Positions 1 to 64,000 of a stretch of DNA of 64,000 bases are shown in pieces (the stretch's first letter is position 1; every line of letters starts with the position of its first letter). The stretch is taken from the NCBI GenBank assembly GCA_002718995.2, contig PBGL02000012.1:1-64000 (forward strand), read 5' to 3'. The notes beneath the pieces were generated by a model. It did no database searches and was not told the origin of the DNA. It saw only the letters and a list, made by a program, of their open reading frames with translations. The translations under genes and the position numbers were made by a program. The DNA is from Methanobacteriota archaeon. GTDB taxonomy: Archaea; Thermoplasmatota; Poseidoniia; Poseidoniales; Thalassarchaeaceae.

Positions 1-81
1 CTCGAGGAGGAGGTAATGCTCGAGTCAGCACCGCTCGAGGAGGAGGTAATGCTCGAGTCAGCACCGCTCGAGGAGGAGGTA
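1..81 (+). repeat. In-frame 33-bp tandem repeat inside the TPR gene
   Basis: Two complete 33-bp units (1-33 and 34-66) and a partial third (67-81) are identical. Each unit encodes LEEEVMLESAP, an acidic eleven-residue repeat. The array may continue beyond the left edge. Because the period is a multiple of three, copy-number change would preserve the reading frame. Confidence 0.9.
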
Positions 82-1371
82 TTTGTTGAGTCGTCACCAT
101 CAATGCCCCTGGATGATCTTGTAGAAATTGCTAGAGAAATGTTACGTAATGGGGAAGCAGAGGGTGCTTTAGAACTAGTAAAACCCCGATTGAAGAATGA
201 CGGTTCCGATGATTCCATGCTATGGTCCATCTGTGGAACCTGTCTATCAATGGTGGGGAATGAGATAGAAGCGATTCAAGCGATGGAGTACTCGATTTCA
301 ATTGGGGAAGACTCTGCAAAAACCCATTACAACCTCGCGCAGTTACTGAGAAGGAACGGTAGGAAGATGGATGCTATGCAATCATTAGCTAATGCATTAC
401 TCTCGGAGCCAGAGCACGTCAATAGCCTAATTGCTCTTGGAGAAATGAGGTTGGAATCTGGTAATTCCGATGAGGCATTATCAATATGGAAGAGAGCCCT
501 TGGATTTGATCCTGAAAACGGTATTTCAGGAAGGATATCCGAATTAGAGTCGGAAAGCATTGTTGAGGTTGAGGAAGAAGACGTTGTGGAAGAGAATCCA
601 GAAGTAGAGTCGGACAATGGGCTGGTTTCCATTGTGGATACTATGGCTAACAGGGTATCCATAGCTAGAGAGCTATCCGAATCAGGTGACCACGTTAGTG
701 CAGTGAATGCATGGAAGACGCTTCTTGAGGAAGATAGGCAATCATCAGAAATTTGGAATGGCATGGCTGATGCACTTTCCGCCGCAGGTCATGCGGATAG
801 GGCATTCCAGTGTAGGCAGAGAGCTAAAGCGATAGAAGAAGCCATAGCTAACGAGGAAGAGATCGAGATTGAAGAGGGGGCTATCGATCTAATAACAGCT
901 GGAGAAGAAGCCAAAGAGCGCCTCGACAGCATCGAGCCTGTTGAAAATGAGGATGTCAATATCTCCATCGAGTGGTACAACAGAGGTGTCAGCCTACTTG
1001 GTGAGGGTCAGGCAATAGAGGCGTTGAACTGCTTCGAGAAGGCCATAGGAGGGGCACCCAGAGAGGAGATGTCTCTCAGAGTCAAAGCTCAGGGAGGCAG
1101 GGGGCATGCACTATACCAGCTTGGCAGATACGGAGATAGTATCAGATCTTACCATACTGCAATTTCTATGGATCCTGGTGGTGTTACTGCCAGGATGCTT
1201 TACAATATGGGCTCGTCTTATGCTGCATTGGAATTATTTGAAGATGCAATCAAATGCTTTACTCAGTCAATGCAAAGAGGATTGGATGACGAAGATAATG
1301 AGCTTTGCAGAAAGCAGATTAGTAGATGTAAAATTCTTGCGAAAGAGCAATCGAGAAGAGCAGTTAACTAA
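1..1371 (+). CDS. TPR-repeat protein, 5' truncated by window edge
   Basis: The reading frame is open from base 1 to the stop at 1369-1371, so the true start is probably upstream. The protein is very acidic and has several 34-residue tetratricopeptide-like units, for example around 'AKTHYNLAQLLRRNGRKMDA', 'NSLIALGEMRLESGNSDEAL', 'EWYNRGVSLLGEGQAIEALN' and 'ARMLYNMGSSYAALELFEDA'. An acidic low-complexity linker separates two TPR blocks. TPR arrays normally mediate protein-protein contacts, and no enzymatic motif is visible. The first ATG in the window (base 16) lies inside a 33-bp tandem repeat and is unlikely to be the real start. The gene converges on fdhD, with an 8-bp overlap of the 3' ends. 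The partner or pathway cannot be inferred. Confidence 0.85.
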   Translation, partial: LEEEVMLESAPLEEEVMLESAPLEEEVFVESSPSMPLDDLVEIAREMLRNGEAEGALELVKPRLKNDGSDDSMLWSICGTCLSMVGNEIEAIQAMEYSISIGEDSAKTHYNLAQLLRRNGRKMDAMQSLANALLSEPEHVNSLIALGEMRLESGNSDEALSIWKRALGFDPENGISGRISELESESIVEVEEEDVVEENPEVESDNGLVSIVDTMANRVSIARELSESGDHVSAVNAWKTLLEEDRQSSEIWNGMADALSAAGHADRAFQCRQRAKAIEEAIANEEEIEIEEGAIDLITAGEEAKERLDSIEPVENEDVNISIEWYNRGVSLLGEGQAIEALNCFEKAIGGAPREEMSLRVKAQGGRGHALYQLGRYGDSIRSYHTAISMDPGGVTARMLYNMGSSYAALELFEDAIKCFTQSMQRGLDDEDNELCRKQISRCKILAKEQSRRAVN

Positions 1372-2170
1372 TTGACACCCTGCTCGGAGAACTGTAGATT
1401 GTCAACGACTCCCTCTTTGCGAATCCGACTAGTGTCAATCCATGTTCTCTCGCCATTTCAACTGCTAGGGAGCTTGGTGCACCAACTGCTATCAAAACTG
1501 TAAATCCGGCCCTTATGGCTTTGTGGACGAGTTCAAATGAAGCCCTTCCCGAAACAATGAGCATTAATTCGTCAGCAGGCAACTGTTCGTTGGATAATAG
1601 GTGCCCTACTAATTTGTCGAGGGCGTTGTGCCTACCTACATCCTCCTCAATGTGAACAATATCTCCATTTTTTGTTGCCACGGCCGAGGCATGAGATCCC
1701 CCCGTGGAATTGAATAATGGTTGTCTCTTCCTCAAATCATTCACAGAACTCTCTATTGAGTTCATAGATACTTGAGGTCCATTTTTCAATTTAGGTCCGT
1801 GTGTATGCAGCATGTTGGAAATGGAGTCCTTGCCACATATCCCGCATGACGAAGTGATTGTTGAAATCCTGTTGTAATCATTTAGAATTTCATGGTCAAT
1901 ACTACTACAAATGATCTCTATTGAATCAGTTGATGTTTTGATTTCAGAAACTTCCGAAAATTCACTTATGAGGCCCTCTGAATAGAGGAATCCTAAGGCA
2001 AGCTCCCTATCCCTACCAGGGGTACGCATTGTTATCCCCATAGATTTCGAAACATCCCCAGATGTGATGCGGATACTCAGTGGCAGCTCAACTGCTACAA
2101 CGTCGTCAATTCTTGATACGCCATGGCCGCCCAGCTTGGAAACATCGAACTGCTTCTCTGTACTGGCCAT
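1364..2170 (-). CDS. fdhD: FdhD-type sulfurtransferase for formate dehydrogenase maturation
   Basis: FdhD transfers sulfur to the molybdenum/tungsten bis-MGD cofactor of formate dehydrogenase-type enzymes. The family's CxxC loop is present as 'SSCGICGK' (Cys109 and Cys112 from the start used here). Other family-like segments are 'GRDRELALGFLYSEGLIS', the glycine- and His-containing 'STGGSHASAVA' and 'DVGRHNALDKLVGHLL', and the C-terminal 'LIVSGRASFELVHKA'. I chose the ATG at 2170 (269 aa); an in-frame ATG at 2224 would add 18 residues of no recognisable character. No formate dehydrogenase or other molybdoenzyme gene is in the window, so the client is unknown. The 3' end overlaps the convergent TPR gene by 8 bp. 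The divergent neighbour is an IscA-type Fe-S protein. Confidence 0.9.
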   Translation of the reverse strand: MASTEKQFDVSKLGGHGVSRIDDVVAVELPLSIRITSGDVSKSMGITMRTPGRDRELALGFLYSEGLISEFSEVSEIKTSTDSIEIICSSIDHEILNDYNRISTITSSCGICGKDSISNMLHTHGPKLKNGPQVSMNSIESSVNDLRKRQPLFNSTGGSHASAVATKNGDIVHIEEDVGRHNALDKLVGHLLSNEQLPADELMLIVSGRASFELVHKAIRAGFTVLIAVGAPSSLAVEMAREHGLTLVGFAKRESLTIYSSPSRVSIS

Positions 2171-2252
2171 GGTCCGACATTGTGTCTGAGTATTCATAGA
2201 TGGCGGAGGGCCATTCAAAACCATTCAAATACCACCTATTGTAGGGAGTCAT

Positions 2253-2648
2253 ATGGCACACGATGGTTGTGAGGGCGTTTCTCTCCCTGTGGTCTCCTCG
2301 CTAAAGCGTGATAACATCACAGACATCGAAATTAATATCTCAGATGCAGCGATAACCGCTCTGAAGTCTTCCATGAAAGGTGACGAGGGGACACACGTAC
2401 TGGTCGTTAGCGCACAGGATGGCGGATGCTCTGGATACATGTATGACATGGCGATAGTGGAAGAGCCTAAGGATCAGGCATATCAAAGAGTGGAAGTCAG
2501 TGGAATGGCCATACTCGTACACAACAGGGATAGCGCTCTATTGAATGGAATCATGATTGATTTCAAGGACTCTCTTATGGGCGGTGGTTTCCAAATAGAG
2601 AATCCGAATGCAGATAGATCATGTGGTTGCGGCCAGTCATTCGGTTAG
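2253..2648 (+). CDS. IscA/HesB-family iron-sulfur cluster carrier
   Basis: This is a small A-type carrier that would accept and deliver Fe-S clusters in the cytoplasm. The three family cysteines are present: Cys59 in 'DGGCSGYMYD' and Cys124/Cys126 in the C-terminal 'CGCGQSF'. The core 'INISDAAITALKSSM' opens the conserved fold, and the 131-aa length is normal allowing for about 25 extra N-terminal residues. The ATG at 2253 is the first in the frame and lies 82 bp from the divergent fdhD start, so both promoters probably lie in that gap. The 3' end overlaps the convergent membrane-protein gene by 12 bp. Whether it is orthologous to IscA, ErpA or SufA cannot be decided from sequence alone, so no symbol is given. 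Confidence 0.9.
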   Translation: MAHDGCEGVSLPVVSSLKRDNITDIEINISDAAITALKSSMKGDEGTHVLVVSAQDGGCSGYMYDMAIVEEPKDQAYQRVEVSGMAILVHNRDSALLNGIMIDFKDSLMGGGFQIENPNADRSCGCGQSFG

Positions 2649-3734
2649 ATTCGTTTCGTTCGACTCGAAGTCTTGTGTAAATTCTATTTCCTCGCCGTTT
2701 TTAATCCAGTCATCGAGACTCATCAGCGGGGAAATTCTGAGTGTGCCTAGGTGTCTCGTGAATAGATACACCATTGGATCGTGCTCTTCAACGACTTGTT
2801 TCTGAAATGAGTTTCTCACAACGTCACTCCTTGAGACGAAGAATGCATACTCCACGGCCACACCGATAATTGTAGCTGTGTACAAAACAAGAAGTACGCT
2901 AGTGGAGAATACGACTGGATCACCTAGCAAATCGCCCGATCTAAGCTTACTGCCGTAAATCAATTGACGGGATAATAGGAAAATCAGACCTATGCCAACA
3001 GAAGGCCCCAGGGCATCGTCAACAAGGGAATGCATGGGGATCAGCCTCCTCTTTGTTGGATCGGCGAAAACCAGAGAGTTCAGTGTAGCAGCACGAATAA
3101 CTGAAATCACAGATACGAGGAAAATGTAAAATCCGGCGCTCACTAGTAGTACTTCTGATGGGCTTAATGGCAAATATAGGACAATCAGGTAGGCGAAAAT
3201 ACCTAGAAAAACCGTGATAGGCATTCTATGAGCTGACTCGAGAACCTTATTCAATGTCCCAGTTCCATCATCCAAAGGTGGTATTCCAATAATCTCCCAG
3301 CGTGTAACCCTACGAATTATTCCGGCAACGAAGAGTAGTACTTTCTTGTCAATTAATATCCACTCTATAGGCCTGAATAGTAGGGATAAGACAACTGAAA
3401 CGGGTAAGGCGAAGAAACCCAATAGAGGAGAGAAAACAAGGGCTGGAAGTAGTAAGAAATGTTGTGTGCCGAGCGGCCTCAATAGATCTGATTCGATCCT
3501 CGACTTTCTCTCATCGTCTATCAAGAGTCTTCTTGCTTCAGAGTCTAGTTCTGTTCTATATCTCCTGATCGGAATTCCCGAGTCGAGGACTCTTCTCACC
3601 TTCTCTCGATAGTGCTCGTGCTCTGGCTCCATCCCGACCCACCACTTCCACCCAAATCTAAGAGGGAGTGATAGTAGTAGAGGCAGAAATAGGATCAATA
3701 CCCCCGTCGCTAATCCCTCAACAGGTTCAGTCAC
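2637..3734 (-). CDS. Polytopic membrane protein of unknown function
   Basis: I do not recognise a family. The 365-aa protein has about seven hydrophobic stretches suited to membrane spans: an N-terminal one (residues about 8-27), a pair around 95-125, then about 172-190, 195-215, 250-268 and 280-300. A charged segment of about 60 residues ('HEHYREKVRRVLDSGIPIRR') lies between the first span and the second pair. The C-terminus is acidic and soluble. The start is GTG at 3734. It is convergent with the IscA-like gene, overlapping by 12 bp. No catalytic or transport motif was seen. Confidence 0.7.
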   Translation of the reverse strand: MTEPVEGLATGVLILFLPLLLSLPLRFGWKWWVGMEPEHEHYREKVRRVLDSGIPIRRYRTELDSEARRLLIDDERKSRIESDLLRPLGTQHFLLLPALVFSPLLGFFALPVSVVLSLLFRPIEWILIDKKVLLFVAGIIRRVTRWEIIGIPPLDDGTGTLNKVLESAHRMPITVFLGIFAYLIVLYLPLSPSEVLLVSAGFYIFLVSVISVIRAATLNSLVFADPTKRRLIPMHSLVDDALGPSVGIGLIFLLSRQLIYGSKLRSGDLLGDPVVFSTSVLLVLYTATIIGVAVEYAFFVSRSDVVRNSFQKQVVEEHDPMVYLFTRHLGTLRISPLMSLDDWIKNGEEIEFTQDFESNETNLTE

Positions 3735-3809
3735 AAAGACTGCTTGTGCTAGGAGGATTAGAATGAACCGGTCACTATCGGTTCATAGGGGGTAAACTCG
3801 GGGTATCCA

Positions 3810-4418
3810 CTAGTTTCCACTAGCCGCGGCATAGTAAGCAGAAACCTGTGGCCAGTCTACAACATTCCACCAAGAATCAATGTAGTTTGCTCTGCCTGGT
3901 CCGAACTTCTTGTAGTACGCGTGTTCCCAGACATCTAGCCCCAAAATTGGTTGGCCGCCGCAACCGCCTTCCATTAGCGGATTATCTTGGTTTGGAGATG
4001 AGCAGATGCACAACTTACCACCATCCTTCACACATAGCCAAGCCCAACCACTACCGAATCTCGTCATTGCAGCAGTAGCGAATGATTGCTGGAATGACTC
4101 GAACGAACCAAATTCCTCATCGATAGCGGAAGCAAGAACGCCTTCTGGTCTACCCCCTCCATTGGGGCACATTACAGTCCAGAAAAGCCTGTGATTCCAG
4201 AAGCCCCCGCCATTGTTTCTGATTGCATTATTGTCAGAGTGGTTACTGAGCAGTTCCTCGATGCCCAGTCCTTCCATGCTTGTTCCCTCTATGGCAGCAT
4301 TAAGATTGGACGTGTATCCAGCGTGATGCTTACTATGGTGTATTTCCATAGTCAGCGCATCTATATGCGGCTCAAGTGCGTCGTATTCATATTCAAGTTC
4401 AGGTAGTTCGAATGCCAT
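3810..4418 (-). CDS. Superoxide dismutase, Fe/Mn family (probably Mn type)
   Basis: This enzyme dismutates superoxide to hydrogen peroxide and oxygen. Metal-ligand contexts are all visible: 'LTMEIHHSKHHAGY' (first His near residue 27), 'GGGFWNHRLFW' (second His) and 'LDVWEHAYY' (Asp and third His). The segment 'SSPNQDNPL' places the active-site Gln where manganese enzymes usually have it, which favours Mn, although cambialistic enzymes cannot be excluded. Starting at the ATG at 4418 gives 202 aa and the typical 'MAFELPELEYEYDALEPHID' beginning; an upstream ATG at 4430 would add four residues. No signal peptide is present, so it should act in the cytoplasm. It stands alone, with a 95-bp divergent gap to the next gene. 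Confidence 0.95.
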   Translation of the reverse strand: MAFELPELEYEYDALEPHIDALTMEIHHSKHHAGYTSNLNAAIEGTSMEGLGIEELLSNHSDNNAIRNNGGGFWNHRLFWTVMCPNGGGRPEGVLASAIDEEFGSFESFQQSFATAAMTRFGSGWAWLCVKDGGKLCICSSPNQDNPLMEGGCGGQPILGLDVWEHAYYKKFGPGRANYIDSWWNVVDWPQVSAYYAAASGN

Positions 4419-4513
4419 ATTCATCCTCATACTGACCGAGATGTACGCGGGATATCAATTATGGCATTGGAATCTCGGAAAATATTCATCATATTCCTGA
4501 CGATAGGGGGTTC

Positions 4514-5497
4514 ATGGCGAGAATCGCTGTTACCGATGGCATTGACGAAAATGCAGCTGAATCACTTAGGGAATCTGGCCATCAGGTTACAATAGGACAC
4601 CATGAAGCAGACTCATTGAGAAGCGGTTCACTATCGGATTTTGATATCGTAGTTATCAGAAGTGCAACAAAGATGGTTGAAGAAGTAATTTCTGCAAATT
4701 CTGGTGATAGCGGATCTTTGAAGTTGATTATTAGAGCAGGGGTGGGCGTTGATAATATCGATATTGATTCAGCGACATCGCATGGAGTTACCGTATGCAA
4801 TACGCCTGGGGCCTCAACAAATGCAGTAGTGGAGCTCACGATAGGACATCTACTTTCATCCGTTAGAAATATCGTTCGTTCGGATAGAAAAATGAGGGAC
4901 GGGGTTTGGGCCAAGAAAGAGATGAGAGGCAGCGAACTAAGAGGCAAGAAACTCGGCCTAATTGGCTATGGCAGAATTGCCAGAGGTGTTGCCGAAATAG
5001 CTAGTGGGCTAGGAATGGAAATCCATGCATATGACCCGTATATGAGTTCGGAACTAATGGATGGTGACTTTACATTACACGAGGAAGTTGACTCTGTTTT
5101 CAAAGAGTGTACGCACATTTCCGTTCATTGCTTTTTTTCGGATGAAACCGAGCATATGGTGAATCTCAGACGTGTATCTATGATGCCTAGCATAGGCGCG
5201 GATGGAATTGAATGTGGAAATCACATAGTGAACTGTGCAAGAGGCGGGATAGTGGATGAAGAGGGGATTCTGGAAGCTTTGAAGACTGGCAAACTATCGT
5301 CTGCAGCTCTTGACGTATTCGAAAGTGAACCGGCGACTGGTAATTCTTTACTGGGGCATGATAGGTTCTCATCTACACCTCATATTGGTGCATCAACAAG
5401 AGAAGCACAAGCAAGAATTGGGGATGAAATTATCTCTATAGTGGAAGAATTCGAACAGGGCATAATCCCTGGGTCAGCATTAAACAGACTACTCTAG
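4514..5497 (+). CDS. D-2-hydroxyacid dehydrogenase, short phosphoglycerate dehydrogenase type
   Basis: The enzyme belongs to the D-isomer-specific 2-hydroxyacid dehydrogenases and most resembles 3-phosphoglycerate dehydrogenase, the first step of serine synthesis. Evidence includes 'GVGVDNIDIDSATSHGV', the NAD-binding 'LGLIGYGRIARGVAEIA', the catalytic Arg in 'NCARGGIVDEEGIL', the Glu in 'ALDVFESEPA' and the His in 'TPHIGASTREAQ'. At 327 aa it lacks the C-terminal ACT or intervening regulatory domain of long SerA proteins, so serine feedback through ACT is not expected. The 3' end overlaps convergent valS by 9 bp. Substrate assignment is likely but not certain because the short forms include glycerate and glyoxylate reductases. 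Confidence 0.85.
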   Translation: MARIAVTDGIDENAAESLRESGHQVTIGHHEADSLRSGSLSDFDIVVIRSATKMVEEVISANSGDSGSLKLIIRAGVGVDNIDIDSATSHGVTVCNTPGASTNAVVELTIGHLLSSVRNIVRSDRKMRDGVWAKKEMRGSELRGKKLGLIGYGRIARGVAEIASGLGMEIHAYDPYMSSELMDGDFTLHEEVDSVFKECTHISVHCFFSDETEHMVNLRRVSMMPSIGADGIECGNHIVNCARGGIVDEEGILEALKTGKLSSAALDVFESEPATGNSLLGHDRFSSTPHIGASTREAQARIGDEIISIVEEFEQGIIPGSALNRLL

Positions 5498-7969
5498 ACG
5501 ATGCATGTCGGTGAGTGCTTGGGAGACTATTCCTAGACCTGTAGGAACCTCAATCCCTGAAATTGGTGATTTCAGTGACATTCCAGCTTCCTTCTTGGCC
5601 TTCCAAACCATGGAGTTGAATTCCATAACTTTCGCTGTAAGATCGGGAATATCGCCAAAGACATCAGTATTTACCAATTCCACGGAAGCTGGGAAGTCTC
5701 TTACGTCAACTGCACTGATCCCGTATATTTGTGTTGACAGGTAGTGTGTGAAGAAGGGACAAACAGGAGAGAATGCGGTTAGTAAGTCCCTGACGATTCT
5801 ATGCAGCGTCCACTCAGCCGATTTATCTCCGTTATACAGTCTTGATTTTGCCATCTCTAGCCAATGGCCGGGGAAGACCCCAGTCCAAAAACCCTTGATT
5901 GCCTGGCTAGCGTTGTATATGTCTAACTCGGACCAGGCATTCGATACCCTACTCATAACCTGATTGAATTCTGATAGTATCCACAAATCCTCATTGTTCA
6001 TATCTTCGGGGGTGTTTTCGAGATTCACTGGTACATCGAACTGGCTAGCAAATCTTGCTACATTGAACATCTTGGTCAGCACGCCATAGTATTTTGATTC
6101 GATTTCTTCAGGGTTAATGTGGAAGTCATCTCCGACCTGTGCATCGCAGGCTTTCCAGAGTCTGAAGCACTCACTTCCAATCTTGTTTGCCTTGAGGCTT
6201 ACTTGCTTGCCTTCGGGACCTTTGATCTTCCATGAGCCGGTTCTTCCGCCTGCTCCGCACTCTAGAACGGAGTCAGCATCTATTCCATTACCGAGGGATT
6301 TGGACATCTTACGACCCCATGGATCCATTCCAAGGCCGTCTACCCAGATATTCTGAAATCCTGGCTTGTCAAGTAGAAGTGCGCTCTTCAGAAGGGTGTA
6401 GTAAAGCCATGTCCTTACAATTTCCTTACCTTGTGGCCTAATAGATGTTGGAAATGCCCTTTCAAACATTTCTGGGTCGCTGATATATCCTGAAACATAC
6501 AGATTGGAGTTGGAAGAATCCATCCACGTATCGAAAACCTTTTCCTCGCCATGAATTGCTCCGAGTGAATCGGATAATTCGTTATAGCTGCCAATATGTT
6601 CCCTGGTAGATCTATCCAGAACTTCCGATCCAGCAGGAGGCGAATCTCGCCAAGGTTGGACATAGGTCCCATGTGGTGGGACCACCACCTTACTACCGTC
6701 ATCGGAATACCAAATCGGAACTTCAGTATGATACCACCTCCTCCTACTGATAGGCCAATCAATCGAAATACCATCCATCCAGTCGTGAAGAAATTGTCTA
6801 TTTCTTTCGGGGATGAAAACTGATTGGTCCGAGAGTTCCCTCAGTCTTTCAAGTATATGCGTCTGCCTGACATACCACTCCTTTAGCAGAATGATCTCGA
6901 CCGGATTGCCTCCCCTCTCACTGACAGGGACCTCCTGCATCCTCTTATTGGATGATTCTAGACGGCCGGTTTCAGTAAGAATCTGTATTGCTGCGTCTCT
7001 TGCATCTTCGGATTTCATGCCTACAAGAGGTCCGGAAATCTCTGTTAGCCTACCCTCGAGATCAATGGCTACAAACGGCTTTAATCCCAATTCTCTGAAA
7101 ACTGACACATCATTCTGATCTCCAAAAGAGCATACCATTAACACTCCACTACCGAAATCGGATTTAACAGAGGGGTGGGTCATAATCTCGACCATGTTCT
7201 CACGATCTTTGACTGGCAATGGAAGTGAAATTTTCTTTCCGACGAGATGCCTATACCTATCGTCATCTGGGTGTACGACGACAACTCCACAGGCACAAAT
7301 GAGCTCTGGCCTAGTGGTTGAAATTATCACATCCTGACCATCTTCAGTGGTCCATCTTACATCGCATAGAAGAGTCTCCCTTGAAACTCTCTGAACTTCA
7401 GCGTCGGCAATTGTGGTACCCTCAATAGGATCGTAGATATTGGGCCTTAGATCTTCTACAATATCGCCCCTTCTGAATAAGTCTACGAAGATGGATTGTG
7501 TTACTGCACGGAAATCGGGAGCGTCTGTCAAGTATTCGTTGGCATAATCACAAGAAAGCCCCACTCGCTTGGCCGTCTTCCTCATTGCCTGGGTGTACTC
7601 CTCTATCGTTTCCGAGCATAACTCAAGAAACTCACCTCTCTCATAAGTTCTCATCTTTCTACCCGTCTTTTTTTCGACCGTGAATTCGATGTTGATGCCA
7701 TTTCTATCGACGCCCCAAGGGAAGTACACCTCTTTACCCATCAATCTCTGACTCCTAGCAATGACATCTATCATGCTATACTGCGCGACTGCACCAATAT
7801 GCCAAGTGCCACTAGGATATGGCGGTGGCGTGTCAATCACGAAGAGCTCCCTATTACTTCTTGGATCGAAGGAGTACCTTTCATTGAATGTAGGTCCGAA
7901 GTGATCCTCTTGGATCCTCTTCTCGAGGTCTATTGTCCACCTCTTGTCCCGTATAGTTGGGTCGCCCAC
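5489..7969 (-). CDS. valS: Valyl-tRNA synthetase
   Basis: This class I synthetase charges tRNA-Val. The HIGH-type signature appears as 'PPPYPSGTWHIGAV' near residue 50 and the KMSKS loop as 'GRKMSKSLGNGID' near residue 545. The archaeal ValRS-like segment 'IDWPISRRRWYHTEVPIWY' lies between them. The CP1 editing domain includes 'TTRPELICACGVVVVHP', and the C-terminal half is an anticodon-binding helical domain. The 826-aa length fits an archaeal ValRS without a long C-terminal coiled coil. The start is GTG at 7969, followed by 'GDPTIRDKRWTIDLEKRI'. The 139-bp region upstream is shared with the divergent exporter gene and is rich in hairpins. Confidence 0.93.
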   Translation of the reverse strand: MGDPTIRDKRWTIDLEKRIQEDHFGPTFNERYSFDPRSNRELFVIDTPPPYPSGTWHIGAVAQYSMIDVIARSQRLMGKEVYFPWGVDRNGINIEFTVEKKTGRKMRTYERGEFLELCSETIEEYTQAMRKTAKRVGLSCDYANEYLTDAPDFRAVTQSIFVDLFRRGDIVEDLRPNIYDPIEGTTIADAEVQRVSRETLLCDVRWTTEDGQDVIISTTRPELICACGVVVVHPDDDRYRHLVGKKISLPLPVKDRENMVEIMTHPSVKSDFGSGVLMVCSFGDQNDVSVFRELGLKPFVAIDLEGRLTEISGPLVGMKSEDARDAAIQILTETGRLESSNKRMQEVPVSERGGNPVEIILLKEWYVRQTHILERLRELSDQSVFIPERNRQFLHDWMDGISIDWPISRRRWYHTEVPIWYSDDGSKVVVPPHGTYVQPWRDSPPAGSEVLDRSTREHIGSYNELSDSLGAIHGEEKVFDTWMDSSNSNLYVSGYISDPEMFERAFPTSIRPQGKEIVRTWLYYTLLKSALLLDKPGFQNIWVDGLGMDPWGRKMSKSLGNGIDADSVLECGAGGRTGSWKIKGPEGKQVSLKANKIGSECFRLWKACDAQVGDDFHINPEEIESKYYGVLTKMFNVARFASQFDVPVNLENTPEDMNNEDLWILSEFNQVMSRVSNAWSELDIYNASQAIKGFWTGVFPGHWLEMAKSRLYNGDKSAEWTLHRIVRDLLTAFSPVCPFFTHYLSTQIYGISAVDVRDFPASVELVNTDVFGDIPDLTAKVMEFNSMVWKAKKEAGMSLKSPISGIEVPTGLGIVSQALTDMHRLE

Positions 7970-7992
7970 GAAAACTCCTCGCGAACATTCCT

Positions 7993-8085
7993 GAGAACTC
8001 CCGTTCTTGACTGTTCCCGCCTACGGCGGGTATGTTCTAACTGCATTCGGCATGAATACAGCGGCGAGGGGTTGAAGTCCCCTCG
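7993..8085. promoter_or_regulatory. Hairpin-rich divergent intergenic region (valS / exporter)
   Basis: Three short inverted repeats lie in the 139-bp gap. AGAAC/GTTCT is at about 7994-8007, CCCGCC-TAC-GGCGGG at 8016-8030, and CGAGGGG/CCCCTCG with a 7-base loop at 8065-8085. They could be RNA structures in either 5' leader, a transcription terminator remnant or a protein-binding site. The function is unknown. Confidence 0.4.
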
Positions 8086-8108
8086 TCTGTCAGCCAACTA
8101 CGAATAGA

Positions 8109-11100
8109 ATGGACGAAGGAAGGGATGGGCGTAGATTCAACGCCTCCACAATGGTCGAAAATATCCCCAATTACGTTCGAGAAAGAACAGGCGCCTTTCG
8201 GGATTCAATATCAAAAATTAACTCGGAATCCATTTCAAATTTTATTCGTAAGGCTCCAACCTCGATAAAGAGAAACCTACTAGATTCTACTGTAACTGAC
8301 ATCATTACCAAGGTACCTGCCGTCACCATAGTTCTATGCCTGGCTGTGACTGGTTTCTTCTCCATTCATTCCGGAGTAAATGATTGTAGGGACGGTTACA
8401 ATCCAGATTGGTGTAGTGACGAAGGTGCTCTCAACGTTAACGGCGACATGGCAATATATCTCCCGCAAGGATCAGAGGTACAAGCTCAGATAGAAGATGT
8501 CGAAAAGGATTGGACAACTAACGTCATGGTGGTTTACGTCGAGTCCAATACGACGGGTGTTGACAAGCTACCCATCCTGTCGCAGTTGGACCTGGTTGAA
8601 AACACTCTAAATACACACAGGAACGATGCTGGGGAGCAGGACTTCGTGATTTACGTACTCTCAGTTTCCACAGTTGTCAAGGAAGTTAATTCCAGCGGTG
8701 GTAGAGTGATTAAGGCATTCTTCTCTGGCATAGCAGAGGCCACAGGAAGCAGTGATCTCTCGCAGGCAGTCAACGAAACAGTTGACGAACAAGCGAATCT
8801 CATAGGGGACTACTCAATTCCAGACGAGCAAGAAAGAGTCGACCAAATCTTGGACGAGATGCCCCAGAATGCACTTGATAAGCTAGTCAGGGACGTTGGT
8901 AAAAATCAGAACGAGACTGCCGGGTATTGGAATAGAGCTGTGATAATTATTGGTATAACCAGCATTGTAGACATGGATGGCGACGGCGAGGACGATACCA
9001 GTGATTACATTGAGTATGTTTCAAACGAAATTAATAGAATATCAATTGAGAATAATTGGGTCTGTAGGGATGAGGACGGGAAGGAGCTTAACCCAGAGAA
9101 GAGAGAGAATGAAGAATATTGTGAAGATCAGAATCCCCTAGACCTGCGGATGACCCTGACGGGCCCTGTTCCACTTACAAATGCGATAACAGAGGAGTCA
9201 TTCAAGATGTTCTGGGGTGTTTTCCCAGTTGGAGTGGTCCTCGTAGCATTCGGCCTATTCATATTCCACTGTGATCTTCTTCAAACTGGTAGGATACGCC
9301 TAGTCCAGGGCATCAAAGTGGTGATAATCTCGGGTTTACCAACACTATGCTCAGTTTGGATTACTCTAGGCATGATTGGACTAACTGACTATGAGGTAAC
9401 AATGACCGTCATAATTGTTGGACCTATTGTTCTAGCTCTGGGAGTCTCATATGGCCTGCATATTACAAACAGATATGCTGAGTCAAAGGGCTCCCCCAGG
9501 GAAAAAATGACAGAGGCACTAAGCTCAACTGGGCGGGCCGTTTTACTTTCTGCTCTAACCACCATAATCGGATTCATTTCACTGACATTAGTTCCAATGA
9601 AACCGATAGCGACGATTGGTTGGGCCCTCTCAGGAGGTATCGTGGTTGTCTACATAATGACAATGCTGATGGTTCCTAATCTTACAATGATGTTAGACCT
9701 GAAGAAGCCCTCTCACCCGCCACCTAAGATATTCCAGGTTGCTGTGGAGACTCCCATCAAATGGACAAGGGTGACTCTGGCTATTTTCATTATTGCCATG
9801 CTAGTTTCTGCAGGCATCAATAGGCCCAACGTGGAGGAGAATATCGATTTGTTAGAAATGGCTCCGGGCGGTGTCGATGCTGTAGACAAGATGGGGGTAT
9901 ACTCCGATGAATTCAATGCAGGTCAACCGGGATTCCTATTGATTCGTGGAGATATCTCCGCTGATCCAAATCCTCTACCTAACGCTGAGGCAGAGCAAAG
10001 CGACCCATATGCCAATCTGGAAGGTATTTCTCAGCTGGAAACTAAATGTAACTCCGTTGAGAATACGACAGCCGTTTCCATAGTTTTCCTCATGAAGGCG
10101 ATAGGCGTGGGGGTGAACGTTACTGGTACGCCGATTTATGATTTGATAAATGGCACTGGCATACTGCCTGATCCGATCAATGACGTTGCTCAATTAATAT
10201 TTGACAATGAGCAATCGGGGAATGTCTCTTTCTGGAGTGCTATGAACTATCTGGATCTACAGGACACAGGCGGAGTCCAAGCTCAGAATTTCTTGATTTA
10301 TGTGTTCTACAACAGCATGACAGATGAAATGAGGGGACTTTTCATGTCTTCTGATTACAAGAGGAGCCTGATTTACATCGACATGCCATTCATGGACGTC
10401 AAGGCGACGTCGAAAGCAGTTGATTTGGTTGACGAATACGCATCACAGGAAACCGATGGAGCAATCGACTCGACCCCACTAATTGGAGTCGCCTCCATAA
10501 CAATCGAAGTGAACAACCTAATTGTCGGATCTCAGTGGTCTTCACTAGGGTTTGCACTCCTATTCACAGTCTTGACCTTGGCTCTAGTATTCAGGGATGT
10601 TAGATACGCGATACTGACAACTATGCCTGTCGGCTTCACGGTGATGATGCAATGGCTAGCAATGGACAGCTTAGACGTCCCACTATCCCTTGTTACTGTC
10701 ATGATTGGATCCATACTAGTTGGCGTGGGTGTCGACTTCTCCATACATATTGCGAATAGAATAAAGGAGCAAGGCGGGACTATAGAAGCCATACAGACTG
10801 CGTGCGCGAGTACGGGAATGAGCTTGTTTGAGGCGGTTACCGTAACCGCATTTGGAATGACTTGTGCATACTTGATACCAATAGCTGCGATCAAGCCATT
10901 TGTAACTACGATAATCATACTGCTTCTTGTAGCAGCCATATCTGCCTTGATCCTCCTACCTGCAATATTCACAGCAATGATCAAGGCTAATATCGGCCTT
11001 ACTGGGGGAGTGAATACGATGGTGAAGACTGCTGGGCTACGCAGGGCAATAGCTAGAGACGAGGCTGATGTAATTGATGCAGCTATGGTTTTCGGCTCCT

Positions 11101-11117
11101 CCGATGATGCATGGTAA
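8109..11117 (+). CDS. RND/MMPL-superfamily exporter (COG1033-like)
   Basis: The 1002-aa protein has the duplicated architecture of RND permeases: one N-terminal span near residues 73-95, a large extracytoplasmic loop, a block of five spans (about 370-530), a second membrane entry near 545-570, a second large loop, and a final five-span block (about 805-965). The paired transmembrane motifs 'GPIVLALGVSYGLHITNR' and 'MIGSILVGVGVDFSIHIANR' are the typical sterol-sensing-like TM4 segments, each ending in an Asn-Arg. RND proteins of this kind use the proton gradient to export hydrophobic or lipid-like molecules. The substrate here is unknown. No membrane-fusion or outer-membrane partner is adjacent. 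The soluble N-terminal extension of about 60 residues is unusual and partly amphipathic. Confidence 0.85.
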   Translation: MDEGRDGRRFNASTMVENIPNYVRERTGAFRDSISKINSESISNFIRKAPTSIKRNLLDSTVTDIITKVPAVTIVLCLAVTGFFSIHSGVNDCRDGYNPDWCSDEGALNVNGDMAIYLPQGSEVQAQIEDVEKDWTTNVMVVYVESNTTGVDKLPILSQLDLVENTLNTHRNDAGEQDFVIYVLSVSTVVKEVNSSGGRVIKAFFSGIAEATGSSDLSQAVNETVDEQANLIGDYSIPDEQERVDQILDEMPQNALDKLVRDVGKNQNETAGYWNRAVIIIGITSIVDMDGDGEDDTSDYIEYVSNEINRISIENNWVCRDEDGKELNPEKRENEEYCEDQNPLDLRMTLTGPVPLTNAITEESFKMFWGVFPVGVVLVAFGLFIFHCDLLQTGRIRLVQGIKVVIISGLPTLCSVWITLGMIGLTDYEVTMTVIIVGPIVLALGVSYGLHITNRYAESKGSPREKMTEALSSTGRAVLLSALTTIIGFISLTLVPMKPIATIGWALSGGIVVVYIMTMLMVPNLTMMLDLKKPSHPPPKIFQVAVETPIKWTRVTLAIFIIAMLVSAGINRPNVEENIDLLEMAPGGVDAVDKMGVYSDEFNAGQPGFLLIRGDISADPNPLPNAEAEQSDPYANLEGISQLETKCNSVENTTAVSIVFLMKAIGVGVNVTGTPIYDLINGTGILPDPINDVAQLIFDNEQSGNVSFWSAMNYLDLQDTGGVQAQNFLIYVFYNSMTDEMRGLFMSSDYKRSLIYIDMPFMDVKATSKAVDLVDEYASQETDGAIDSTPLIGVASITIEVNNLIVGSQWSSLGFALLFTVLTLALVFRDVRYAILTTMPVGFTVMMQWLAMDSLDVPLSLVTVMIGSILVGVGVDFSIHIANRIKEQGGTIEAIQTACASTGMSLFEAVTVTAFGMTCAYLIPIAAIKPFVTTIIILLLVAAISALILLPAIFTAMIKANIGLTGGVNTMVKTAGLRRAIARDEADVIDAAMVFGSSDDAW

Positions 11118-11154
11118 ACGACACCTTGATTCACCTAGCATAGAGTCCAGAGGT

Positions 11155-11631
11155 ATGACTGGGTTATGGCTAATGAAGAGCGAGCCCCATGTATATCCGT
11201 GGGAACAGCTCGAAGAAGATGAAACGACACACTGGGATGGTGTGAGAAACTACCAAGCTAGGAATACAATGAGGGACCTCATGAAGGTTGGAGACATGGT
11301 TCTTTTCTACCACTCTAATTGCAAGCCGCCGCATGTCGCAGGTGTAGCGAGAGTCTGCAAGGAAGGTTATCCCGACTTCACGGCCCAGGACCCTTCGTCG
11401 AAATATTTTGATCCGAAGGCTACACCTGAAAATCCAAGATGGATGATGGTCGACATAGAAGCGGTTGTTGCAATGTCTGAAATTGTTACACTTCCAGATA
11501 TGAGGGCCAATCCAGCACTCGAGGAAATGCCTCTATTGATGAAGGGTCAGCGACTTTCTGTGCAGCCAGTACCACAAAACTGCTTTGAGATAGTATGTGA
11601 AATGGGTGGGCTGCAAGGCATCCCAACATAG
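11155..11631 (+). CDS. EVE domain protein
   Basis: The 158-aa product is a single EVE domain (PUA-like fold), a family proposed to bind modified bases in nucleic acids. Recognisable elements are the N-terminal 'LWLMKSEPHVYPWEQLE', then 'WDGVRNYQARNTMRDLMKVG', 'MVLFYHSNCKPPHVAGVA' and 'DPSSKYFDPKATPENPRW', followed by 'DIEAV'. I chose the ATG at 11155 because it puts the family's first strand right at the N-terminus; the frame is open further upstream into the exporter gene. The stop at 11629-11631 directly abuts the predicted 3' end of the SRP RNA on the other strand. The biological role is not established for archaeal members. Confidence 0.9.
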   Translation: MTGLWLMKSEPHVYPWEQLEEDETTHWDGVRNYQARNTMRDLMKVGDMVLFYHSNCKPPHVAGVARVCKEGYPDFTAQDPSSKYFDPKATPENPRWMMVDIEAVVAMSEIVTLPDMRANPALEEMPLLMKGQRLSVQPVPQNCFEIVCEMGGLQGIPT

Positions 11632-11939
11632 TGGGCGCGTCCTCGGTGGACGTTCGTCACTGCTGGCGATTTTTCACCGATCTCCTCAGCCCCGTTATCC
11701 CAAGGCATCCAGCATCCCCGGTCGGGCTGCTCGCTTCCGCGCCTGACCTGGTTCCCGGGCATAGGATGGTCACAGCTCCCCTCCGGGAGCCGATTCCAAC
11801 AACCTGCATCTCTTGGGGACGAGGCGTCGACGTCAACCGGCGGGTCGCCAGCGGCTCGTCTACGCCGCCCTCGGACTTCAGGTCACCATTATCGACGATT
11901 TGTGAATAACAGAGCACGTCAACACCCCCCCTAGCCCAA
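11632..11939 (-). ncRNA. SRP RNA (7S RNA), archaeal type
   Basis: This GC-rich stretch has no convincing gene but holds a signal recognition particle RNA on the minus strand. The helix-8 core is clear at 11748-11726, reading GGTCAGG, then GCGGAAGC, then GAGCAGC, as in the universal SRP54-binding domain. The 5' Alu-domain region reads GGGCTAGGGGGGTGTTGACG and continues with CTGTTATTC and GGTGACCTGAAGTCCGAGG, which matches the archaeal Alu fold pattern. The termini pair as TGGGC (near 11938) with GCCCA (near 11632), giving about 308 nt, which is usual for archaea. The RNA would scaffold SRP19 and SRP54 in co-translational targeting. The exact ends are inferred from pairing. Open frames on both strands here are incidental. 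Confidence 0.88.
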
Positions 11940-11982
11940 TATGTGCGGGAAGCGCCCCCATTTCAAAGAATCGGGATGTGGA

Positions 11983-12384
11983 CTATTGCGATGCTTCGTA
12001 TTTCGAGGGGCATCCAGTCTGAATCTCATGTGCTTCTATAACCCATAATCCGTCAATAATCAGTAAATCTCCCTTGATTGCTATCATATTGCCCTCGTCG
12101 AACCCGTCGGGTATCACGGTACTGGAGTAATCCACATGCAGAACATGCTTTACACCCGAAATTGAAAACGAAAAATTATCAGTTTCCAGACTGCCAATTG
12201 AGACCTCTCCTCTTACGTGTAATTCACCTTCATATGCTGTAGGATCATCCATTACCTCATCTATTGAATACTGTACTTCCGGCTCCACAGATACGAACAT
12301 TAGAACTAGCAGTAATGACATCGAACACCCAACAATGAGGAGTCTTCTTTTCCGGGTCAAGGGGAATCGAGGAGTGCGCGCCAT
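11983..12384 (-). CDS. ccmE: CcmE-type cytochrome c maturation heme chaperone (CxxxY type)
   Basis: CcmE carries heme covalently on the outer face of the membrane for delivery to apocytochromes c in System I. The 133-aa protein has a basic N-terminus and one membrane anchor (about residues 14-32), followed by a small OB-like beta domain ('VRGEVSIGSLETDNFSFSI' and 'IAIKGDLLIIDGLWVIEAHE'). The heme-attachment site, normally HxxxY, is 'CPSKY' here. This CxxxY variant is known from archaea and some sulfate reducers. No other ccm gene is in the window. It lies 45 bp downstream of pyrD on the same strand and could be cotranscribed. The region upstream of the SRP RNA promoter overlaps its 3' end. 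Confidence 0.8.
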   Translation of the reverse strand: MARTPRFPLTRKRRLLIVGCSMSLLLVLMFVSVEPEVQYSIDEVMDDPTAYEGELHVRGEVSIGSLETDNFSFSISGVKHVLHVDYSSTVIPDGFDEGNMIAIKGDLLIIDGLWVIEAHEIQTGCPSKYEASQ

Positions 12385-12429
12385 AGCAATACCTGTGGAA
12401 TGTGATTGATGATATTTCTTATCGGAAGC

Positions 12430-13533
12430 TCAGGTGTTATTGTAACCAACCGCTTCTTCGATACTAGAGAAGCCATTCTCTCTAACACTAGCTCTCAGCC
12501 CAGTAACGATGTCTGAAATTACCGATGGGCCCTTGAAAACCAATGCGGAATAAATCTGCAGAAGTGAGGCACCTGAAGTCAGAGAGTTCCATGCAGATTC
12601 GGTGGAGTCGATCCCCCCAACTCCTACTATCGGAACCTTTCCTCCAGTAGACTCGTATAGCATTGATACCACTTCTAAGGACCTCTCCTGAAGTGGCCTT
12701 CCGGAAACACCTCCATTCTGAGCAAAAGCATGACGGGATTTGGTATTCTTAGGAACAGGCCTCTTCAACGTTGTATTAGTTGCGACGAGTCCATCAATGC
12801 CATTCCTAAGAGCTTCTTCAGAGGAAGAGATGAGTTCCTCGTCTGAAGCATCGGGGGACAGCTTGAGAAGCATTGTCTTTCCACCGCCCTTCATTTCCTT
12901 GACCGAGTTGCATGCCTTGAGTACGGTATTAAGACTAGATTCCTCATGAAGATCTCTTAGCCCCGGAGTGTTGGGCGAAGAGATATTCAATACGAACATA
13001 TCTGCATGGTCCCATAGTGCCTCGAGAGTGGCTGAGTAATCAGCGGGAGCCTGCTCATTGTCTACCTTCTTCGATCTCCCGATATTTGCAGCTACGGGGA
13101 CATTAGGCCATTTTCCAGATGCTCTTCTCTGTATCAGCTGATCCCTGACCGATGAAGCCCCTGGATTATTGAATCCCATGCTATTGACGAGTGCCTGTTC
13201 GGCATCTGCCCTGAACATTCTAGGTTTAGGATTACCATCTTGAGGGAACCTAGTGATACCTCCGTATTCAACCCATGAAAACCCGAGAGCGGGCCAAGCG
13301 GAGAGGGCAGAGGCCCCCTTATCCATCCCAGCTGCGAGTCCCAATGGATGTCTGAAGAGTCTCCCGAAGACATGAGTTGGTAGTTCTGGGGGCTGGTATA
13401 AGGCGTTTAATGTCCTTAATCCGATTGACGACTGTCCGAATCCGGAAAGAGATCTTATGGCCATGCCATGAGCTCTCTCAGAGTCCATGCGTCTAATTAC
13501 TGGACGAGCGAACATGCTCCATCCAATTCCCAT
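12430..13533 (-). CDS. pyrD: Dihydroorotate dehydrogenase, class 2 (quinone-dependent)
   Basis: This flavoenzyme oxidises dihydroorotate to orotate in pyrimidine synthesis and passes electrons to membrane quinone. Class 2 features are the N-terminal membrane-associating helix segment ('MFARPVIRRMDSERAHGMAI'), the FMN-site 'LGLAAGMDKGASAL', the substrate loop 'NSMGFNNPGASSVRDQ' and the catalytic-Ser signature 'NISSPNTPGLRDLH'. The C-terminal phosphate-binding part is 'PIVGVGGIDSTESAWN'. I prefer the ATG at 13533 (367 aa), which fits the family N-terminus and leaves a 53-bp gap to the divergent ORF. An upstream ATG at 13605 would overlap that ORF. Class 2 implies a quinone pool, which fits the MqnC-like gene further right. 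Confidence 0.92.
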   Translation of the reverse strand: MGIGWSMFARPVIRRMDSERAHGMAIRSLSGFGQSSIGLRTLNALYQPPELPTHVFGRLFRHPLGLAAGMDKGASALSAWPALGFSWVEYGGITRFPQDGNPKPRMFRADAEQALVNSMGFNNPGASSVRDQLIQRRASGKWPNVPVAANIGRSKKVDNEQAPADYSATLEALWDHADMFVLNISSPNTPGLRDLHEESSLNTVLKACNSVKEMKGGGKTMLLKLSPDASDEELISSSEEALRNGIDGLVATNTTLKRPVPKNTKSRHAFAQNGGVSGRPLQERSLEVVSMLYESTGGKVPIVGVGGIDSTESAWNSLTSGASLLQIYSALVFKGPSVISDIVTGLRASVRENGFSSIEEAVGYNNT

Positions 13534-13586
13534 AAACAGAGCCGTGATGCTATACCCTTCAAGAGTTACGTACCCCACGGCCCCAT

Positions 13587-13997
13587 ATGAGCGATTGGAA
13601 CCCATCTATGTATGAGTCGGCAAGAAGGCTGCTCAGATCTACTGGAGGGGTGCTAAACGTCCCTAGTTCCTGTATTGATTCAGCAAAATTATTGATTCTC
13701 AGTATATCTGATGAGGTTCCATCGATGATATTGGAGCCAGAAATACATTCCTTGGGGGATAAAGAGGAATTATTCTTTGAAACTAATTCGGGAGTTAGCT
13801 TCAGTTTTTCTACTCTCGAGCCTAGAATGGAGACTTGCTGGGTGAAATCTGAAGATGGGGGAATCGAAGGAATATGGGAAAATTTTTGTGAAGTCACGCT
13901 CAAGTTGGCCAGAGCTGGATATCCTGGTTGCGTGGGATGCGGAGGCCCTGGATCGGATGAAGAGTGGGATGAGGTCAGCGCTAGATTGGCTTCTTGA
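13587..13997 (+). CDS. Hypothetical acidic protein
   Basis: I do not recognise this 136-aa protein. It is acidic, has no membrane span, and contains a Cys pair in 'GYPGCVGCGGPGSDEEW' near the C-terminus that could bind metal. Its composition resembles neighbouring genes. It is chosen over the two minus-strand open frames across the same bases, which are rich in Ser, Arg and Pro and look like shadows. The ATG is at 13587. It ends 145 bp before topA, just ahead of the alternating-CG inverted repeat. Whether it is translated is uncertain. Confidence 0.5.
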   Translation: MSDWNPSMYESARRLLRSTGGVLNVPSSCIDSAKLLILSISDEVPSMILEPEIHSLGDKEELFFETNSGVSFSFSTLEPRMETCWVKSEDGGIEGIWENFCEVTLKLARAGYPGCVGCGGPGSDEEWDEVSARLAS

Positions 13998-14010
13998 TCT
14001 GCCTTCTCCT

Positions 14011-14045
14011 CGCGCGCGCGCCACACACACCTGCACGCGCGCGCG
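14011..14045. repeat. Perfect (CG)5 inverted repeat with CA-rich loop upstream of topA
   Basis: Ten bases of alternating CG (14011-14020) are followed by a 15-base loop containing a (CA)n run and by the same ten bases (14036-14045). The arms are perfect complements, and nearly the whole tract alternates purine and pyrimidine. It lies about 97 bp before the topA ATG at 14142. It may form a hairpin or Z-form DNA, or act as a terminator for the preceding ORF. Confidence 0.75.
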
Positions 14046-14141
14046 TTGGAACGGACTATTGCCACTCATGTTTATACAGGTATCACTGAGCCCGGAAGAA
14101 ACGTAGTACTCCATACTGATTGGGACTATGGTCGTGAAAAC

Positions 14142-16421
14142 ATGAAGCTGATGATACTCGAATCCGGTACCAAAGCTAAGACGGTCAAAAAGTATCTTGG
14201 CAAGGGTTGGATAGTAGAGGCTTGTAACGGTCATGTTCAGGACTTGCCTACTAGAAAAAGCGGCAAGCAGGGATCAAAGGCAATGTGGGCCTCTGATGGA
14301 ACAAATCTCCCAGATCCACCTTGGGAATGGACAGATAGGGCAGAGAATATCATTTCTGGAATCATTAGGAAAGCAAATGGAAAGGGCGTTGAAGAAGTTT
14401 ACATCGCTACAGACCCTGACAGGGAAGGCGAGTTCATTGCATGGAGGCTTAGCATCATTTTCTCGGATTTCCCAATTGTCAGAAGAGTGACATTCAATGA
14501 AATTACAGAGTCGGCTATCCAAGAGGCAATGGCTAATCATAGTGATGTAGACTCTAACTTGGTAGATGCCGCCAAGGTAAGGAGATTCATGGATCGTCTT
14601 GTGGGATACAGGTGCTCTAAATTTGCGAGGAGTTGGAACCTTAGGTCCATGGGAAGGGTTCAAACTCCTACACTCGGATTCATAGTTGAAAGGGAATTAG
14701 ATAGGGAGGCCCATGTTCCAATTCCCTACCACAGTATTCGTGCAACTAGTGATGGATTCAATTTCAAGGTCAGATTCCATGAGAAAGACGAAGATGGCGC
14801 TTGGTTCGATGATGATGGTAAGCACTTCCCAGATAGGACATTTGATGGCGAGCTTGCTGAAGCAACTCATGAAGCGATTTCCAAAGCGGGGAAGCTGGCT
14901 ATTTCTTCTATCAAAGAGGGGAAGAAAAAGAGAAAGGCTCCTGCGCCCTTCACTACTGATACATTACTGCAAGCGGCAAGCTCTTCTCTTGGATGGTCCA
15001 TGGGTAAGACAAGCAAGATTGCCTCTGACCTCTACCAAGCAGGTCATATAACATACATCAGGACCGATTCAACTAGAACTAGTGAAACTTCTAGAAACGA
15101 AGTTAAGAGCTTCATCAAGGAGAAATATGGAGAAGAGTTTCTGGGCCCAGGTTCACTTGGTCCAGATGCCAAGAAGGACTCATCTAATGTTCAGGATGCT
15201 CATGAAGCAATCAGGCCAACGAACCCTGCATCAGAAGAAGTCAGTGGAATGGAAGCCGATCACAAAAGGCTTTACCGTCTAGTTTGGAGTAGGTTTACCT
15301 CGAGTCAGATGTCTGACTCTATTAGGGAAAGAAGGGATTTGCGGGCAACCATCGAGGGGTCTGGACTCTTAATGACGGGAACCGCGTCATGGCTAGTTCA
15401 CTCGGGGTGGGAGGAAGCCTCCGCCGAGTTCTTGGCCCAGCCTCGCAAGAGTCAACCGAACTTCGATTTATCAGAGGGATCTGAATGGCCATTGGATAAG
15501 GACGAAGATAATCCCCTTCTCACGAGTGATGAAACCAAACCCCCGCGAAGGTTCTCAGAGAGTTCGATCGTCAAGCAAATGAAGAATGCTGGCATAGGTA
15601 GGCCTTCCACGTATGTTAGTATCGTACAACGTATTCAAGATAGGGGGTATGTGGAGAATGAGAATAGCTCATTGGTTCCAACGGAAAATGGTAGAACTCT
15701 CTGGATTGATGTGGCGCCAATCTATGGCTCCAAAGCTGGAGGGATGGACATCCTCTCCGCTTCATTTACATCTAAGATGGAAGATAGTTTGGACGGTATT
15801 GAATTAGGTGAAATGGACGCTGTTTCCATCTGGAGTTCTTTCTCGGAAGATTTCAAGGACGCACACAATAAGGCAATTGAATATCGTAGAAGGTCACCTA
15901 CTCCTAAACAAAAATCATTTATTGAGAGCAGGATAGTTGGGTTGGAAGACGATGTAGTTAAGTCACTACTTGATGGTAGGGAAATAGACGATCTTAGTGG
16001 TGAAGAAGCCAGCGACCTCATTGGTTCACTGAACGAATTATCGAAAACCAATGGAGGGCCACCTGCTAGCGAGAAGCAGATCAGCTATCTTATGTCCCTT
16101 GTCGAAAAGTCTGGAATGGCTCTTGCTGATGCCTTGTCCCTAGTAGGTGTCGAGGATGTAGACGGACTTACTGGCGGTCGTGAGGGCAGTGCAAGTGAAT
16201 TGATCGGGATGATGAGGAATGCGAATTCCTCACTTCCGGCCACTGAACCCCAAATGGAGCTAATCAGGAATATGTCTGAACAACTAGGGATATCGATGCC
16301 TGATGTCGTAGCTATTGCAGATGTTGCAACAGAAGATGAGATAACAAAATCAGACGCCAGTACCCTGATAAAAAAATTGAAGAGTATGCGGAGAAAGCAG
16401 GGCAAAGGCAAAAGAAAATAG
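14142..16421 (+). CDS. topA: DNA topoisomerase I, type IA, with repeated C-terminal module
   Basis: This enzyme relaxes negative supercoils by transient single-strand cleavage. The Toprim domain starts at the N-terminus ('LMILESGTKAKTVKKYLG') and has the metal triad 'DPDRE' at residues 91-95. The catalytic Tyr305 lies in 'HITYIRTDSTRTS'. Other core motifs are 'GRVQTPTLGFIVERE' and 'NAGIGRPSTYVSIVQRIQDR'. The ATG at 14142 gives 759 aa and the family's normal N-terminus; the frame is open 96 bp upstream. There are no C-terminal zinc fingers. Instead, residues about 586-759 hold three related units of about 55 residues, each beginning Pro-x-x-x-Gln ('PTPKQKSFI', 'PASEKQISYL', 'PATEPQMELI'). The tail is strongly basic. 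The next gene starts 16 bp downstream. Confidence 0.95.
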   Translation: MKLMILESGTKAKTVKKYLGKGWIVEACNGHVQDLPTRKSGKQGSKAMWASDGTNLPDPPWEWTDRAENIISGIIRKANGKGVEEVYIATDPDREGEFIAWRLSIIFSDFPIVRRVTFNEITESAIQEAMANHSDVDSNLVDAAKVRRFMDRLVGYRCSKFARSWNLRSMGRVQTPTLGFIVERELDREAHVPIPYHSIRATSDGFNFKVRFHEKDEDGAWFDDDGKHFPDRTFDGELAEATHEAISKAGKLAISSIKEGKKKRKAPAPFTTDTLLQAASSSLGWSMGKTSKIASDLYQAGHITYIRTDSTRTSETSRNEVKSFIKEKYGEEFLGPGSLGPDAKKDSSNVQDAHEAIRPTNPASEEVSGMEADHKRLYRLVWSRFTSSQMSDSIRERRDLRATIEGSGLLMTGTASWLVHSGWEEASAEFLAQPRKSQPNFDLSEGSEWPLDKDEDNPLLTSDETKPPRRFSESSIVKQMKNAGIGRPSTYVSIVQRIQDRGYVENENSSLVPTENGRTLWIDVAPIYGSKAGGMDILSASFTSKMEDSLDGIELGEMDAVSIWSSFSEDFKDAHNKAIEYRRRSPTPKQKSFIESRIVGLEDDVVKSLLDGREIDDLSGEEASDLIGSLNELSKTNGGPPASEKQISYLMSLVEKSGMALADALSLVGVEDVDGLTGGREGSASELIGMMRNANSSLPATEPQMELIRNMSEQLGISMPDVVAIADVATEDEITKSDASTLIKKLKSMRRKQGKGKRK

Positions 16422-16437
16422 GAGGGTTGTTGATAAC

Positions 16438-17643
16438 ATGGAGTTCCACTACGACGTGGCCATAGTCGGAGCTGGGCCAGTCGGTGGATACTTGGCCCTA
16501 AAACTAAGAGAGTCCGGCCATTCTGTTCTGCTAATTGAGGAGCATGAAGAAGTAGGTAGGCCATTCCAGTGCGCTGGTTTAGTCAATCCCGGTGCGATGG
16601 AGAAAGTATCACTTGAAGAAACTGCATTAAGCGTCATTTGGGGTGCGAGAATTCATGGCCCTTCCGGAATACCTGTAGAGATTGGAGATCCAAGAAGAGT
16701 CAGAACTTGGTCAGTCTGTAGAAAAAAATTCGACGAAAGAGTGGTGATGGGCTCGATTGATGCAGGAGCAGACATATGGCTATCCAGCTATCCAGTAGAG
16801 GCTGAGATCAGTACTGATTCGGCCTCATTGCGTGTCAACAGAGAGGGTGAAATTGTTGTGGTTAACTGTAAAGTGATATGTGGCTGCGACGGAGCTCATT
16901 CCTGGGTTAGGAGGAGATTCAAATTTGGGAGGCCTAAGGAGATGATGGTTGGTTTCCAAGTTGAAGTAACCGGTTATCCTGGTGTAGATGGCGTACTTGA
17001 TATGTACACAGGTAATGATATTGCCCCGGGATTCTTTGCTTGGGCAATTCCGTCTGGAAGCACTACTAGGATTGGCATGTGGAGTAGGCCGGACTTACTC
17101 GGTGAATCGTCATGTGAATCACTCCTCAGTAAACTAATGAGTGACTCGATTTGGTCTGAGAGATTCTCACAATGCAGAATAGTTGGAAAATTTGGTGGGC
17201 CTGTGCCCAGTGGCATGTTGAAGAAAACAATCCGTCCAAGAGTAGCATTATTCGGTGATGCTGCTGGCTCATGTAAACCCACGACAGGAGGTGGTATCGG
17301 ACCTGGATTTGAACAAGTGGACCTTCTCGTTCCTGAGATATCCCAGGCAATAATCTCGGACAATCATTCTGAGGAGAATATGATTAGAATTTCAAAAATG
17401 CTAGACCCCATGAGGAGGAAACATAGCAAAGCCAAGGCTCTCAGGGATGTATTTGTAACAGAGTCAACCGATGAAGAGCTCGATGAGATATTTTCGATTT
17501 GGTCCAAGAAGGAAGTCATTGAAATTATCAATGAGACTGGAGAGATAGACAATCCCATACCTCTGGGAATAAGACTATTGAAGGAAGTTCCAGAATTCCG
17601 TAGGGTGGCAAGTAAGGCTGCAAAGGCATTAATTTGGGGTTGA
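16438..17643 (+). CDS. Geranylgeranyl reductase-family FAD protein
   Basis: The family saturates double bonds of geranylgeranyl chains, in archaea on digeranylgeranylglyceryl lipids. The N-terminus has the dinucleotide-binding fold 'DVAIVGAGPVGGYLALKL' and then 'FQCAGLVNPGAM', which matches archaeal GGR proteins. A second FAD motif is 'RPRVALFGDAAGSCKPTTGG'. The 401-aa length is typical. A GGAGGG sequence at 16421-16426 precedes the ATG at 16438, so it is probably translated from a topA transcript. The downstream membrane-protein gene begins 3 bp after its stop. Related flavoprotein monooxygenases share the fold, so the substrate is inferred. Confidence 0.8.
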   Translation: MEFHYDVAIVGAGPVGGYLALKLRESGHSVLLIEEHEEVGRPFQCAGLVNPGAMEKVSLEETALSVIWGARIHGPSGIPVEIGDPRRVRTWSVCRKKFDERVVMGSIDAGADIWLSSYPVEAEISTDSASLRVNREGEIVVVNCKVICGCDGAHSWVRRRFKFGRPKEMMVGFQVEVTGYPGVDGVLDMYTGNDIAPGFFAWAIPSGSTTRIGMWSRPDLLGESSCESLLSKLMSDSIWSERFSQCRIVGKFGGPVPSGMLKKTIRPRVALFGDAAGSCKPTTGGGIGPGFEQVDLLVPEISQAIISDNHSEENMIRISKMLDPMRRKHSKAKALRDVFVTESTDEELDEIFSIWSKKEVIEIINETGEIDNPIPLGIRLLKEVPEFRRVASKAAKALIWG

Positions 17644-17646
17644 ACT

Positions 17647-18720
17647 ATGCACAGATCTGTACAGAGAGTGAGATACCCTCCTTTCGAGCACTATAACACG
17701 GAACCAGATAAAATCCCACTTGTGGAAGTGATGTTGGAGTCGGAAAATATGCCTCCGCCCGAATTCAAACTTGGTTCGGAGAATAGCTGGATGGTTGAAT
17801 GGAAAAAGGAGGAAGATGGCAGTGAACAACTGCCAATTATTCGAACTGAAGTCACGAAAGATGTCCTTCCTTTCCTGATGAGGACGAGGAACGGGTGGTA
17901 TATTGAGCCTGACCCCATTCACTCCCTGGCAAGACGGATGATTTTCCCCTCTGTGGTGATTTTGTCAGTTTCTCTTATCCTTCACGCACTCGAGCCTGCA
18001 TTGATCGATTTACTCGGCGGGTTTGCTGAAATTATTTACTCCCCAATTAGGATAGGTCCGCTTGATTACCCCCTTCTAATTCTGGTCTCATTTCCTATCT
18101 TCATACTTCCCATAGTAGCTAGAATAGTTGCTAATCTAAGAGATATAAATAGACAGGAGGAATACATCTCCAGACCCCTTGGGAGTCCGCAAATGGCAAT
18201 CGGGAAAATGAGTCCCGATTGCATAGAGATACTAGAGTTCATGACGCCAAATGGATTCACAGCCGAAAGATGTAGAATACAAGTTGGAGTTGCGGTACCA
18301 GAGAGGCGGGCCATACTCGAAGCTACGAATAGGAAGGAAAGTGGGCAACCTGCCCCGGGGATGTCAACTGCGCTTCCAGAGAGAAGAGTCTCGACAGCAG
18401 ATGAGCATGGTACTGGAGTGGGGGAGTCATTGCCGATGACCGTAAGCAGGGGGCGTATACTTCTCTTAGAGCCAATGAGAGTACAAGATAGCGGGCCATG
18501 GAGTTCTGTGGATTCGGATAGAATGGTTCTGAAAGGACCAGATAATACGTGGCCAGGATCAATATATTCCGCGATGATTGCTGTCCACTGGGAACTTGTG
18601 ATAGAAGGTGTGACAGACTCTGGCATGAGGATGAAGTGGGTCAGGCCGATCATTGTTGAAAACAGCGAATCAGTTTACCTGGACGATCTACCAGTCCGAA
18701 GTGGAAGGATAGAAGGATAG
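17647..18720 (+). CDS. Membrane protein of unknown function downstream of GGR-like gene
   Basis: No family is recognised in this 357-aa protein. A soluble N-terminal part of about 95 residues is followed by two hydrophobic spans (about 97-120 and 138-160). A soluble C-terminal part of about 195 residues then contains a Pro/Gly/Ser-rich linker ('KESGQPAPGMSTALPERR') and beta-rich segments ('MIAVHWELVIEGVTDSGM'). It starts 3 bp after the GGR-like stop and is very probably in the same operon, which hints at a membrane or lipid role without proving it. The stop directly abuts the convergent mqnC-like gene. Confidence 0.7.
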   Translation: MHRSVQRVRYPPFEHYNTEPDKIPLVEVMLESENMPPPEFKLGSENSWMVEWKKEEDGSEQLPIIRTEVTKDVLPFLMRTRNGWYIEPDPIHSLARRMIFPSVVILSVSLILHALEPALIDLLGGFAEIIYSPIRIGPLDYPLLILVSFPIFILPIVARIVANLRDINRQEEYISRPLGSPQMAIGKMSPDCIEILEFMTPNGFTAERCRIQVGVAVPERRAILEATNRKESGQPAPGMSTALPERRVSTADEHGTGVGESLPMTVSRGRILLLEPMRVQDSGPWSSVDSDRMVLKGPDNTWPGSIYSAMIAVHWELVIEGVTDSGMRMKWVRPIIVENSESVYLDDLPVRSGRIEG

Positions 18721-19860
18721 TTAATTCTGCAATGGAGGAGGGGCCCCCGCCTCAATTTCGAATAGTCTATCTGCCTCCAGTAGATTATACCTAGAGTCTC
18801 TCTTTCTTGGCGTGAATCCGGCCATGGAGATGATTCTCTGAAGTTCGAATTCTGAAGCTTCTGTTCTATCGGTACCAGATGCTGAGACAACATTCTCTTC
18901 CATCATAGTCGAACCCGCGTCGTCGGCTCCGCCCAAGAGGGCTATCTGAGCCACCTCAAGCCCCATGGTAGGCCATGATGCCTGTATGTGGCCAATATTA
19001 TCAAAAAATAGTCGCGAAACTGCGAGATGCCGCAAATATTCGCTCGACGATGCACCTAGTTCGATTCTGTTTGATCCCCTATTCCTTTTTCCAAATGAGT
19101 TGTTCTCCAGTTGGACCGGCCAAGAGACGAAAGAGGTGAAGCCTGTTCTTCCCTCTGAAATCGCATCATCTTGCATTTTCCTTATCCTATCCATGTGTTC
19201 CACCCTGTTAGCGGGAGTCTCTCCGAAACCGAACACATTAGTGGCGGATGTAGTGAGCCCTAGTCTCTGTGCTTCGCCCATCACCCTGAGCCAATTATCA
19301 GCTGAGCCCTTCAATGGAGAAATATCCATCCTGACCTCATCTACTAGCATCTCGGCGCCACCCCCTGGCAATCCATCCATCCCAGATTCCTTCAGTTTGC
19401 TTAGTACCTCAAATGTGCTAAGTCCACAGACTTCCGCAATGCCTTCAATCTCTATCGGAGAGAAGCAGTCAAGGTCGATGTTGGGATGCCTGGAACTGAG
19501 TTCCGATAACAAATCAGTATACCATGAAAGTGGGAGCTCTGGATTAACTCCTCCTTGCATCAGAATTCTTGAGCCACCGATTTTCTCTAGCTCGGTAATC
19601 CTTTCGCTTATTTCTTCCACGGACTGGGTGTACACCTCTGGATGGCCAGGAGGCCTGTAGAATGAGCAGAATTGGCAATTGATAGTGCAGACGTTGGTGT
19701 AGTTTATGTTTCTGTCAACTAGATACGTCACCTCGTTATCAGGAAGGGTTTGTTTTCTCCTAAAGTGGGCTGCATGCAATAGGTCATTCAAGTCCGCTTC
19801 TTCGTATAACACAGTGGCTTCTTCAACAGATAGACGCGGTGGATTCGTGGAAATCTGCAT
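18721..19860 (-). CDS. mqnC: Radical SAM enzyme, MqnC-like (cyclic dehypoxanthine futalosine synthase)
   Basis: MqnC converts dehypoxanthine futalosine to its cyclic form in the futalosine route to menaquinone. The [4Fe-4S]-binding CX3CX2C motif is in 'NVCTINCQFCSFYRPPGHP', preceded by 'DRNINYTN' as in MqnC. Further MqnC-like segments are 'ILMQGGVNPELPL', 'DGLPGGGAEMLVDEVR', 'FGFGETPANRVEHMDRI' and the C-terminal 'GSTMMEENVVSASGT'. I chose the ATG at 19860 (379 aa); a GTG at 19893 overlapping the upstream stop is also possible. It follows the Xaa-Pro peptidase gene with little or no gap. CofH and MqnE are close relatives, but the motif wording favours MqnC. No other mqn gene is in the window. 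Confidence 0.8.
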   Translation of the reverse strand: MQISTNPPRLSVEEATVLYEEADLNDLLHAAHFRRKQTLPDNEVTYLVDRNINYTNVCTINCQFCSFYRPPGHPEVYTQSVEEISERITELEKIGGSRILMQGGVNPELPLSWYTDLLSELSSRHPNIDLDCFSPIEIEGIAEVCGLSTFEVLSKLKESGMDGLPGGGAEMLVDEVRMDISPLKGSADNWLRVMGEAQRLGLTTSATNVFGFGETPANRVEHMDRIRKMQDDAISEGRTGFTSFVSWPVQLENNSFGKRNRGSNRIELGASSSEYLRHLAVSRLFFDNIGHIQASWPTMGLEVAQIALLGGADDAGSTMMEENVVSASGTDRTEASEFELQRIISMAGFTPRKRDSRYNLLEADRLFEIEAGAPPPLQN

Positions 19861-19889
19861 TCCTATGATTTCCGACCACGACACAGATA

Positions 19890-21221
19890 TCACCTTGATT
19901 TGCCGACAATGGATTCAATCTCGATGATCGATTTCGGACACCCCGAAGACAGTACTATGGGGCCCTCCTCTGTTATTAGTACGTCGTCTTCAATCCTAAT
20001 ACCAATCCCAGCATATCTCTCAGGAATTTCTACATCGTCCCTCCAACTTGCGAAATAGAGGCCGGGTTCGACTGTGACAACCATGCCTGGTTTTAGTACA
20101 GGCCCTGGATTTTTATCTCCCTTTCTGCCACCTCCGACATCATGAACATCTAATCCCAGCAGGTGACCAGTTCCGTGCATGAAGTAGTTCCTGTAAGGGC
20201 CGTCTAGATTCTTTCCTAGGGCCTCAGATTCACTGCAATCCAGAATCCCTAATTCAACCAGTCCTCTAGCTAAGACGGCTGACGATGCCTCGTGCATAGA
20301 CCTCCATGGAGAGCCCGCCTTACAGGCTTCTATTCCAGCAATCTCAGCCTCAAGAACAAGATTGTATATTTCCTTCTGGGCTTCTGTGAACTTACCGCTG
20401 ACTGGCCATGTTCTAGTTATATCGGATGCATAGCCATGAACCTCGCAACCGGCATCTACCAGAACCAAATCGCCTTCGCCGATAGTTTCTGAGTTACTGG
20501 AATAGTGAAGAATCGTCGCATTCTCACCACCTCCCACGATCGATGGATAGCTCCATTGACTCTCTGAATGAATGAAGTGGCCCTCGATGATGGCCTGAAT
20601 CTGCCACTCTCCAATAGAAGGAAATGTTTTCTCCATTGCCTTCACATGGGCAGAGGAGGCTATATTGGCAGCTTGCTGCATGATCCCAATTTCAGATTCA
20701 GACTTAATCGTCCTCATGCTGTCTAGAATATTCCGTGGGTCTTGAATATCGGATAATTCGATTACCGGACCTTTGTCGGGATCCTGGTTTAGGACGATAT
20801 CATCAATGCGATTATCCAATCCTTGGATTATTGATGGTTTGGAACCCAAGGACATAGCATTGAGGATATGTTCCTTCGCATCCTCTATGGGGAAAGATTG
20901 GTCGATTGGCCATCCTTTTTCGGCGCCCTCGGGGCCTATTCTCCTGCCCTCCCATATCTCGGAGTGAGTATCCCTGGGCCTTACGAATAGAGATGTCTTC
21001 CACTCTCCATCAAGAAATACTGCTGTGAAAACTGAGTCTGGCTCCTCCCAGCCACAGAGGTAAAGGACGTATGAATTAGCGCGATACCTATAGTGGGTAT
21101 CGTTTGACCTTACTGATTTTGGATTATTTGGAATTATAACGACTGAGTCCTGGGGCATTTGTGATAGAAACTCTTCCTGCCTGCCACGATATTCAGACAG
21201 CTCGAAAGGTAATGCTCGCAT
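19890..21221 (-). CDS. Xaa-Pro aminopeptidase/dipeptidase, M24B family
   Basis: This metallopeptidase removes residues N-terminal to proline. An N-terminal creatinase-like domain ('VVIIPNNPKSVRSNDTHYRY', typical of PepP) precedes the pita-bread catalytic domain. Metal ligands are seen in 'VDAGCEVHGYASDITRTWP' (two Asp), 'MHGTGHLLGLDVHDVGG' (His), 'VTVEPGLYF' (Glu) and 'GIRIEDDVLIT' (Glu). The ATG at 21221 gives 443 aa and begins just before the AMP_N domain. An upstream in-frame start at 21299 would overlap the preceding gene and add 26 unconvincing residues. No signal peptide is present, so it is probably a cytoplasmic peptide-recycling enzyme. Confidence 0.92.
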   Translation of the reverse strand: MRALPFELSEYRGRQEEFLSQMPQDSVVIIPNNPKSVRSNDTHYRYRANSYVLYLCGWEEPDSVFTAVFLDGEWKTSLFVRPRDTHSEIWEGRRIGPEGAEKGWPIDQSFPIEDAKEHILNAMSLGSKPSIIQGLDNRIDDIVLNQDPDKGPVIELSDIQDPRNILDSMRTIKSESEIGIMQQAANIASSAHVKAMEKTFPSIGEWQIQAIIEGHFIHSESQWSYPSIVGGGENATILHYSSNSETIGEGDLVLVDAGCEVHGYASDITRTWPVSGKFTEAQKEIYNLVLEAEIAGIEACKAGSPWRSMHEASSAVLARGLVELGILDCSESEALGKNLDGPYRNYFMHGTGHLLGLDVHDVGGGRKGDKNPGPVLKPGMVVTVEPGLYFASWRDDVEIPERYAGIGIRIEDDVLITEEGPIVLSSGCPKSIIEIESIVGKSR

Positions 21222-21274
21222 GATTCTCAACCCTCCGTCGGTGCCCATGTTCTTGAAATGTGGTAAAATAAATC

Positions 21275-22747
21275 TCAATTCTGATCTTCTGGCTGCCACT
21301 TGGGTATGTCGCCCCCGGAATGGGACCTTCTCCTGAACATGATTGCAGAAGCAAGGAATGCTGCTGACACAACCAGTACTACCAGGCCTAAGGGGAGGTC
21401 TTCCGAATAGTCGGGATGGACTAGTTCTACGGAAATGAATGAGTATTCGTCATCATCGTCTATGACCTCAACTGTAAGAATCAGCTTCTGAGACTCGTTT
21501 TCCGGCCAGGTAAAGGACCTCTCGCAGCCCTCGTTAACAGGGCTATTATCAATTTTCCAGACGCACCTCAAACCATTGATGTCATTTGTACTATCCATGG
21601 ACTCCGAGGCGTCAATATCCCAAGATGTCCCTGAGGAAAGCCTCACGCTATCGCCATGGGTGACTGATTTTCCATCTACAACTAATTTCACTGAAGGAAT
21701 TACGTTAGCGATATTGATCGTCCTAGATGTTGTACTGTGCAGCCCACTCCCGTCTACAACCCTGAGTAGAATCTCGAACTCTCCGGATGAATGGGTATCA
21801 ATTGAGAATGTGCTTTCACCCTGAGTTATAGAAATTGGCGCGGCACCCGGCCTTGATTTGTCCAATACGGTCCAAATATAGTACAGGTCTCCCTTCCCCC
21901 AGAATCCGTCATCAGAAGATCCGGCATCGAATAGTAGTGCTGAATCGCCCTCTTGTGCTTCAGAGGCCCCGGAAATAATGGATTCTGGAGGCGAGTTGTC
22001 AATTCTAATTGGCACACAGTAAGACAGTGATTCAGATTCTACGACAATAGTAGTCCGGGCAGAGTACCATCCATCATCAAGTTCAGAAACATCTACTGCT
22101 GAAGAGTAAAGGCCACTCGAATTGGTGGAATACAGGGAATCAGGTGAAGAATCTGAGATTCCTTGACAGGAATCTACCAAAGAGTATGCTGATATGATGG
22201 AGAAGGACAATATTGCTGATGAGGCATTTGAATCCGACCATCCCGAGAAGACAACCTCGTCCTTAACCCACGATTCGCCGACTGGACCCTGTGGGAGGAG
22301 TATTGCACCGGAAGGATTCCCTATAAATATCGCAATCTGATTAGAAATGCTGCTCTCATCGGCATGCGATACAGTGGCCTGAAGTACGCACGAGCAATCT
22401 CCGATGGCGTCAGGTTCCATACTTATTTCCCAATTCCATTTCAATAAGTTCCCATAGTTTACGGGTTCTCCGAATGAAATGATCCCACTCCCGATGACAA
22501 GGTTTTCTCCTGATGTCTGATCGAAAATAGACCACGAAGATTCTGTAGTGGGTTCCAGTGAGGAAACGAGTGAGCCGCTAATGATCGTTGGTTCGGAAAT
22601 ACGGATTCCGTTTTCTACATCAAACCCCAAGAATGATGCCTCTTCCTCGTCCGCCGCTACAGTCTGAGCGGATGAGACAAGTGCCAATGCCATCAGCAAA
22701 GCGAGGAACAGAGCCTGTCGTGCCACGTTCTTGGCCCTATAGGACAT
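21275..22747 (-). CDS. Secreted, membrane-anchored protein with PKD/Ig-like repeats
   Basis: The 490-aa protein has a classic signal peptide ('ALFLALLMALALVSSAQTVA', cleavage probably near residue 32). A long acidic Ser-rich beta-type ectodomain follows, and a single C-terminal span (about residues 462-482) is followed by a basic tail. The middle contains PKD-like units with 'ISGASEAQEGDSALLFDAGS', a Trp-containing strand 'DLYYIWTVLD' and 'SGEFEILLRVVDGSG', then a second one ('SVKLVVDGKSVTHGD'). No catalytic site is visible. It is likely a cell-surface adhesion or scaffold protein. It is on the same strand as the peptidase, whose preferred start lies 53 bp downstream of its stop. The assignment of ectodomain folds is by pattern only. 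Confidence 0.8.
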   Translation of the reverse strand: MSYRAKNVARQALFLALLMALALVSSAQTVAADEEEASFLGFDVENGIRISEPTIISGSLVSSLEPTTESSWSIFDQTSGENLVIGSGIISFGEPVNYGNLLKWNWEISMEPDAIGDCSCVLQATVSHADESSISNQIAIFIGNPSGAILLPQGPVGESWVKDEVVFSGWSDSNASSAILSFSIISAYSLVDSCQGISDSSPDSLYSTNSSGLYSSAVDVSELDDGWYSARTTIVVESESLSYCVPIRIDNSPPESIISGASEAQEGDSALLFDAGSSDDGFWGKGDLYYIWTVLDKSRPGAAPISITQGESTFSIDTHSSGEFEILLRVVDGSGLHSTTSRTINIANVIPSVKLVVDGKSVTHGDSVRLSSGTSWDIDASESMDSTNDINGLRCVWKIDNSPVNEGCERSFTWPENESQKLILTVEVIDDDDEYSFISVELVHPDYSEDLPLGLVVLVVSAAFLASAIMFRRRSHSGGDIPKWQPEDQN

Positions 22748-22774
22748 GTCTTGAACCCGTTGGGTTGGTGATCC

Positions 22775-23833
22775 TCATCTATCTGAAATCTGTAGCTTCC
22801 AAGACAGTTCTTCCAACCATACGCCCAGAGTATCTCTGTTAACGAATTCGTGGCTGGATTCAGCTGTAAGTACGCATTCACAGGCAGCAGCAGCAAGGGA
22901 GGCGGCATCAAAAATATCTAGGCCGTTTCCGAGGGCAGCTGCCAATGCTGTAGCGGCTGCATCATGGAGGCCTATCTGTTGCCTCGGGGCATTGGAGCGG
23001 CAAGGTATCGATAATTCGTCTCCGTCACGAGGATAGAGGGTGATTCCATCGACCCCTCCCAGTACTAGTATCGCCCCCCAGTCATAGGTGGAAATTAGTT
23101 CGGATGCTGCATCGGAAGCATTCTCCAGCATAAGCCTCCTCCTCTGAAGCTCCAGACCTCGCATGCCAAAAATCACAGCATCGGCACCCTTGCTTCTAGA
23201 TAGTCCAGTTAATTTTGGATCGACGATGCAGGGAAGTTTCAACTCCTTGGCCTTGGAAATTAGCTTGGATGCTCCAGATTCGGTAATCACCCCCTTGTGA
23301 TAGTCGGACAGCACTATCGCCCTACTATGGGGCATTGATTCCAAAGCGGCACTGATTAGATCGTCACTCACCGATTTACTCAATTCATCTAGGGGACCTC
23401 TATCAGCCTGAAGTAAAACCTGACTCTGGTCTAACAGGCTCTCTCTACTCCCATAAAATCTAATTTTTGTGAGGGTCTTTCTATTGGGGACAACTGAGAT
23501 CCCATCTGTCGAAATTCCATCTCCCGAAATCATCTCAATAATTTTACTTCCCTCGTCGTCATCACCCACGCATGAGAAGAAGTCGACATCCATCCCAAGT
23601 GAATTGAGCCCCCTGGCAATGTGAGCAGCGGCGCCCGGAGATTCCTCTGACCTAATTATCCTCAATGCTGGCACCGGAGCAGTGGAGTTGAGGTTGTTGG
23701 CATAACCATGATGGTACCTATCAAGCATCACATCCCCTATCAGAGTCACTCTTGTTCCCTCGACATCTTCGAGCAAAGAGCCTAGCCTACGTAGTATCTC
23801 GGCCTCTGTTCCAACATCGTCTCCTGATTCCAT
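22775..23833 (-). CDS. PfkB-family kinase resembling RfaE/HldE domain I, with altered catalytic loop
   Basis: The protein looks like heptose-7-phosphate kinase (RfaE domain I) of the ribokinase superfamily. Motifs include 'VTLIGDVMLDRYHHG', the substrate Gly-rich 'ESPGAAAHIARGLNSLGMDV', 'VDFFSCVGDDDEGSKI', 'KIRFYGSRESLLDQSQ', 'IVLSDYHKGVI' and 'CIVDPKLTGL'. The ATP-site loop that should read GAGD is 'GLHD', followed by 'AAATALAAAL', so the catalytic-position Asp is kept but two anion-hole glycines are not. The ATG at 23833 gives 352 aa; an ATG at 23911 would overlap the divergent endA start. There is no nucleotidyltransferase domain as in HldE. Substrate and activity are uncertain. Its 3' end is 27 bp from the secreted-protein start. 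Confidence 0.75.
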   Translation of the reverse strand: MESGDDVGTEAEILRRLGSLLEDVEGTRVTLIGDVMLDRYHHGYANNLNSTAPVPALRIIRSEESPGAAAHIARGLNSLGMDVDFFSCVGDDDEGSKIIEMISGDGISTDGISVVPNRKTLTKIRFYGSRESLLDQSQVLLQADRGPLDELSKSVSDDLISAALESMPHSRAIVLSDYHKGVITESGASKLISKAKELKLPCIVDPKLTGLSRSKGADAVIFGMRGLELQRRRLMLENASDAASELISTYDWGAILVLGGVDGITLYPRDGDELSIPCRSNAPRQQIGLHDAAATALAAALGNGLDIFDAASLAAAACECVLTAESSHEFVNRDTLGVWLEELSWKLQISDR

Positions 23834-23909
23834 GACCGATGCGCGGGGGTCAAGGCGAATGATACTTACTAGACCGACGGAATCAAGTTTGAGATGCCAT
23901 CGTAAAGCC

Positions 23910-24989
23910 ATGGAACGTGTCGAGGGGGGGTGGATTTACGACGGGGCTGCAGCGGATAGGTTGTGGCATAAGTCGGCCATTGGCAAGCCGATACCCAGTG
24001 GAGGGCTAGTTCTCGCGGCGTGTGAACTGATATTCTGCAGGGACCATAGACATATTGAGTTGCCCAGCGATGACTGGATACTCAGTGTAACTAATGAGGA
24101 CTCTGGGGCAATACCCGAGGGTGCTATTATGGAGGCTCTTAGGGTGCCAGGAAACAAGATCGTCCTGAAGAGTAACCTCGAAAGCATGGGACTTGAACAC
24201 TCCGATGAGACATGGGGCCTTAGGTGGGATTCAGATAAGCATCCGAGAAATGACTTGCCGATTGCAGAGATCAGATGGTTCACATCTGAAGAGGGTTTTG
24301 AGGAAAATGACCTTTACGAATGGACGAAAGAAGTAGAGAAAAGAGGGAGGGTAGCTGAGTCCTTAGTTATCGATGAAGAGTTGTCAGTAGTCACATATCG
24401 CCTGTCGATAGCAGAACCTGCTGGAGAGCTTGACCCGCCCACCGAAGAAGATTTCAACAAAATCTCATGCATTGAATACGCTGAAACGCTCACGGGTGGT
24501 GCGTTTTTCTCGAATATCGAAGTTTGGCCATCTGAAACAATCGGAGTTCCTGTGCACGACGGTCGGCAGTTGGACTGGGTAGAGAGAGAGCTAGTACATA
24601 TCCTGGGCCATCCATCAATCGACTTCTCCCTTGAGGGCATCTCAACTGGTTTGCCAGACCCTCATCTTGGGATGACTAGGACAGCTAGCCTGTTGAAGGA
24701 ACTATGGGATAGGGGCCTCAATACTAGGCCTGGATTCAAATTTGGTACCACTTGGAGGTGTTACACCGGGTCTGTTGGAGAGGACCATGCCCCCTGGCTG
24801 ATCAACGACCCTAACGATAGAGACAAACAAGCGCACGACTGGGGGAGGGCGTGTCTGACATCCAGGCTTGCCTCTGGGGTCAACAAGCATTGGATCTGTC
24901 CGATATATGTGAATGGTGGAAAATGGGCGTTCCTTGAGATTTCGAGGCCACCGTCGGATTCTAGGTGGAGTAACCCCGGGAAAAGATGA
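23910..24989 (+). CDS. endA: tRNA-splicing endonuclease (fused two-unit form)
   Basis: EndA cuts introns from archaeal tRNAs at bulge-helix-bulge sites. The C-terminal catalytic domain is recognisable: 'LLKELWDRGLNTRPGFKFGT', Tyr in 'WRCYTGSVGEDHAPWLI' with the catalytic His shortly after, and the catalytic Lys in 'ASGVNKHWICPIYV'. The N-terminal half starts with an EndA-type substructure ('AAADRLWHKSAIGKPIPSGG', then 'LVLAACELIF'). The 359-aa length indicates a tandem fused enzyme acting as a homodimer rather than the 180-aa homotetramer type. The ATG at 23910 is the first that matches the family N-terminus. The stop abuts the convergent peptidase gene. The one tRNA in the window has no intron. 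Confidence 0.85.
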   Translation: MERVEGGWIYDGAAADRLWHKSAIGKPIPSGGLVLAACELIFCRDHRHIELPSDDWILSVTNEDSGAIPEGAIMEALRVPGNKIVLKSNLESMGLEHSDETWGLRWDSDKHPRNDLPIAEIRWFTSEEGFEENDLYEWTKEVEKRGRVAESLVIDEELSVVTYRLSIAEPAGELDPPTEEDFNKISCIEYAETLTGGAFFSNIEVWPSETIGVPVHDGRQLDWVERELVHILGHPSIDFSLEGISTGLPDPHLGMTRTASLLKELWDRGLNTRPGFKFGTTWRCYTGSVGEDHAPWLINDPNDRDKQAHDWGRACLTSRLASGVNKHWICPIYVNGGKWAFLEISRPPSDSRWSNPGKR

Positions 24990-26963
24990 TCACTCCTTCC
25001 TTGACCCAGTAACTACAGATATTGCCATAAGAATACACACTAATGGAAGTCCATTAGATGGGGTCGAAATCCACGCTAGCCATCCTTCGCCAGTGAATGG
25101 TGATTCAGCAATAAGAAGGATGTCAATTCTTTGCTCTAAGCCAAATTCATCCTGGAATACGACCTGCCCTCTGGCATACATCCCTGATTCCATTAGGCCC
25201 ATTGGCTCAATATCGACAATCAATGGATCACCGGGAGATAGTTCTCCCTGTGTGGAGATTGATGCTATCCTACTAGCTGCACCCTCTATAGCGACATCAT
25301 ATACTCTCGGGCCTTCTCCCTCATACTCCATTTCAAGTGATATTGACGATGGCTCATCCCACTTAATTACGGACTCGAGTGCCTGTGATGGAATCCTATT
25401 GCCAATCTTCTGCCAACTCGATCTTATCGAGACTGGATTATCTCCCTCACAGCCAATAGTTCCGGTTAATGTTCCCACTTGAAGGGAGGAGTCCGAATGA
25501 CGTAGTATTGGGACATCTGATGTTCCTGCGGGTATGTCAATCTCGACTTCTGTGGGAGTTCCCAAATCTGCACTTATATTGAGAATTAACTTACACTGAA
25601 CTGGGGTGTAGACGGTAGCGAGCGATTTCTCCCCTTCAAGAAGCTGTAGCGGTGTCCTCTGGGTAAGGACTGATGTTGTTTGTGAATTAGGCATAGTTAG
25701 CTCTATGATTGCAGACTCTTCGTTAATCTGGGAGACGGTGGCTGTCCAGTGTACAAGCCTCCCCCTATTGTCCCTAATCTTGATTCCTGTAGAGCCGAAT
25801 GTTTCGTTGATGGAGAAAGTATCACCTTCGCTTCCCGAGTCTCTATTTCTGATCAATGCATCATCCCCATCTGCTTCGATAATCCTAGCCCATGCATTAT
25901 TTGGATCATGATTGACGGTATTATCCTCGGAGTTGCCATTATTCAGATCTTGATACTCGACTAAAATTCCATATCCTGGCAACGCTGAATCGAAACCACT
26001 GTCAGAACGGAATGAGATCAGCACTCTTTCACCAGGGGCTGTGTCAAGAGAAAGGACCCTGTTTCCACCGGATTTACTTACCATAGATTCGATTTCGTAA
26101 GTTCCATCTTGCGTGATGTCTACGTCAAAAACCCCAGAAGCGCCGATAATATCGAGAGATGCAGATCCGGGCATAGAAGGAGTTCTGCCATTATCATTCC
26201 AATTACCGCTGGCCATAATATCCCAGTCACCGAGGCCTTTCCATGTACTAGATGGGAGATCTGAATGGACATCGTAGAGGTCGAGTGCACCCATCTGATG
26301 AAGCATCTCATGGACGACAGTCCCGATTCCCGAATATAGGGATGAGATTGTGTAATGGCTGATTGTCCACTCGCCCAACTCTACCGGATTCTGGAGTTCG
26401 GAGAAATGACTCCATATGGTTTCAGAGGAGGCTCCTGATTCTTGAGCGGCACCCGAATGAAGAATAAGTATCCTATCGACGAAGCCATCATCGTTGTAAT
26501 CCCATCTTGACAGGTTTACTCCAGATAGAAGGGCACTGACGGAGTCTTCAACTAGCCCTTCCACGCCCCTCCCATCTGCACCAGAGTCTCTCATTTCGGG
26601 TGAGTCCTCGCCCCAGTATCCCTCATCCATGGGGGAGATCCAAATATCCTCCGATAGTGTAACTTCCAGTGACGAGGCGCCTCCTGACATTTGACTGACA
26701 TATTCTGATGCAGACAGCTGTGGAGAGCCATCTTCGTCTATGTCAAAGATGGAGTCAATTTTTTCATCTGAGTGTGGCTTTCCGGGAAATCCGACCCTTA
26801 GGACCAGCCATTCCTCTTCATCTTGAAGTCCGATTAGATTCGAGTCTTCTGAATGGAAGTCATTAGAGGAGTCGGCTGTCTGATTTACAATATCCGGGTT
26901 TAGATTGATTAGTGCACCTAGGAGGAGGAAGACAAATGCCGCAGCATATCTTACTGACTTCAC
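24990..26963 (-). CDS. Secreted M6-like metallopeptidase with C-terminal anchor
   Basis: A signal sequence ('YAAAFVFLLLGALINLNP') starts the protein. The zinc motif HExxH is His218-Glu219-Met-Leu-His222 within 'TVVHEMLHQMGALDLYD', followed by 'LGDWDIMASGNWNDNG', which is the arrangement of the M6 (immune inhibitor A) family. The C-terminal half is beta-rich and Ser/Ile-rich, and a final hydrophobic segment (about residues 635-652) ends in 'SRKE', so the enzyme may be anchored. The start is GTG at 26963; no better ATG precedes the signal sequence. It lies downstream of tatC and is convergent with endA. It probably degrades extracellular protein, in line with a heterotrophic life, but its substrate is unknown. 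Confidence 0.85.
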   Translation of the reverse strand: MKSVRYAAAFVFLLLGALINLNPDIVNQTADSSNDFHSEDSNLIGLQDEEEWLVLRVGFPGKPHSDEKIDSIFDIDEDGSPQLSASEYVSQMSGGASSLEVTLSEDIWISPMDEGYWGEDSPEMRDSGADGRGVEGLVEDSVSALLSGVNLSRWDYNDDGFVDRILILHSGAAQESGASSETIWSHFSELQNPVELGEWTISHYTISSLYSGIGTVVHEMLHQMGALDLYDVHSDLPSSTWKGLGDWDIMASGNWNDNGRTPSMPGSASLDIIGASGVFDVDITQDGTYEIESMVSKSGGNRVLSLDTAPGERVLISFRSDSGFDSALPGYGILVEYQDLNNGNSEDNTVNHDPNNAWARIIEADGDDALIRNRDSGSEGDTFSINETFGSTGIKIRDNRGRLVHWTATVSQINEESAIIELTMPNSQTTSVLTQRTPLQLLEGEKSLATVYTPVQCKLILNISADLGTPTEVEIDIPAGTSDVPILRHSDSSLQVGTLTGTIGCEGDNPVSIRSSWQKIGNRIPSQALESVIKWDEPSSISLEMEYEGEGPRVYDVAIEGAASRIASISTQGELSPGDPLIVDIEPMGLMESGMYARGQVVFQDEFGLEQRIDILLIAESPFTGEGWLAWISTPSNGLPLVCILMAISVVTGSRKE

Positions 26964-27038
26964 AGTATTCCGGCATCAGGGATGGCTTTCAAGTAAGTGT
27001 AGATTTGATTGGTTTAGCGCAACAAATGTCAGTATCGG

Positions 27039-27743
27039 CTATCGGCGAACTGGTACGATCTTTGAGGACATGTCTGCAAAAAGCACTGCAGCTACTGATA
27101 ATGCTATTCTTAGGCCGTCGTAAACTACTGGAAGAGTCAGTATCAGAACCCCAGTAGAAATTAGTAATATTCTGATTCTGAACCTAGTATTGTCGCTCTC
27201 TGAGCCTAGCATTAATCGTGACATTGAGAGCGATATTGCTGTAATAGAAGACACTAGAAAAATCCAGGTTATTCCGATTGATAGGGAGACTATCTGGGTA
27301 ATGTCATACCTATTTTCCACTCCACTTATCGTGCCAAATGATTCAGCAAGAGAGAATGCGGTTGATACTCCGACCGTCCAAATAGCGATGCTCGCAAGAG
27401 GTGCAATGACCGAGAAACAAGACAGTACTGTGAAAATCCACTTTCTCTCTTCCCTGAATAGTCCGGGCCTCATAAATCTGTATAGTAATATGGAGAAAAT
27501 CGGTAGAGCGGAAAGAGCTGAGAGGAGCAGGACCAGTGTCCACCTAACCTCTACCCAATCCATTGGGGAGTAAATTGCCATCCCTGAGCCCGAGTTGGCA
27601 TAAGAAAGTGAAGAAGCCCATTCATTAATCATCGATGTGGAGGTTGTTGTCCACATCGCTGCGAATAGAATCAGCAGTACTGAGGTTTTCCTCAGAACTG
27701 AATGCAGTTCGGAAAAATGAGAGTGAAGATGGTATTCGGACAT
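27039..27743 (-). CDS. tatC: TatC-like Sec-independent translocase subunit
   Basis: TatC recognises twin-arginine signal peptides and exports folded proteins. The N-terminal cytoplasmic motif is 'HSHFSELHSVLRK' (family HxxELRxRL). The first periplasmic loop and TM2 read 'MDWVEVRWTLVLLLSALSAL', and 'YRFMRPGLFREERKW' matches the family's conserved FxxPGL..E+R loop. Six hydrophobic stretches are visible in 234 aa. The ATG at 27743 is preferred over a longer frame from 27785 that overlaps the upstream gene. Its start lies 1 nt after the stop of the reeler-like gene, so the two are translationally coupled. No tatA gene was seen in the window. The sequence is rather divergent, hence the moderate confidence. 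Confidence 0.8.
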   Translation of the reverse strand: MSEYHLHSHFSELHSVLRKTSVLLILFAAMWTTTSTSMINEWASSLSYANSGSGMAIYSPMDWVEVRWTLVLLLSALSALPIFSILLYRFMRPGLFREERKWIFTVLSCFSVIAPLASIAIWTVGVSTAFSLAESFGTISGVENRYDITQIVSLSIGITWIFLVSSITAISLSMSRLMLGSESDNTRFRIRILLISTGVLILTLPVVYDGLRIALSVAAVLFADMSSKIVPVRR

Positions 27744-27744
27744 G

Positions 27745-28797
27745 TCACAAGCGATCCTTGACTGTCTGTTCGGCCCTTGCAGCAAGTATTGTTCTGTAGA
27801 CGCCGTAGGCGAATAATGCGCTGGTGAAAAATGCGCAGCCTATCAAGAAGCCAGTGAGATCTGTAACATTTGTGCCCTCTTCGACGACGGCTTTTGGTGG
27901 GAAGTAAATGGCGGAATCTGATGCTGTCCAGTTAACGGCGACCATGAATGATGCGATGCTCAATATCGATCTAGTAATGGCCTGGGGGTATGCTAACTCC
28001 ATCGCGAGGAACTCTGGCCCATCACCATATCTCCTCTCTAGAATCTCTCGTTGAAGGAGTGCTCCGAAAATTAGAGCTACCAGGCTTGTCCAGAAAAACA
28101 TGTTACCCTGTAAGAAGACTGCATGTGAAAGGGCGTCTTGCCTTTCTGCCTCTCTCTGGGCCTCCGTTTCTTCTATCACGAATAGAGTGTCGTAATCGCC
28201 TACAGAAATTGTTCTAGTGTCCAATGTGGCTCCAGATTCATCCGAAGAAACGGTACCAGGGGGGTTGATGGAGAATGAGAGGATATTCCAGTAATCCGTC
28301 TCATCTGGAAGGCCTCCGCCATCTACAGAATTACCTACTAACCAGAAATAAATTGGTCCTGTATCTTCGGATGGGGCAGTCCAAACTACATCCCAGATGC
28401 CGTCTGAATCTGGTTCTGAGTGGGAGATATCGTCAGGAGCTCCATCGGCTTGTCTGATATCCTGATCATCAGACCAACTGAAGTTCCCATTGGATTCTGA
28501 GGTCATCAGGAAACCTGCTTTTTTGTTGCCATCTCCGCCAGAGAGCGTGAGTGCATCTGCCACAGTGATTGTGAAATCGTAGGACGCTCCTGGCTCGTAC
28601 ATTACTGGAACTCCTGTGACCATGACTACCGCTCTATCTGAGGTCGCGCCATTGTTGTGGCATGAGCATCCGTACTTAACCGTAGGATCGCCGTCGCCGT
28701 TTTCGTAACTAGGACCGGAGCTCATGCCCATCGCAGGAACTGCTAGTAGCGCGAGTACTGCAAGTACCGCGACGAGTCTTTTCACGGGCGAATTCAT
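27745..28797 (-). CDS. Membrane-anchored reeler-like domain protein with CxCH motif
   Basis: A signal peptide ('LVAVLAVLALLAVPAMGMSS') leads into an ectodomain with 'VKYGCSCHNNGATSD' followed by an immunoglobulin-like beta domain ('YEPGASYDFTITVADAL', 'AGFLMTSESNGNFSW', 'IWDVVWTAPSEDTGPIYFW'). This resembles reeler/choice-of-anchor domains that carry a CxxCH-like heme or metal site at the start. Here only one residue separates the cysteines (C-S-C-H). Three hydrophobic spans follow in the C-terminal third. I chose the ATG at 28797 (350 aa), which places the signal peptide at the N-terminus; the frame is open to 28869. It lies 72 bp after pntB and 1 nt before tatC. It may be a redox or surface protein; the function is not established. 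Confidence 0.75.
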   Translation of the reverse strand: MNSPVKRLVAVLAVLALLAVPAMGMSSGPSYENGDGDPTVKYGCSCHNNGATSDRAVVMVTGVPVMYEPGASYDFTITVADALTLSGGDGNKKAGFLMTSESNGNFSWSDDQDIRQADGAPDDISHSEPDSDGIWDVVWTAPSEDTGPIYFWLVGNSVDGGGLPDETDYWNILSFSINPPGTVSSDESGATLDTRTISVGDYDTLFVIEETEAQREAERQDALSHAVFLQGNMFFWTSLVALIFGALLQREILERRYGDGPEFLAMELAYPQAITRSILSIASFMVAVNWTASDSAIYFPPKAVVEEGTNVTDLTGFLIGCAFFTSALFAYGVYRTILAARAEQTVKDRL

Positions 28798-28869
28798 GGC
28801 AACTATCGTACTATGTTCGGCAGTGAAGGACTCATAACCGTTGCTTGGGTTCATTGTGTTAATCTCCAC

Positions 28870-30297
28870 TTATAGGTCCTTGATTGACGAGTTGAGGTCA
28901 TTCATCATCTTCTTACCGTCACCGAAAAGCATCATTGTCTTGTCCATGTAGAATAGATCATTATCAACACCTGCATATCCAACGGAAAGGCTCCTCTTGA
29001 TGATGACCACTACGTTTGCCTTATCGGCATCGAGTATTGGCATTCCTGCGAGAGGGCCCTCACCTGTTCTGGCGACTGGATTAGTGGTATCATTTGCCCC
29101 GATTACCAATGCCACATCGCAATCGGGGAATTCGGAATTAATATCGTCCATTTCAATGAGCTTCTCATATGGAACGTTAGCCTCCGCTAGAAGGACGTTC
29201 ATGTGACCTGGCATTCTACCTGCCACAGGATGAATGGCATAGAGGACCTCGCAACCCTCAGACTCCATCAAATCCGCGAACTCCTTGACAGCGTGTTGGC
29301 TCTGACTAACGGCCATACCGTATCCAGGCACTACAATCACCTTCTGGGCACCATCTAGCACCATTGCGACCTCCTCGGGATCACTGCCTACCTTGGTCCT
29401 AGTGAGCTGGTCCTTCTCCCCGGAGCCGCCGAAAGCCTTGAACAGTACATCGAAAAGCTCCCTATTCATTGCCTTGCACATTATGAAAGTTAGAATCAGT
29501 CCCGCGGCACCCACCATTGAGCCGGCGATTATGAGGACGTTGTTCCCAATAACGAAACCAGTGAAAGCGGCAGCGATTCCGGATAGAGAATTCAGTAGGC
29601 TGACGACAACAGGCATATCCGCGCCGCCAATGGGGAGGACGAATAGGACTCCCAGTAGGCCCGATGACAACGCCAATGCATATATCCACGATTCATCTGA
29701 TGGTTCCTGAATTGTCATCCATATTAGTGCAAAGGAGACGACTAGTAGAATGGCCTTTACAGCGTTGAGCCATGGTGGCCCCCATGTCGGGAATCTTACC
29801 CATTTATCTGTGAGGGGGACAGTGAATCCCCCTTTGAGTTTGAACATTGCAACGAGGCTGCCCGTTAGGGTTATCCAACCCACAATTCCGGACAGTCCTA
29901 TGGCAATCCATATCGCATAGAGCTCAACACCTGGATCGGGGATATTGGACTCTTGAATTCTCTTCATCGCCTCAGAAAGTCCCACTAAAGCCGATGCTCC
30001 TCCACCGAATCCATTGAAGAGTGCGACTAATTCTGGCATTCCAGTCATCTCAACTCTAGTCGCCATTAGGTATCCAATGACTGAGCCCAATAGCAGCCCT
30101 CCAACAATAAGCTCCCATCCTATGATTCCCTCGGTCTGCAGTTTTGCTAATGTGACTAGGACTGCCAGTAACATGCCCATTGCACCGAGACTGTTGCCCT
30201 CGGGAGCAGTCTTGGGGCTTGACAGTCTCTTTATGCCAATGATGAACAATGAAGCGGATATTAGATATCCAATGTCCCAAACTACTGGATCGACCAT
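28870..30297 (-). CDS. pntB: NAD(P) transhydrogenase, beta subunit
   Basis: PntB forms the second half of the membrane channel and the NADP(H)-binding domain III of the proton-translocating transhydrogenase. The first 280 residues hold eight or nine spans, including 'LMATRVEMTGMPELVALFNG' and 'GGASALVGLSEA'. Domain III carries the Rossmann motif 'IVVPGYGMAVSQSQHAVKEF', then 'YAIHPVAGRMPGHMNVLLAE' and 'VALVIGANDTTNPVARTGEG', closing with 'RSLSVGYAGVDNDLFYMDKT'. These match the family closely, and the 475-aa length is normal. The start ATG overlaps nothing but directly follows the pntAB stop. With pntAA and pntAB it makes a three-gene operon coupling NADPH production to proton influx. Confidence 0.96.
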   Translation of the reverse strand: MVDPVVWDIGYLISASLFIIGIKRLSSPKTAPEGNSLGAMGMLLAVLVTLAKLQTEGIIGWELIVGGLLLGSVIGYLMATRVEMTGMPELVALFNGFGGGASALVGLSEAMKRIQESNIPDPGVELYAIWIAIGLSGIVGWITLTGSLVAMFKLKGGFTVPLTDKWVRFPTWGPPWLNAVKAILLVVSFALIWMTIQEPSDESWIYALALSSGLLGVLFVLPIGGADMPVVVSLLNSLSGIAAAFTGFVIGNNVLIIAGSMVGAAGLILTFIMCKAMNRELFDVLFKAFGGSGEKDQLTRTKVGSDPEEVAMVLDGAQKVIVVPGYGMAVSQSQHAVKEFADLMESEGCEVLYAIHPVAGRMPGHMNVLLAEANVPYEKLIEMDDINSEFPDCDVALVIGANDTTNPVARTGEGPLAGMPILDADKANVVVIIKRSLSVGYAGVDNDLFYMDKTMMLFGDGKKMMNDLNSSIKDL

Positions 30298-30618
30298 CTA
30301 ATCACCACCCTTCCTTCGTCGGCCGGCAATCATTCCAAGCATCTTATTGGTCACCATAAAGCCCCCTACTACGTTGATTGTTGCCATCACCAATGCAATG
30401 AAAGCCAGTAATGCGGCTACGTCCGTATTCACTCCTTCGAAAGTTGAGTTAGACAATATCAGAGCGCCGACTATGGTAATTCCGGAAATCGCATTTGCAC
30501 CCGACATCAGAGGAGTGTGGAGGGTTGGTGGCACCTTGCTGATGAGCTCGAATCCGAGGAATATTGCCAGTACGAAAACGGTGATGCTGCCCACTAAGGC
30601 TCCAATGGTTAGGCTCAT
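30298..30618 (-). CDS. pntAB: NAD(P) transhydrogenase, alpha subunit membrane part
   Basis: The 106-aa polypeptide contains three spans and corresponds to the membrane domain of the alpha subunit, encoded separately as in Rhodospirillum rubrum. Characteristic segments are 'LGFELISKVPPTLHTPLMSG', 'ANAISGITIVGAL' and 'MATINVVGGFMVTNKMLGMI'. It overlaps pntAA by 4 bp (ATGA), and its stop directly precedes the pntB start, so the three are cotranscribed and translationally coupled. The split organisation is common in prokaryotes with soluble domain I. Confidence 0.95.
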   Translation of the reverse strand: MSLTIGALVGSITVFVLAIFLGFELISKVPPTLHTPLMSGANAISGITIVGALILSNSTFEGVNTDVAALLAFIALVMATINVVGGFMVTNKMLGMIAGRRRKGGD

Positions 30619-31775
30619 CCGACCACCTCCCCTAGTCTTGATTGCTTAGGATGGATTTCTCCTCCAGAGCATATCAGAACTCCGCCCATTCCGGGTATAT
30701 GGAAGTCAGAGCCCTCAGGAGCGCCCACCAATATGTCATCCTCCATGTCTATCTCCAGATTTCCCTCCTTGACCATGCCCGAGACAAAGTTAGTGAGATT
30801 ATTCGAGAACAGCATACTTGCAGTCGCTGGTATAGTTCCGGCGAGATTCTCAATGCCAACAATGGTTACGCCGTGCTTTCTTGTTATCTCTCCAGGTACA
30901 GTGAGTTCGCAATTGCCTCCGACGTCAGCATTCATATCGATTATCACAGCACCTTCCTTGAATGACTCGACGGCAATTGAAGGGACAGTAATTGGGGCGG
31001 GTCTACCGAAAATTCTAGCAGTAGTCACGATAACATCAGCGTCACTGGCAACCTCACAAACTGTATCATTGACTTTTTGAATAAATTCTGGAGTTAATGG
31101 TTTAGCATAACCGGATTCATCCTCAAAGTCATCCATCCCATCAACCTCGATGAACCTGCCTCCGACAGACTCTATTTGCTCGGCCGCGGACTTCCTGACA
31201 TCTGATGCGTACACTACCGCGCCGAGGCGCTTAGCTGTAGCAATGGCCTGTAAGCCTGCAACTCCGCTGCCCATGATCACGAATTTAGCTGGCTTTACTG
31301 TTCCAGCGCTAGTAGTCATCATTGGAATGCCCTTGGGGACATGTGCAGCGCCAAGTAGTACAGCCTTGTAACCAGACAGGTTATCCTGGCTTGAGTTGAC
31401 GTCCATTGCCTGCGCCCTCGAAAGCCTTCTTGGGATCATATCCATACTCATCAGCGTGATACCTGCATCCACCGCCTCCCTGACTCTTTCTGGGTTTCGG
31501 AATGGATCAGCTACGCAAGCAAGAATTTTACCTGGCTTCATCGTTGATATCTCGGGCATCCTGATTGAAATAACGATGTCCGATGACATGGCATCCTGCC
31601 TAGATACAATCTTAGCTCCCTTTGAGATGTACTCATCATCTGAGTGGTTAGCATTACTCCCTGAACCCGTCTCTACGGATACTTCGAATCCAAGCTTCGC
31701 CAACTTAGTGACAGAATTGGGGACTATGGAAACTCTGTTTTCTCCTTCTGGCTCCTTAACTACTCCCAAGCGCAT
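30615..31775 (-). CDS. pntAA: NAD(P) transhydrogenase, alpha subunit soluble NAD-binding part
   Basis: This is domain I of transhydrogenase, which binds NAD(H) and exchanges hydride with PntB. It belongs to the alanine-dehydrogenase/PntA fold: N-terminal 'MRLGVVKEPEGENRVSIVPN', then 'SRAQAMDVNSSQDNLSGYKA' (the transhydrogenase signature), the NAD fold 'VIMGSGVAGLQAIATAKRLG' and 'VVYASDVRKSAAEQIESVGG'. The Arg-Gln-Asp-Ser-type loop is represented by 'SSQDN'. The 386-aa length matches a separate PntAA. The adjacent PntAB and PntB rule out alanine dehydrogenase. A palindrome TGGGCC-GTA-GGCCCA lies just upstream at 31790-31804, in the gap shared with divergent malate dehydrogenase. Confidence 0.95.
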   Translation of the reverse strand: MRLGVVKEPEGENRVSIVPNSVTKLAKLGFEVSVETGSGSNANHSDDEYISKGAKIVSRQDAMSSDIVISIRMPEISTMKPGKILACVADPFRNPERVREAVDAGITLMSMDMIPRRLSRAQAMDVNSSQDNLSGYKAVLLGAAHVPKGIPMMTTSAGTVKPAKFVIMGSGVAGLQAIATAKRLGAVVYASDVRKSAAEQIESVGGRFIEVDGMDDFEDESGYAKPLTPEFIQKVNDTVCEVASDADVIVTTARIFGRPAPITVPSIAVESFKEGAVIIDMNADVGGNCELTVPGEITRKHGVTIVGIENLAGTIPATASMLFSNNLTNFVSGMVKEGNLEIDMEDDILVGAPEGSDFHIPGMGGVLICSGGEIHPKQSRLGEVVG

Positions 31776-31789
31776 GGTATCGACTCCAA

Positions 31790-31804
31790 TTGGGCCGTAG
31801 GCCC
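31790..31804. promoter_or_regulatory. Inverted repeat between pntAA and mdh
   Basis: TGGGCC, a 3-base GTA loop and GGCCCA form a perfect 6-bp inverted repeat 15 bp upstream of pntAA and about 200 bp upstream of mdh. It could be an operator or a leader hairpin for the transhydrogenase operon. No regulator is identified. Confidence 0.35.
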
Positions 31805-32003
31805 AAACAGATAGCCATTCGAAAAGAAGACGCTTATTGAAGCCGTCGGCGCGGGGACTTCAGAGATAGTGGCGAGAAAATTCATCTCTGTGGGAGATAG
31901 GTTTTCACAAAGTGCTAAGTCCCCGTCCTATTGCCGAACAATGAGGGAGACCGTGGGAAGAGGGGCTCGAAAAATTATAGACAATGATGCCGGGGATTAT
32001 GAG

Positions 32004-32981
32004 ATGAAAGAGCCGATTCGTGTTGCTGTTACTGGGGCCGCGGGCAATATTGGATATGCCCTACTATGGCGAATTGCGAGTGGTGATTGTTTTGGAACAA
32101 ATCAGCCAGTCACCCTACAGCTACTGGAGATACCAGCTGGTATGCAACGTTTAGATGGAGTGATAATGGAATTGAGGGATTCCGCATTTCCTCTAGTTCA
32201 TGACATGGTCGGTACGGATGACCCCCGTGTGGCATTCGAAGGGGCCGACGCGATTTTTCTGGTTGGTTCACGGCCTAGGACAAAGGACATGGACAGATCG
32301 GATCTAGTAGCCGCAAATGGTCCGATTTTCGTTGGTCAGGGTAAGGCGATCGATGCGGTGGCATCACCTGATGTGAAGGTCATTACTGTGGGTAACCCTT
32401 GCAACACCAATGCACTGATTGCCAATGCAAATGCACCGGGCATCCCCTCACGTCAATTTACCGCCATGACTCGCCTGGACCAGAATCGGGCAGTAGGGCA
32501 AATGGCTGAGCGTGCAGGAGTGACTGCTTCAGAGATTCGTGATGTATTCATCTGGGGCAACCACGCTAACACAATGTACCCGGATCCACGTTTCGCGACA
32601 GTTGATGGTAAAATAGCAACTGAAATATTCGATACAGGATGGTTACAAGGGCCATTCCTAGAAACTGTGGCAACGAGGGGGAAAGCAATTATCGTAGCAA
32701 GGGGAGCGTCCTCCGCAGCTTCAGCGTCCTCCGCAGCTATCGATCACATGCGTGACTGGTGGCAAGGTTCGAATGGGCGCATCGTTTCAATGGCTCTTCC
32801 TTCAGAAGGTTGGTATGGAGTGCCTGAGGGACTGGTGTTCAGTTTTCCATGTCGGTGTGAGAATGGTGATGTGATTGTGGTGGAAGACCTTCCTATAGAC
32901 TCATTTGCGCAATCAAAAATAGATGAAAATATCACTATGCTTTTGGAAGAGCGGGAAGCAGTTAGCGAACTTTTGGGATAA
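32004..32981 (+). CDS. mdh: Malate dehydrogenase, NAD-type
   Basis: The enzyme interconverts malate and oxaloacetate in the citric acid cycle. It is of the bacterial/cytosolic MDH type rather than the lactate-dehydrogenase-like archaeal type: '[20 protein letters not shown]', '[20 protein letters not shown]', '[20 protein letters not shown]', '[11 protein letters not shown]', '[20 protein letters not shown]' and the active-site His in '[12 protein letters not shown]'. The ATG at 32004 gives the standard N-terminus and 325 aa; the 45 extra codons of the longer frame look like non-coding leader. It is divergent from the transhydrogenase operon, which might provide coordinated control of malate-derived NADH and [20 protein letters not shown] segment is encoded by an 18-bp duplication but fits family length. 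Confidence 0.95.
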
Positions 32982-32996
32982 TAGTTAGGTGTACCA

Positions 32997-33755
32997 ATGG
33001 GAGAACACGTTTATCTCGAATCTGACGGTAAATTGCTACTGGTATATGATGATGGGACGGGGCCTGCAATACCGCAATCTGGCAGAATAGATTACGATGT
33101 AGATTCTGAGATAATTCGTCTTCCAACCAAAGATGAAGTTGACAATTTTGGAATTACATGGGATGCGATAAGAACTAACAAGTTCAGGCTCGGACAAGAG
33201 GAACATACTGTCACTCACGGAAAACCTGTGATTGACTGGCCTGGAGAGTGGGCTTGGAAGGACTCCGTTATCAGTGATAATGCAGTGGACCCTGTTGCTA
33301 GAGAGTCAGTTTACAGAACCATTCACAGAGTCGTCAGTAAGGTAATGGTCATTAATTCCCGTAATCAAGTACTGATGGCCAAGGTTTCTCGCGGATTCTT
33401 CTCCGGATGCTGGACCCTACCAGGGGGTTTCGTAGACTATGGGGAACACCCCAGGGAGGCTGCTGTCAGAGAAGCCATGGAGGAATTGGGGATTGAGATT
33501 TCAATAGATGATCCGAAGGGAGAAGTTGGTGGTGCATTTGGGAGCGATGATGGTGCGATAATCAGGGAAGAGATCTTCAATGAAGACGGGATTAACTGGG
33601 TTTCATTCACGTACAGATGTAGTGGGGAATTCGAGGAGAGGGAGATAATCCCCAAGGATGATGAGATAGAGGAGGCGAGATGGTTTAGCAAAAATGATGC
33701 TCTCGGAGTGGCAGTCTCAATTTTCGATATAGAAGCGATTTCCACAATTGATTAG
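32997..33755 (+). CDS. Nudix hydrolase with N-terminal extension
   Basis: The Nudix box is complete: '[20 protein letters not shown]' continues into ELGI, fitting GX5EX7REUXEEXGU, so the protein should hydrolyse a nucleoside diphosphate linked to another moiety. The C-terminal part has the usual '[14 protein letters not shown]'. The first 110 residues are not the Nudix fold; they contain '[10 protein letters not shown]'-like beta segments and '[20 protein letters not shown]', whose role is unknown. The total of 252 aa is longer than minimal Nudix enzymes and recalls NADH-pyrophosphatase-type layouts, but no zinc ribbon is present. It starts 16 bp after mdh and ends immediately next to the 3' CCA of the opposite-strand tRNA-Pro. 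Confidence 0.88.
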
Positions 33756-33833
33756 TGGTGGGCCCGCCTGGATTTGAACCAGGGTCAAATGCTCCCAAAG
33801 CATCTAGCATAGACCAGACTAACCCACGGGCCC
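33756..33833 (-). tRNA. tRNA-Pro (anticodon TGG), CCA encoded
   Basis: The minus strand folds as a complete cloverleaf. The acceptor arms are GGGCCCG and CGGGCCC, with discriminator A followed by genomic CCA at 33758-33756. The anticodon stem GATGC/GCATT encloses the loop TTTGGGA, giving anticodon TGG. The T arm contains GGTTCAAATCC. No intron is present. The encoded CCA abuts the stop of the opposite-strand Nudix gene (TAG at 33753-33755). Confidence 0.95.
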
Positions 33834-33867
33834 CTTGCTCTCGGGGACAGCGCATATGGGATGAAGG

Positions 33868-34311
33868 TTACTGGACCCATCCCCACATCTCATCACCGGC
33901 ACGATACAGTATTCCCTCCCTCTCTGCATCGTTGATTAGCTCCCAAACGTCTATCCCGGCAAGTTCGTTCTCTGCGAACGAGTCGCTTACTGATCCAAGG
34001 GTGATGATTCCATTGGTCCCCGTAGCATCCCTCATTGCCGAGATTACCGAATCAAAATTCTGTGACTCCCTTCTTCTGGCCTTCATATGCCTGGACTCTG
34101 CCTTGGATAGTTTCTCGGTTACCTCCGCTGAAAGCTCGTCCGGCAGGTTTGACCTTGATACTGCCTTCGCCAGCTTCTCCGGCGACTGGTACGAAGAGAC
34201 GGTAATGATGTCAGCACTATTGGAGCACCTAGTGCATGATGTCCCACTCCCAAGTGATGAGCCGAAGAAATTCCCACAGGGGCATCTTAGAAGCAGCCAA
34301 TTATCGCCCAT
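33868..34311 (-). CDS. Small protein with N-terminal zinc-binding cysteines
   Basis: The 147-aa protein begins with a likely zinc ribbon ('LLRCPCGNFFGSSLGSGTSC' then TRC), followed by a basic helical segment ('EKLSKAESRHMKARRRES') and a winged-helix-like C-terminus ('GIDVWELINDAEREGILYRA'). The layout suggests a nucleic-acid-binding protein, as in the DUF5817-type archaeal proteins it resembles, but I cannot confirm the family. The ATG at 34311 is well placed. It is chosen over the plus-strand frame across the same bases, which begins inside the tRNA and is Ser/Pro-rich. It may be transcribed with, and just upstream of, the tRNA-Pro gene. Confidence 0.75.
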   Translation of the reverse strand: MGDNWLLLRCPCGNFFGSSLGSGTSCTRCSNSADIITVSSYQSPEKLAKAVSRSNLPDELSAEVTEKLSKAESRHMKARRRESQNFDSVISAMRDATGTNGIITLGSVSDSFAENELAGIDVWELINDAEREGILYRAGDEMWGWVQ

Positions 34312-34373
34312 GTAACTAGGCGTAGTTCAGGGTTCAAGAGGTTGACTGATGTAGGTAATGCCGATTCGGCAAC

Positions 34374-34637
34374 ATGGGAGGCGCTCGGGTAGCATTCGGT
34401 CAGCTGTCCTCGATAGTGCTAGTTTCTTTGTCTATTGCTTCTTTCATGACCGAGGGTTACGTAACTACTGAGACATGGGGTTTCCTACTATTGACTCCTT
34501 TGACTCTGGCCTTGGCGCTTGCACCGGGAAAAGATAGGGTATCCGAAGAAGGGAGTTTACCAAATGACTATTGGGACAAAGAAGACGAGGGGATAGCTCC
34601 TGTCGGCGATACAGACTTCGACAGCCCAATACTCTGA
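34374..34637 (+). CDS. Small membrane protein, hypothetical
   Basis: The 87-residue product has two hydrophobic segments (about residues 8-25 and 32-51) and an acidic tail ('YWDKEDEGIAPVGDTDFDSP'). It resembles nothing I can name. Its stop directly adjoins the stop of convergent fttA, and no other frame explains the interval. Composition and fit between neighbours support it as real. Confidence 0.6.
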   Translation: MGGARVAFGQLSSIVLVSLSIASFMTEGYVTTETWGFLLLTPLTLALALAPGKDRVSEEGSLPNDYWDKEDEGIAPVGDTDFDSPIL

Positions 34638-36557
34638 CTAAAGAAGTCTGAGTGTCTCGAGGTTATCTGGGGCATATGTCTGTACTTTGAACTTCTCTCG
34701 GAGTCCCTTTCTGAATGCGTTGCATGTCTGTGGATCTCCGTGGTGGCATAGTATCTTCCTTGGAGTCGGGTTCAATGCCGAAACATAGTCCATTAGTTGG
34801 TTCCTATCTGAATGGCCACTGAATCCGTCAATGATCACCATATTACACCTGACATCCACCATTAGAGTCTGTCCTCTGTCGACTAGTGGGACTTGTGAAT
34901 GGCCGTCTTGGAGTCTTCTTCCAAGGGTGCCAGATGCCTGATAGCCGACGAAGCATAACGTATTTCCAGGCTCGGGTGCCCAGTTCTTCAAGTACTCAAT
35001 GATTGGTCCGCCGGTCATCATCCCACTTGTTGCTAGGACAATGCATGGGTTCGGATCGAGAATGATTGATTCCCTCTGCTCTCTTGATTCGACCTGCTTG
35101 AACCAAGTAGAGTTGAAGGGGTTCTCCGTTCCACCCCTTAACATCTTACTCCTGAGGTCCCTATTCAGATAGTTGGGATGGCTAGTGTGGATTGCTGTGG
35201 CCTCAGATATCATACCGTCGAGCCATACTGTGACCGGTGAAATCTTGCCAGACTTGAATAGTTCGTCAATTGCCATCATCACCTCCTGAGAACGCCCTAC
35301 TGCGAATACAGGGCAGAAAATCTTGCCCTTCCTTCCTAGGGTATCGACAATTAGATCCTGTAGATCCTGTGTCGCCTGCTGCCTAGTTGGTTGAATACTT
35401 TGAGGTCCGCCATAAGTAGACTCAATTACCAGTGTGTCTACCTTGTTGAATCGGACTGTCGCTGCGTCGAACAACCATGATTTCTCGTATTTGATATCGC
35501 CTGAGAAGAGTAATCTATGTTCGTCACGACCCTCGCCAATCTGCATATACACACTCGACGAGCCGAGGATATGGCCGGCGTTTTCCATGGTCATCTTGAC
35601 ATCTGGCGCTATGTCCGTTTTATCCCCCCAATTGATATCCACGACGTGCTTAATGCATTCTTGGATATCTGCCTTGGAGTATGGGGGCTCGTTTCCCTCT
35701 GCCTTGGCGACTTTGATGTAGTCCACCTGTAGTAGAGTCATGAGGTCCCTCGTAGGAGGTGTACAGTATACGGGGCCCTTGTATCCATACTTGAAAAGCA
35801 CAGGGAGCATTCCTATGTGATCTACGTGTGCGTGAGTGATAACCACAGCGTCTATGTTGTCCAGAGGGAGCATCTCGGGAGCCGCGAAAAACGGTTGGAC
35901 CTCGCTCCTGTTGTTGGTTGGCTTTGCACCGCAGTCGACCAATACCTTCGATTCATTCGTGGTTACCAAGTGCATCGCCCTTCCGACTTCACGGTAAGAC
36001 CCCAGAGCAGTTACTCGGACCCATTTCTCACCTGGCCTCTGAGGCCTGTAAATCCTAGTTCCAAATTTTCTGAGTAATGATTTCCTATCCTCAGCCAGTT
36101 CCTTCCTGAACCTCCTGATGTCAGTCTGGGTCCTGCTCTCCCTGGCAGGCGCTCTGACCACATTGACTAGCCACCCTATTTCATCTCTGAGAGACTGTAC
36201 TACAGAACCTCTTGGGCCCACGGCAGCTTGTGGGTCGTCTACTTCAAGTGTTACTTCAGAAAGTGCGGGATCGAGCCAGATTCTCCTGACTTCGGCCTCG
36301 GGAGGGATAATCCTGTTTACGGCGTCATTGACCTCCTGCTCATCGGAAAGCATATTTGGATCGGGTCTGATCACGACCCTTCTCCTGATGCTCTTGGCAA
36401 TCTTTACAGTAAGATTTTCCCCACCTGCGCCTCCAAATGATTCAGGCTGTGTGGTTATGATTGCAATGGAACCCGCTTCGATATCTACATCATAGTCGAT
36501 GCCACTGGGAACTATCTTCCCGATCTTACTTTTGATTTCAGAGAATGTTAGCCTCAT
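34638..36557 (-). CDS. fttA: aCPSF1/FttA, beta-CASP ribonuclease for transcription termination
   Basis: Archaeal CPSF1 (FttA) is an endo/5'-3' exoribonuclease that terminates transcription and processes mRNA 3' ends. Two N-terminal KH-like domains (about residues 1-150, including 'AVGPRGSVVQSLRDEIGWLV') precede the metallo-beta-lactamase core. The zinc motif HxHxDH is 'HAHVDHIGMLP', with 'LFSGDIKYEKS' further on. The beta-CASP part includes 'CPVFAVGRSQEVMMAIDELF', 'VLATSGMMTGGPIIEYLKNW' and the C-terminal 'DGFSGHSDRNQLMDYV' and 'KILCHHGDPQTCNAF'. Length 639 aa is typical. It lies 72 bp downstream of psmB on the same strand. Confidence 0.96.
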   Translation of the reverse strand: MRLTFSEIKSKIGKIVPSGIDYDVDIEAGSIAIITTQPESFGGAGGENLTVKIAKSIRRRVVIRPDPNMLSDEQEVNDAVNRIIPPEAEVRRIWLDPALSEVTLEVDDPQAAVGPRGSVVQSLRDEIGWLVNVVRAPARESRTQTDIRRFRKELAEDRKSLLRKFGTRIYRPQRPGEKWVRVTALGSYREVGRAMHLVTTNESKVLVDCGAKPTNNRSEVQPFFAAPEMLPLDNIDAVVITHAHVDHIGMLPVLFKYGYKGPVYCTPPTRDLMTLLQVDYIKVAKAEGNEPPYSKADIQECIKHVVDINWGDKTDIAPDVKMTMENAGHILGSSSVYMQIGEGRDEHRLLFSGDIKYEKSWLFDAATVRFNKVDTLVIESTYGGPQSIQPTRQQATQDLQDLIVDTLGRKGKIFCPVFAVGRSQEVMMAIDELFKSGKISPVTVWLDGMISEATAIHTSHPNYLNRDLRSKMLRGGTENPFNSTWFKQVESREQRESIILDPNPCIVLATSGMMTGGPIIEYLKNWAPEPGNTLCFVGYQASGTLGRRLQDGHSQVPLVDRGQTLMVDVRCNMVIIDGFSGHSDRNQLMDYVSALNPTPRKILCHHGDPQTCNAFRKGLREKFKVQTYAPDNLETLRLL

Positions 36558-36629
36558 TATTTCAATTCCTTATTTTGCTCGCGCAGAGAATGGCTCTGCC
36601 ATGAAGGCAGGTGGCACTTTGCGGGAGTG

Positions 36630-37256
36630 TCATAGTGTTTGGAGGAGGTTTGCGACCTCTTCCTCTGATAGTAGGCGGAAGCCCGCCTCTGGAGTGATTA
36701 CTGCGAGGTCCATTCCATTGCCACTTGCTGCATCCCTCTGAGCGGATGCTAGTAGGGCCTTAGCGGCCACCCTCAAGGCGTCCTTCTCGGACATCCCGTC
36801 TTTGAATTGATCTTCAAGAACACCATACATGTAAGGACTCCCGGAGCCAGTTGCGCAGTATACATCAGGAATCGACCCCCCAGCTGAGTCAATGCTGTAA
36901 ACGCTGGATCCTGATTCATCGACGCCTACAATTAGTAGTTGGACATAATGGGGCCTTCCCGATAGGATGTTTGCCGTCAGAGTAGCCGCGCCCTTGACTG
37001 TCATTGGTTTTCCATGCTTTAACTCATACAGCCTGAGTTCCGCCGATAGCGTCCTGGAGAGAGACTGTGCGTGACCTACGAGTCCTGCAGTCGTTAGAGC
37101 GACGTAGTCAGAGATTCCAAATAGCTTCTGAACGCTCTTATTTGCAATGAAGTGGCCCATTGTAGCTCTGTGATCAGCCCCAACCACCACTCCATTGTCG
37201 AAAGTGATGCCTAGAGTACTTGTCCCGGTCTTTACCGCATCTGTGGTCGCGTCCAT
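36630..37256 (-). CDS. psmB: Proteasome beta subunit
   Basis: This is the catalytic subunit of the archaeal 20S proteasome. After a short propeptide (11 residues from the start used), autocleavage would expose Thr12 in 'DAVKTGTSTLGITFDNG'. The catalytic Lys is in 'HFIANKSVQKLFGI', and the Asp/Arg contexts are 'VVGADHRATMG' and 'YSIDSAGGSIPDVYCATGSG'. The ATG at 37256 gives 208 aa, the usual size; the longer frame adds 46 residues of unlikely sequence. It shares a 162-bp divergent promoter region with sepF. The alpha subunit is not in the window. It lies directly upstream of fttA, so protein and RNA turnover may be coexpressed. Confidence 0.96.
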   Translation of the reverse strand: MDATTDAVKTGTSTLGITFDNGVVVGADHRATMGHFIANKSVQKLFGISDYVALTTAGLVGHAQSLSRTLSAELRLYELKHGKPMTVKGAATLTANILSGRPHYVQLLIVGVDESGSSVYSIDSAGGSIPDVYCATGSGSPYMYGVLEDQFKDGMSEKDALRVAAKALLASAQRDAASGNGMDLAVITPEAGFRLLSEEEVANLLQTL

Positions 37257-37380
37257 TTGATACACCCGCCGGAAGAACTCCCCGACGGCTCCCTCTTGTG
37301 ACGACCCCTTATGAATCCGACGGGGATGAGGCTTGGGTGGGGTCAATAGTCCTAGCAATTGCCTTCTGCTGTTGGGAAGA

Positions 37381-37390
37381 ACCGTATAAC
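37381..37390 (+). promoter_or_regulatory. Candidate TATA-like element for sepF
   Basis: The sequence ACCGTATAAC lies about 30 bp before the sepF ATG at 37419, a distance that would fit an archaeal TATA box with a very short leader. It is assigned by position and composition only. Confidence 0.35.
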
Positions 37391-37418
37391 TCAAGGATTA
37401 CCTGCCACGACGAGGGCC

Positions 37419-37808
37419 ATGGCGAGGCGGAAAAGGTCTGAACCCAAGTGGATAGAAGTGCCTGAATTCGATAGTCCTGAGGGAGTCATAGAACCGGGTC
37501 AAGACTATCATGACCTTGGAAAGGGGTTTCCAGATGCCCCTGTTCCAAGAGCACCGGGTGACGCCATAGTTCATAGGGCAGATTTGGATGACCTTACTGG
37601 AATCAACCCATTGATGGACTGGGTCTCTGAGGGGGACATCGTCATAGTAAAGATGAGCGAGATCCTCCACAGGGAGTTAGAGCTTAGAGTAGCTGTTGAT
37701 AAGATTCAGAGGTTTGTGGAGGGAGATATGTCCGGCGAAGTTGTCAGGCTGGGCGAGAGGAGGCTGCTCCTGCTTCCTCCAACGTTCGCCAGTGGAATTG
37801 CATCCTGA
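37419..37808 (+). CDS. sepF: SepF-like cell division protein (DUF552)
   Basis: Archaeal SepF links FtsZ to the membrane. The C-terminal half matches the SepF core: 'EGDIVIVKMSEILHRELELR', then 'VAVDKIQRFVEGDMSGEVVR' and 'LGERRLLLLPPTFASG', in the order of archaeal SepF proteins. The N-terminal segment is basic ('MARRKRSEPKWIEV'), and a clear amphipathic membrane helix is not obvious, which is a difference from described members. The ATG at 37419 gives 129 aa; 20 further codons upstream look non-coding. It is 6 bp from the ZPR1-like gene downstream, so the two form an operon, divergent from psmB. Confidence 0.8.
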   Translation: MARRKRSEPKWIEVPEFDSPEGVIEPGQDYHDLGKGFPDAPVPRAPGDAIVHRADLDDLTGINPLMDWVSEGDIVIVKMSEILHRELELRVAVDKIQRFVEGDMSGEVVRLGERRLLLLPPTFASGIAS

Positions 37809-37814
37809 GGTGTT

Positions 37815-38414
37815 ATGGTGGAGAGTAGGCTTGAGCAAGATTGCCCAATTTGCTTCTCGGAAGGAACTCTGAAAATGATTGCACATAGTTCCGAAATTCC
37901 CTACTTTGGTGAACATACCCAAATTACAATGGTTTGCGAGGAATGTGGCTGGAAGGTTACAGACTTCATACCTGCAGATGGGAAAAAGCCTGGGGCTTGG
38001 AGCCTAGTAGTTAATTCAGAGCGGCATATGAGCACCAGAGTTGTTCGTTCATCGTCGTGCACGATTAGAATCGGTGAGCTTGGGCTCGAAGTTTCTCCGG
38101 GAGGGAGCTCTACAGGCTACGTCTCCAATATTGAAGGGGTTCTGAATAGGTTTGAAGATGCTGTGGGAACAATAAGGAGGCAGGCAGAACGAGATGATGA
38201 GGGTACTGAAATATTGACCCAATGCGATGATATGATCGATAGCATCGACGCGGTGAGGAAAGGCGATGAGTCAGTAACATTGGAGCTTCTAGACCCTGTT
38301 GGGCATAGTCAAATATTACACGAAGATGCAGTCTCTAGAGAGATTGGGAGAGAGGAGGCCGAGTCTCTAGACCCGGGTCCAGTATACCCTGTTTTTGATG
38401 CCAGTGAGATTTAA
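37815..38414 (+). CDS. ZPR1-related zinc finger protein
   Basis: The first cysteine pair 'CPICFSEGTLKM' and the second 'CEECGWKVTD', separated by about 30 residues, form the ZPR1-type zinc ribbon. The following beta domain ('RVVRSSSCTIRIGELGLEVS', then 'SNIEGVLNRFEDAV') matches archaeal single-copy ZPR1 homologues, which are about 190-200 aa like this one (199). In eukaryotes ZPR1 helps eEF1A folding; the archaeal role is not established. GAGGTG precedes the ATG at 37815. It follows sepF in the same operon and overlaps nothing at its 3' end, converging on trpS 3 bp away. Confidence 0.88.
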   Translation: MVESRLEQDCPICFSEGTLKMIAHSSEIPYFGEHTQITMVCEECGWKVTDFIPADGKKPGAWSLVVNSERHMSTRVVRSSSCTIRIGELGLEVSPGGSSTGYVSNIEGVLNRFEDAVGTIRRQAERDDEGTEILTQCDDMIDSIDAVRKGDESVTLELLDPVGHSQILHEDAVSREIGREEAESLDPGPVYPVFDASEI

Positions 38415-38417
38415 TGA

Positions 38418-39800
38418 TCACCTGGCATCGGGAGCTAGGAATTCACCTAGCCTGTCCGACCATGCATCTCTCTTCTCGGAAATATCAGACAGCCACTCTC
38501 CTGCCTTGTCTATACATAGCTGCTTCATCTCCCCAGCAAGCATCCTTCCACTCTCATACTCTTTCCTAACCTCCAAGATTGCTGAGTCGTCGTGCTCGAA
38601 GAAGAACTGCAGGTACTGGAACGGTATATCCTTAGAGCAGTCGCCTCCGAGTCGCCTATGCTCCTCAACAGTGGACTGTCCTCCGCTTATTGCCCTCTTT
38701 ACTTTCCTAGACATATCCTCGACTGTGTCATCCATGAAAATTGTAGTCTCAGGCTTTGATGACGACATCTTGCCCCCGGTCATTCCCGATGCGAACCTGT
38801 GGTAGGTTGAGCAAGGGGGCATCAGACCCATGCCCCCGAGCTCCCTTTCGAGAGAAAGAAGGTGCATTCTAATTTGGGATCTGTCATCCAGTGTGGCCCC
38901 TGGTACTTCCAATGTCCCATGCTTAGGGTTAGTCTTGATATCAGCAAAACCCAATGGGGAAATTGCCTCTATGATACGTGAGAAGATAGTCTCCCTTGTT
39001 TCCCGGTCCACCTTACCCCCTGGGCCAATTCCGAATACTGAAGAGTTTTCTTCTTGGACAGAAAGGGCGATAGTGAGGCCTCCTGACTTCCTAGTATTGA
39101 TATTGAACCAGTGAGTCTTTCCTACTATGTCTCGAGTTAGCCTCAGATGAGGATCCTGATCAATTCCAACGGGGACAACCACGGGCCTCAGACCTCCGTA
39201 TTCCTCCAACTGTGGATGGACGATGTCCCCGACTTGTACGAGAGGTGCTTGCACATGGGCAAGGTTAGTATCTCCAGAGAATCCGTAAATTGACTCGAAT
39301 TCTGAGAGGTTTGTCCTTCTGCCCAGAGTGAATCCGAGCCTCTGAACATCGGGTCTTGAGCTCTGGAAGTAGACGCTAGTCGAGTCTGGATCCAAACCTA
39401 GAGCGGCATAGTTGTGCACATATTCATTGATTGCTGCCTCTCTACCCCTGGTAAGAGAAGTGCCCCTTGTTGCTAGCGCCTCGAGGTCCGCAACTGCGAC
39501 TGTGATATCCGCCCCATTCTCCTGGAACCATCTAACCTGCTCAATTACCATGCTGTGCCCTAGGTGCATCCTGCCACTCGGCATAAGTCCAGTAAGGACG
39601 CCGAGAGGCGCTTCGTCACGGATGCACCTAAGTGCGACATCTAAGTCCCTGTGTGCGAAAACTATCCCCCTCCTGTGTAGCATACCCGGATTCGGAAGTG
39701 CCGAGGGGTCTACCATGTCAAGGCCGAATTTATCCACGATACGTGAGTAGTCCGTCTCATCGTCCGAGGACCATGGATCGATGAGTCCATCGCCTGCCAT
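38418..39800 (-). CDS. trpS: Tryptophanyl-tRNA synthetase
   Basis: This class I synthetase charges tRNA-Trp. The HIGH-like motif is 'GLMPSGRMHLGHSMV' and the KMSKS-like motif is 'GGKMSSSKPETTIFM'. Archaeal/eukaryotic-type segments include 'DPWSSDDETDYSRIVDKFG' at the N-terminus and 'VVVPVGIDQDPHLRLTRDIV'. I chose the ATG at 39800 (460 aa); a GTG at 39821 would add seven residues and sit inside a hairpin. The C-terminal helical domain ends 'EWLSDISEKRDAWSDRLGEF'. The upstream 98-bp gap is shared with a divergent oxidoreductase gene. Confidence 0.95.
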   Translation of the reverse strand: MAGDGLIDPWSSDDETDYSRIVDKFGLDMVDPSALPNPGMLHRRGIVFAHRDLDVALRCIRDEAPLGVLTGLMPSGRMHLGHSMVIEQVRWFQENGADITVAVADLEALATRGTSLTRGREAAINEYVHNYAALGLDPDSTSVYFQSSRPDVQRLGFTLGRRTNLSEFESIYGFSGDTNLAHVQAPLVQVGDIVHPQLEEYGGLRPVVVPVGIDQDPHLRLTRDIVGKTHWFNINTRKSGGLTIALSVQEENSSVFGIGPGGKVDRETRETIFSRIIEAISPLGFADIKTNPKHGTLEVPGATLDDRSQIRMHLLSLERELGGMGLMPPCSTYHRFASGMTGGKMSSSKPETTIFMDDTVEDMSRKVKRAISGGQSTVEEHRRLGGDCSKDIPFQYLQFFFEHDDSAILEVRKEYESGRMLAGEMKQLCIDKAGEWLSDISEKRDAWSDRLGEFLAPDAR

Positions 39801-39805
39801 GTAAC

Positions 39806-39821
39806 GTGGCCTGTGGGCCAC
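39806..39821. promoter_or_regulatory. Inverted repeat just upstream of trpS start
   Basis: GTGGCC, a four-base TGTG loop and GGCCAC form a perfect 6-bp inverted repeat five bases upstream of the trpS ATG. It could influence translation initiation or be a protein site. Evidence is only the symmetry and position. Confidence 0.35.
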
Positions 39822-39898
39822 TCAATCAAGTCATCGCTGAAAATTACCTCGAAACTGTCAACCGAAGGGGCAATAGCAATAGACGACTAGGGTGACTT

Positions 39899-40957
39899 AT
39901 GGGAGTCATACACTGCTTCGGTGCCGGACTCGTCGGTTCGTATGTCGCAAGGACCCTAGCGGACAGAGGCCATGATGTACACGTACACGATATTGACCCC
40001 TACAATGGCAAAATAGTGGGGCATCCTAACATCACCATCCACGAAGGCGATGCATTGGAAACGGACTTGTCGGATTTCGGAGAGATAGACATTGTTGTGA
40101 ATATGCTACCTGGTGACATTGGTCATGCCCTTACCACTAATTTAGCAGAAGAGAGCTATCCAACTGTGGATCTGAGCTTCAGCGAACATACCCCGGAACG
40201 TGATGATGAGAAGGCGAGGGACTGGGGCGGCAGGATACTCTGGGATGTAGGAATAGCTCCTGGACTCTCCAACATGCTGTTGGCTGAAGCATATAGGGTC
40301 ATGGGGCCTTTGAAGAAGGCGGAAGTAAGGGTTGGAGGGAATCCGACCGGGCCCACCGGAGGATGGAACTACATGGCACCATTTTCCCCCAGAGACGTGA
40401 TCGCAGAATACACCCGTCCGGCAAGAGTCGTGAGGGATGGAGAAGTTGTCGCCCTTCCTGCGCTGTCCGAGAGACATGTCATAGATGTCTCCGAAAGAGG
40501 GGAGATGGAGGCCTTCCTGACAGATGGGTTACGATCCGTGCTGAATTCGATACCGGCAGTAGATATGTCGGAGTACACAGTCAGATGGCCTGGACATATT
40601 CAGAAATTCATAGATGAGAGGAATGCGGGTACTCTGGACGAGGATGAGTTGCTCCGGGAATGGTGGTTCAACCCCAAAACGCCCGAGTTTACATGGTTGG
40701 AGGTCGTAGCGGCCAGTCATGACGGGGATGTCATGAGATGGGAAGTTAGTGACTATGGAGGGGACGATGGCTCATCGATGGCACGAACGACGGGACTAGT
40801 TACGGTTGGATGCATAGAGGCCTGGCTCAATGATCCTGAGATGCTACCTCCCGGAGTTCACGCACCAGAGAGCCTCTCTCCCCGAGTGGTAAGTAGGATT
40901 GTCGACATGATGAAGGTCAACAGGGTTGAAATTTCTGGTCCTGAAATCGGTAAATAG
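39899..40957 (+). CDS. Saccharopine dehydrogenase-like NAD(P) oxidoreductase
   Basis: The N-terminal Rossmann fold is clear ('IHCFGAGLVGSYVARTLADR', with the acidic 'VHVHDIDP' strand). Next come 'IDIVVNMLPGDIGHALTTNL' and 'WDVGIAPGLSNMLLAEAYRV', the arrangement of the saccharopine/lysine dehydrogenase-type family. The 352-aa product lacks additional domains. Members act on lysine, carboxynorspermidine or unknown substrates, so no specific reaction is assigned. A GGGTGA element sits just before the ATG at 39899. It is divergent from trpS and convergent with a secreted-protein gene 5 bp from its stop. Confidence 0.8.
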   Translation: MGVIHCFGAGLVGSYVARTLADRGHDVHVHDIDPYNGKIVGHPNITIHEGDALETDLSDFGEIDIVVNMLPGDIGHALTTNLAEESYPTVDLSFSEHTPERDDEKARDWGGRILWDVGIAPGLSNMLLAEAYRVMGPLKKAEVRVGGNPTGPTGGWNYMAPFSPRDVIAEYTRPARVVRDGEVVALPALSERHVIDVSERGEMEAFLTDGLRSVLNSIPAVDMSEYTVRWPGHIQKFIDERNAGTLDEDELLREWWFNPKTPEFTWLEVVAASHDGDVMRWEVSDYGGDDGSSMARTTGLVTVGCIEAWLNDPEMLPPGVHAPESLSPRVVSRIVDMMKVNRVEISGPEIGK

Positions 40958-40962
40958 TTCTA

Positions 40963-42099
40963 CTAATCGCCTGCTTCTACAGAATGTGACTCTTTAGAGA
41001 TTGAATCTGTATTGTCCATTTCAACAATCTTCCTGATTGCTATAGGTACTGCTGCTAAAACTCCTAGGGCTATGACAGGAAGGGCCCAATTGATTGGTTC
41101 CTCAGAAGGCCTTTCTATCAGCCACGTGAATGTCAGGACGGACTCTTGGAAGTCGGATGACCACTGAAATAGGTTCGTGGTATGATGGCCTACAACAGTT
41201 ACAGCGTGGTGTAGATCATTGAATGTAACCAGGGGAGATAGTGAAAACGTGGCGTTCTCCTGATTCAGCGTCATGCTAACGGATGTTCCCGGCGATATGG
41301 TGATGATGGCCCCAGAATCAGTTGTTCTCCAGCCCTCCCTCAACTTTCTATCGTCCTCCGAAATCTCTGGGAAGGCTTCTCCTGAGTCGTACGCCACGCC
41401 TAATACAGTACTGTCGAATTCGACATGAACGGATCCTGGTACTGTCCATTGTGCGTCACTGGAATCAAGTGAAACGAGAATGGATTCGCCCTCCATATAA
41501 GCTTCTATCTGGAGGCTGGAATCCTGATGGAAGTGCCATTCCCCCCATGTCGTTAGCCAGACGTCCTGCTCCTCAAGCCACGACATTGCCTCTTTGTCCT
41601 CCCTCAGCTTTAGGTCATCGATCCTTGCCCTCCACCATATGCTGACGAGCGAGTCTTCCTCTGCTGATCCAAGGAGCTCCAAATCTGCCGAGTTCTTCTC
41701 GATGCTACCACCGTTCCTATTGACAACTGATAGCTCATCGGGGGCATCCGTAACCATATCCCCTACAATTGTGAATCCGGACTCAAGAAGGGAATCCGAT
41801 GTCGACTGATCGACCTTCGGACCTTGGATACCGAATGAAACTGGGTCGCTACCCCATCTGGATGAGTCGGACAATCCCGTGAGGTAGTCCTTACATGCCT
41901 CGATTACCCAGTTCTCCTCGACAGTTGAAACCCCTTCGAAGCCATGACAACCGAACTCATCTCCATTTTCTAGCCTCTCCGGACCAATCAAGTTCTTCAG
42001 CCAGCCATCGTCTTCCCATTCTCCGACTGCACTAGGTGCAGAAACAGGGAATAAGAGGATGGCAGCCATCAGAAAGGCCGCAGTGCCACGCCTCCGCAT
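40963..42099 (-). CDS. Secreted, membrane-anchored hypothetical protein
   Basis: A signal peptide with a basic start ('MRRRGTAAFLMAAILLFPVS') is followed by an acidic Trp/Ser-rich ectodomain of about 300 residues. A C-terminal span (about residues 341-358, 'WALPVIALGVLAAVPIAIRK') and a short cytoplasmic tail complete it. The ectodomain contains beta-rich stretches such as 'QIEAYMEGESILVSLDSSDA' and 'ITISPGTSVSMTLNQENATF'. I do not recognise a family or an active site. It is a type I surface protein similar in plan to the protein at 21275-22747. The divergent neighbour is plsC. Confidence 0.75.
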   Translation of the reverse strand: MRRRGTAAFLMAAILLFPVSAPSAVGEWEDDGWLKNLIGPERLENGDEFGCHGFEGVSTVEENWVIEACKDYLTGLSDSSRWGSDPVSFGIQGPKVDQSTSDSLLESGFTIVGDMVTDAPDELSVVNRNGGSIEKNSADLELLGSAEEDSLVSIWWRARIDDLKLREDKEAMSWLEEQDVWLTTWGEWHFHQDSSLQIEAYMEGESILVSLDSSDAQWTVPGSVHVEFDSTVLGVAYDSGEAFPEISEDDRKLREGWRTTDSGAIITISPGTSVSMTLNQENATFSLSPLVTFNDLHHAVTVVGHHTTNLFQWSSDFQESVLTFTWLIERPSEEPINWALPVIALGVLAAVPIAIRKIVEMDNTDSISKESHSVEAGD

Positions 42100-42177
42100 G
42101 CACCGTGGACTGTGAAGAAAGCAATGAACGCTTTCATACGTTCGTAACAGTCAAACGCTCGTGGTCGACGCCGGTAC

Positions 42178-42954
42178 GTGCCTAAACTCTCCGATGAGTC
42201 CGTGATATCATTTTCACAGAGTGTCGACCTTCGAGGAAGCGGTGAGCCGTTCAGGGTACCCCTGCTGTACCGATTCCTGGTTGGTTTTCTATGTCCACTA
42301 GTTAGGACATTCTTCAACGTACACATATATGGGATTGAGAGGCTCCCTTCCTCTGGCCCTATGATTTTAGCTGGAAATCATATATCCAACCTTGATCCTA
42401 TCTTCAAAATTCTAGCAGCTAGAAGACAGGTTTTCTATCTGGCGAAGGAGGAGCATTTTCAGAAGCAGCCGAATAGATTCATTATGAGGAGCAATGGGAT
42501 GATAGAAACCTTCAGAGAGGCAGGAGGGAGGGATGCTCTTGCCCGTGCTTCTGATGTCCTTTCGGCGGGCCTCCCCATAGGAGTATTTCCAGAAGGGACC
42601 AGATCTAGGAGGGATAGTCCGCCATTCCTGCAACCCGGGAAGACTGGTGTAGCCAGATTGTCTGCCCGGTTCCCAGAAGTTCCAGTTTTCCCAATTTGTG
42701 TAATCGGGTCTAGGGAGGTGATGCCTCCGGGGAGTAATGGAATCAAATTCTGGAAGAGAGTTGACGTTCATATCGGTAGTCCGATAAAGTTCTCACAATG
42801 GCTATCAATGGACGAAGGTGGCTCTTTCGATGACGAGGAGATCGCAAGCCTATTGGAAATAGATGAGCATGGACAGCGTTCAATCAAAAAGGCGTTGTTC
42901 AGGAAGTACACCGATCAACTAATGACGACATTGGAGCTCATGGGTGCTCCTTAG
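42178..42954 (+). CDS. plsC: PlsC-type 1-acylglycerol-3-phosphate acyltransferase
   Basis: The four PlsC blocks are present: the NHxxxxD active site '[15 protein letters not shown]', the central '[18 protein letters not shown]', the phosphate-binding '[15 protein letters not shown]' and the downstream '[15 protein letters not shown]'. The enzyme transfers an acyl group to lysophosphatidic acid in bacterial-type phospholipid synthesis; a single hydrophobic stretch (about residues 27-45) associates it with the membrane. The start is GTG at 42178, since no ATG lies between it and the active site. Such genes are uncommon in archaea but have been reported in Marine Group II. It overlaps the long version of the thyA frame and is 46 bp from the preferred thyA start, so the two probably share a transcript. 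Confidence 0.92.
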
Positions 42955-43000
42955 GTTCCTCCGCATCCTTGATGTACTTCCCTACCAACGAAGGGTGGAG

Positions 43001-43795
43001 ATGCAGCAATACCTCGACTTCCTCAGTAGGATATTGGAAGAGGGTGTTGACAAAGAAGATAGGACTGGTACGGGTACCAAGTCAATCTTCGGACATCAAA
43101 TGAGATTCGATCTTTCTGATGGGTTCCCTGCTGTGACGACCAAGAAGGTACACTGGCCTAGCATTATCCATGAGTTACTTTGGTTCCTATCCGGTGATAC
43201 CAACGTTGGCTATCTCCAAGAAAATAAAGTTAGGATATGGAATGAATGGGCGGATCAGGACGGTAACCTCGGGCCCGTGTACGGAAAGCAATGGAGGAAG
43301 TGGGAAGCAACAGATGGCAGAGTAATTGACCAGATAGAGGGCGCCATAGAGATGATAAAAGAAAATCCTGACAGTAGGAGAATAATCGTCTCTGCATGGA
43401 ACGTGGGTGAGCTTGATGAGATGGCTCTTATGCCGTGCCATGCATTCTTCCAGTTCTATGTCAACGATGGTAAGTTGTCTTGCCAGCTTTATCAGAGAAG
43501 TGCGGATGCATTCCTTGGTGTTCCATTCAATATTTCCTCATACAGCCTCCTCACATGTATGATGGCCAAGGTATGTGGACTTGAGGCGGGGGAATTTGTT
43601 TGGACTGGCGGAGATTGTCATTTGTACCTCAATCACTTGGATCAGGCCAGAGAGCAAATCACAAGGAAGCCAAAGAGACTCCCGAAACTGGTTCTAGAAG
43701 CGTCCATAACGGGAATTGACGATTTTAGATATGAGCATATCAAGATCGAGGGGTATGAGCACCACCCTCACATCCCTGCCCCAATATCGGTATGA
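43001..43795 (+). CDS. thyA: Thymidylate synthase, ThyA type
   Basis: ThyA methylates dUMP to dTMP with methylene-tetrahydrofolate. The 264-aa length is the same as the common bacterial enzyme. Key motifs are '[20 protein letters not shown]', the nucleophile Cys in '[12 protein letters not shown]', '[17 protein letters not shown]' and '[13 protein letters not shown]'. The ATG at 43001 gives the usual 'MQQYLDFL' start. It is followed after 9 bp by folA, which regenerates tetrahydrofolate from the dihydrofolate that ThyA produces. The gene is bacterial-like, unlike the ThyX route used by some archaea. Confidence 0.97.
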
Positions 43796-43800
43796 GGTGA
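43794..43800 (+). promoter_or_regulatory. Ribosome binding site of folA
   Basis: GAGGTGA overlaps the thyA stop and precedes the folA ATG (43805) by four bases, supporting that start and translation from a polycistronic thyA-folA message. Confidence 0.6.
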
Positions 43801-43804
43801 ATGA

Positions 43805-44311
43805 ATGAAGATTGCAATGATAGTGGCGATGGACGAAGATGGATACATAGGCAAGGGAGGAGGCCTTCCCTGGAGGATACCCACAGATATGGCTAGATTC
43901 AGGGATCTGACCATTGGAGACGGATTCAATTCAGTGGTTATGGGTCGGAAGACTTGGGATTCTCTCCCGGATTCGTATCGTCCGCTTCCCGAGAGAGTGA
44001 ATATTGTCATGTCGAGGGACACGTCATGGGCAGGAGAGGGAGCTGAGGCTGCACTGTACATTGGCAGGGCTATCGAGCTTGCATTCGCCGAGGGCAGTGA
44101 GGCGCTATGGGTAATAGGGGGTGCTGAGATTTACTCGATGTTCATGGACAGAGTAGACGAAATTCACGTAACTACAGTTCATACCAGTGGCAGCGGCGAG
44201 GTTTCTTTCCCTGATTGGGAAAGGGACGAATGGGAGGCTAACATTGTCCCTCAAGAGTTTGGGCCGAATGACGAGTTTACCACTACTTACACGGTATGGA
44301 AGCGGGTATGA
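43805..44311 (+). CDS. folA: Dihydrofolate reductase
   Basis: This 168-aa enzyme reduces dihydrofolate with NADPH. The N-terminal 'AMDEDGYIGKGGGLPWRIPT' holds the catalytic acidic residue region, followed by 'SVVMGRKTWDSLPDSYRPLP', 'VNIVMSRDTSW' and the NADPH-site 'ALWVIGGAEIYSMFM'. These appear in the standard order and spacing. It sits in an operon with thyA upstream and a DoxX-like membrane protein downstream, whose ATG overlaps nothing but follows the stop directly. Functional coupling with ThyA is evident. Confidence 0.96.
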   Translation: MKIAMIVAMDEDGYIGKGGGLPWRIPTDMARFRDLTIGDGFNSVVMGRKTWDSLPDSYRPLPERVNIVMSRDTSWAGEGAEAALYIGRAIELAFAEGSEALWVIGGAEIYSMFMDRVDEIHVTTVHTSGSGEVSFPDWERDEWEANIVPQEFGPNDEFTTTYTVWKRV

Positions 44312-44725
44312 ATGGATCTTCGCACAGCTCTTCGTGTAATCTCCTCGACGGCTGGGGGGGTCTTCTTTGTGTATGTTGGAATCATGCATTTCACAGATAC
44401 TACGTGGTTCGAGCCAATCGTCCCTCCGATACTAGGTTCGGCTAGATTCTGGGTTTTAGCTAGCGGAGTAGCGGAAGTTGCAGTCGGGATTTGCCTAATC
44501 TTGCCGAAAACAAGGAAGAAGGCGGGATATGCCAGTGCTGCACTCCTTGTTGCACTGTATCCAGCTAATCTGTACATGTGGATTTTCGATGTGGAGCTAG
44601 GTGACGGCGCATCACTATCTCCTACTGGTCATGTGATCAGGCTGATTCTACAAATAGGTGGAATTTTACTGAGCCTCTGGATAGCCGAATTCTTTGATCG
44701 ACACGTTGACTCGGTCAATGAATAG
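44312..44725 (+). CDS. DoxX-like small membrane protein
   Basis: The 137-aa product has four hydrophobic spans (about 8-28, 45-65, 72-92 and 105-124) with 'FFVYVGIMHFTDTTWFEPIV' and 'FWVLASGVAEVAVGICLIL', the pattern of DoxX/DUF-type proteins. The role of such proteins is poorly defined; some are linked to redox or thiosulfate chemistry. Its ATG at 44312 directly follows the folA stop, so it is the third gene of the thyA operon. Its 3' end overlaps the convergent lipoprotein gene by 11 bp. Confidence 0.75.
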   Translation: MDLRTALRVISSTAGGVFFVYVGIMHFTDTTWFEPIVPPILGSARFWVLASGVAEVAVGICLILPKTRKKAGYASAALLVALYPANLYMWIFDVELGDGASLSPTGHVIRLILQIGGILLSLWIAEFFDRHVDSVNE

Positions 44726-46208
44726 GTTCGATCTCGCTGAAAGGAAACAGGGTCCCCTGAGATTCGAATAGGCTGGGGCCGCTTCCTAGGTAGTAGACAG
44801 AACCTCTGCCATCTCTGGAGTCCTCGGCGGTGGAATTATTATTCGCTGCACACGTGCCAGTGCAACCATCTGCAAAGGCAACATAAACGCGTCCTTCTCT
44901 GTCGATATGAAGGTCATTGAAATCCAAAAGGTTCCTATTTGAGCCGCCGATATCACGACAATCCCCACTATTGAGACAGATGCTACCCATCTGTACCGGA
45001 TCGTCAGTGACCCTCATGGTGTGGAACACGGGATTGGAGTCCAAAGCATTGAGGCTGAAGGTGATGTAGAGGTGGTAGGTAACATTGTTCGGTGCATAGT
45101 GAGCATTGCCGTCCCATGGGTTACCATCGATATCTGATTGATTTAGCATCTCAGAATTCTCACTTCCAAGGTACATTATTGCAATTCTCCCTGGGTCGCC
45201 AGCATCGGTTTGGGGGAATACCGATGAGATGACTTCAACCGGAGATATTCGGATACTCTCTTGTTCCCAGGTTTCGCCTGAATCGGTTGAGCGAGCCATG
45301 TAGACTCCCTCATCAGCACCTGTCCAAACGTGATATGCATTTGAGGCAGAGTCTGTCGAGACTTCTGAATTCTTACGAGGATAGGGTGTAGAAACATCTT
45401 CCCCCATCGTTCTCTGAAACCAGGAGAATCCATTATCCTTGGAAACGATGACTGTTGGAGTCTCTACTCTGGGGGTGACGTATACCGTACCATCAGGAGC
45501 TGTGGAAATCGCCCCATGCAGGCCCCCGTTAGTGGTTGCGAGACCGATTATCTGGCCTCCAGCATCAAAGGTTGCTCCCCCATCAAAACTTGTGAAGCAG
45601 AATATCCCGACTAATTTATTGTAGCAATAATACACCGCAGTTTCGTAGAAGCTGGATGTAAATTGTCCCAACGCACCATATCCTTCACTGGTCCAAGGTC
45701 CGCTTGCCAATTTGATATGATCATTGATTGGTGTAGTTCCTGAATCATGTGGATTTCCTAGCCAAGAGTTGCCATCATCATCACTCCAGCATATCCATGA
45801 TGTCTCAAGACCAATCATCTGTACGTTGAAGATTCGATCCGTGATTGGATCAACCCACCCATAGGGGTCGCTGGTAGTAGGCGAACACTGCACGGGATCC
45901 TGTGTCTCTTCCCATGATTGGCCGTGATCGCAAGATCTCATCACTTTCTCCATGGCGATGAAGAAGATACAACCGCTCGAAGTTATGCCAATACTGGGTT
46001 CCTTGCCGGTCTCTCCCACATCACTGAATACGAAACTTAGTGGCAAGGGAGGGACATCAACAGGGAGGCCGCTAGGGCCCGTGACGAAGAATCGTGGTTC
46101 GGGAACATCTTCATCGCCCACCTCAGAGGTCCCTTCATCCAGATGGATACATCCCGAAATAGTAGTGGTGACCATCAGGAGCGCCATGACTACAGCACCT
46201 GTGCGCAT
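44715..46208 (-). CDS. Lipoprotein with BNR/Asp-box (sialidase-like) repeats
   Basis: The N-terminus is a lipoprotein signal: 'GAVVMALLMVTTTISGCIHL', with the lipobox ISGC. At least four Asp-box-like motifs (S-x-D-x-G-x-T/S-W/F) are visible: 'SDDDGNSWLG', 'SFDGGATFDA', 'SKDNGFSWFQ' and 'STDSGETWEQ'. Together they indicate a six-bladed beta-propeller of the sialidase/neuraminidase superfamily. The sialidase Arg triad was not identified, so glycan hydrolysis is not claimed. The 497-aa protein is probably exposed on the cell surface and may bind or process polysaccharides. It stands alone in this orientation between convergent and same-strand neighbours. Confidence 0.85.
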   Translation of the reverse strand: MRTGAVVMALLMVTTTISGCIHLDEGTSEVGDEDVPEPRFFVTGPSGLPVDVPPLPLSFVFSDVGETGKEPSIGITSSGCIFFIAMEKVMRSCDHGQSWEETQDPVQCSPTTSDPYGWVDPITDRIFNVQMIGLETSWICWSDDDGNSWLGNPHDSGTTPINDHIKLASGPWTSEGYGALGQFTSSFYETAVYYCYNKLVGIFCFTSFDGGATFDAGGQIIGLATTNGGLHGAISTAPDGTVYVTPRVETPTVIVSKDNGFSWFQRTMGEDVSTPYPRKNSEVSTDSASNAYHVWTGADEGVYMARSTDSGETWEQESIRISPVEVISSVFPQTDAGDPGRIAIMYLGSENSEMLNQSDIDGNPWDGNAHYAPNNVTYHLYITFSLNALDSNPVFHTMRVTDDPVQMGSICLNSGDCRDIGGSNRNLLDFNDLHIDREGRVYVAFADGCTGTCAANNNSTAEDSRDGRGSVYYLGSGPSLFESQGTLFPFSEIEPIH

Positions 46209-46262
46209 AGTGCTTCGACTTGGATATAGGGCATTTATCTTGCCATAGGGTGAGCCAATGGG

Positions 46263-46694
46263 CTAATCTTCGGATTCATACTCAGTAACTCTAATTCCTA
46301 AATTACCCCTTCTGGCCTTTCTCAGCATTATCTTATCCATCTTCTTATGAAATTCTGATTCCAAGTCAACTTTCATTGCTAGGGAATGTCCCAATATGAG
46401 AATCAACAGATCGGCTAACTCTTCGGCTGCCTCGGAATGGGGCTTACCTTTGGTAATTGCAGCGGATAGCTCTCCCAGTTCCTCCACCGTCAAAGCTATT
46501 CTGTAACCCATGTCATGACCATGGTTGTCTTCCGATGAAAAGGAGTGCTTGTGATGAAATGTGGCAACTCTTGACATCATGGTCATCCAAGATCCATCTG
46601 GTGTCGATGACGGGTGTGTCGATATCCATTCTTCTACTGTGGTCTTTCTTTCCATAATTGTCCGAATGAAAGAAGCCACATCAACATAGTTCAA
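46263..46694 (-). CDS. MazG-like nucleotide pyrophosphohydrolase
   Basis: The 143-aa protein carries the all-alpha NTP-PPase metal motif: 'EELGELSAAITKGKPHSEAA' followed by EELADLLI, that is ExxxE(12-28)ExxxD. Flanking helices 'GYRIALTV' and 'FHKKMDKIMLRKARRGNLG' complete the fold. Such enzymes remove non-canonical or excess NTPs. The first 60 residues are not recognisable. It lies 18 bp downstream of the nucleoside phosphorylase gene and may share its transcript. The substrate is unknown. Confidence 0.78.
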   Translation of the reverse strand: MNYVDVASFIRTIMERKTTVEEWISTHPSSTPDGSWMTMMSRVATFHHKHSFSSEDNHGHDMGYRIALTVEELGELSAAITKGKPHSEAAEELADLLILILGHSLAMKVDLESEFHKKMDKIMLRKARRGNLGIRVTEYESED

Positions 46695-46712
46695 GATTGG
46701 GTTCTAAAATGG

Positions 46713-47474
46713 TCAATCGATTGATCTCAGAATCTCCATTAAGCATAGCGATATGCTGCCTCTCATAGACGAAGCCATGGAATCTACAGCATGATGGTCA
46801 ATCTTGGCAGAAGGATCACCCGGTTCCCTGCCTGCGGCCCAATTAGAAGAGCAGGCTAGTGCAACATGGCGTATTCCTGTCTCCGACATTAGCCTTGACT
46901 CCGGGCCCAGTGTCATCCCGACAGCATGAGCACCCAACATCTCCAATGCGTCAATCTCAGCTGGACTCTCGAATTGTGGGCCTACGCACTGGGCTACTAT
47001 GAGATCATTAGGAACGTGTTGCTGAGTCGAGGCTAGGACACCCTTGCAAATCTGCGAGGCATCCATATCGAAGGGGGATGTCCTGTCTGCATGTATGGCA
47101 TCTGCATCATGAAATGTCCACGGTCTGACCGCGAGATCCAGTACATTGGAGGAAATGCCAATTGTGCCAGGCTCGAAATTATCGACCATTGATCCAACGG
47201 AATTTATGCTCATGACAATATCGGGATGGCACTTCACTACTGCTTGCACATTCGCTCTATGTTCGATTTTATGGGGAGGGGTTCTGTTCTCGCCTTCGGA
47301 ATGGTGCCTGTCGATAAACACGATATCTCCCAAATCAGTAGAGACAATTGATGAGGGAACGCTTTTCCAGTCAGTGTCTATCTTCACTCTAGATATTCCA
47401 AGATTTTCGGAATTGGACATCTCATCCGCTAGAGCGCTCATTCCTGTGCCGCATAGCACCGCAACGCGGGCCAT
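46713..47474 (-). CDS. MTA/purine nucleoside phosphorylase family
   Basis: Family elements are the N-terminal 'MARVAVLCGTGMSALADEM', the phosphate and ribose-binding 'DRHHSEGENRTPPHKIEHRA', 'SINSVGSMVDNFEPGTI', 'QCVGPQFESPAEIDALEMLG' and 'HAVGMTLGPESRLMSETGI' with the purine-site 'CSSNWAAG'. The best fit is the methylthioadenosine phosphorylase branch (salvage of the adenine and methylthioribose units of MTA), but inosine/guanosine phosphorylases are close. The 253-aa length is usual. It starts four bases after the eS1 stop, so it is expected to be expressed with ribosomal protein eS1. Confidence 0.85.
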   Translation of the reverse strand: MARVAVLCGTGMSALADEMSNSENLGISRVKIDTDWKSVPSSIVSTDLGDIVFIDRHHSEGENRTPPHKIEHRANVQAVVKCHPDIVMSINSVGSMVDNFEPGTIGISSNVLDLAVRPWTFHDADAIHADRTSPFDMDASQICKGVLASTQQHVPNDLIVAQCVGPQFESPAEIDALEMLGAHAVGMTLGPESRLMSETGIRHVALACSSNWAAGREPGDPSAKIDHHAVDSMASSMRGSISLCLMEILRSID

Positions 47475-47478
47475 TTGA

Positions 47479-48381
47479 TTACTCCCGAAGACGCGCTATT
47501 AGGTCCGCCTTCTTCCCTGAAACTGGCTTTCCAGCAGCCTTGAGTAGTTCCTTTAGTTCGGGGACTTTCATGGAGTCATAATCCACTTCCCCCTCGGACC
47601 CCTCTTCTTCGGACTGGACATCTTCCTCAATCTCATCATCCTCTGAAGGTTCCGAAATATCGGCTGAGGCCTCTGCAGCAGCCAGAACATCGGATTCTTC
47701 GTCCTGTTCAGAGGAAGCCACTTCTTCCGCCTTCTCCTGGGCATGAATCTCCTCAAGAGTTGGTCCTTCTTCCACAACTACTCCAGACTGGATCAACTGG
47801 GTTCTCCTGATCATTACTGCCCTGATTGGAGTAATCTTTGATACGCCTTCCTTGATTATAGCTTCGAGTTCCCCGTCCATTACTGACTTCTGCATGCCCA
47901 CCCATGTCGAGGATGCGCCCGTCTTCAGGATAATGTTCCTTGCAATTGCCCTTATCTCATTCTTCTGGCTTGACTTTGCCCTTTCTCTAGTGAGTATTAG
48001 TGGCTTGAATCTGACATAGAATCCATCTTCTGTGACTATGTCTACAGTGTCATCGATTTTGCCCCTATCCCGGCGTATCTGCCTTCTGATATGGTCCTGC
48101 ATCATCTGATGTCCAATGAACTCGGTTAGGGCGTCAGCCCCCAGTACATCAATAACTCTGAATCTTATTTTGACGTGCATCTTGGAGAAATCGCCATCGA
48201 GTTCATTCTGCATGATCTCAAAGTTTCGACCAATCAACATTTCTGGCTCTTCTGCCAATGTCTCTCCGATTACCCTGAATGACCATGGGTTTCTGGGGGC
48301 CCTGATGGAGTACCAGCGCTTTGACTTCCACTTGTCCCTCTGCCTACGTGCCGCTGCCCTTGCCTTTGCGCCTTTTGCCAT
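47479..48381 (-). CDS. Ribosomal protein eS1 (S3Ae) with acidic linker and C-terminal SAP domain
   Basis: The first 200 residues are the archaeal/eukaryotic eS1 protein of the small subunit: 'KWKSKRWYSIRAPRNPWSFR', 'VIGETLAEEPEMLIGRNFEI', 'HVKIRFRVIDVLGADALTEF' and 'AIARNIILKTGASSTWVGMQ'. A long Glu/Ser/Asp-rich linker (about 215-262) leads to 'DYDSMKVPELKELLKAAGKP' followed by VSGKKADLIARLRE, a complete SAP (SAF-A/B, Acinus, PIAS) helix-extended-helix motif that normally binds DNA or RNA. The ATG at 48381 gives 300 aa and the basic start 'MAKGAKARAAARRQRDKW'. It is transcribed divergently from an RNA-binding protein gene. Confidence 0.93.
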   Translation of the reverse strand: MAKGAKARAAARRQRDKWKSKRWYSIRAPRNPWSFRVIGETLAEEPEMLIGRNFEIMQNELDGDFSKMHVKIRFRVIDVLGADALTEFIGHQMMQDHIRRQIRRDRGKIDDTVDIVTEDGFYVRFKPLILTRERAKSSQKNEIRAIARNIILKTGASSTWVGMQKSVMDGELEAIIKEGVSKITPIRAVMIRRTQLIQSGVVVEEGPTLEEIHAQEKAEEVASSEQDEESDVLAAAEASADISEPSEDDEIEEDVQSEEEGSEGEVDYDSMKVPELKELLKAAGKPVSGKKADLIARLRE

Positions 48382-48468
48382 GACAACAACCTCGTACCTC
48401 GGGGGCTTCCCCGCTCGCTGGCCGTGCGACCTGCCCTTACTATTTGAAACAAAGCCCCTCAGGGAGAT

Positions 48469-48954
48469 GTGGTTTTCCCTACGAGCCTTCAAGATATAGT
48501 GACCCTTGGACCTAGTGTGGGCCTACTCAGTGCTACTTGGAGAGTCCATGCAAGTGGCGTAGATGATTTGGAAATGATCGAAAGTGGACTTCACTGGCTA
48601 ACGGGAGAATGCTGTGAAGTCACCTGGACAAGAGAGAAGTCGTTTCATGGGCCACCCCAACATGTGGCTGTGGCGAGGACAGAAAAAAAGAGAGAGGCGC
48701 GCAGTTGTTTCAGTAGACTTGGGGCGGATGTAATGGCTCAACTTTACGAGGAAGGAATCAAGAAGAGAGTGGATGACGAGAAAAATATTCACGTAAGGAT
48801 TTCTCTGTCCGAACTATGCAGGGGAAGAGTCAAACTGATCGAATCCGGAAGTCGCGGTTCTACGGTCAAGGGGACATTCAAGATTGAGTCTTACCCGGGA
48901 GATGACCCAATTGATGTGGCTTCGCGGCTATTGAACGAATTGTCTCCTGAATGA
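48469..48954 (+). CDS. RNA-binding protein, archaeal COG1325-like
   Basis: The 161-aa protein resembles the archaeal 'predicted exosome subunit' RNA-binding family with an L5-like fold: 'LLSATWRVHASGVDDLEMIE', 'SGLHWLTGECCEVTW', 'EKSFHGPPQHVAVARTEKKR', 'HVRISLSELCRGRVKLIE' and 'TVKGTFKIESYPGDDPIDVA'. An R/K-rich turn is typical of RNA contact. GTG at 48469 is used because no ATG is near; AGGGAG lies directly before it. The divergent neighbour is eS1, which fits a translation or RNA context. The match is by pattern and is less certain than for adjacent genes. Confidence 0.65.
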   Translation: MVFPTSLQDIVTLGPSVGLLSATWRVHASGVDDLEMIESGLHWLTGECCEVTWTREKSFHGPPQHVAVARTEKKREARSCFSRLGADVMAQLYEEGIKKRVDDEKNIHVRISLSELCRGRVKLIESGSRGSTVKGTFKIESYPGDDPIDVASRLLNELSPE

Positions 48955-49019
48955 CGATTGTAAGCTATGAGGCGAGCAAGAGTTCAAATGCCCCAATCTA
49001 CAGCATGTGACGAAGGAAT

Positions 49020-49292
49020 ATGACTCACGTAGTTACGAGTGCTTGTGTTGATCACAAATACCAAGACTGCGTCGCAGTTTGCCCTGTTGAGGCATTTAGA
49101 GAGGCTGACACCTACTTGGTTATCGATCCTGATGAGTGCATTGATTGTGCAGCTTGTGTGACAGAGTGTCCTGTTGAGGCTATTTTTGCCGATACCGACC
49201 TTCCTGATGAATTCGAGGAATGGTTAGACAGGAACGAGGATGAGTCCGTAGATCTCCCTATTGCTGAGGGCGACTCTCCAGTTCTAGCCTAG
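49020..49292 (+). CDS. 7Fe ferredoxin ([3Fe-4S][4Fe-4S])
   Basis: The N-terminal cluster motif is 'CVDHKYQDCVAVCPVEAF' (C-x7-C-x3-CP), and the second is 'CIDCAACVTECPVEAIF' (CxxCxxCxxxCP). The wide spacing and missing fourth ligand in the first motif indicate a [3Fe-4S] cluster, as in FdxA-type 7Fe ferredoxins. The acidic C-terminal tail of about 30 residues is characteristic. At 90 aa it is a small cytoplasmic electron carrier that could serve oxidoreductases such as 2-oxoacid:ferredoxin enzymes. It stands between the RNA-binding protein and pdxS, all in the same direction. Confidence 0.93.
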   Translation: MTHVVTSACVDHKYQDCVAVCPVEAFREADTYLVIDPDECIDCAACVTECPVEAIFADTDLPDEFEEWLDRNEDESVDLPIAEGDSPVLA

Positions 49293-49351
49293 GTTTTTTG
49301 TCTTCATTGGCAGGACATAGGTTCATGAAGAAATAACTGGGAGAGGTTAGC

Positions 49352-50341
49352 ATGGCACGCACAGTGGACCTAGGTGGAATGCGGCATGGGACTGAGCTCC
49401 TGAAGAGGGGTTTTGCAAAAATGCAACAGGGTGGCGTCGTTATGGATGTCGTCACACCGGAGCAAGCGCACGTTGCTGAAGATGCCGGTGCGGTTTCTGT
49501 GATGGCCCTAGAGAGAGTACCCGCTGACATTCGATCTATGGGGGGAGTGGCGAGGATGAGTCATCCCGATATGATTAGCGAGATAATCGAAACCACCAGC
49601 ATTCCAGTAATGGCAAAGGCTAGAATTGGTCACGATGAAGAGGCCAGGGTCCTGGAAAGCATGGGGGTGGACATGATTGACGAATCGGAGGTCCTGACGC
49701 CCGCAGATCCTTTCTTCCATATTGCCAAGAGCGGTTTCACAATACCATTCGTATGCGGGTGTACGAATCTCGGGGAAGCCGTCCGAAGGATCGCAGAGGG
49801 GGCAGCCATGATTCGAACCAAGGGTGAAGCTGGGACTGGTAATGTCGTTAGTGCAGTACAGCATGCTAGGCTCGTAAAAACAGAAATTGATCATGCCATC
49901 CAATCGGTTGATGTCAGAAGAGAAGATATGATCGATAAAATCATGGAAGGCTATCGAAGAATGGAGTCTTCCTCGGAGTTCCGAATAATTACCAGAGAGA
50001 CTCCTTTTGGTTCAATGACTGAACTCAAAGAAGAAGTATCCTCGGTGCTTGGGGATGTCATAGAATTGGGTAGACTTCCTGTGGTGACATTCTCTGCGGG
50101 AGGCATTGCCACACCTGCTGATGCAGCGCTTATGATGAGTCATGGAATGGATGGTATTTTCGTAGGATCTGGAATCTTCAAGAGTTCTGATCCAACAAAC
50201 ACTGCAGAGGCCATAGTTATGGCAACACACCACTTTGATGATCCATCAATCGTCAGGGATGCATGCAAGATGGTCGGAGAGGCGATGCCTGGACTTGAGA
50301 TAGATGATCTAGAGGTCAGGCTTGAAGAACGCGGATGGTAA
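49352..50341 (+). CDS. pdxS: Pyridoxal 5'-phosphate synthase, lyase subunit
   Basis: PdxS builds PLP from ribose-5-phosphate, glyceraldehyde-3-phosphate and ammonia. The (beta/alpha)8 barrel is recognised by '[20 protein letters not shown]', '[20 protein letters not shown]', the catalytic Lys in '[19 protein letters not shown]', '[14 protein letters not shown]' and the phosphate site '[17 protein letters not shown]'. The C-terminal '[20 protein letters not shown]' is equally typical. The 329-aa length is slightly long for the family (about 295), with extra residues around 195-220. PdxT, the glutaminase partner, is not adjacent. A GAGAGG element precedes the ATG at 49352. Confidence 0.97.
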
Positions 50342-51343
50342 TCATTTCCCGCGACCCCTGAATGACTTGGGCTTGCGTAGTCTCTTACGTGTCGATGACT
50401 TTTCCCCTATAGCAGCAGGAGATCCTTGGGCGTCACCAGACATTGAGCCACCCAATGTTAGACTACCTTGACTCAGTAGCTGTTCGGTCAAGGAATCAGC
50501 CAATTCCTCATCCTGATCCGGGGTCTTCAGTGCATCCTTGACTGATTGATTATGATCCCTAATGACCCTCTCCCTCTCTTCCTTTCTGGCCCTCATTTCG
50601 TCTCGGGCCTCGTTGACCTCCTTCAGTAGAATCTCAATTTCGGAATGTATGCTGTTTGCTGATTCCCGTGACTCTACAAAAATTGAGTGTAGCCTATCTC
50701 CTTCGGATCTGAGGAAGTCTCTCTCCTCCAACATTGGCTTGACCTCCTCCCAAATCGCATCTGCCTCCTTGTGAGCATCCGTCATAGCTTTGTGCTGTGC
50801 ATCGGCCTCTGCCTTCAAAGACTGAATTGTACTTTCGAGATCCCCCAAATCTATCTTGATATTCTCGAACTCTGCTGCTGCAGGTAGTAACTCATCCCTC
50901 CTGGCAATTAGTGACTTTAGCTCCCTAAGGATTCTGTTCTCGGCCTTTAGAGTGAGGCTCCCATCGGTCATTATTCTATTCTCAATACTGCTGATCTTTG
51001 CTATTGTCTCTGAAAGTGCGACCACTCCGGTCTTCGCCTTTCCTTCATCGCCCTTCTTGCCCCTCTTGTTCGAAATGATTTCCCTGATCCTAGACTGGAT
51101 AGCGTCCCTCTGATTCTGATGGGCCTTGGCTCTCGCCCTGACCTCTTTTTGCTCATTGAGCTTCTCTTCGATGGAAGACCTGAGTTCCTTCCCTTGGTCC
51201 TGAACTGAATTCCTCGAGTCTGCGGCCCTTCTAGCAGATTCATTGTGGGATGCCCTCTGGTCCCTCATTCTCCTTAGACGTGTCTCCATAGCGTGTAGCC
51301 TTGTCCTAAGGTCATCATCAGGACTGCTCTCATCGCTTTGCAT
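50342..51343 (-). CDS. Coiled-coil protein A (COG1340-like)
   Basis: The 333-aa protein is almost entirely charged alpha-helix with heptad character. Examples are 'LRTRLHAMETRLRRMRDQRA', 'SSIEEKLNEQKEVRARAKAH', 'LGDLESTIQSLKAEADAQHK' and 'EILLKEVNEARDEMRARKEE'. It then has a short 'EQLLSQGSLTLGG' segment and a basic tail ('STRKRLRKPKSFRGRGK'). This architecture is shared with three genes on the opposite strand at 55321-58048. COG1340 is a set of archaeal coiled-coil proteins of unknown function, and I assign it by pattern. No membrane span or catalytic motif is present. It is 41 bp downstream of a polytopic membrane protein in what looks like a four-gene operon. Its stop abuts pdxS convergently. 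Confidence 0.8.
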   Translation of the reverse strand: MQSDESSPDDDLRTRLHAMETRLRRMRDQRASHNESARRAADSRNSVQDQGKELRSSIEEKLNEQKEVRARAKAHQNQRDAIQSRIREIISNKRGKKGDEGKAKTGVVALSETIAKISSIENRIMTDGSLTLKAENRILRELKSLIARRDELLPAAAEFENIKIDLGDLESTIQSLKAEADAQHKAMTDAHKEADAIWEEVKPMLEERDFLRSEGDRLHSIFVESRESANSIHSEIEILLKEVNEARDEMRARKEERERVIRDHNQSVKDALKTPDQDEELADSLTEQLLSQGSLTLGGSMSGDAQGSPAAIGEKSSTRKRLRKPKSFRGRGK

Positions 51344-51384
51344 GATGCGTCGAGATGGGCCTCACTATTGAATGGAACTATGCG

Positions 51385-52944
51385 TCAAAGACCCAATAAA
51401 GAGCTGGCGAATGGCACTATTGGAGATAGTACGACAATTGCGGCACCGGCCATGAACATAGCGCCGACCGCTCTCCTAAGTCTCGTGGTCAGATCGTTCC
51501 CGACCTGGACATTGAGAACCCTTCCAGATATCAGATTTCCAGAGTCGTCCTCCAATCTTACAGTCACTGTTGCTTCACCCTTGATTGAGGGGAGCAGGCT
51601 TTGCCAAACTATTCCAGTGTGGTTAGTCATTTCCTGCATCTCCGAAGAGAGAGACGTGGACGACATTGGATCAAAGGATGAGTCCAGGGGTAGTGACCTC
51701 AGTTTATACACGCACTCATTGGGTTTGAAATCCGGAGTCTGTATCTTCAGGAAGAGGTCTTTTGGACCTCCACTCCTATTGAGTACGAATGCGAATAGGT
51801 TAGCCTGGCCTACAACTAAGTTCTCCATGTCGACATCGAACCAAAAGCCCCCGTCTGACTTACTGACGCCCCTCCTCATCCTCATCCGGTCATAGAGCCT
51901 GAAGAATGGTTTACATTCACTTCTAGCATGCATCAACAGCCTGTCCCATGTCTCCTCGCCAAGCTCGGGATGATTGAATAGTCCGTCAATTGCGGGACTC
52001 TCGACAAACATTTCCAGCGAGTCTTTGAATTCCGACTCGGAAATCAATGATGATCTTCTGAGGTGCAGGAGGTGTAGAAGCGATTCTTGAAGCTCAGAAA
52101 TTCCGACTCCCTCCTTCAGCCCGCCCCTAACCGTTTTGATGTACTCGGAAATCCTGATTGTCAGAAGAGGGTCGATATGTGCCTTGATGACGTCATTGAA
52201 TGGGCGGTTCAGTAGAGCGGGATGAATGGGGGGTGAGAATGCCTCAAGCATACCCCACGGCTCCGAGGCATTGAATCTAGCCCGGTGAGATATCAGGTGA
52301 ACTCCCTGTCCTGCCAGTAGGGATCCCGTAGAAAATGAGATCAGTATCGGCATCCCAGTGTCATTGTTAGAGAGCCACAGACTCGTTGCCAGAAGTAATG
52401 CAGAAATTATCATCAATGAAGAGGTTGCAGTTATCTGTCTGATTGAGCCGTCTATAGTAGCTCTCATCTCAGCATAACCATGGGAACTTCGAAAGGTGAT
52501 TCCAGAGGATGTCAATGACTCTGCCTCCAGGTGAAAGATAGAGCGCGAGTATGACATCATTCTGAGGAGAGAAGAGAGCAGGGCGATATCTGCAATTATG
52601 ATTAGTAGTGTTAACGCATATGTAGCGGTGACAAGGCTCAGTCCACCCGATGCATCCCTGAGATGGCTGTCCCACCACTGATTGTCGGTCTCCCCGTAGG
52701 ACTGGGCCACGCCAAACAACACGATTGCGAAGAGCGGGAGCAGCAGGACCAACCTAGCACCGCCACTTATCAGAACTCTATCCAATGTAATCAGTGATCC
52801 TTCCCTTTGTCTCAATGCGACCTCTTTCCAATCGCCACTGCCTCCACTACTGGTGGTTAATATGGCCGACTCTAACTTAGGCGCAGGTGGTGTGAAATCG
52901 GAGATCTCGTCGGCTAAGTCCTCCAGGCTATCTCCGTCGATCAA
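51385..52944 (-). CDS. Polytopic membrane protein in DtxR operon, unknown family
   Basis: No family is recognised. The first 50 residues are soluble and acidic. Spans are visible at about 60-82 ('GARLVLLLPLFAIVLFGVAQ'), 104-128, 172-190 and 195-212. A large soluble region of about 240 residues follows and contains helical ('ISELQESLLHLLHLRRSSLI') and beta-type parts ('NLFAFVLNRSGGPKDLFLKI', 'SIKGEATVTVRLEDDSGNLI'). A last span lies at about 495-515. The start is TTG at 52944, one nucleotide after the stop of the regulator gene, which implies coupling. The beta-rich ectodomain recalls CARDB-like units of the gene further upstream in the operon. Confidence 0.7.
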   Translation of the reverse strand: MIDGDSLEDLADEISDFTPPAPKLESAILTTSSGGSGDWKEVALRQREGSLITLDRVLISGGARLVLLLPLFAIVLFGVAQSYGETDNQWWDSHLRDASGGLSLVTATYALTLLIIIADIALLSSLLRMMSYSRSIFHLEAESLTSSGITFRSSHGYAEMRATIDGSIRQITATSSLMIISALLLATSLWLSNNDTGMPILISFSTGSLLAGQGVHLISHRARFNASEPWGMLEAFSPPIHPALLNRPFNDVIKAHIDPLLTIRISEYIKTVRGGLKEGVGISELQESLLHLLHLRRSSLISESEFKDSLEMFVESPAIDGLFNHPELGEETWDRLLMHARSECKPFFRLYDRMRMRRGVSKSDGGFWFDVDMENLVVGQANLFAFVLNRSGGPKDLFLKIQTPDFKPNECVYKLRSLPLDSSFDPMSSTSLSSEMQEMTNHTGIVWQSLLPSIKGEATVTVRLEDDSGNLISGRVLNVQVGNDLTTRLRRAVGAMFMAGAAIVVLSPIVPFASSLLGL

Positions 52945-52945
52945 A

Positions 52946-53599
52946 TTAATCCCCTCCCACTCTTACCAATATCTTTCTTGAAATGGGGTCGGAAATCTCA
53001 ACCCTATTTCCATCGCAAAATGTTTCTGATTCGCTCTTTAGGATCACTGAACCGATAGAAATCCCGAGTGATTGGAGTGTTTTGGCGTCTGTGGAACCCA
53101 ATGCTATGACCTCCACTATTGACTCCACTCCATCGGGTACGCTTTTGATTGGAAGGAGTAAGCCCGATAGGTCGAAATCAACTGATCTTTCGATTACCGG
53201 TATCTTATTGCCCGAAGGAGTGGTCTCGGGATAGCCCAGCATCCTATCTAATGCAGCTTCTAGTTCGGAATTCATGTCGTGCTCCATCTTACATGCAGCC
53301 TCACTGACATCCCCAGAATATCCTATCACATCGGAAAGGAGTATTTCGAGCAATCCCTCTCTTCTCTTGATTCTGGCCGAAATTTGAAAACCGGAAGGTG
53401 TCAATCTACAACCTCTGTAGGGGATATGGGTTACTAGATCCCTGCTTGCCAACCTCTGGACCATCTCCGTAGCAGATGCTGGGCTAACACCCATCGAACT
53501 TGCTAATTGGGTTGTTTTTAGGATGGAGCCTGGTTTTTTGTCGTGGAACTCAAACATCCTCTTGAGATACATTTCCTCAAATTCACTTAGATCATTCAA
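52946..53599 (-). CDS. DtxR/MntR-family metal-dependent regulator
   Basis: The first 70 residues are a winged helix of the DtxR class: 'FEEMYLKRMFEFHDKKPGSI', 'QLASSMGVSPASATEMVQRL', 'VTHIPYRGCRLTPSGFQISA'. The dimerisation and metal part holds 'CKMEHDMNSELEAALDRML', where Cys, Glu and His correspond to family metal ligands. The C-terminal 60 residues form an SH3/FeoA-like domain ('LGISIGSVILKSESETFCDG'). A Mn(II) or Fe(II) sensor is likely. The start is TTG at 53599, overlapping the upstream stop as TTGA; this start fits the family N-terminus. The 217-aa length is normal. Its position inside the operon suggests it controls the membrane genes around it. Confidence 0.88.
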   Translation of the reverse strand: MNDLSEFEEMYLKRMFEFHDKKPGSILKTTQLASSMGVSPASATEMVQRLASRDLVTHIPYRGCRLTPSGFQISARIKRREGLLEILLSDVIGYSGDVSEAACKMEHDMNSELEAALDRMLGYPETTPSGNKIPVIERSVDFDLSGLLLPIKSVPDGVESIVEVIALGSTDAKTLQSLGISIGSVILKSESETFCDGNRVEISDPISRKILVRVGGD

Positions 53600-55233
53600 C
53601 CGGGCACCCCCTCATTCAATGCCATAAATTCGGCCCTGCATGCAGGGCAACGTGACATCACTGGTCTTCTATCCATTGGTACCTTTAATCTCTGTTCACA
53701 CGAAGGGCAACTAAGGATTTCTTCCGAGGAGCTAGAGCTTAGAATTTTCAGAGGGTCTGGATTTTGGTTAGTTTGTTCCTGTTCGTCCTCCGTAGTCTCT
53801 TCCTCTAATTCTTCGCTTGCAGAATCTGGGACCCCTACCTGGAACTGATTAGTGCAAGACGGACATTTAACCGCACCAACGTGGGATTTAGGGACACTTA
53901 GCCTCTGCTCACATGAGGGGCATATGACCTCCATTTTCTGCACCTCGGCCCTCCTCTCAATTCTTGACTCCCTCCTAAGCTTGAAGGATCCCTCTTCAGT
54001 GGATGGGGTCTTCTCAGAAATTACCCTCCAAACCGCCAGAACGACCATTACGACAACTAGGCCAATCACTGAACCAAGAAGCGCCGCTGATGTATCGAAT
54101 GGTAGTTTGAAACCCTCTGCTGGAGGGTCACGAGTCTGTATCTGAATACTCTGCATAGCAGAGCTATCTCCTGAAATCCAGACTATTTCGACTATCGCAT
54201 CGCCCTCATCTGGCCACACCGGTACAATGAGAGGATAGTTGGATTCTGTACCTGGAGACATTGGGAGTGTATCAGAATTAGACAGGATTAGCCCGTCCGA
54301 CTGTCTGAAGGCGGAAATGGTTCCAGGAAGGGTTTCCGAAATGCCGGAGTTTGCAATTACGCATTCTATAACAAGGGAATCTCCGGGGATGGCGATCTCT
54401 GGTGTTGTGGAGCAAGAAGAAACAGAAGTAGAGATGGTTGGTGGTGTAAGTTGATGTACGACGCTAATATGTTCGGATGGCATCCATCCCACTGGCAAAA
54501 TGGAGAAAGATATTGAGTCGACATCAGGATTCCCAAAGTCGAATGACATGTCCCTAATACCTGGCGATAACACAGCACTATGGACTTGTGATGCCTTTAA
54601 CACGCCCATGTTGTTCAAATCAGCAATGATCTCGACGTCCCTTGAGTGACCATCTGAGAGTAGTACTGAGATTCCGATTTGAAGTCCGTCTGAAAGAGTC
54701 CAGCTCTCACTTTCAACTATCAGTCCTAGGGCCTGAGGAGGGAGCGATTCCACTACTATCGTCCCTGATAGATCATCACTGACGCTATCTGAGGGGCTTA
54801 CTATGGCCCACTGAATCTCAATTTGCCCTGTTGTGTTTAGGGAGAATGTAGCAGATACGTCTCGACTAGATCCAGGACTGATGTTAACGGCCTCGCCAGA
54901 GAGATTTGAAGACCAATTCTCCGAAAACAAATTCATAGACACCTCTCCGGAAGAGTTTCCTTGATTGTGTACCAGAATCGATGCTGTCAAGAGATCTCCC
55001 AAGTGAGCTGGCTCACCGACTATTGCAACCTCGTTAGAGCCAGCAGGGACGAAGGAGTGGCCGGAAGAGTTGCTTGAGAGTCCTGAATAAAAATCGAGTG
55101 TGTCAGAGAATAGCTCTTCATCATGTGAAATCGGATCGTGAATTGGGGCAGCTAGGGATGCTGAGAATGCTAACATAGCGGCCAATAATGGCCCAATGGA
55201 ACTCAATATGTGGTTCTCTGGGCCCTCGCTCAT
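53596..55233 (-). CDS. Membrane protein with CARDB-like ectodomain and two cytoplasmic zinc ribbons
   Basis: The 545-aa protein has an N-terminal signal/anchor (about 9-28) and Ser-rich beta ectodomains. Repeated 'PGD/VxxxVxNxG'-type strands such as 'GDLLTASILVHNQGNSSGEV' and 'GDSLVIECVIANSGISETLP' are CARDB-like. One span (about 383-404, 'LLGSVIGLVVVMVVLAVWRV') and a cytoplasmic tail follow. The tail carries two MJ0042-like zinc ribbons: 'VICPSCEQRLSVPKSHVGAV' with KCPSCTNQF, and 'CPSCEQRLKVPMDRRPVMSR' with CPACRAEF. An acidic linker separates them. The combination of a surface domain with duplicated internal zinc ribbons suggests a sensor or adaptor, but no function is established. It is the first gene of the operon with the regulator. 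Confidence 0.75.
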   Translation of the reverse strand: MSEGPENHILSSIGPLLAAMLAFSASLAAPIHDPISHDEELFSDTLDFYSGLSSNSSGHSFVPAGSNEVAIVGEPAHLGDLLTASILVHNQGNSSGEVSMNLFSENWSSNLSGEAVNISPGSSRDVSATFSLNTTGQIEIQWAIVSPSDSVSDDLSGTIVVESLPPQALGLIVESESWTLSDGLQIGISVLLSDGHSRDVEIIADLNNMGVLKASQVHSAVLSPGIRDMSFDFGNPDVDSISFSILPVGWMPSEHISVVHQLTPPTISTSVSSCSTTPEIAIPGDSLVIECVIANSGISETLPGTISAFRQSDGLILSNSDTLPMSPGTESNYPLIVPVWPDEGDAIVEIVWISGDSSAMQSIQIQTRDPPAEGFKLPFDTSAALLGSVIGLVVVMVVLAVWRVISEKTPSTEEGSFKLRRESRIERRAEVQKMEVICPSCEQRLSVPKSHVGAVKCPSCTNQFQVGVPDSASEELEEETTEDEQEQTNQNPDPLKILSSSSSEEILSCPSCEQRLKVPMDRRPVMSRCPACRAEFMALNEGVPG

Positions 55234-55320
55234 GTTATTCGCTCAGAAAAGGGGCCGTATCAATCAAACCCCTATCAAGGTCACATAGTGACCTTTAACC
55301 GAGTGTTCCGGGTGGGCCGG

Positions 55321-56148
55321 ATGGTTATGGACGCAGAAGGGCTACTAAGGGTCAAACCCGAGGAGTTGGCCGAGGGGCTTCTGACCAGATGGAGGGTTCT
55401 AGACGAACAGCTTCCGGGGGTGATCAGGAACCTCGAGGCGGAAGAAGATGCCCTTTCGCCCAAGGTAGAGAAAGCTGTAGAGTCTCACAGATTAGCCAAT
55501 GAGGCGGTTTCTAGCTTGAAGGATGAAAGGAATGAGTCTCAAAATTTGGCTAGAGCCTTATTGTCCAAAGTAAGGAAGATTGGCGATAGTTTATCTGAAA
55601 CTGGCGGAATGGTGAATCTCGATCCGGGTTGGAAAAAGGAGAAGCTACTAGAAGAACTGGAAGGGATTGAGTCGGAAATAGAGACTTCGGCCCTTGATCA
55701 CAAATCCGAAGGTAGGCTAATTACCCGGAGGAAGAAGCTGATTGGAGAGAACGAGAAGTGGCTCAAAGAAAGGAAAGACGCTAATCCCGAGATGGCCGAA
55801 TATGTTGGGACGCGAAGAGAGATGGTGGCCAACTTCAGGAGGTCTGAGAAGGCCCATACAAAAATGATAGGTGGGGTAAAAAAGGCACAGCCGCTGTATG
55901 AGAAGAAGAATGCCCTACAGGATGAAATTAGAGATGTCCGCAGGCAGTTGGATAGGGCAAAGGAATTGTTATCCCAGTCATCAAGGGCGATTGAGCATTG
56001 GGAAAGGCGCCTCAAGGACGGATTTGGGGACATTGGTTCGGGACATGACGACCTATTAGCGGACATGCATAGGGTAATGTCTGGAGGGGCATCCTCATTT
56101 TCCAAGAAAGGAAGGAGGAATATACGAAAGGCGGGTGAGGAGGAATGA
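55321..56148 (+). CDS. Coiled-coil protein B (COG1340-like)
   Basis: The product (275 aa from the ATG at 55321; a second ATG is at 55327) is nearly all charged helix: 'LLTRWRVLDEQLPGVIRNLE', 'DERNESQNLARALLSKVRKI', 'LEGIESEIETSALDHKSEGR' and 'LQDEIRDVRRQLDRAKELLS'. It ends with 'MHRVMSGGASSFSKKGRRN', comparable with the C-terminal short motif and basic tail of the coiled-coil gene at 50342. The frame is open to 55210 but would cover the divergent promoter region, so the shorter start is preferred. Its last bases overlap the next gene as ATGA. The function is unknown. Confidence 0.75.
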   Translation: MVMDAEGLLRVKPEELAEGLLTRWRVLDEQLPGVIRNLEAEEDALSPKVEKAVESHRLANEAVSSLKDERNESQNLARALLSKVRKIGDSLSETGGMVNLDPGWKKEKLLEELEGIESEIETSALDHKSEGRLITRRKKLIGENEKWLKERKDANPEMAEYVGTRREMVANFRRSEKAHTKMIGGVKKAQPLYEKKNALQDEIRDVRRQLDRAKELLSQSSRAIEHWERRLKDGFGDIGSGHDDLLADMHRVMSGGASSFSKKGRRNIRKAGEEE

Positions 56149-57110
56149 GCAAATCACCAGAGTCTTCATTCGAGGATTTGGAGGATTTAGATGGTCATGA
56201 ATTGCAAGAAATTTATGGGGGCCTCGAGAGGCAAATTAGATCCCTAGAGAGTCAGAAAAGAGAGCTGAGGGAAGAGAGGGGGGATTTAGTCAGTCAAGTC
56301 AAGATTCTTCGTGGTGCAGTTGGACAAATCGAGGGAGCTAATTCTGAGAGGAGGGGGTTACTGAGAGAATTCCACGAAATCAGAAAGGCTGCCGACAAAT
56401 CAAGGTCAAAGAGGGATCGGGTGAATGTCCTCATACCTCCTCCCGTCGATGTTCTCAACGAATGGTTGTCAGAAACATATAGGAGATTGACCACGATTGA
56501 CAATGACCTTACGGCCGTACCTACCCTCCCAAGGGAGCTTGATGCTTTTCGTAGGTTCTTCGAAATTCAAGCTGCAATTTTCATGAAGGCGGAGTCTGAA
56601 ACGGCCCACTCCGATTATGTCAGCAACGTTAAGAAAATGAAGGAAATTACCTCGAAACTGGATCAGGGGAAAAAGGAGAACGAGGGGGTAACTAGCAAGG
56701 CTCAGGAGGAATCGGGGGTCGAGTCTGAGAATATTTCTAGATCTGAAATCAGAAAGACTAGCAATAGAATATCCAAAATCGACAAGAGGCTAGAGAAAAT
56801 TGATTCCGAAAGAAGGGAGCTGAGGAAGGAGCTCGGAAGGGTAAAGGCATATCGAAGAATCACGGGCGGCAGAAATAGGAAGATTCGCTTCTCGGAGATA
56901 AAGGATAAGGCAAAGACTGGAGGTAAGTTGAGCACTGTTGAACTGGATGCTTTATTGGGTTCAGGGAGTCTGTCTGATCTTGCTTCCTCTAAATCTGAAC
57001 CATCTGGGACAAAGGTGGACGAGGCCCCTACTGGTCGCCGAAGAAGGCGTCTGGGAGTCTCTAGAAGGGGTCCGAGAAAGGGAAATCTCGCCAGTAAGAG
57101 GGAAGACTAG
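56145..57110 (+). CDS. Coiled-coil protein C (COG1340-like) with basic C-terminus
   Basis: The 321-aa protein has heptad-rich helices ('GLERQIRSLESQKRELREER', 'SRSEIRKTSNRISKIDKRLE' and 'SERRELRKELGRVKAYRRIT'). It then has a 'KTGGKLSTVELDALLGSGSL' element and a strongly basic tail ('TGRRRRRLGVSRRGPRKGN'). The element and tail parallel those of coiled-coil A, which suggests nucleic-acid or membrane-phosphate contact. It overlaps coiled-coil B by 4 bp and is followed by coiled-coil D, so the three make a run. No enzymatic motif is present. Confidence 0.75.
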   Translation: MSKSPESSFEDLEDLDGHELQEIYGGLERQIRSLESQKRELREERGDLVSQVKILRGAVGQIEGANSERRGLLREFHEIRKAADKSRSKRDRVNVLIPPPVDVLNEWLSETYRRLTTIDNDLTAVPTLPRELDAFRRFFEIQAAIFMKAESETAHSDYVSNVKKMKEITSKLDQGKKENEGVTSKAQEESGVESENISRSEIRKTSNRISKIDKRLEKIDSERRELRKELGRVKAYRRITGGRNRKIRFSEIKDKAKTGGKLSTVELDALLGSGSLSDLASSKSEPSGTKVDEAPTGRRRRRLGVSRRGPRKGNLASKRED

Positions 57111-57160
57111 AGTTCATTGTCCTGCTATGCCCTTATATGGAATTTCAAACTCGCAATCAA

Positions 57161-57165
57161 GGAGG
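57161..57165 (+). promoter_or_regulatory. Ribosome binding site deciding a GTG start
   Basis: GGAGG lies seven bases upstream of GTG at 57173. A TATA-like TTATATGG is at 57132-57139, about 35 bp from the GTG, so a local promoter is possible. Together these favour GTG at 57173 over the ATG at 57137. Confidence 0.5.
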
Positions 57166-57172
57166 AAATACT

Positions 57173-58048
57173 GTGGAATACTCAGAAGTTCGTGAGTTGT
57201 TTCGACCGGTGTGCCAATCGATTGAGTCCGATCTAGATGGGAGGAAGGAAGACAGGGACGAGTTTAACGCCAAAGTAAGAACCTACTTGGATAGCAGAAA
57301 TGAAGTGAATAGGCAGGTTAAGGAATTGATTTCCGAAGTTAGGAGCCAGAAGGAAATCAGGGATTTGGCAAATTCTAAAGTAAAGGATTTGAAGATAGTA
57401 AGATCGGAGAAATCTGATGAGCTGAAAGTAATTAGAACGGAGCTCAGATCTAAGTTGGCTGAAGAAGATCATGATGATAAGAGGGGGAGGAGGCCATCTG
57501 GTCCGCCACCGTCAAAAATTAGGTCAAAAATGGACGCATTGGAGAGGAAGTACGAAAGAGGCGGATTCACGGGAGCAAGTGAGAAGAAGTTCTTCAGGGA
57601 AATGAAGAAGCTGAAGCAGGAGCTTACTGAAGCGATTGAGAGGAATAAGTCAAGCGGTGGCCTAGGCGAATTGAAGACCAAAGTGAGGGAAGCTGAAAGG
57701 TTACAAGAAGATGCTCATAATCGAGTAGAAAGGGCGGTAATGGAGGCGCAAGAGGCGCACGACTTGATGGTGGAATTGTCGGACGAGGTAGATAGGCTTA
57801 GGGAGCGCGCTAATTCAGCGCACTCAGGCCTTACAAAGTCGAAAAGGGAGGCTGACGCGCTTCACAATCTTTACATCGTTTCACTGAGGTGCATACACTC
57901 TATGCAGGACCTTATGAAAGCCATAGACGCAAGAGAAGGGGGAGAGGTCGATGGAGAGAGCAAGACCGAGGTTACTGACCTGATGTCGAGACTGATGTCT
58001 GGAGATACACTTTCTACGGACGAACTGATGTCTCTTCAGAGGAACTAG
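57173..58048 (+). CDS. Coiled-coil protein D (COG1340-like)
   Basis: The 291-aa product starts with 'VEYSEVRELFRPVCQSIESD' and has long charged helices ('LDSRNEVNRQVKELISEVRS', 'LKTKVREAERLQEDAHNRVE', 'AHDLMVELSDEVDRLRERAN'). It closes with 'VTDLMSRLMSGDTLSTDELM' and SLQRN, again a short Leu-Ser-Gly/Leu-Ser/Thr-Glu-Leu element like those of proteins A and C. GTG at 57173 is chosen because GGAGG precedes it at seven bases. The stop overlaps the convergent unknown gene at 58045 by 4 bp. No catalytic motif or span was found. Confidence 0.75.
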   Translation: MEYSEVRELFRPVCQSIESDLDGRKEDRDEFNAKVRTYLDSRNEVNRQVKELISEVRSQKEIRDLANSKVKDLKIVRSEKSDELKVIRTELRSKLAEEDHDDKRGRRPSGPPPSKIRSKMDALERKYERGGFTGASEKKFFREMKKLKQELTEAIERNKSSGGLGELKTKVREAERLQEDAHNRVERAVMEAQEAHDLMVELSDEVDRLRERANSAHSGLTKSKREADALHNLYIVSLRCIHSMQDLMKAIDAREGGEVDGESKTEVTDLMSRLMSGDTLSTDELMSLQRN

Positions 58049-58986
58049 TCATCGATTGGAAAGGTCCTGCCGTTCACACCATGCAGGATTACCCCCTCCC
58101 TCCCTTGAGTGTCGATGGCCCACCCAGGTATTCCGAGCATCCTTTTGGATACAGATAATGAGTCGGTATCCACTCTCCACCATTCAAGCATTATGCTCCT
58201 TACTGGACCTTCATCTGCTTCACTTCCACCTTGCATCTTCTTGTCTAGGATGGATGGTAATCTGTCCAACAAGGCGCCTTCTGACAACCACTTACTAATT
58301 GGCGGTTCAACCATCCTAATCATGACATTTGCATTTTCCGATATCTCTTCACGGAGCCCTAGTGATGAAGCCCATGGATCCTCAATTACTTCCCAACTTG
58401 AGGGTAGCCTATCTCCCTCTGGACCAGTCAGAAACCCCTCAATCTTCCAAATCCTGGCTTTGAGTAAAATCGGCGACGTTAGAGACCCTTCCCTGCCTGA
58501 TTGGATTAACCATGAGTCAACATCCACGATTGCTGGGGTGATTGGAATCATCCCTTTGTCCTCTGGCAAATGTTCAGCTATGGGCTCTAAATCATCAACT
58601 TCACTGACCATAGGCCTTCCAGCAACTAATTCTCCTGAAATTACGGCATCCCCTATCCACCTGGAGAGTTTCTCGGGAGGCCATACTACTAATTCAATTC
58701 CAGATGGAACATTTTCCTGGAATCCTTCTGGTAAATCGCGTTCACATAGTATCCAATTTCTTCCAAGGGGTGCGTCGACACACCACCTTTCGAAATCGGC
58801 ACCAGAAATTGGCACCATCCCAGACTCGACGTGCCAAACGAAAACTGCTGATTCGTTTGAGATACCGATCTCGGGGACCTTCTCTGCAATACCCAAAAAT
58901 CTGAATTCGGGGATTTCAAGTACCTCTGAGGGGAGCTCCATCCTTACCCCTCTTGACGAGAGAAGGGCGCGAACCGCTTCTTCCAT
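58045..58986 (-). CDS. Conserved-looking protein of unknown function
   Basis: The 313-aa protein has no signal peptide or span. Its N-terminal third looks like an alpha/beta nuclease-type fold with beta strands and acidic residues ('AVFVWHVESGMVPISGADFE', 'RNWILCERDLPEGF', 'GIELVVWPPEKLSRWIGDAV'), but I cannot name a family. The middle and C-terminal parts are Trp/Pro-rich. The ATG at 58986 is used; an in-frame ATG 15 codons on would also work. It is convergent with coiled-coil D (4-bp overlap), and the eL30 gene lies on the same strand upstream. Confidence 0.6.
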   Translation of the reverse strand: MEEAVRALLSSRGVRMELPSEVLEIPEFRFLGIAEKVPEIGISNESAVFVWHVESGMVPISGADFERWCVDAPLGRNWILCERDLPEGFQENVPSGIELVVWPPEKLSRWIGDAVISGELVAGRPMVSEVDDLEPIAEHLPEDKGMIPITPAIVDVDSWLIQSGREGSLTSPILLKARIWKIEGFLTGPEGDRLPSSWEVIEDPWASSLGLREEISENANVMIRMVEPPISKWLSEGALLDRLPSILDKKMQGGSEADEGPVRSIMLEWWRVDTDSLSVSKRMLGIPGWAIDTQGREGVILHGVNGRTFPIDD

Positions 58987-59066
58987 AATGCCTAGGGAGG
59001 GGTATTACGCTTGAATGGTATTGGCCATTAGGCCCCTCAGAACAGCGAATCTGCATACTAGTGGTG

Positions 59067-59363
59067 CTAGAGGTTCGACTGAAGGGACAGTAATTCACTC
59101 TGCCCGGGGTCGATTACACAAAGAGCGCTTACCGGGAAAGGCTTAGCACATGCGGCCCCTAGTTGTCTATTCACCATGCCAACCCTGTGGACGATTATAT
59201 TCGGATGGCTATCGGACATACTGCCGATAAATTCCTCAGGACAGTTAGCGGCCACTATGACCAGCCTAGCCTCGCCCTTGTCGCAGGCACCCATAGTCTC
59301 CCTCTGCCCGAATAGTATCTTCCCTGTATTCAGGCACTGCTTCAGATTCCTACCTAGGTCCAT
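59067..59363 (-). CDS. Ribosomal protein eL30
   Basis: The 98-aa protein is the archaeal L30e large-subunit protein, an RNA-binding kink-turn protein: 'CLNTGKILFGQRETMGACDK', 'ARLVIVAANCPEEFIGSM', 'IVHRVGMVNRQLGAACAKPF' and 'VSALCVIDPGQSELL'. It begins 18 bp after rpoA2 and continues the same minus-strand transcription unit, the usual archaeal rpoA2-eL30 neighbourhood. Ordinary length and start (ATG at 59363). Confidence 0.95.
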   Translation of the reverse strand: MDLGRNLKQCLNTGKILFGQRETMGACDKGEARLVIVAANCPEEFIGSMSDSHPNIIVHRVGMVNRQLGAACAKPFPVSALCVIDPGQSELLSLQSNL

Positions 59364-59381
59364 CTTGATTCCACCTCTTCC

Positions 59382-60953
59382 TTATGCCTCTTCGGGAATG
59401 TAGTACAGATCTACACTGCCGGTACCAAGTGCTATTGGTTGTCCGACAACAATGTTCTCCGTTACTCCCTTGAGTTGGTCCCTCTCTCCAATTATCCCAG
59501 CCCTCAATAGGTGAGTAACCGTGACTTCGAAGGCCGACCTAGCCAATATGCTATGCTTGGTACCGCTGACACCGTGCCTGCCGATTGCTCTTACTTCGCC
59601 CTCGCTAGTCATGACATCAGCGACCATCAGGAGATGTCTGACGTCAACATCTAGTCCGGCCCCTTCTAATGTGTCACTCATCTCGTTAATGATGGCCTGT
59701 CTGGCGGCCTCTATACCGAGGTAAGAATGGATCTCGTTGATGTTATTGGTGTATGTCCTACCACGGTCTATGCCTGCAAACTCGCTGACTTTGGCCAGGT
59801 TAGATCCGATAGTGGAGATGTAATACTCATCATTTTCACCAGCCTGCACATTCGCACGCTCGATGCCCCTGATTCCCTTCAGTTGTAGTTTCTTTATCTT
59901 GTCCTCCAACTGCAGAAGATCAGTGTATGTTGGAGGGTCCGTTGCAAGAGTTTCAAGATCGTCCTCCTTTGAAACACCGGGAATAATCTTGAGTTCCTTT
60001 GGTTTGTCGTCGGAGTCGGCCTGGATGAAAAGCCTCAGTGCTCTTTGCAACTTGTCCCTTACCTCAGCTCCGTTCATGTTTTTCAATCTCATATTTGAGT
60101 TGTTCAATTTGAGACTCAGATATCGCTGGGCGACCTCGACGTCTATGTTCGCAATATCGCTTGTAGTAGTGGCCTCCAGCCCTGCGGCAATACCTCTGAC
60201 GAGCTTCTCATTGGTCCTCAGTGGCTTACCCTTGCTATTGAATTCTTCAAGGAATATTCGCATCGTAGGGGTGTTTGGAGTTTTTCGGGCGTCAACGATC
60301 TCGATGATTCTTGGCAGACCCTGTGTGACGTTGACAGTGGCCACACCTGCGTAGTGGAAGGTCCTCATCGTCATCTGTGTCCCTGGCTCTCCGATGGACT
60401 GGGCTGTTGTTATTCCGACTGCCTCATGGGGATCGGCACTCGATCTAAGCAGTGAGTTACTTGCCGATTGGACGACCTTTCTGGCCTTGGCAGGGGTAAT
60501 CTTTGATTTGCCGCGCGACCTGATTCCCTCGGTTAAATCCATGATCATCCTCGGCGTGAGGACGATGTTGTCCTTCTCGCATGCAGTTTGGAGTTGCACA
60601 TATATCTCATCATGAATGTCAACATCCCTCATGACCTGATCCATCTTGTCCTCGGAGTCGTAGGTCTGAAGTGGCATCATTGACTTGCGCCTTCGGCGAG
60701 AAGCCGCTGACTTTCTGCGTACCATCGTCTTCTCGGTGGATGCTGCAGCAGCTCTAGCAGATTTCGAAGAGGATGCCATGAGGTCATGGATTCTCTGAGC
60801 AGTACCTGAGTCGATGCCACAAATCTGGGCAATCTGGCCTGCTGTCAGAATCTTCACGTCATCCCACTTTCTGTCGTCTGCAAGCTTGTGAGCGTACTCT
60901 TCATCAATCTGAAGATCCATCAGTTTCTTCTTTGTTGCACTCTTGACGACCAT
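59382..60953 (-). CDS. rpoA2: RNA polymerase subunit A'' with N-terminal helix-hairpin-helix extension
   Basis: A'' is the C-terminal half of the largest RNA polymerase subunit. The bridge-helix/trigger-loop region is seen in '[20 protein letters not shown]' with [19 protein letters not shown], followed by '[20 protein letters not shown]' and, near the end, '[20 protein letters not shown]'. The protein is 523 aa, whereas A'' is usually about 380-400. The surplus is N-terminal: residues 12-60 form a helix-hairpin-helix-like unit ('[20 protein letters not shown]'), then a basic linker ('[20 protein letters not shown]'). The ATG at 60953 overlaps the rpoA1 stop by 1 bp, so the two halves are translationally coupled. 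Confidence 0.95.
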
Positions 60954-63900
60954 CAGTTTTCACCCCCTAGGGCATCGTCTAGAACCTTGGAAACGTCGAA
61001 TGGCATGCCTCCACGGCTTCTTGCTGGGTCTACGCCATCCTCTCCGTATTCGAACTGTATGATTCTGTCAGCCGTATTTCTTACTGATCCCATTCCGTCG
61101 TTTGCAACCTTCAGATCGTCCATTGCGTTAATCAGTCTTCTCTGCATGTATCCGGACTTTGCCGTTCTGACGGCGGTATCGACTAGCGACTCCCTTCCTG
61201 AAACGGACAGCATGAAGAATTCTGTGGGCTCTAAGCCCCTCTTGAATGAGGAGCCAACGAATCCCTTAGCTTGGGCTCCCTTCTCGTTACGCGGGAAATG
61301 TGCCAAAACTCGATCCTGGTAGCCGCGCTCTAGTCTCTTACCCCTTACCTTGGGCTGACCTATTGATCCGGCCATCATTGCGAGGTTGTCCATAGAACCC
61401 CTAGCACCCGATGTTGCCATCATTACAGCGGCGTTATCCGATCCGAGAGAATCCTTAGCTATGTTTCCTGATTCGGTCTTGGCCTCGTCTAGGATCATCA
61501 ATATGTTCTCCTCCAAGGTCTCCATCGGAGTCCTGCCAGGTCTTGACTCATATCTTCTGCCGTCCTTTCCGAACTTTGCTAATTCTTCGTTGACAGCATC
61601 GCTTCCCTTCTTGTTGATCTTGGCGATCTCTTTCTTTGCCTCTGGAGGTAGGTCTTCATCGTCTATACCGGTGGTGAACCCCATGGATGTGCATATGGAG
61701 ATAGTCATCCTAGTCATCCTATCCAAGAACTCTGCACCAGCCTCTGAACCATGAGTATGAACTACAGCGTCCAGTAGCCTGCCGTCCTCGGCACCGATTC
61801 CTCTCTTGTCTATGGTACCTGAAACGTCGCCTTTGGTCACCTTCACATTGTCGCCGATTCTACTTATGTAATCCAAATTGAATCCTTCGGGAACAATGAG
61901 GCTGAGCACATCGCTGCCGCGATATCCAATTACACCATCTTCTTCAACTTCGGGAGGTAGTTCTCCATCCCAGTTAGTATCGCCCAGAACCTGCATTACC
62001 AGATTCTTCGGTAGCACCCTGTCTCCATGAGTTAGGAGATATGCCCCTGAAATGTGGTCGTGAATACCTCCAATAACGCTTCCACCGTACCTTGGAGTGA
62101 TTATGTGCTCTTGCACGCGCATTAGTATCTTAGCCTCGGCCCTAGCTTCCTCACTCTGAATCACGTGAAGGTTCATCTCGTCGCCATCAAAGTCCGCGTT
62201 GTAAGGCGTGCAATCGGCTAGATTGAATCTGAAAGTCTTGCCTGGCATTACCCTGACCTCATGAACCATCATCGACATGCGGTGGAGAGACGGTTGCCTG
62301 TTGAACAGGGCCACATCTCCGTCGATCAAGTGACGTTCTACAACTACCCCAGGCCTGGGATTTCCATCCAGGTCATGAGTGCTCAGTCTGTCCTCGACAT
62401 CGGTACTGTAGGTATTGCCATATTCATCTTCGATTTCTGGACTCCCACAATGAGGGCACTTGCACTCTAGGTGTTCCGGCAAGTATTCCCCTGGGTTTTC
62501 CATTTCCCACTTCCATCTGTAATGAATTGCAGCCCTTGGATCGTTATCAGGGAGTGTTAGACCCCTTTCATCCTCGGCTCTGAGGTTACGGAGAGTTGTC
62601 TCGAGGTCGACTCCCCATTCCTCCTCAAGGTCTCCTATCGAGTTTCTTCTCATCTGCCTCATCAACTCCAGGCCCGGCAAGAAGTTAGGGGCAGGTAGAA
62701 CTTCATTGAGGTCAGGCCTGTAACCAGTATAAGGCTCATCTTCGCTACCCGAGTGGCACTCCGGATTCAGACACCTGAAACCGGACCATATGAATTTAGT
62801 TCGGTCAGTTATCCTGACTCTGAACTTATCTCCCCTGATGATGTAGTTTACACCGGGGTGTACATCGGGACCTCGTAGAATCATTTGCCTTAGTTGCTCC
62901 CTGTTCCTGCCGGTAACCCGTATTGGGACTGTTAGTTCCTTGGCAGTTTGAGTTGGGATACCAACCTCGTTAATTCCGAGATTGGGGTCCGGGCTGATTA
63001 CCGTTCTGGCACAGAAGTTGACCCTCTTTCCAGAGAGGTTGCTTCTGAATCTGCCTTCCTTCCCCTTGAGTCTCTGTGCGAGAGTCTTCAGAGGCCTTCC
63101 TGAACGGTGCCTGGCAGGTGGAATTCCGCTCGTCTGATTATCGAAATATGTTGTGCAGTGATACTGCAGGAGTTCCCATAGGTCCTCGACTATCAACTGA
63201 GGTGCGCCCGCATCTCGATTTTCCCTGAGACGCTGGTTAATCCTGAGGACATCGACTAGCTTGTGTGTCAGGTCATCCTCCGATCTATCTCCACTGTCCA
63301 GTGTGATTGAAGGCCTGACTGTAATCGGCGGCACTGGTAGAACTTTCATTATTGTCCACTCGGGCCTTGCTGCATCCTTGTCCATCCCAAGGAAGATAAG
63401 GTGCTCGTCTGGAATTCTCTCGAGCCACTCTCTGATGTCACGAGCATTGAGCTTGTGCTCGCCCTTGTTGTCTTTCTTCTCCTTGAAGGTCGAGGGCTTG
63501 TCCAATATGATCTTGCCCTGCTCGGCCCCACAGTGCATGCAAATAGTCCTCTTCTTACTGGAGCACTCCTTCTCTATGTCCTTGATCACGTTCTTGAATT
63601 CGGATGAACCGACTCCGTGCTTGATCATGACGTCCTTTACCTTCTCCTCGTAGTAGTCCTGCTCGGACTTTTCTGGATCCACTGGGTGGGTATCGGGTTT
63701 GTCATGGAGGAGTATCTTGCTGCATGTGTTGCATGTCGACTTTAGGCATGTCTTGATCAGATTGGTGAAGCCGATATGCATTACTGGCAACTCCAGTGCT
63801 ATGTGGCCGAAGTGGCTAGGGCACTCATCGTGCTTGTTGCCGCAGGTCTCACACCTTACGCCGGGATCAATCACGCCCATCTTGGGGTCCATTAGGCCCT

Positions 63901-64000
63901 GCTTGTATGGGTGTCCATCGTCTTTGTATGTATCAGCGGTCTTGACCTCTACCGAGGACATCTTTCTGATCTCATTCGGGTCCATCAGTGTGAACTTAAT
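60953..64000 (-). CDS. rpoA1: RNA polymerase subunit A', 5' truncated by window edge, with cysteine-bearing insertion
   Basis: A' is the N-terminal part of the largest subunit. The window ends inside the gene: five more codons (IKFTL) precede the ATG at 63985, so the start lies beyond 64000. Zinc sites are '[17 protein letters not shown]' and the pair 'CNTCSK' / 'CMHCGAEQ'. The catalytic Mg motif is '[15 protein letters not shown]'. Normally the '[16 protein letters not shown]' segment leads within about 40 residues to '[20 protein letters not shown]'. Here about 130 extra residues intervene (about 62380-62800), containing 'CLNPEC' and 'CKCPHCG', which look like another zinc ribbon. Otherwise the sequence is standard archaeal. 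Confidence 0.97.

Follow-up and report, generated by a model that had tools for sequence, protein, structure and literature searches.

What could four coiled-coil proteins do together beside a membrane-protein operon and a DtxR-type regulator? The question is raised by a locus in the window, the whole stretch of 64,000 nucleotides from a Poseidoniales archaeon analysed here. An earlier note had described four helical coiled-coil proteins around a minus-strand membrane/DtxR operon, and all of these genes were found at the following positions:

ccA, 50342..51343, minus strand: coiled-coil protein of 333 aa, a distant DUF7121 paralogue with a basic C-terminal tail
memB, 51385..52944, minus strand: protein of 519 aa with about five transmembrane helices and an Ig-like beta-sandwich domain
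DtxR-family regulator, 52946..53599, minus strand: Fe_dep_repress (1.3e-13) and Fe_dep_repr_C (2.2e-17) domains
cardb, 53596..55233, minus strand: secreted CARDB/Ig-like ectodomain, one transmembrane helix and two cytoplasmic zinc ribbons
Candidate operator, 55277..55295, no strand: perfect palindrome AAGGTCAC-ATA-GTGACCTT in the divergent promoter
ccC, 55321..56148, plus strand: DUF7121-related coiled-coil protein of 275 aa with a C-terminal EEE
ccD, 56145..57110, plus strand: coiled-coil protein of 321 aa with a basic tail; N-terminal Cid1/TUT-type fusion in the sister family
ccE, 57137..58048, plus strand: DUF7121 (PF23435) coiled-coil protein of 303 aa with the C-terminal end LMSGDTLSTDELMSLQ
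P8, 58045..58986, minus strand: protein of 313 aa outside any characterised family, a conserved neighbour in the family of the window genome only and probably outside the core module

The ATG at 55321 was taken as the start of ccC, whose open reading frame itself begins with a GTG at 55210. The genes are as tightly packed as had been described, with a 4-bp overlap between ccC and ccD and a TTGA overlap between cardb and the regulator gene. In what follows, f1 denotes the family of the window genome and f2 its sister family, both belonging to the order Poseidoniales.

The earlier note had made its interpretation depend on two points, the relatedness of the coiled-coil proteins and the conservation of their neighbourhood, and both hold. 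By profile-profile comparison, the four coiled-coil proteins form one family. HHalign gave 98.1-99.5% for the ccA-ccC, ccA-ccE and ccC-ccE couples and 98.9% for ccA-ccD, the tie of ccD to ccE being weak; unrelated proteins from the same locus, used as controls, gave 0-1%. With 45.1 bits against a curated cut-off of 29 bits, ccE is a member of DUF7121. The window ccA stays under this cut-off (15.9 bits), and the Pfam search gave no DUF7121 match in the window ccC or ccD. Among the f2 homologues, ccA passes (33.9) and ccC remains under the cut-off (22.8). For ccA, ccC and ccD, relatedness to the DUF7121 family rests on the profile-profile comparison.

The C-terminal ends were also compared. An LSxxEL-type end, previously noted as common to several of these proteins, can be clearly recognised in ccE (40/40) as well as in ccD, and ccA has a degenerate form of it (GSLTLGG); in ccE the form LSTEELMxLQ is kept across Thermoplasmatota. 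The two basic tails already noticed, those of ccA and ccD, are conserved throughout, with mean net charges over the last 40 residues of +8.4 and +11.1, respectively. Two features had gone unremarked: the palindrome at 55277-55295 and the acidic EEE terminus of ccC (26/31).

The neighbourhood is kept across the order Poseidoniales, in both families. Matches to ccA were detected in 113 of 116 genomes, the divergent gene order in 39 of 40 loci and the 4-bp ccC/ccD overlap in 32 of the 40 loci having both genes. Such an order might be retained with no joint function, simply by slow rearrangement in streamlined genomes, which we regard as unlikely. The upstream ferredoxin and pdxS flanks are largely syntenic too and kept in most loci, so that synteny by itself is no proof of joint function; the locus lacks memB in genera g7 and g11, and ccE is set apart by intervening genes in several genera. 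However, synteny is lost between the families to the right of ccE and the ccA-cardb/ccC-ccD order remains unbroken, genus g13 shows a reduction of ccC as well as of ccD, and the loci that carry the palindrome share it as a single site.

This palindrome bears on the regulation of the locus. The regulator has both DtxR Pfam domains (winged-helix and dimerisation) and is a DtxR-family member. Its metal-ligand positions M/E10, C103, E106 and H107 are conserved. The palindrome, perfect over 19 bp, precedes both divergent genes, at a distance of 26 bp from the ATG of ccC and of 44 bp from that of cardb. It was found once in the window genome and at the same promoter site in about 25 relatives from four genera, being perfect in g1, g3 and g6 and near-perfect in g9; the regulator is therefore probably dedicated to this locus. 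In other genera no such palindrome was recognisable, even in some with similar recognition helices. Their own palindromes, for instance CCCACCCTTAAGGGTGGG in g15, are not shared. The proposed DtxR control of the locus is thus strengthened by a unique shared-promoter palindrome and conserved metal ligands, within the four genera where the palindrome can be recognised. The locus may be metal-responsive. It could even be a module for metal homeostasis or metal stress, its regulator governing metal-binding proteins of the membrane; the zinc ribbons of cardb, the metal-ligand residues and the palindrome between the operons all fit this picture. We nevertheless consider it very unlikely: the palindrome is unique to the locus and not repeated near other genes, the Pfam search gave no metal-transporter match for memB or cardb, and the window regulator has lost ancillary-site residues (E81, S99).

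Two double-CxxC zinc ribbons follow the transmembrane helix of cardb, and the four CxxC are present in 39/40 relatives. Against the CARDB family (Pfam cut-off 22.7), the window protein scores below the cut-off (16.7) and an f2 homologue above it (36.1). No Pfam family was assigned to memB. Its predicted structure has a pLDDT of 85.7, and the fold search identified the C-terminal domain as a generic Ig-like sandwich of the complement and transglutaminase types, the remainder giving noise. The structure model of ccE is a generic hairpin coiled coil; a fold search with this model returned SMC and other coils only, none with E <=0.001. When the PDB was searched by sequence, whether ccE or the family profile served as query, only generic coiled coils came up.

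The locus was originally read as a metal-responsive filament, scaffold or tether associated with the envelope, its membrane proteins recruiting the coiled coils. Taken as a system that shapes the cell or organises its envelope and plays no part in RNA biology, this reading is favoured by two conserved membrane proteins, one of them bearing cytoplasmic zinc ribbons, by the long hairpin coiled coils and by a DtxR regulator retaining metal-ligand residues. No homologue supports it, however, and it appears rather unlikely, although the membrane proteins may still recruit the coiled coils. No filament family was matched above cut-off in Pfam or NCBIfam, and the fold is generic, as seen above. Moreover, DUF7121 is near-universal in Thermoplasmatota (239/243 genomes), and membrane genes were absent from the 20 DUF7121 loci read there outside Poseidoniales. 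The f2 fusion of ccD to an RNA-tailing enzyme, the neighbours of the family elsewhere and the basic tails all point instead to RNA or ribosomes.

Outside Poseidoniales, single-copy ccE orthologues adjoin SRP54 and TrmY, an MBF1-like gene and Sua5, or ribosomal L1-L10-L12. These translation-gene neighbours amount to three lineage-level contexts and not to many independent ones. The MGIII homologue, the one located by L1-L10-L12, carries an N-terminal SAP domain. This domain, the SMC/Rad50 profile similarity, the SMC arm coils among the top fold matches and the rpoA1/A2 genes that adjoin the locus in f1 would fit a nucleoid or chromosome accessory made of SMC-like spacer proteins acting with transcription. 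Yet the ABC ATPase head and the hinge of SMC/Rad50 are absent, the SMC matches fall far under curated cut-offs, as is typical of coiled coils, and the nucleotidyltransferase fused to ccD comes from an RNA-acting family, which leaves the nucleoid role improbable.

The strongest clue to a role in RNA is the fusion. In f2, ccD carries an N-terminal, full-length terminal nucleotidyltransferase of the Cid1/TUT4/URT1 type, an RNA-tailing enzyme known otherwise in eukaryotes (Pfam MTPAP-like_central, 4.8e-30; PAP_assoc, 3.3e-11). It matches the human TUT7 chain at 3.5e-56, and its profile matches TUT4 at 4e-88 and plant URT1 at 2e-72, over the full URT1 length. The palm and PAP_assoc domains above cut-off, the GSS motif and the three catalytic Asp that characterise Cid1/TUT enzymes are all present, the aspartates D102, D104 and D156 being invariant among the f2 enzymes. 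The His of the IEDPF-x2-H motif is found in most, not all, aligned rows. The enzyme is probably a uridylyltransferase. Wherever found, it is fused to ccD. Parsimony on the locus tree requires two changes, interpreted as a single gain and a single loss, and many f2 genomes (g13) have lost it. The rest of the phylum outside f2 gave only weak matches to the palm model. A scan of 84,980 species retained 80 loci, which are the Poseidoniales gene itself, and gave no credible host of the fusion outside this order. The main text of a survey of archaeal fusions makes no mention of a ccD fusion (PMC11237513), and no functional description of archaeal TUTases was found in the literature searched. The fusion suggests a role for the cluster in handling RNA or ribosomes, located at the membrane. 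Since the enzyme is absent from the window genome and from all f1 genomes searched, this clue is indirect for the window locus, whose proteins contain no RNA-binding domain.

We propose, with a probability of about 0.4, that the locus encodes a membrane-docked scaffold binding RNA or ribosomes, the direction indicated by the f2 fusion, the neighbours of the ccE orthologues and the conserved basic tails of ccA and ccD. It would form one functional module of Poseidoniales, comprising four DUF7121-type hairpin paralogues, the zinc-ribbon membrane protein, usually memB, and the DtxR-type regulator, which would act, presumably by repression, at the single palindrome between the divergent operons in at least four genera. 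The coiled coils would most likely assemble into an elongated hetero-assembly whose basic tails would bind RNA or ribosomes, and which the zinc-ribbon tail of cardb, memB or both would hold at the inner face of the membrane. In the sister family, the scaffold would have gained a terminal nucleotidyltransferase as the N-terminal domain of ccD; with a tailing enzyme placed there, RNA held on the scaffold could be tagged at its 3' end. More tentatively still, the system might be docked at the membrane to survey RNA or ribosomes, being built on the near-universal archaeal DUF7121 family; in it, one family of Poseidoniales 3'-uridylylates or adenylylates RNA through a eukaryote-type TUTase.

The novelty lies in the assembly as a whole, the parts being known families or families of unknown function. 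DUF7121 is probably the archaeal coiled-coil protein COG1340/arCOG01159, ranked as a top-priority uncharacterised protein present in 492/524 archaeal genomes (PMC6393860). There it is listed with a link to phosphoserine phosphatase and not to translation genes, which counts against the RNA/ribosome model. No functional description of COG1340, DUF7121, arCOG01159 or the Poseidoniales coiled-coil proteins was found in the literature searched. For what is probably among the most widespread uncharacterised archaeal proteins, the locus offers candidates for its partners and its operator, together with a fusion that suggests activity on RNA. With a Cid1/TUT4-type enzyme in archaea, RNA 3'-end tailing by this family would reach a domain of life for which we found none described, and the organisms concerned are among the most abundant archaea of the surface ocean.

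Finally, the locus can be set against known systems. The eukaryotic Bfr1 proteins are polysome- and ER-associated and bind mRNA without a canonical RNA-binding domain (PMC6940804, PMC7025706). Like the coiled-coil family they are all-helical, and their profiles match weakly at the SGxLSL..EK..+KEM..L core. Against an unverified Bfr1 sequence, HHalign gave sub-threshold probabilities of 49-61%, with E 8e-5 for the ccA profile, a score equalled or exceeded by 1-2 of 2000 block-shuffled decoys; the likeness is a lead only. In the other Thermoplasmatota loci read, DUF7121 is one gene beside translation genes, whereas the Poseidoniales locus has four divergent paralogues, membrane partners and a regulator. 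With DtxR/MntR regulators, the window regulator shares both Pfam domains and the conserved metal ligands, but it seems to have one genomic site and not a metal regulon. The predicted f2 enzyme has in common with the eukaryotic Cid1, TUT4, TUT7 and URT1 a full-length catalytic and PAP-associated homology and an invariant triad; it differs from them in being archaeal, fused to a coiled coil and confined to family f2.

Every gene named in the earlier note was recovered at its place in this part of the window (contig 30; genome size 1.48 Mb):

50342-51343, minus strand: ccA, coiled-coil gene
51385-52944, minus strand: memB, gene of an Ig-like-domain membrane protein
52946-53599, minus strand: DtxR-family gene
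53596-55233, minus strand: cardb, gene of a CARDB-like zinc-ribbon membrane protein (ATG at 55233)
55321 (ATG)-56148, plus strand: ccC, coiled-coil gene
56145-57110, plus strand: ccD, coiled-coil gene
57137-58048, plus strand: ccE, coiled-coil gene of the DUF7121 family

The regulator assignment was likewise confirmed, DtxR domains being clear in the window protein. The CARDB match of the window cardb falls under threshold, that of its homologue in the sister family f2 over it. C-terminal to its transmembrane helix, cardb has a cytoplasmic part with two zinc ribbons (four CxxC in all), a feature shared by 39 of 40 loci.

Profile comparison scored the ccA-ccC, ccA-ccD, ccA-ccE and ccC-ccE pairs at 98.1-99.5%, ccD-ccE at 91.5% and ccC-ccD at 18.8%; the controls memB, DtxR and P8 (the protein beside ccE) scored 0-1%. 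These controls have no coiled coils, so some of the signal may be compositional. As judged from sequence, the four proteins are a single family, and the relatedness on which the earlier reading depended holds. ccE passes Pfam DUF7121 (45.1 bits, cut-off 29 bits). Of 243 Thermoplasmatota genomes, 239 have a match to DUF7121, as do the controls Haloferax, Sulfolobus and Methanosarcina. This family probably corresponds to arCOG01159, one of the top-priority uncharacterised archaeal proteins (PMC6393860). Searching the window's own genome with ccE matched only the paralogues at this locus. Structure prediction folds ccE into a long hairpin of helices (pLDDT 87.7). Tails are kept per paralogue: basic in ccA and ccD, EEE in ccC and LMSGxTLSTEELMxLQ in ccE.

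ccE and ccA each matched 113 of the 116 genomes of the order Poseidoniales, in all 21 genera. Conservation of the neighbourhood, also at stake in the earlier note, was borne out in a set of 40 loci, the window's among them, drawn from f2 and the window's own family f1: ccA/cardb diverge from ccC/ccD in 39 of 40 across both families. ccE shares the strand of ccC in 39 of 41 loci; ccC and ccD overlap by 4 bp in 32 of 40. The locus lacks memB in genera g7 and g11. Upstream, ferredoxin and pdxS are mostly syntenic too, so synteny by itself cannot prove a single function; 3' of ccE, synteny is lost between f1 and f2. P8 (58045-58986, minus strand, 313 aa) adjoins the locus in 17 of 18 f1 and 0 of 22 f2 loci; it matches nothing in Pfam, and NCBIfam only below threshold. 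KaiC-like ATPase genes lie near ccE at L048:5229-5957 (tested with PF06745) and, similar by look, at L049:5468-6178, L054:12181-12876 and L056:13297-13989. A GNAT acetyltransferase-like gene immediately follows ccD in f2 and g5.

Between the cardb and ccC start codons, a palindrome, AAGGTCAC-ATA-GTGACCTT (55277-55295), has a single perfect copy in the whole genome, the two next best sites carrying three mismatches. With at most one mismatch it was found in 29 of 79 f1 genomes, in about 26 of them at the window-type locus (genera g1, g3, g6 and g9), its three central bases varying among relatives; a reversed-pattern control matched two genomes. The simplest reading is a DtxR-type regulator dedicated to its own locus, but no recognisable copy was found in other genera, including some with similar recognition helices, which counts against it. 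Among the DtxR ligand positions, C103 is kept in 36 of 39, E106 and H107 in 39 of 39, and position 10 is mostly M or E; the window protein has lost the ancillary site.

Among the loci read in other Thermoplasmatota, SRP54 adjoins the ccE orthologue in six, mostly with TrmY, and an MBF1-resembling HTH protein with Sua5 in four; in MGIII the orthologue lies immediately 3' of rpl1-rpl10-rpl12 (ribosomal L1-L10-L12), with a SAP domain added. One example per neighbouring gene was checked in Pfam, and the remainder were judged by eye. Counted by lineage, this makes three contexts, all of translation or protein targeting. The extra N-terminal region of the MGIII protein is seen in L111, L112 and L114, the SAP call being made in L112. 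In the window, ribosomal protein eS1 (S3Ae; 47479-48411, minus strand) has a C-terminal SAP domain.

In most f2 genera ccD reaches about 700 residues, the N-terminal 350 being, by sequence, a Cid1/TUT-type terminal nucleotidyltransferase (Pfam MTPAP-like_central 4.8e-30, PAP_assoc 3.3e-11; human TUT7 3.5e-56) with all three catalytic aspartates invariant. The family profile matched TUT4 at 4e-88 and plant URT1 over its full length. The enzyme was found fused to ccD only. Scanning 84,980 prokaryote species left 80 loci, essentially all Poseidoniales, with patterns built from Poseidoniales that may fail to catch remote homologues. A 'Rhodobiaceae' MAG contig (L191) carrying the Poseidoniales gene is probably misbinned. 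None of the f1 genomes searched, the window's included, has the enzyme, which looks like the ancestral state. The distribution of the enzyme on the locus tree requires two changes, interpreted as a single gain once g17/g20/g21 had split off and a single loss within g13. In g13, ccC and ccD are short or divergent whether the enzyme is present or absent, so their decay is not a simple consequence of its loss. With genomes of both kinds, g13 (L221, L222, L227 and L229 versus its remaining loci) is a natural comparison for enzyme function.

The envelope filament or tether function proposed earlier found no support. As the favoured reading, though held at less than even odds, we put in its place a scaffold that would dock at the membrane and bind RNA or ribosomes, to which f2 would have joined an enzyme that tails RNA 3' ends. 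That the locus products assemble, dock at the membrane, bind RNA and respond to metal is what we infer. The parts of the locus are members of known families or of families of unknown function and, in line with the earlier note, the literature searched yielded no described system made up in this way. The coiled-coil profile weakly matched a provisional Bfr1 sequence, which is a lead only. As a known functional parallel for the proposed scaffold, Bfr1 binds mRNA and associates with polysomes and the ER, yet has no RNA-binding domain of a canonical kind (PMC6940804, PMC7025706).
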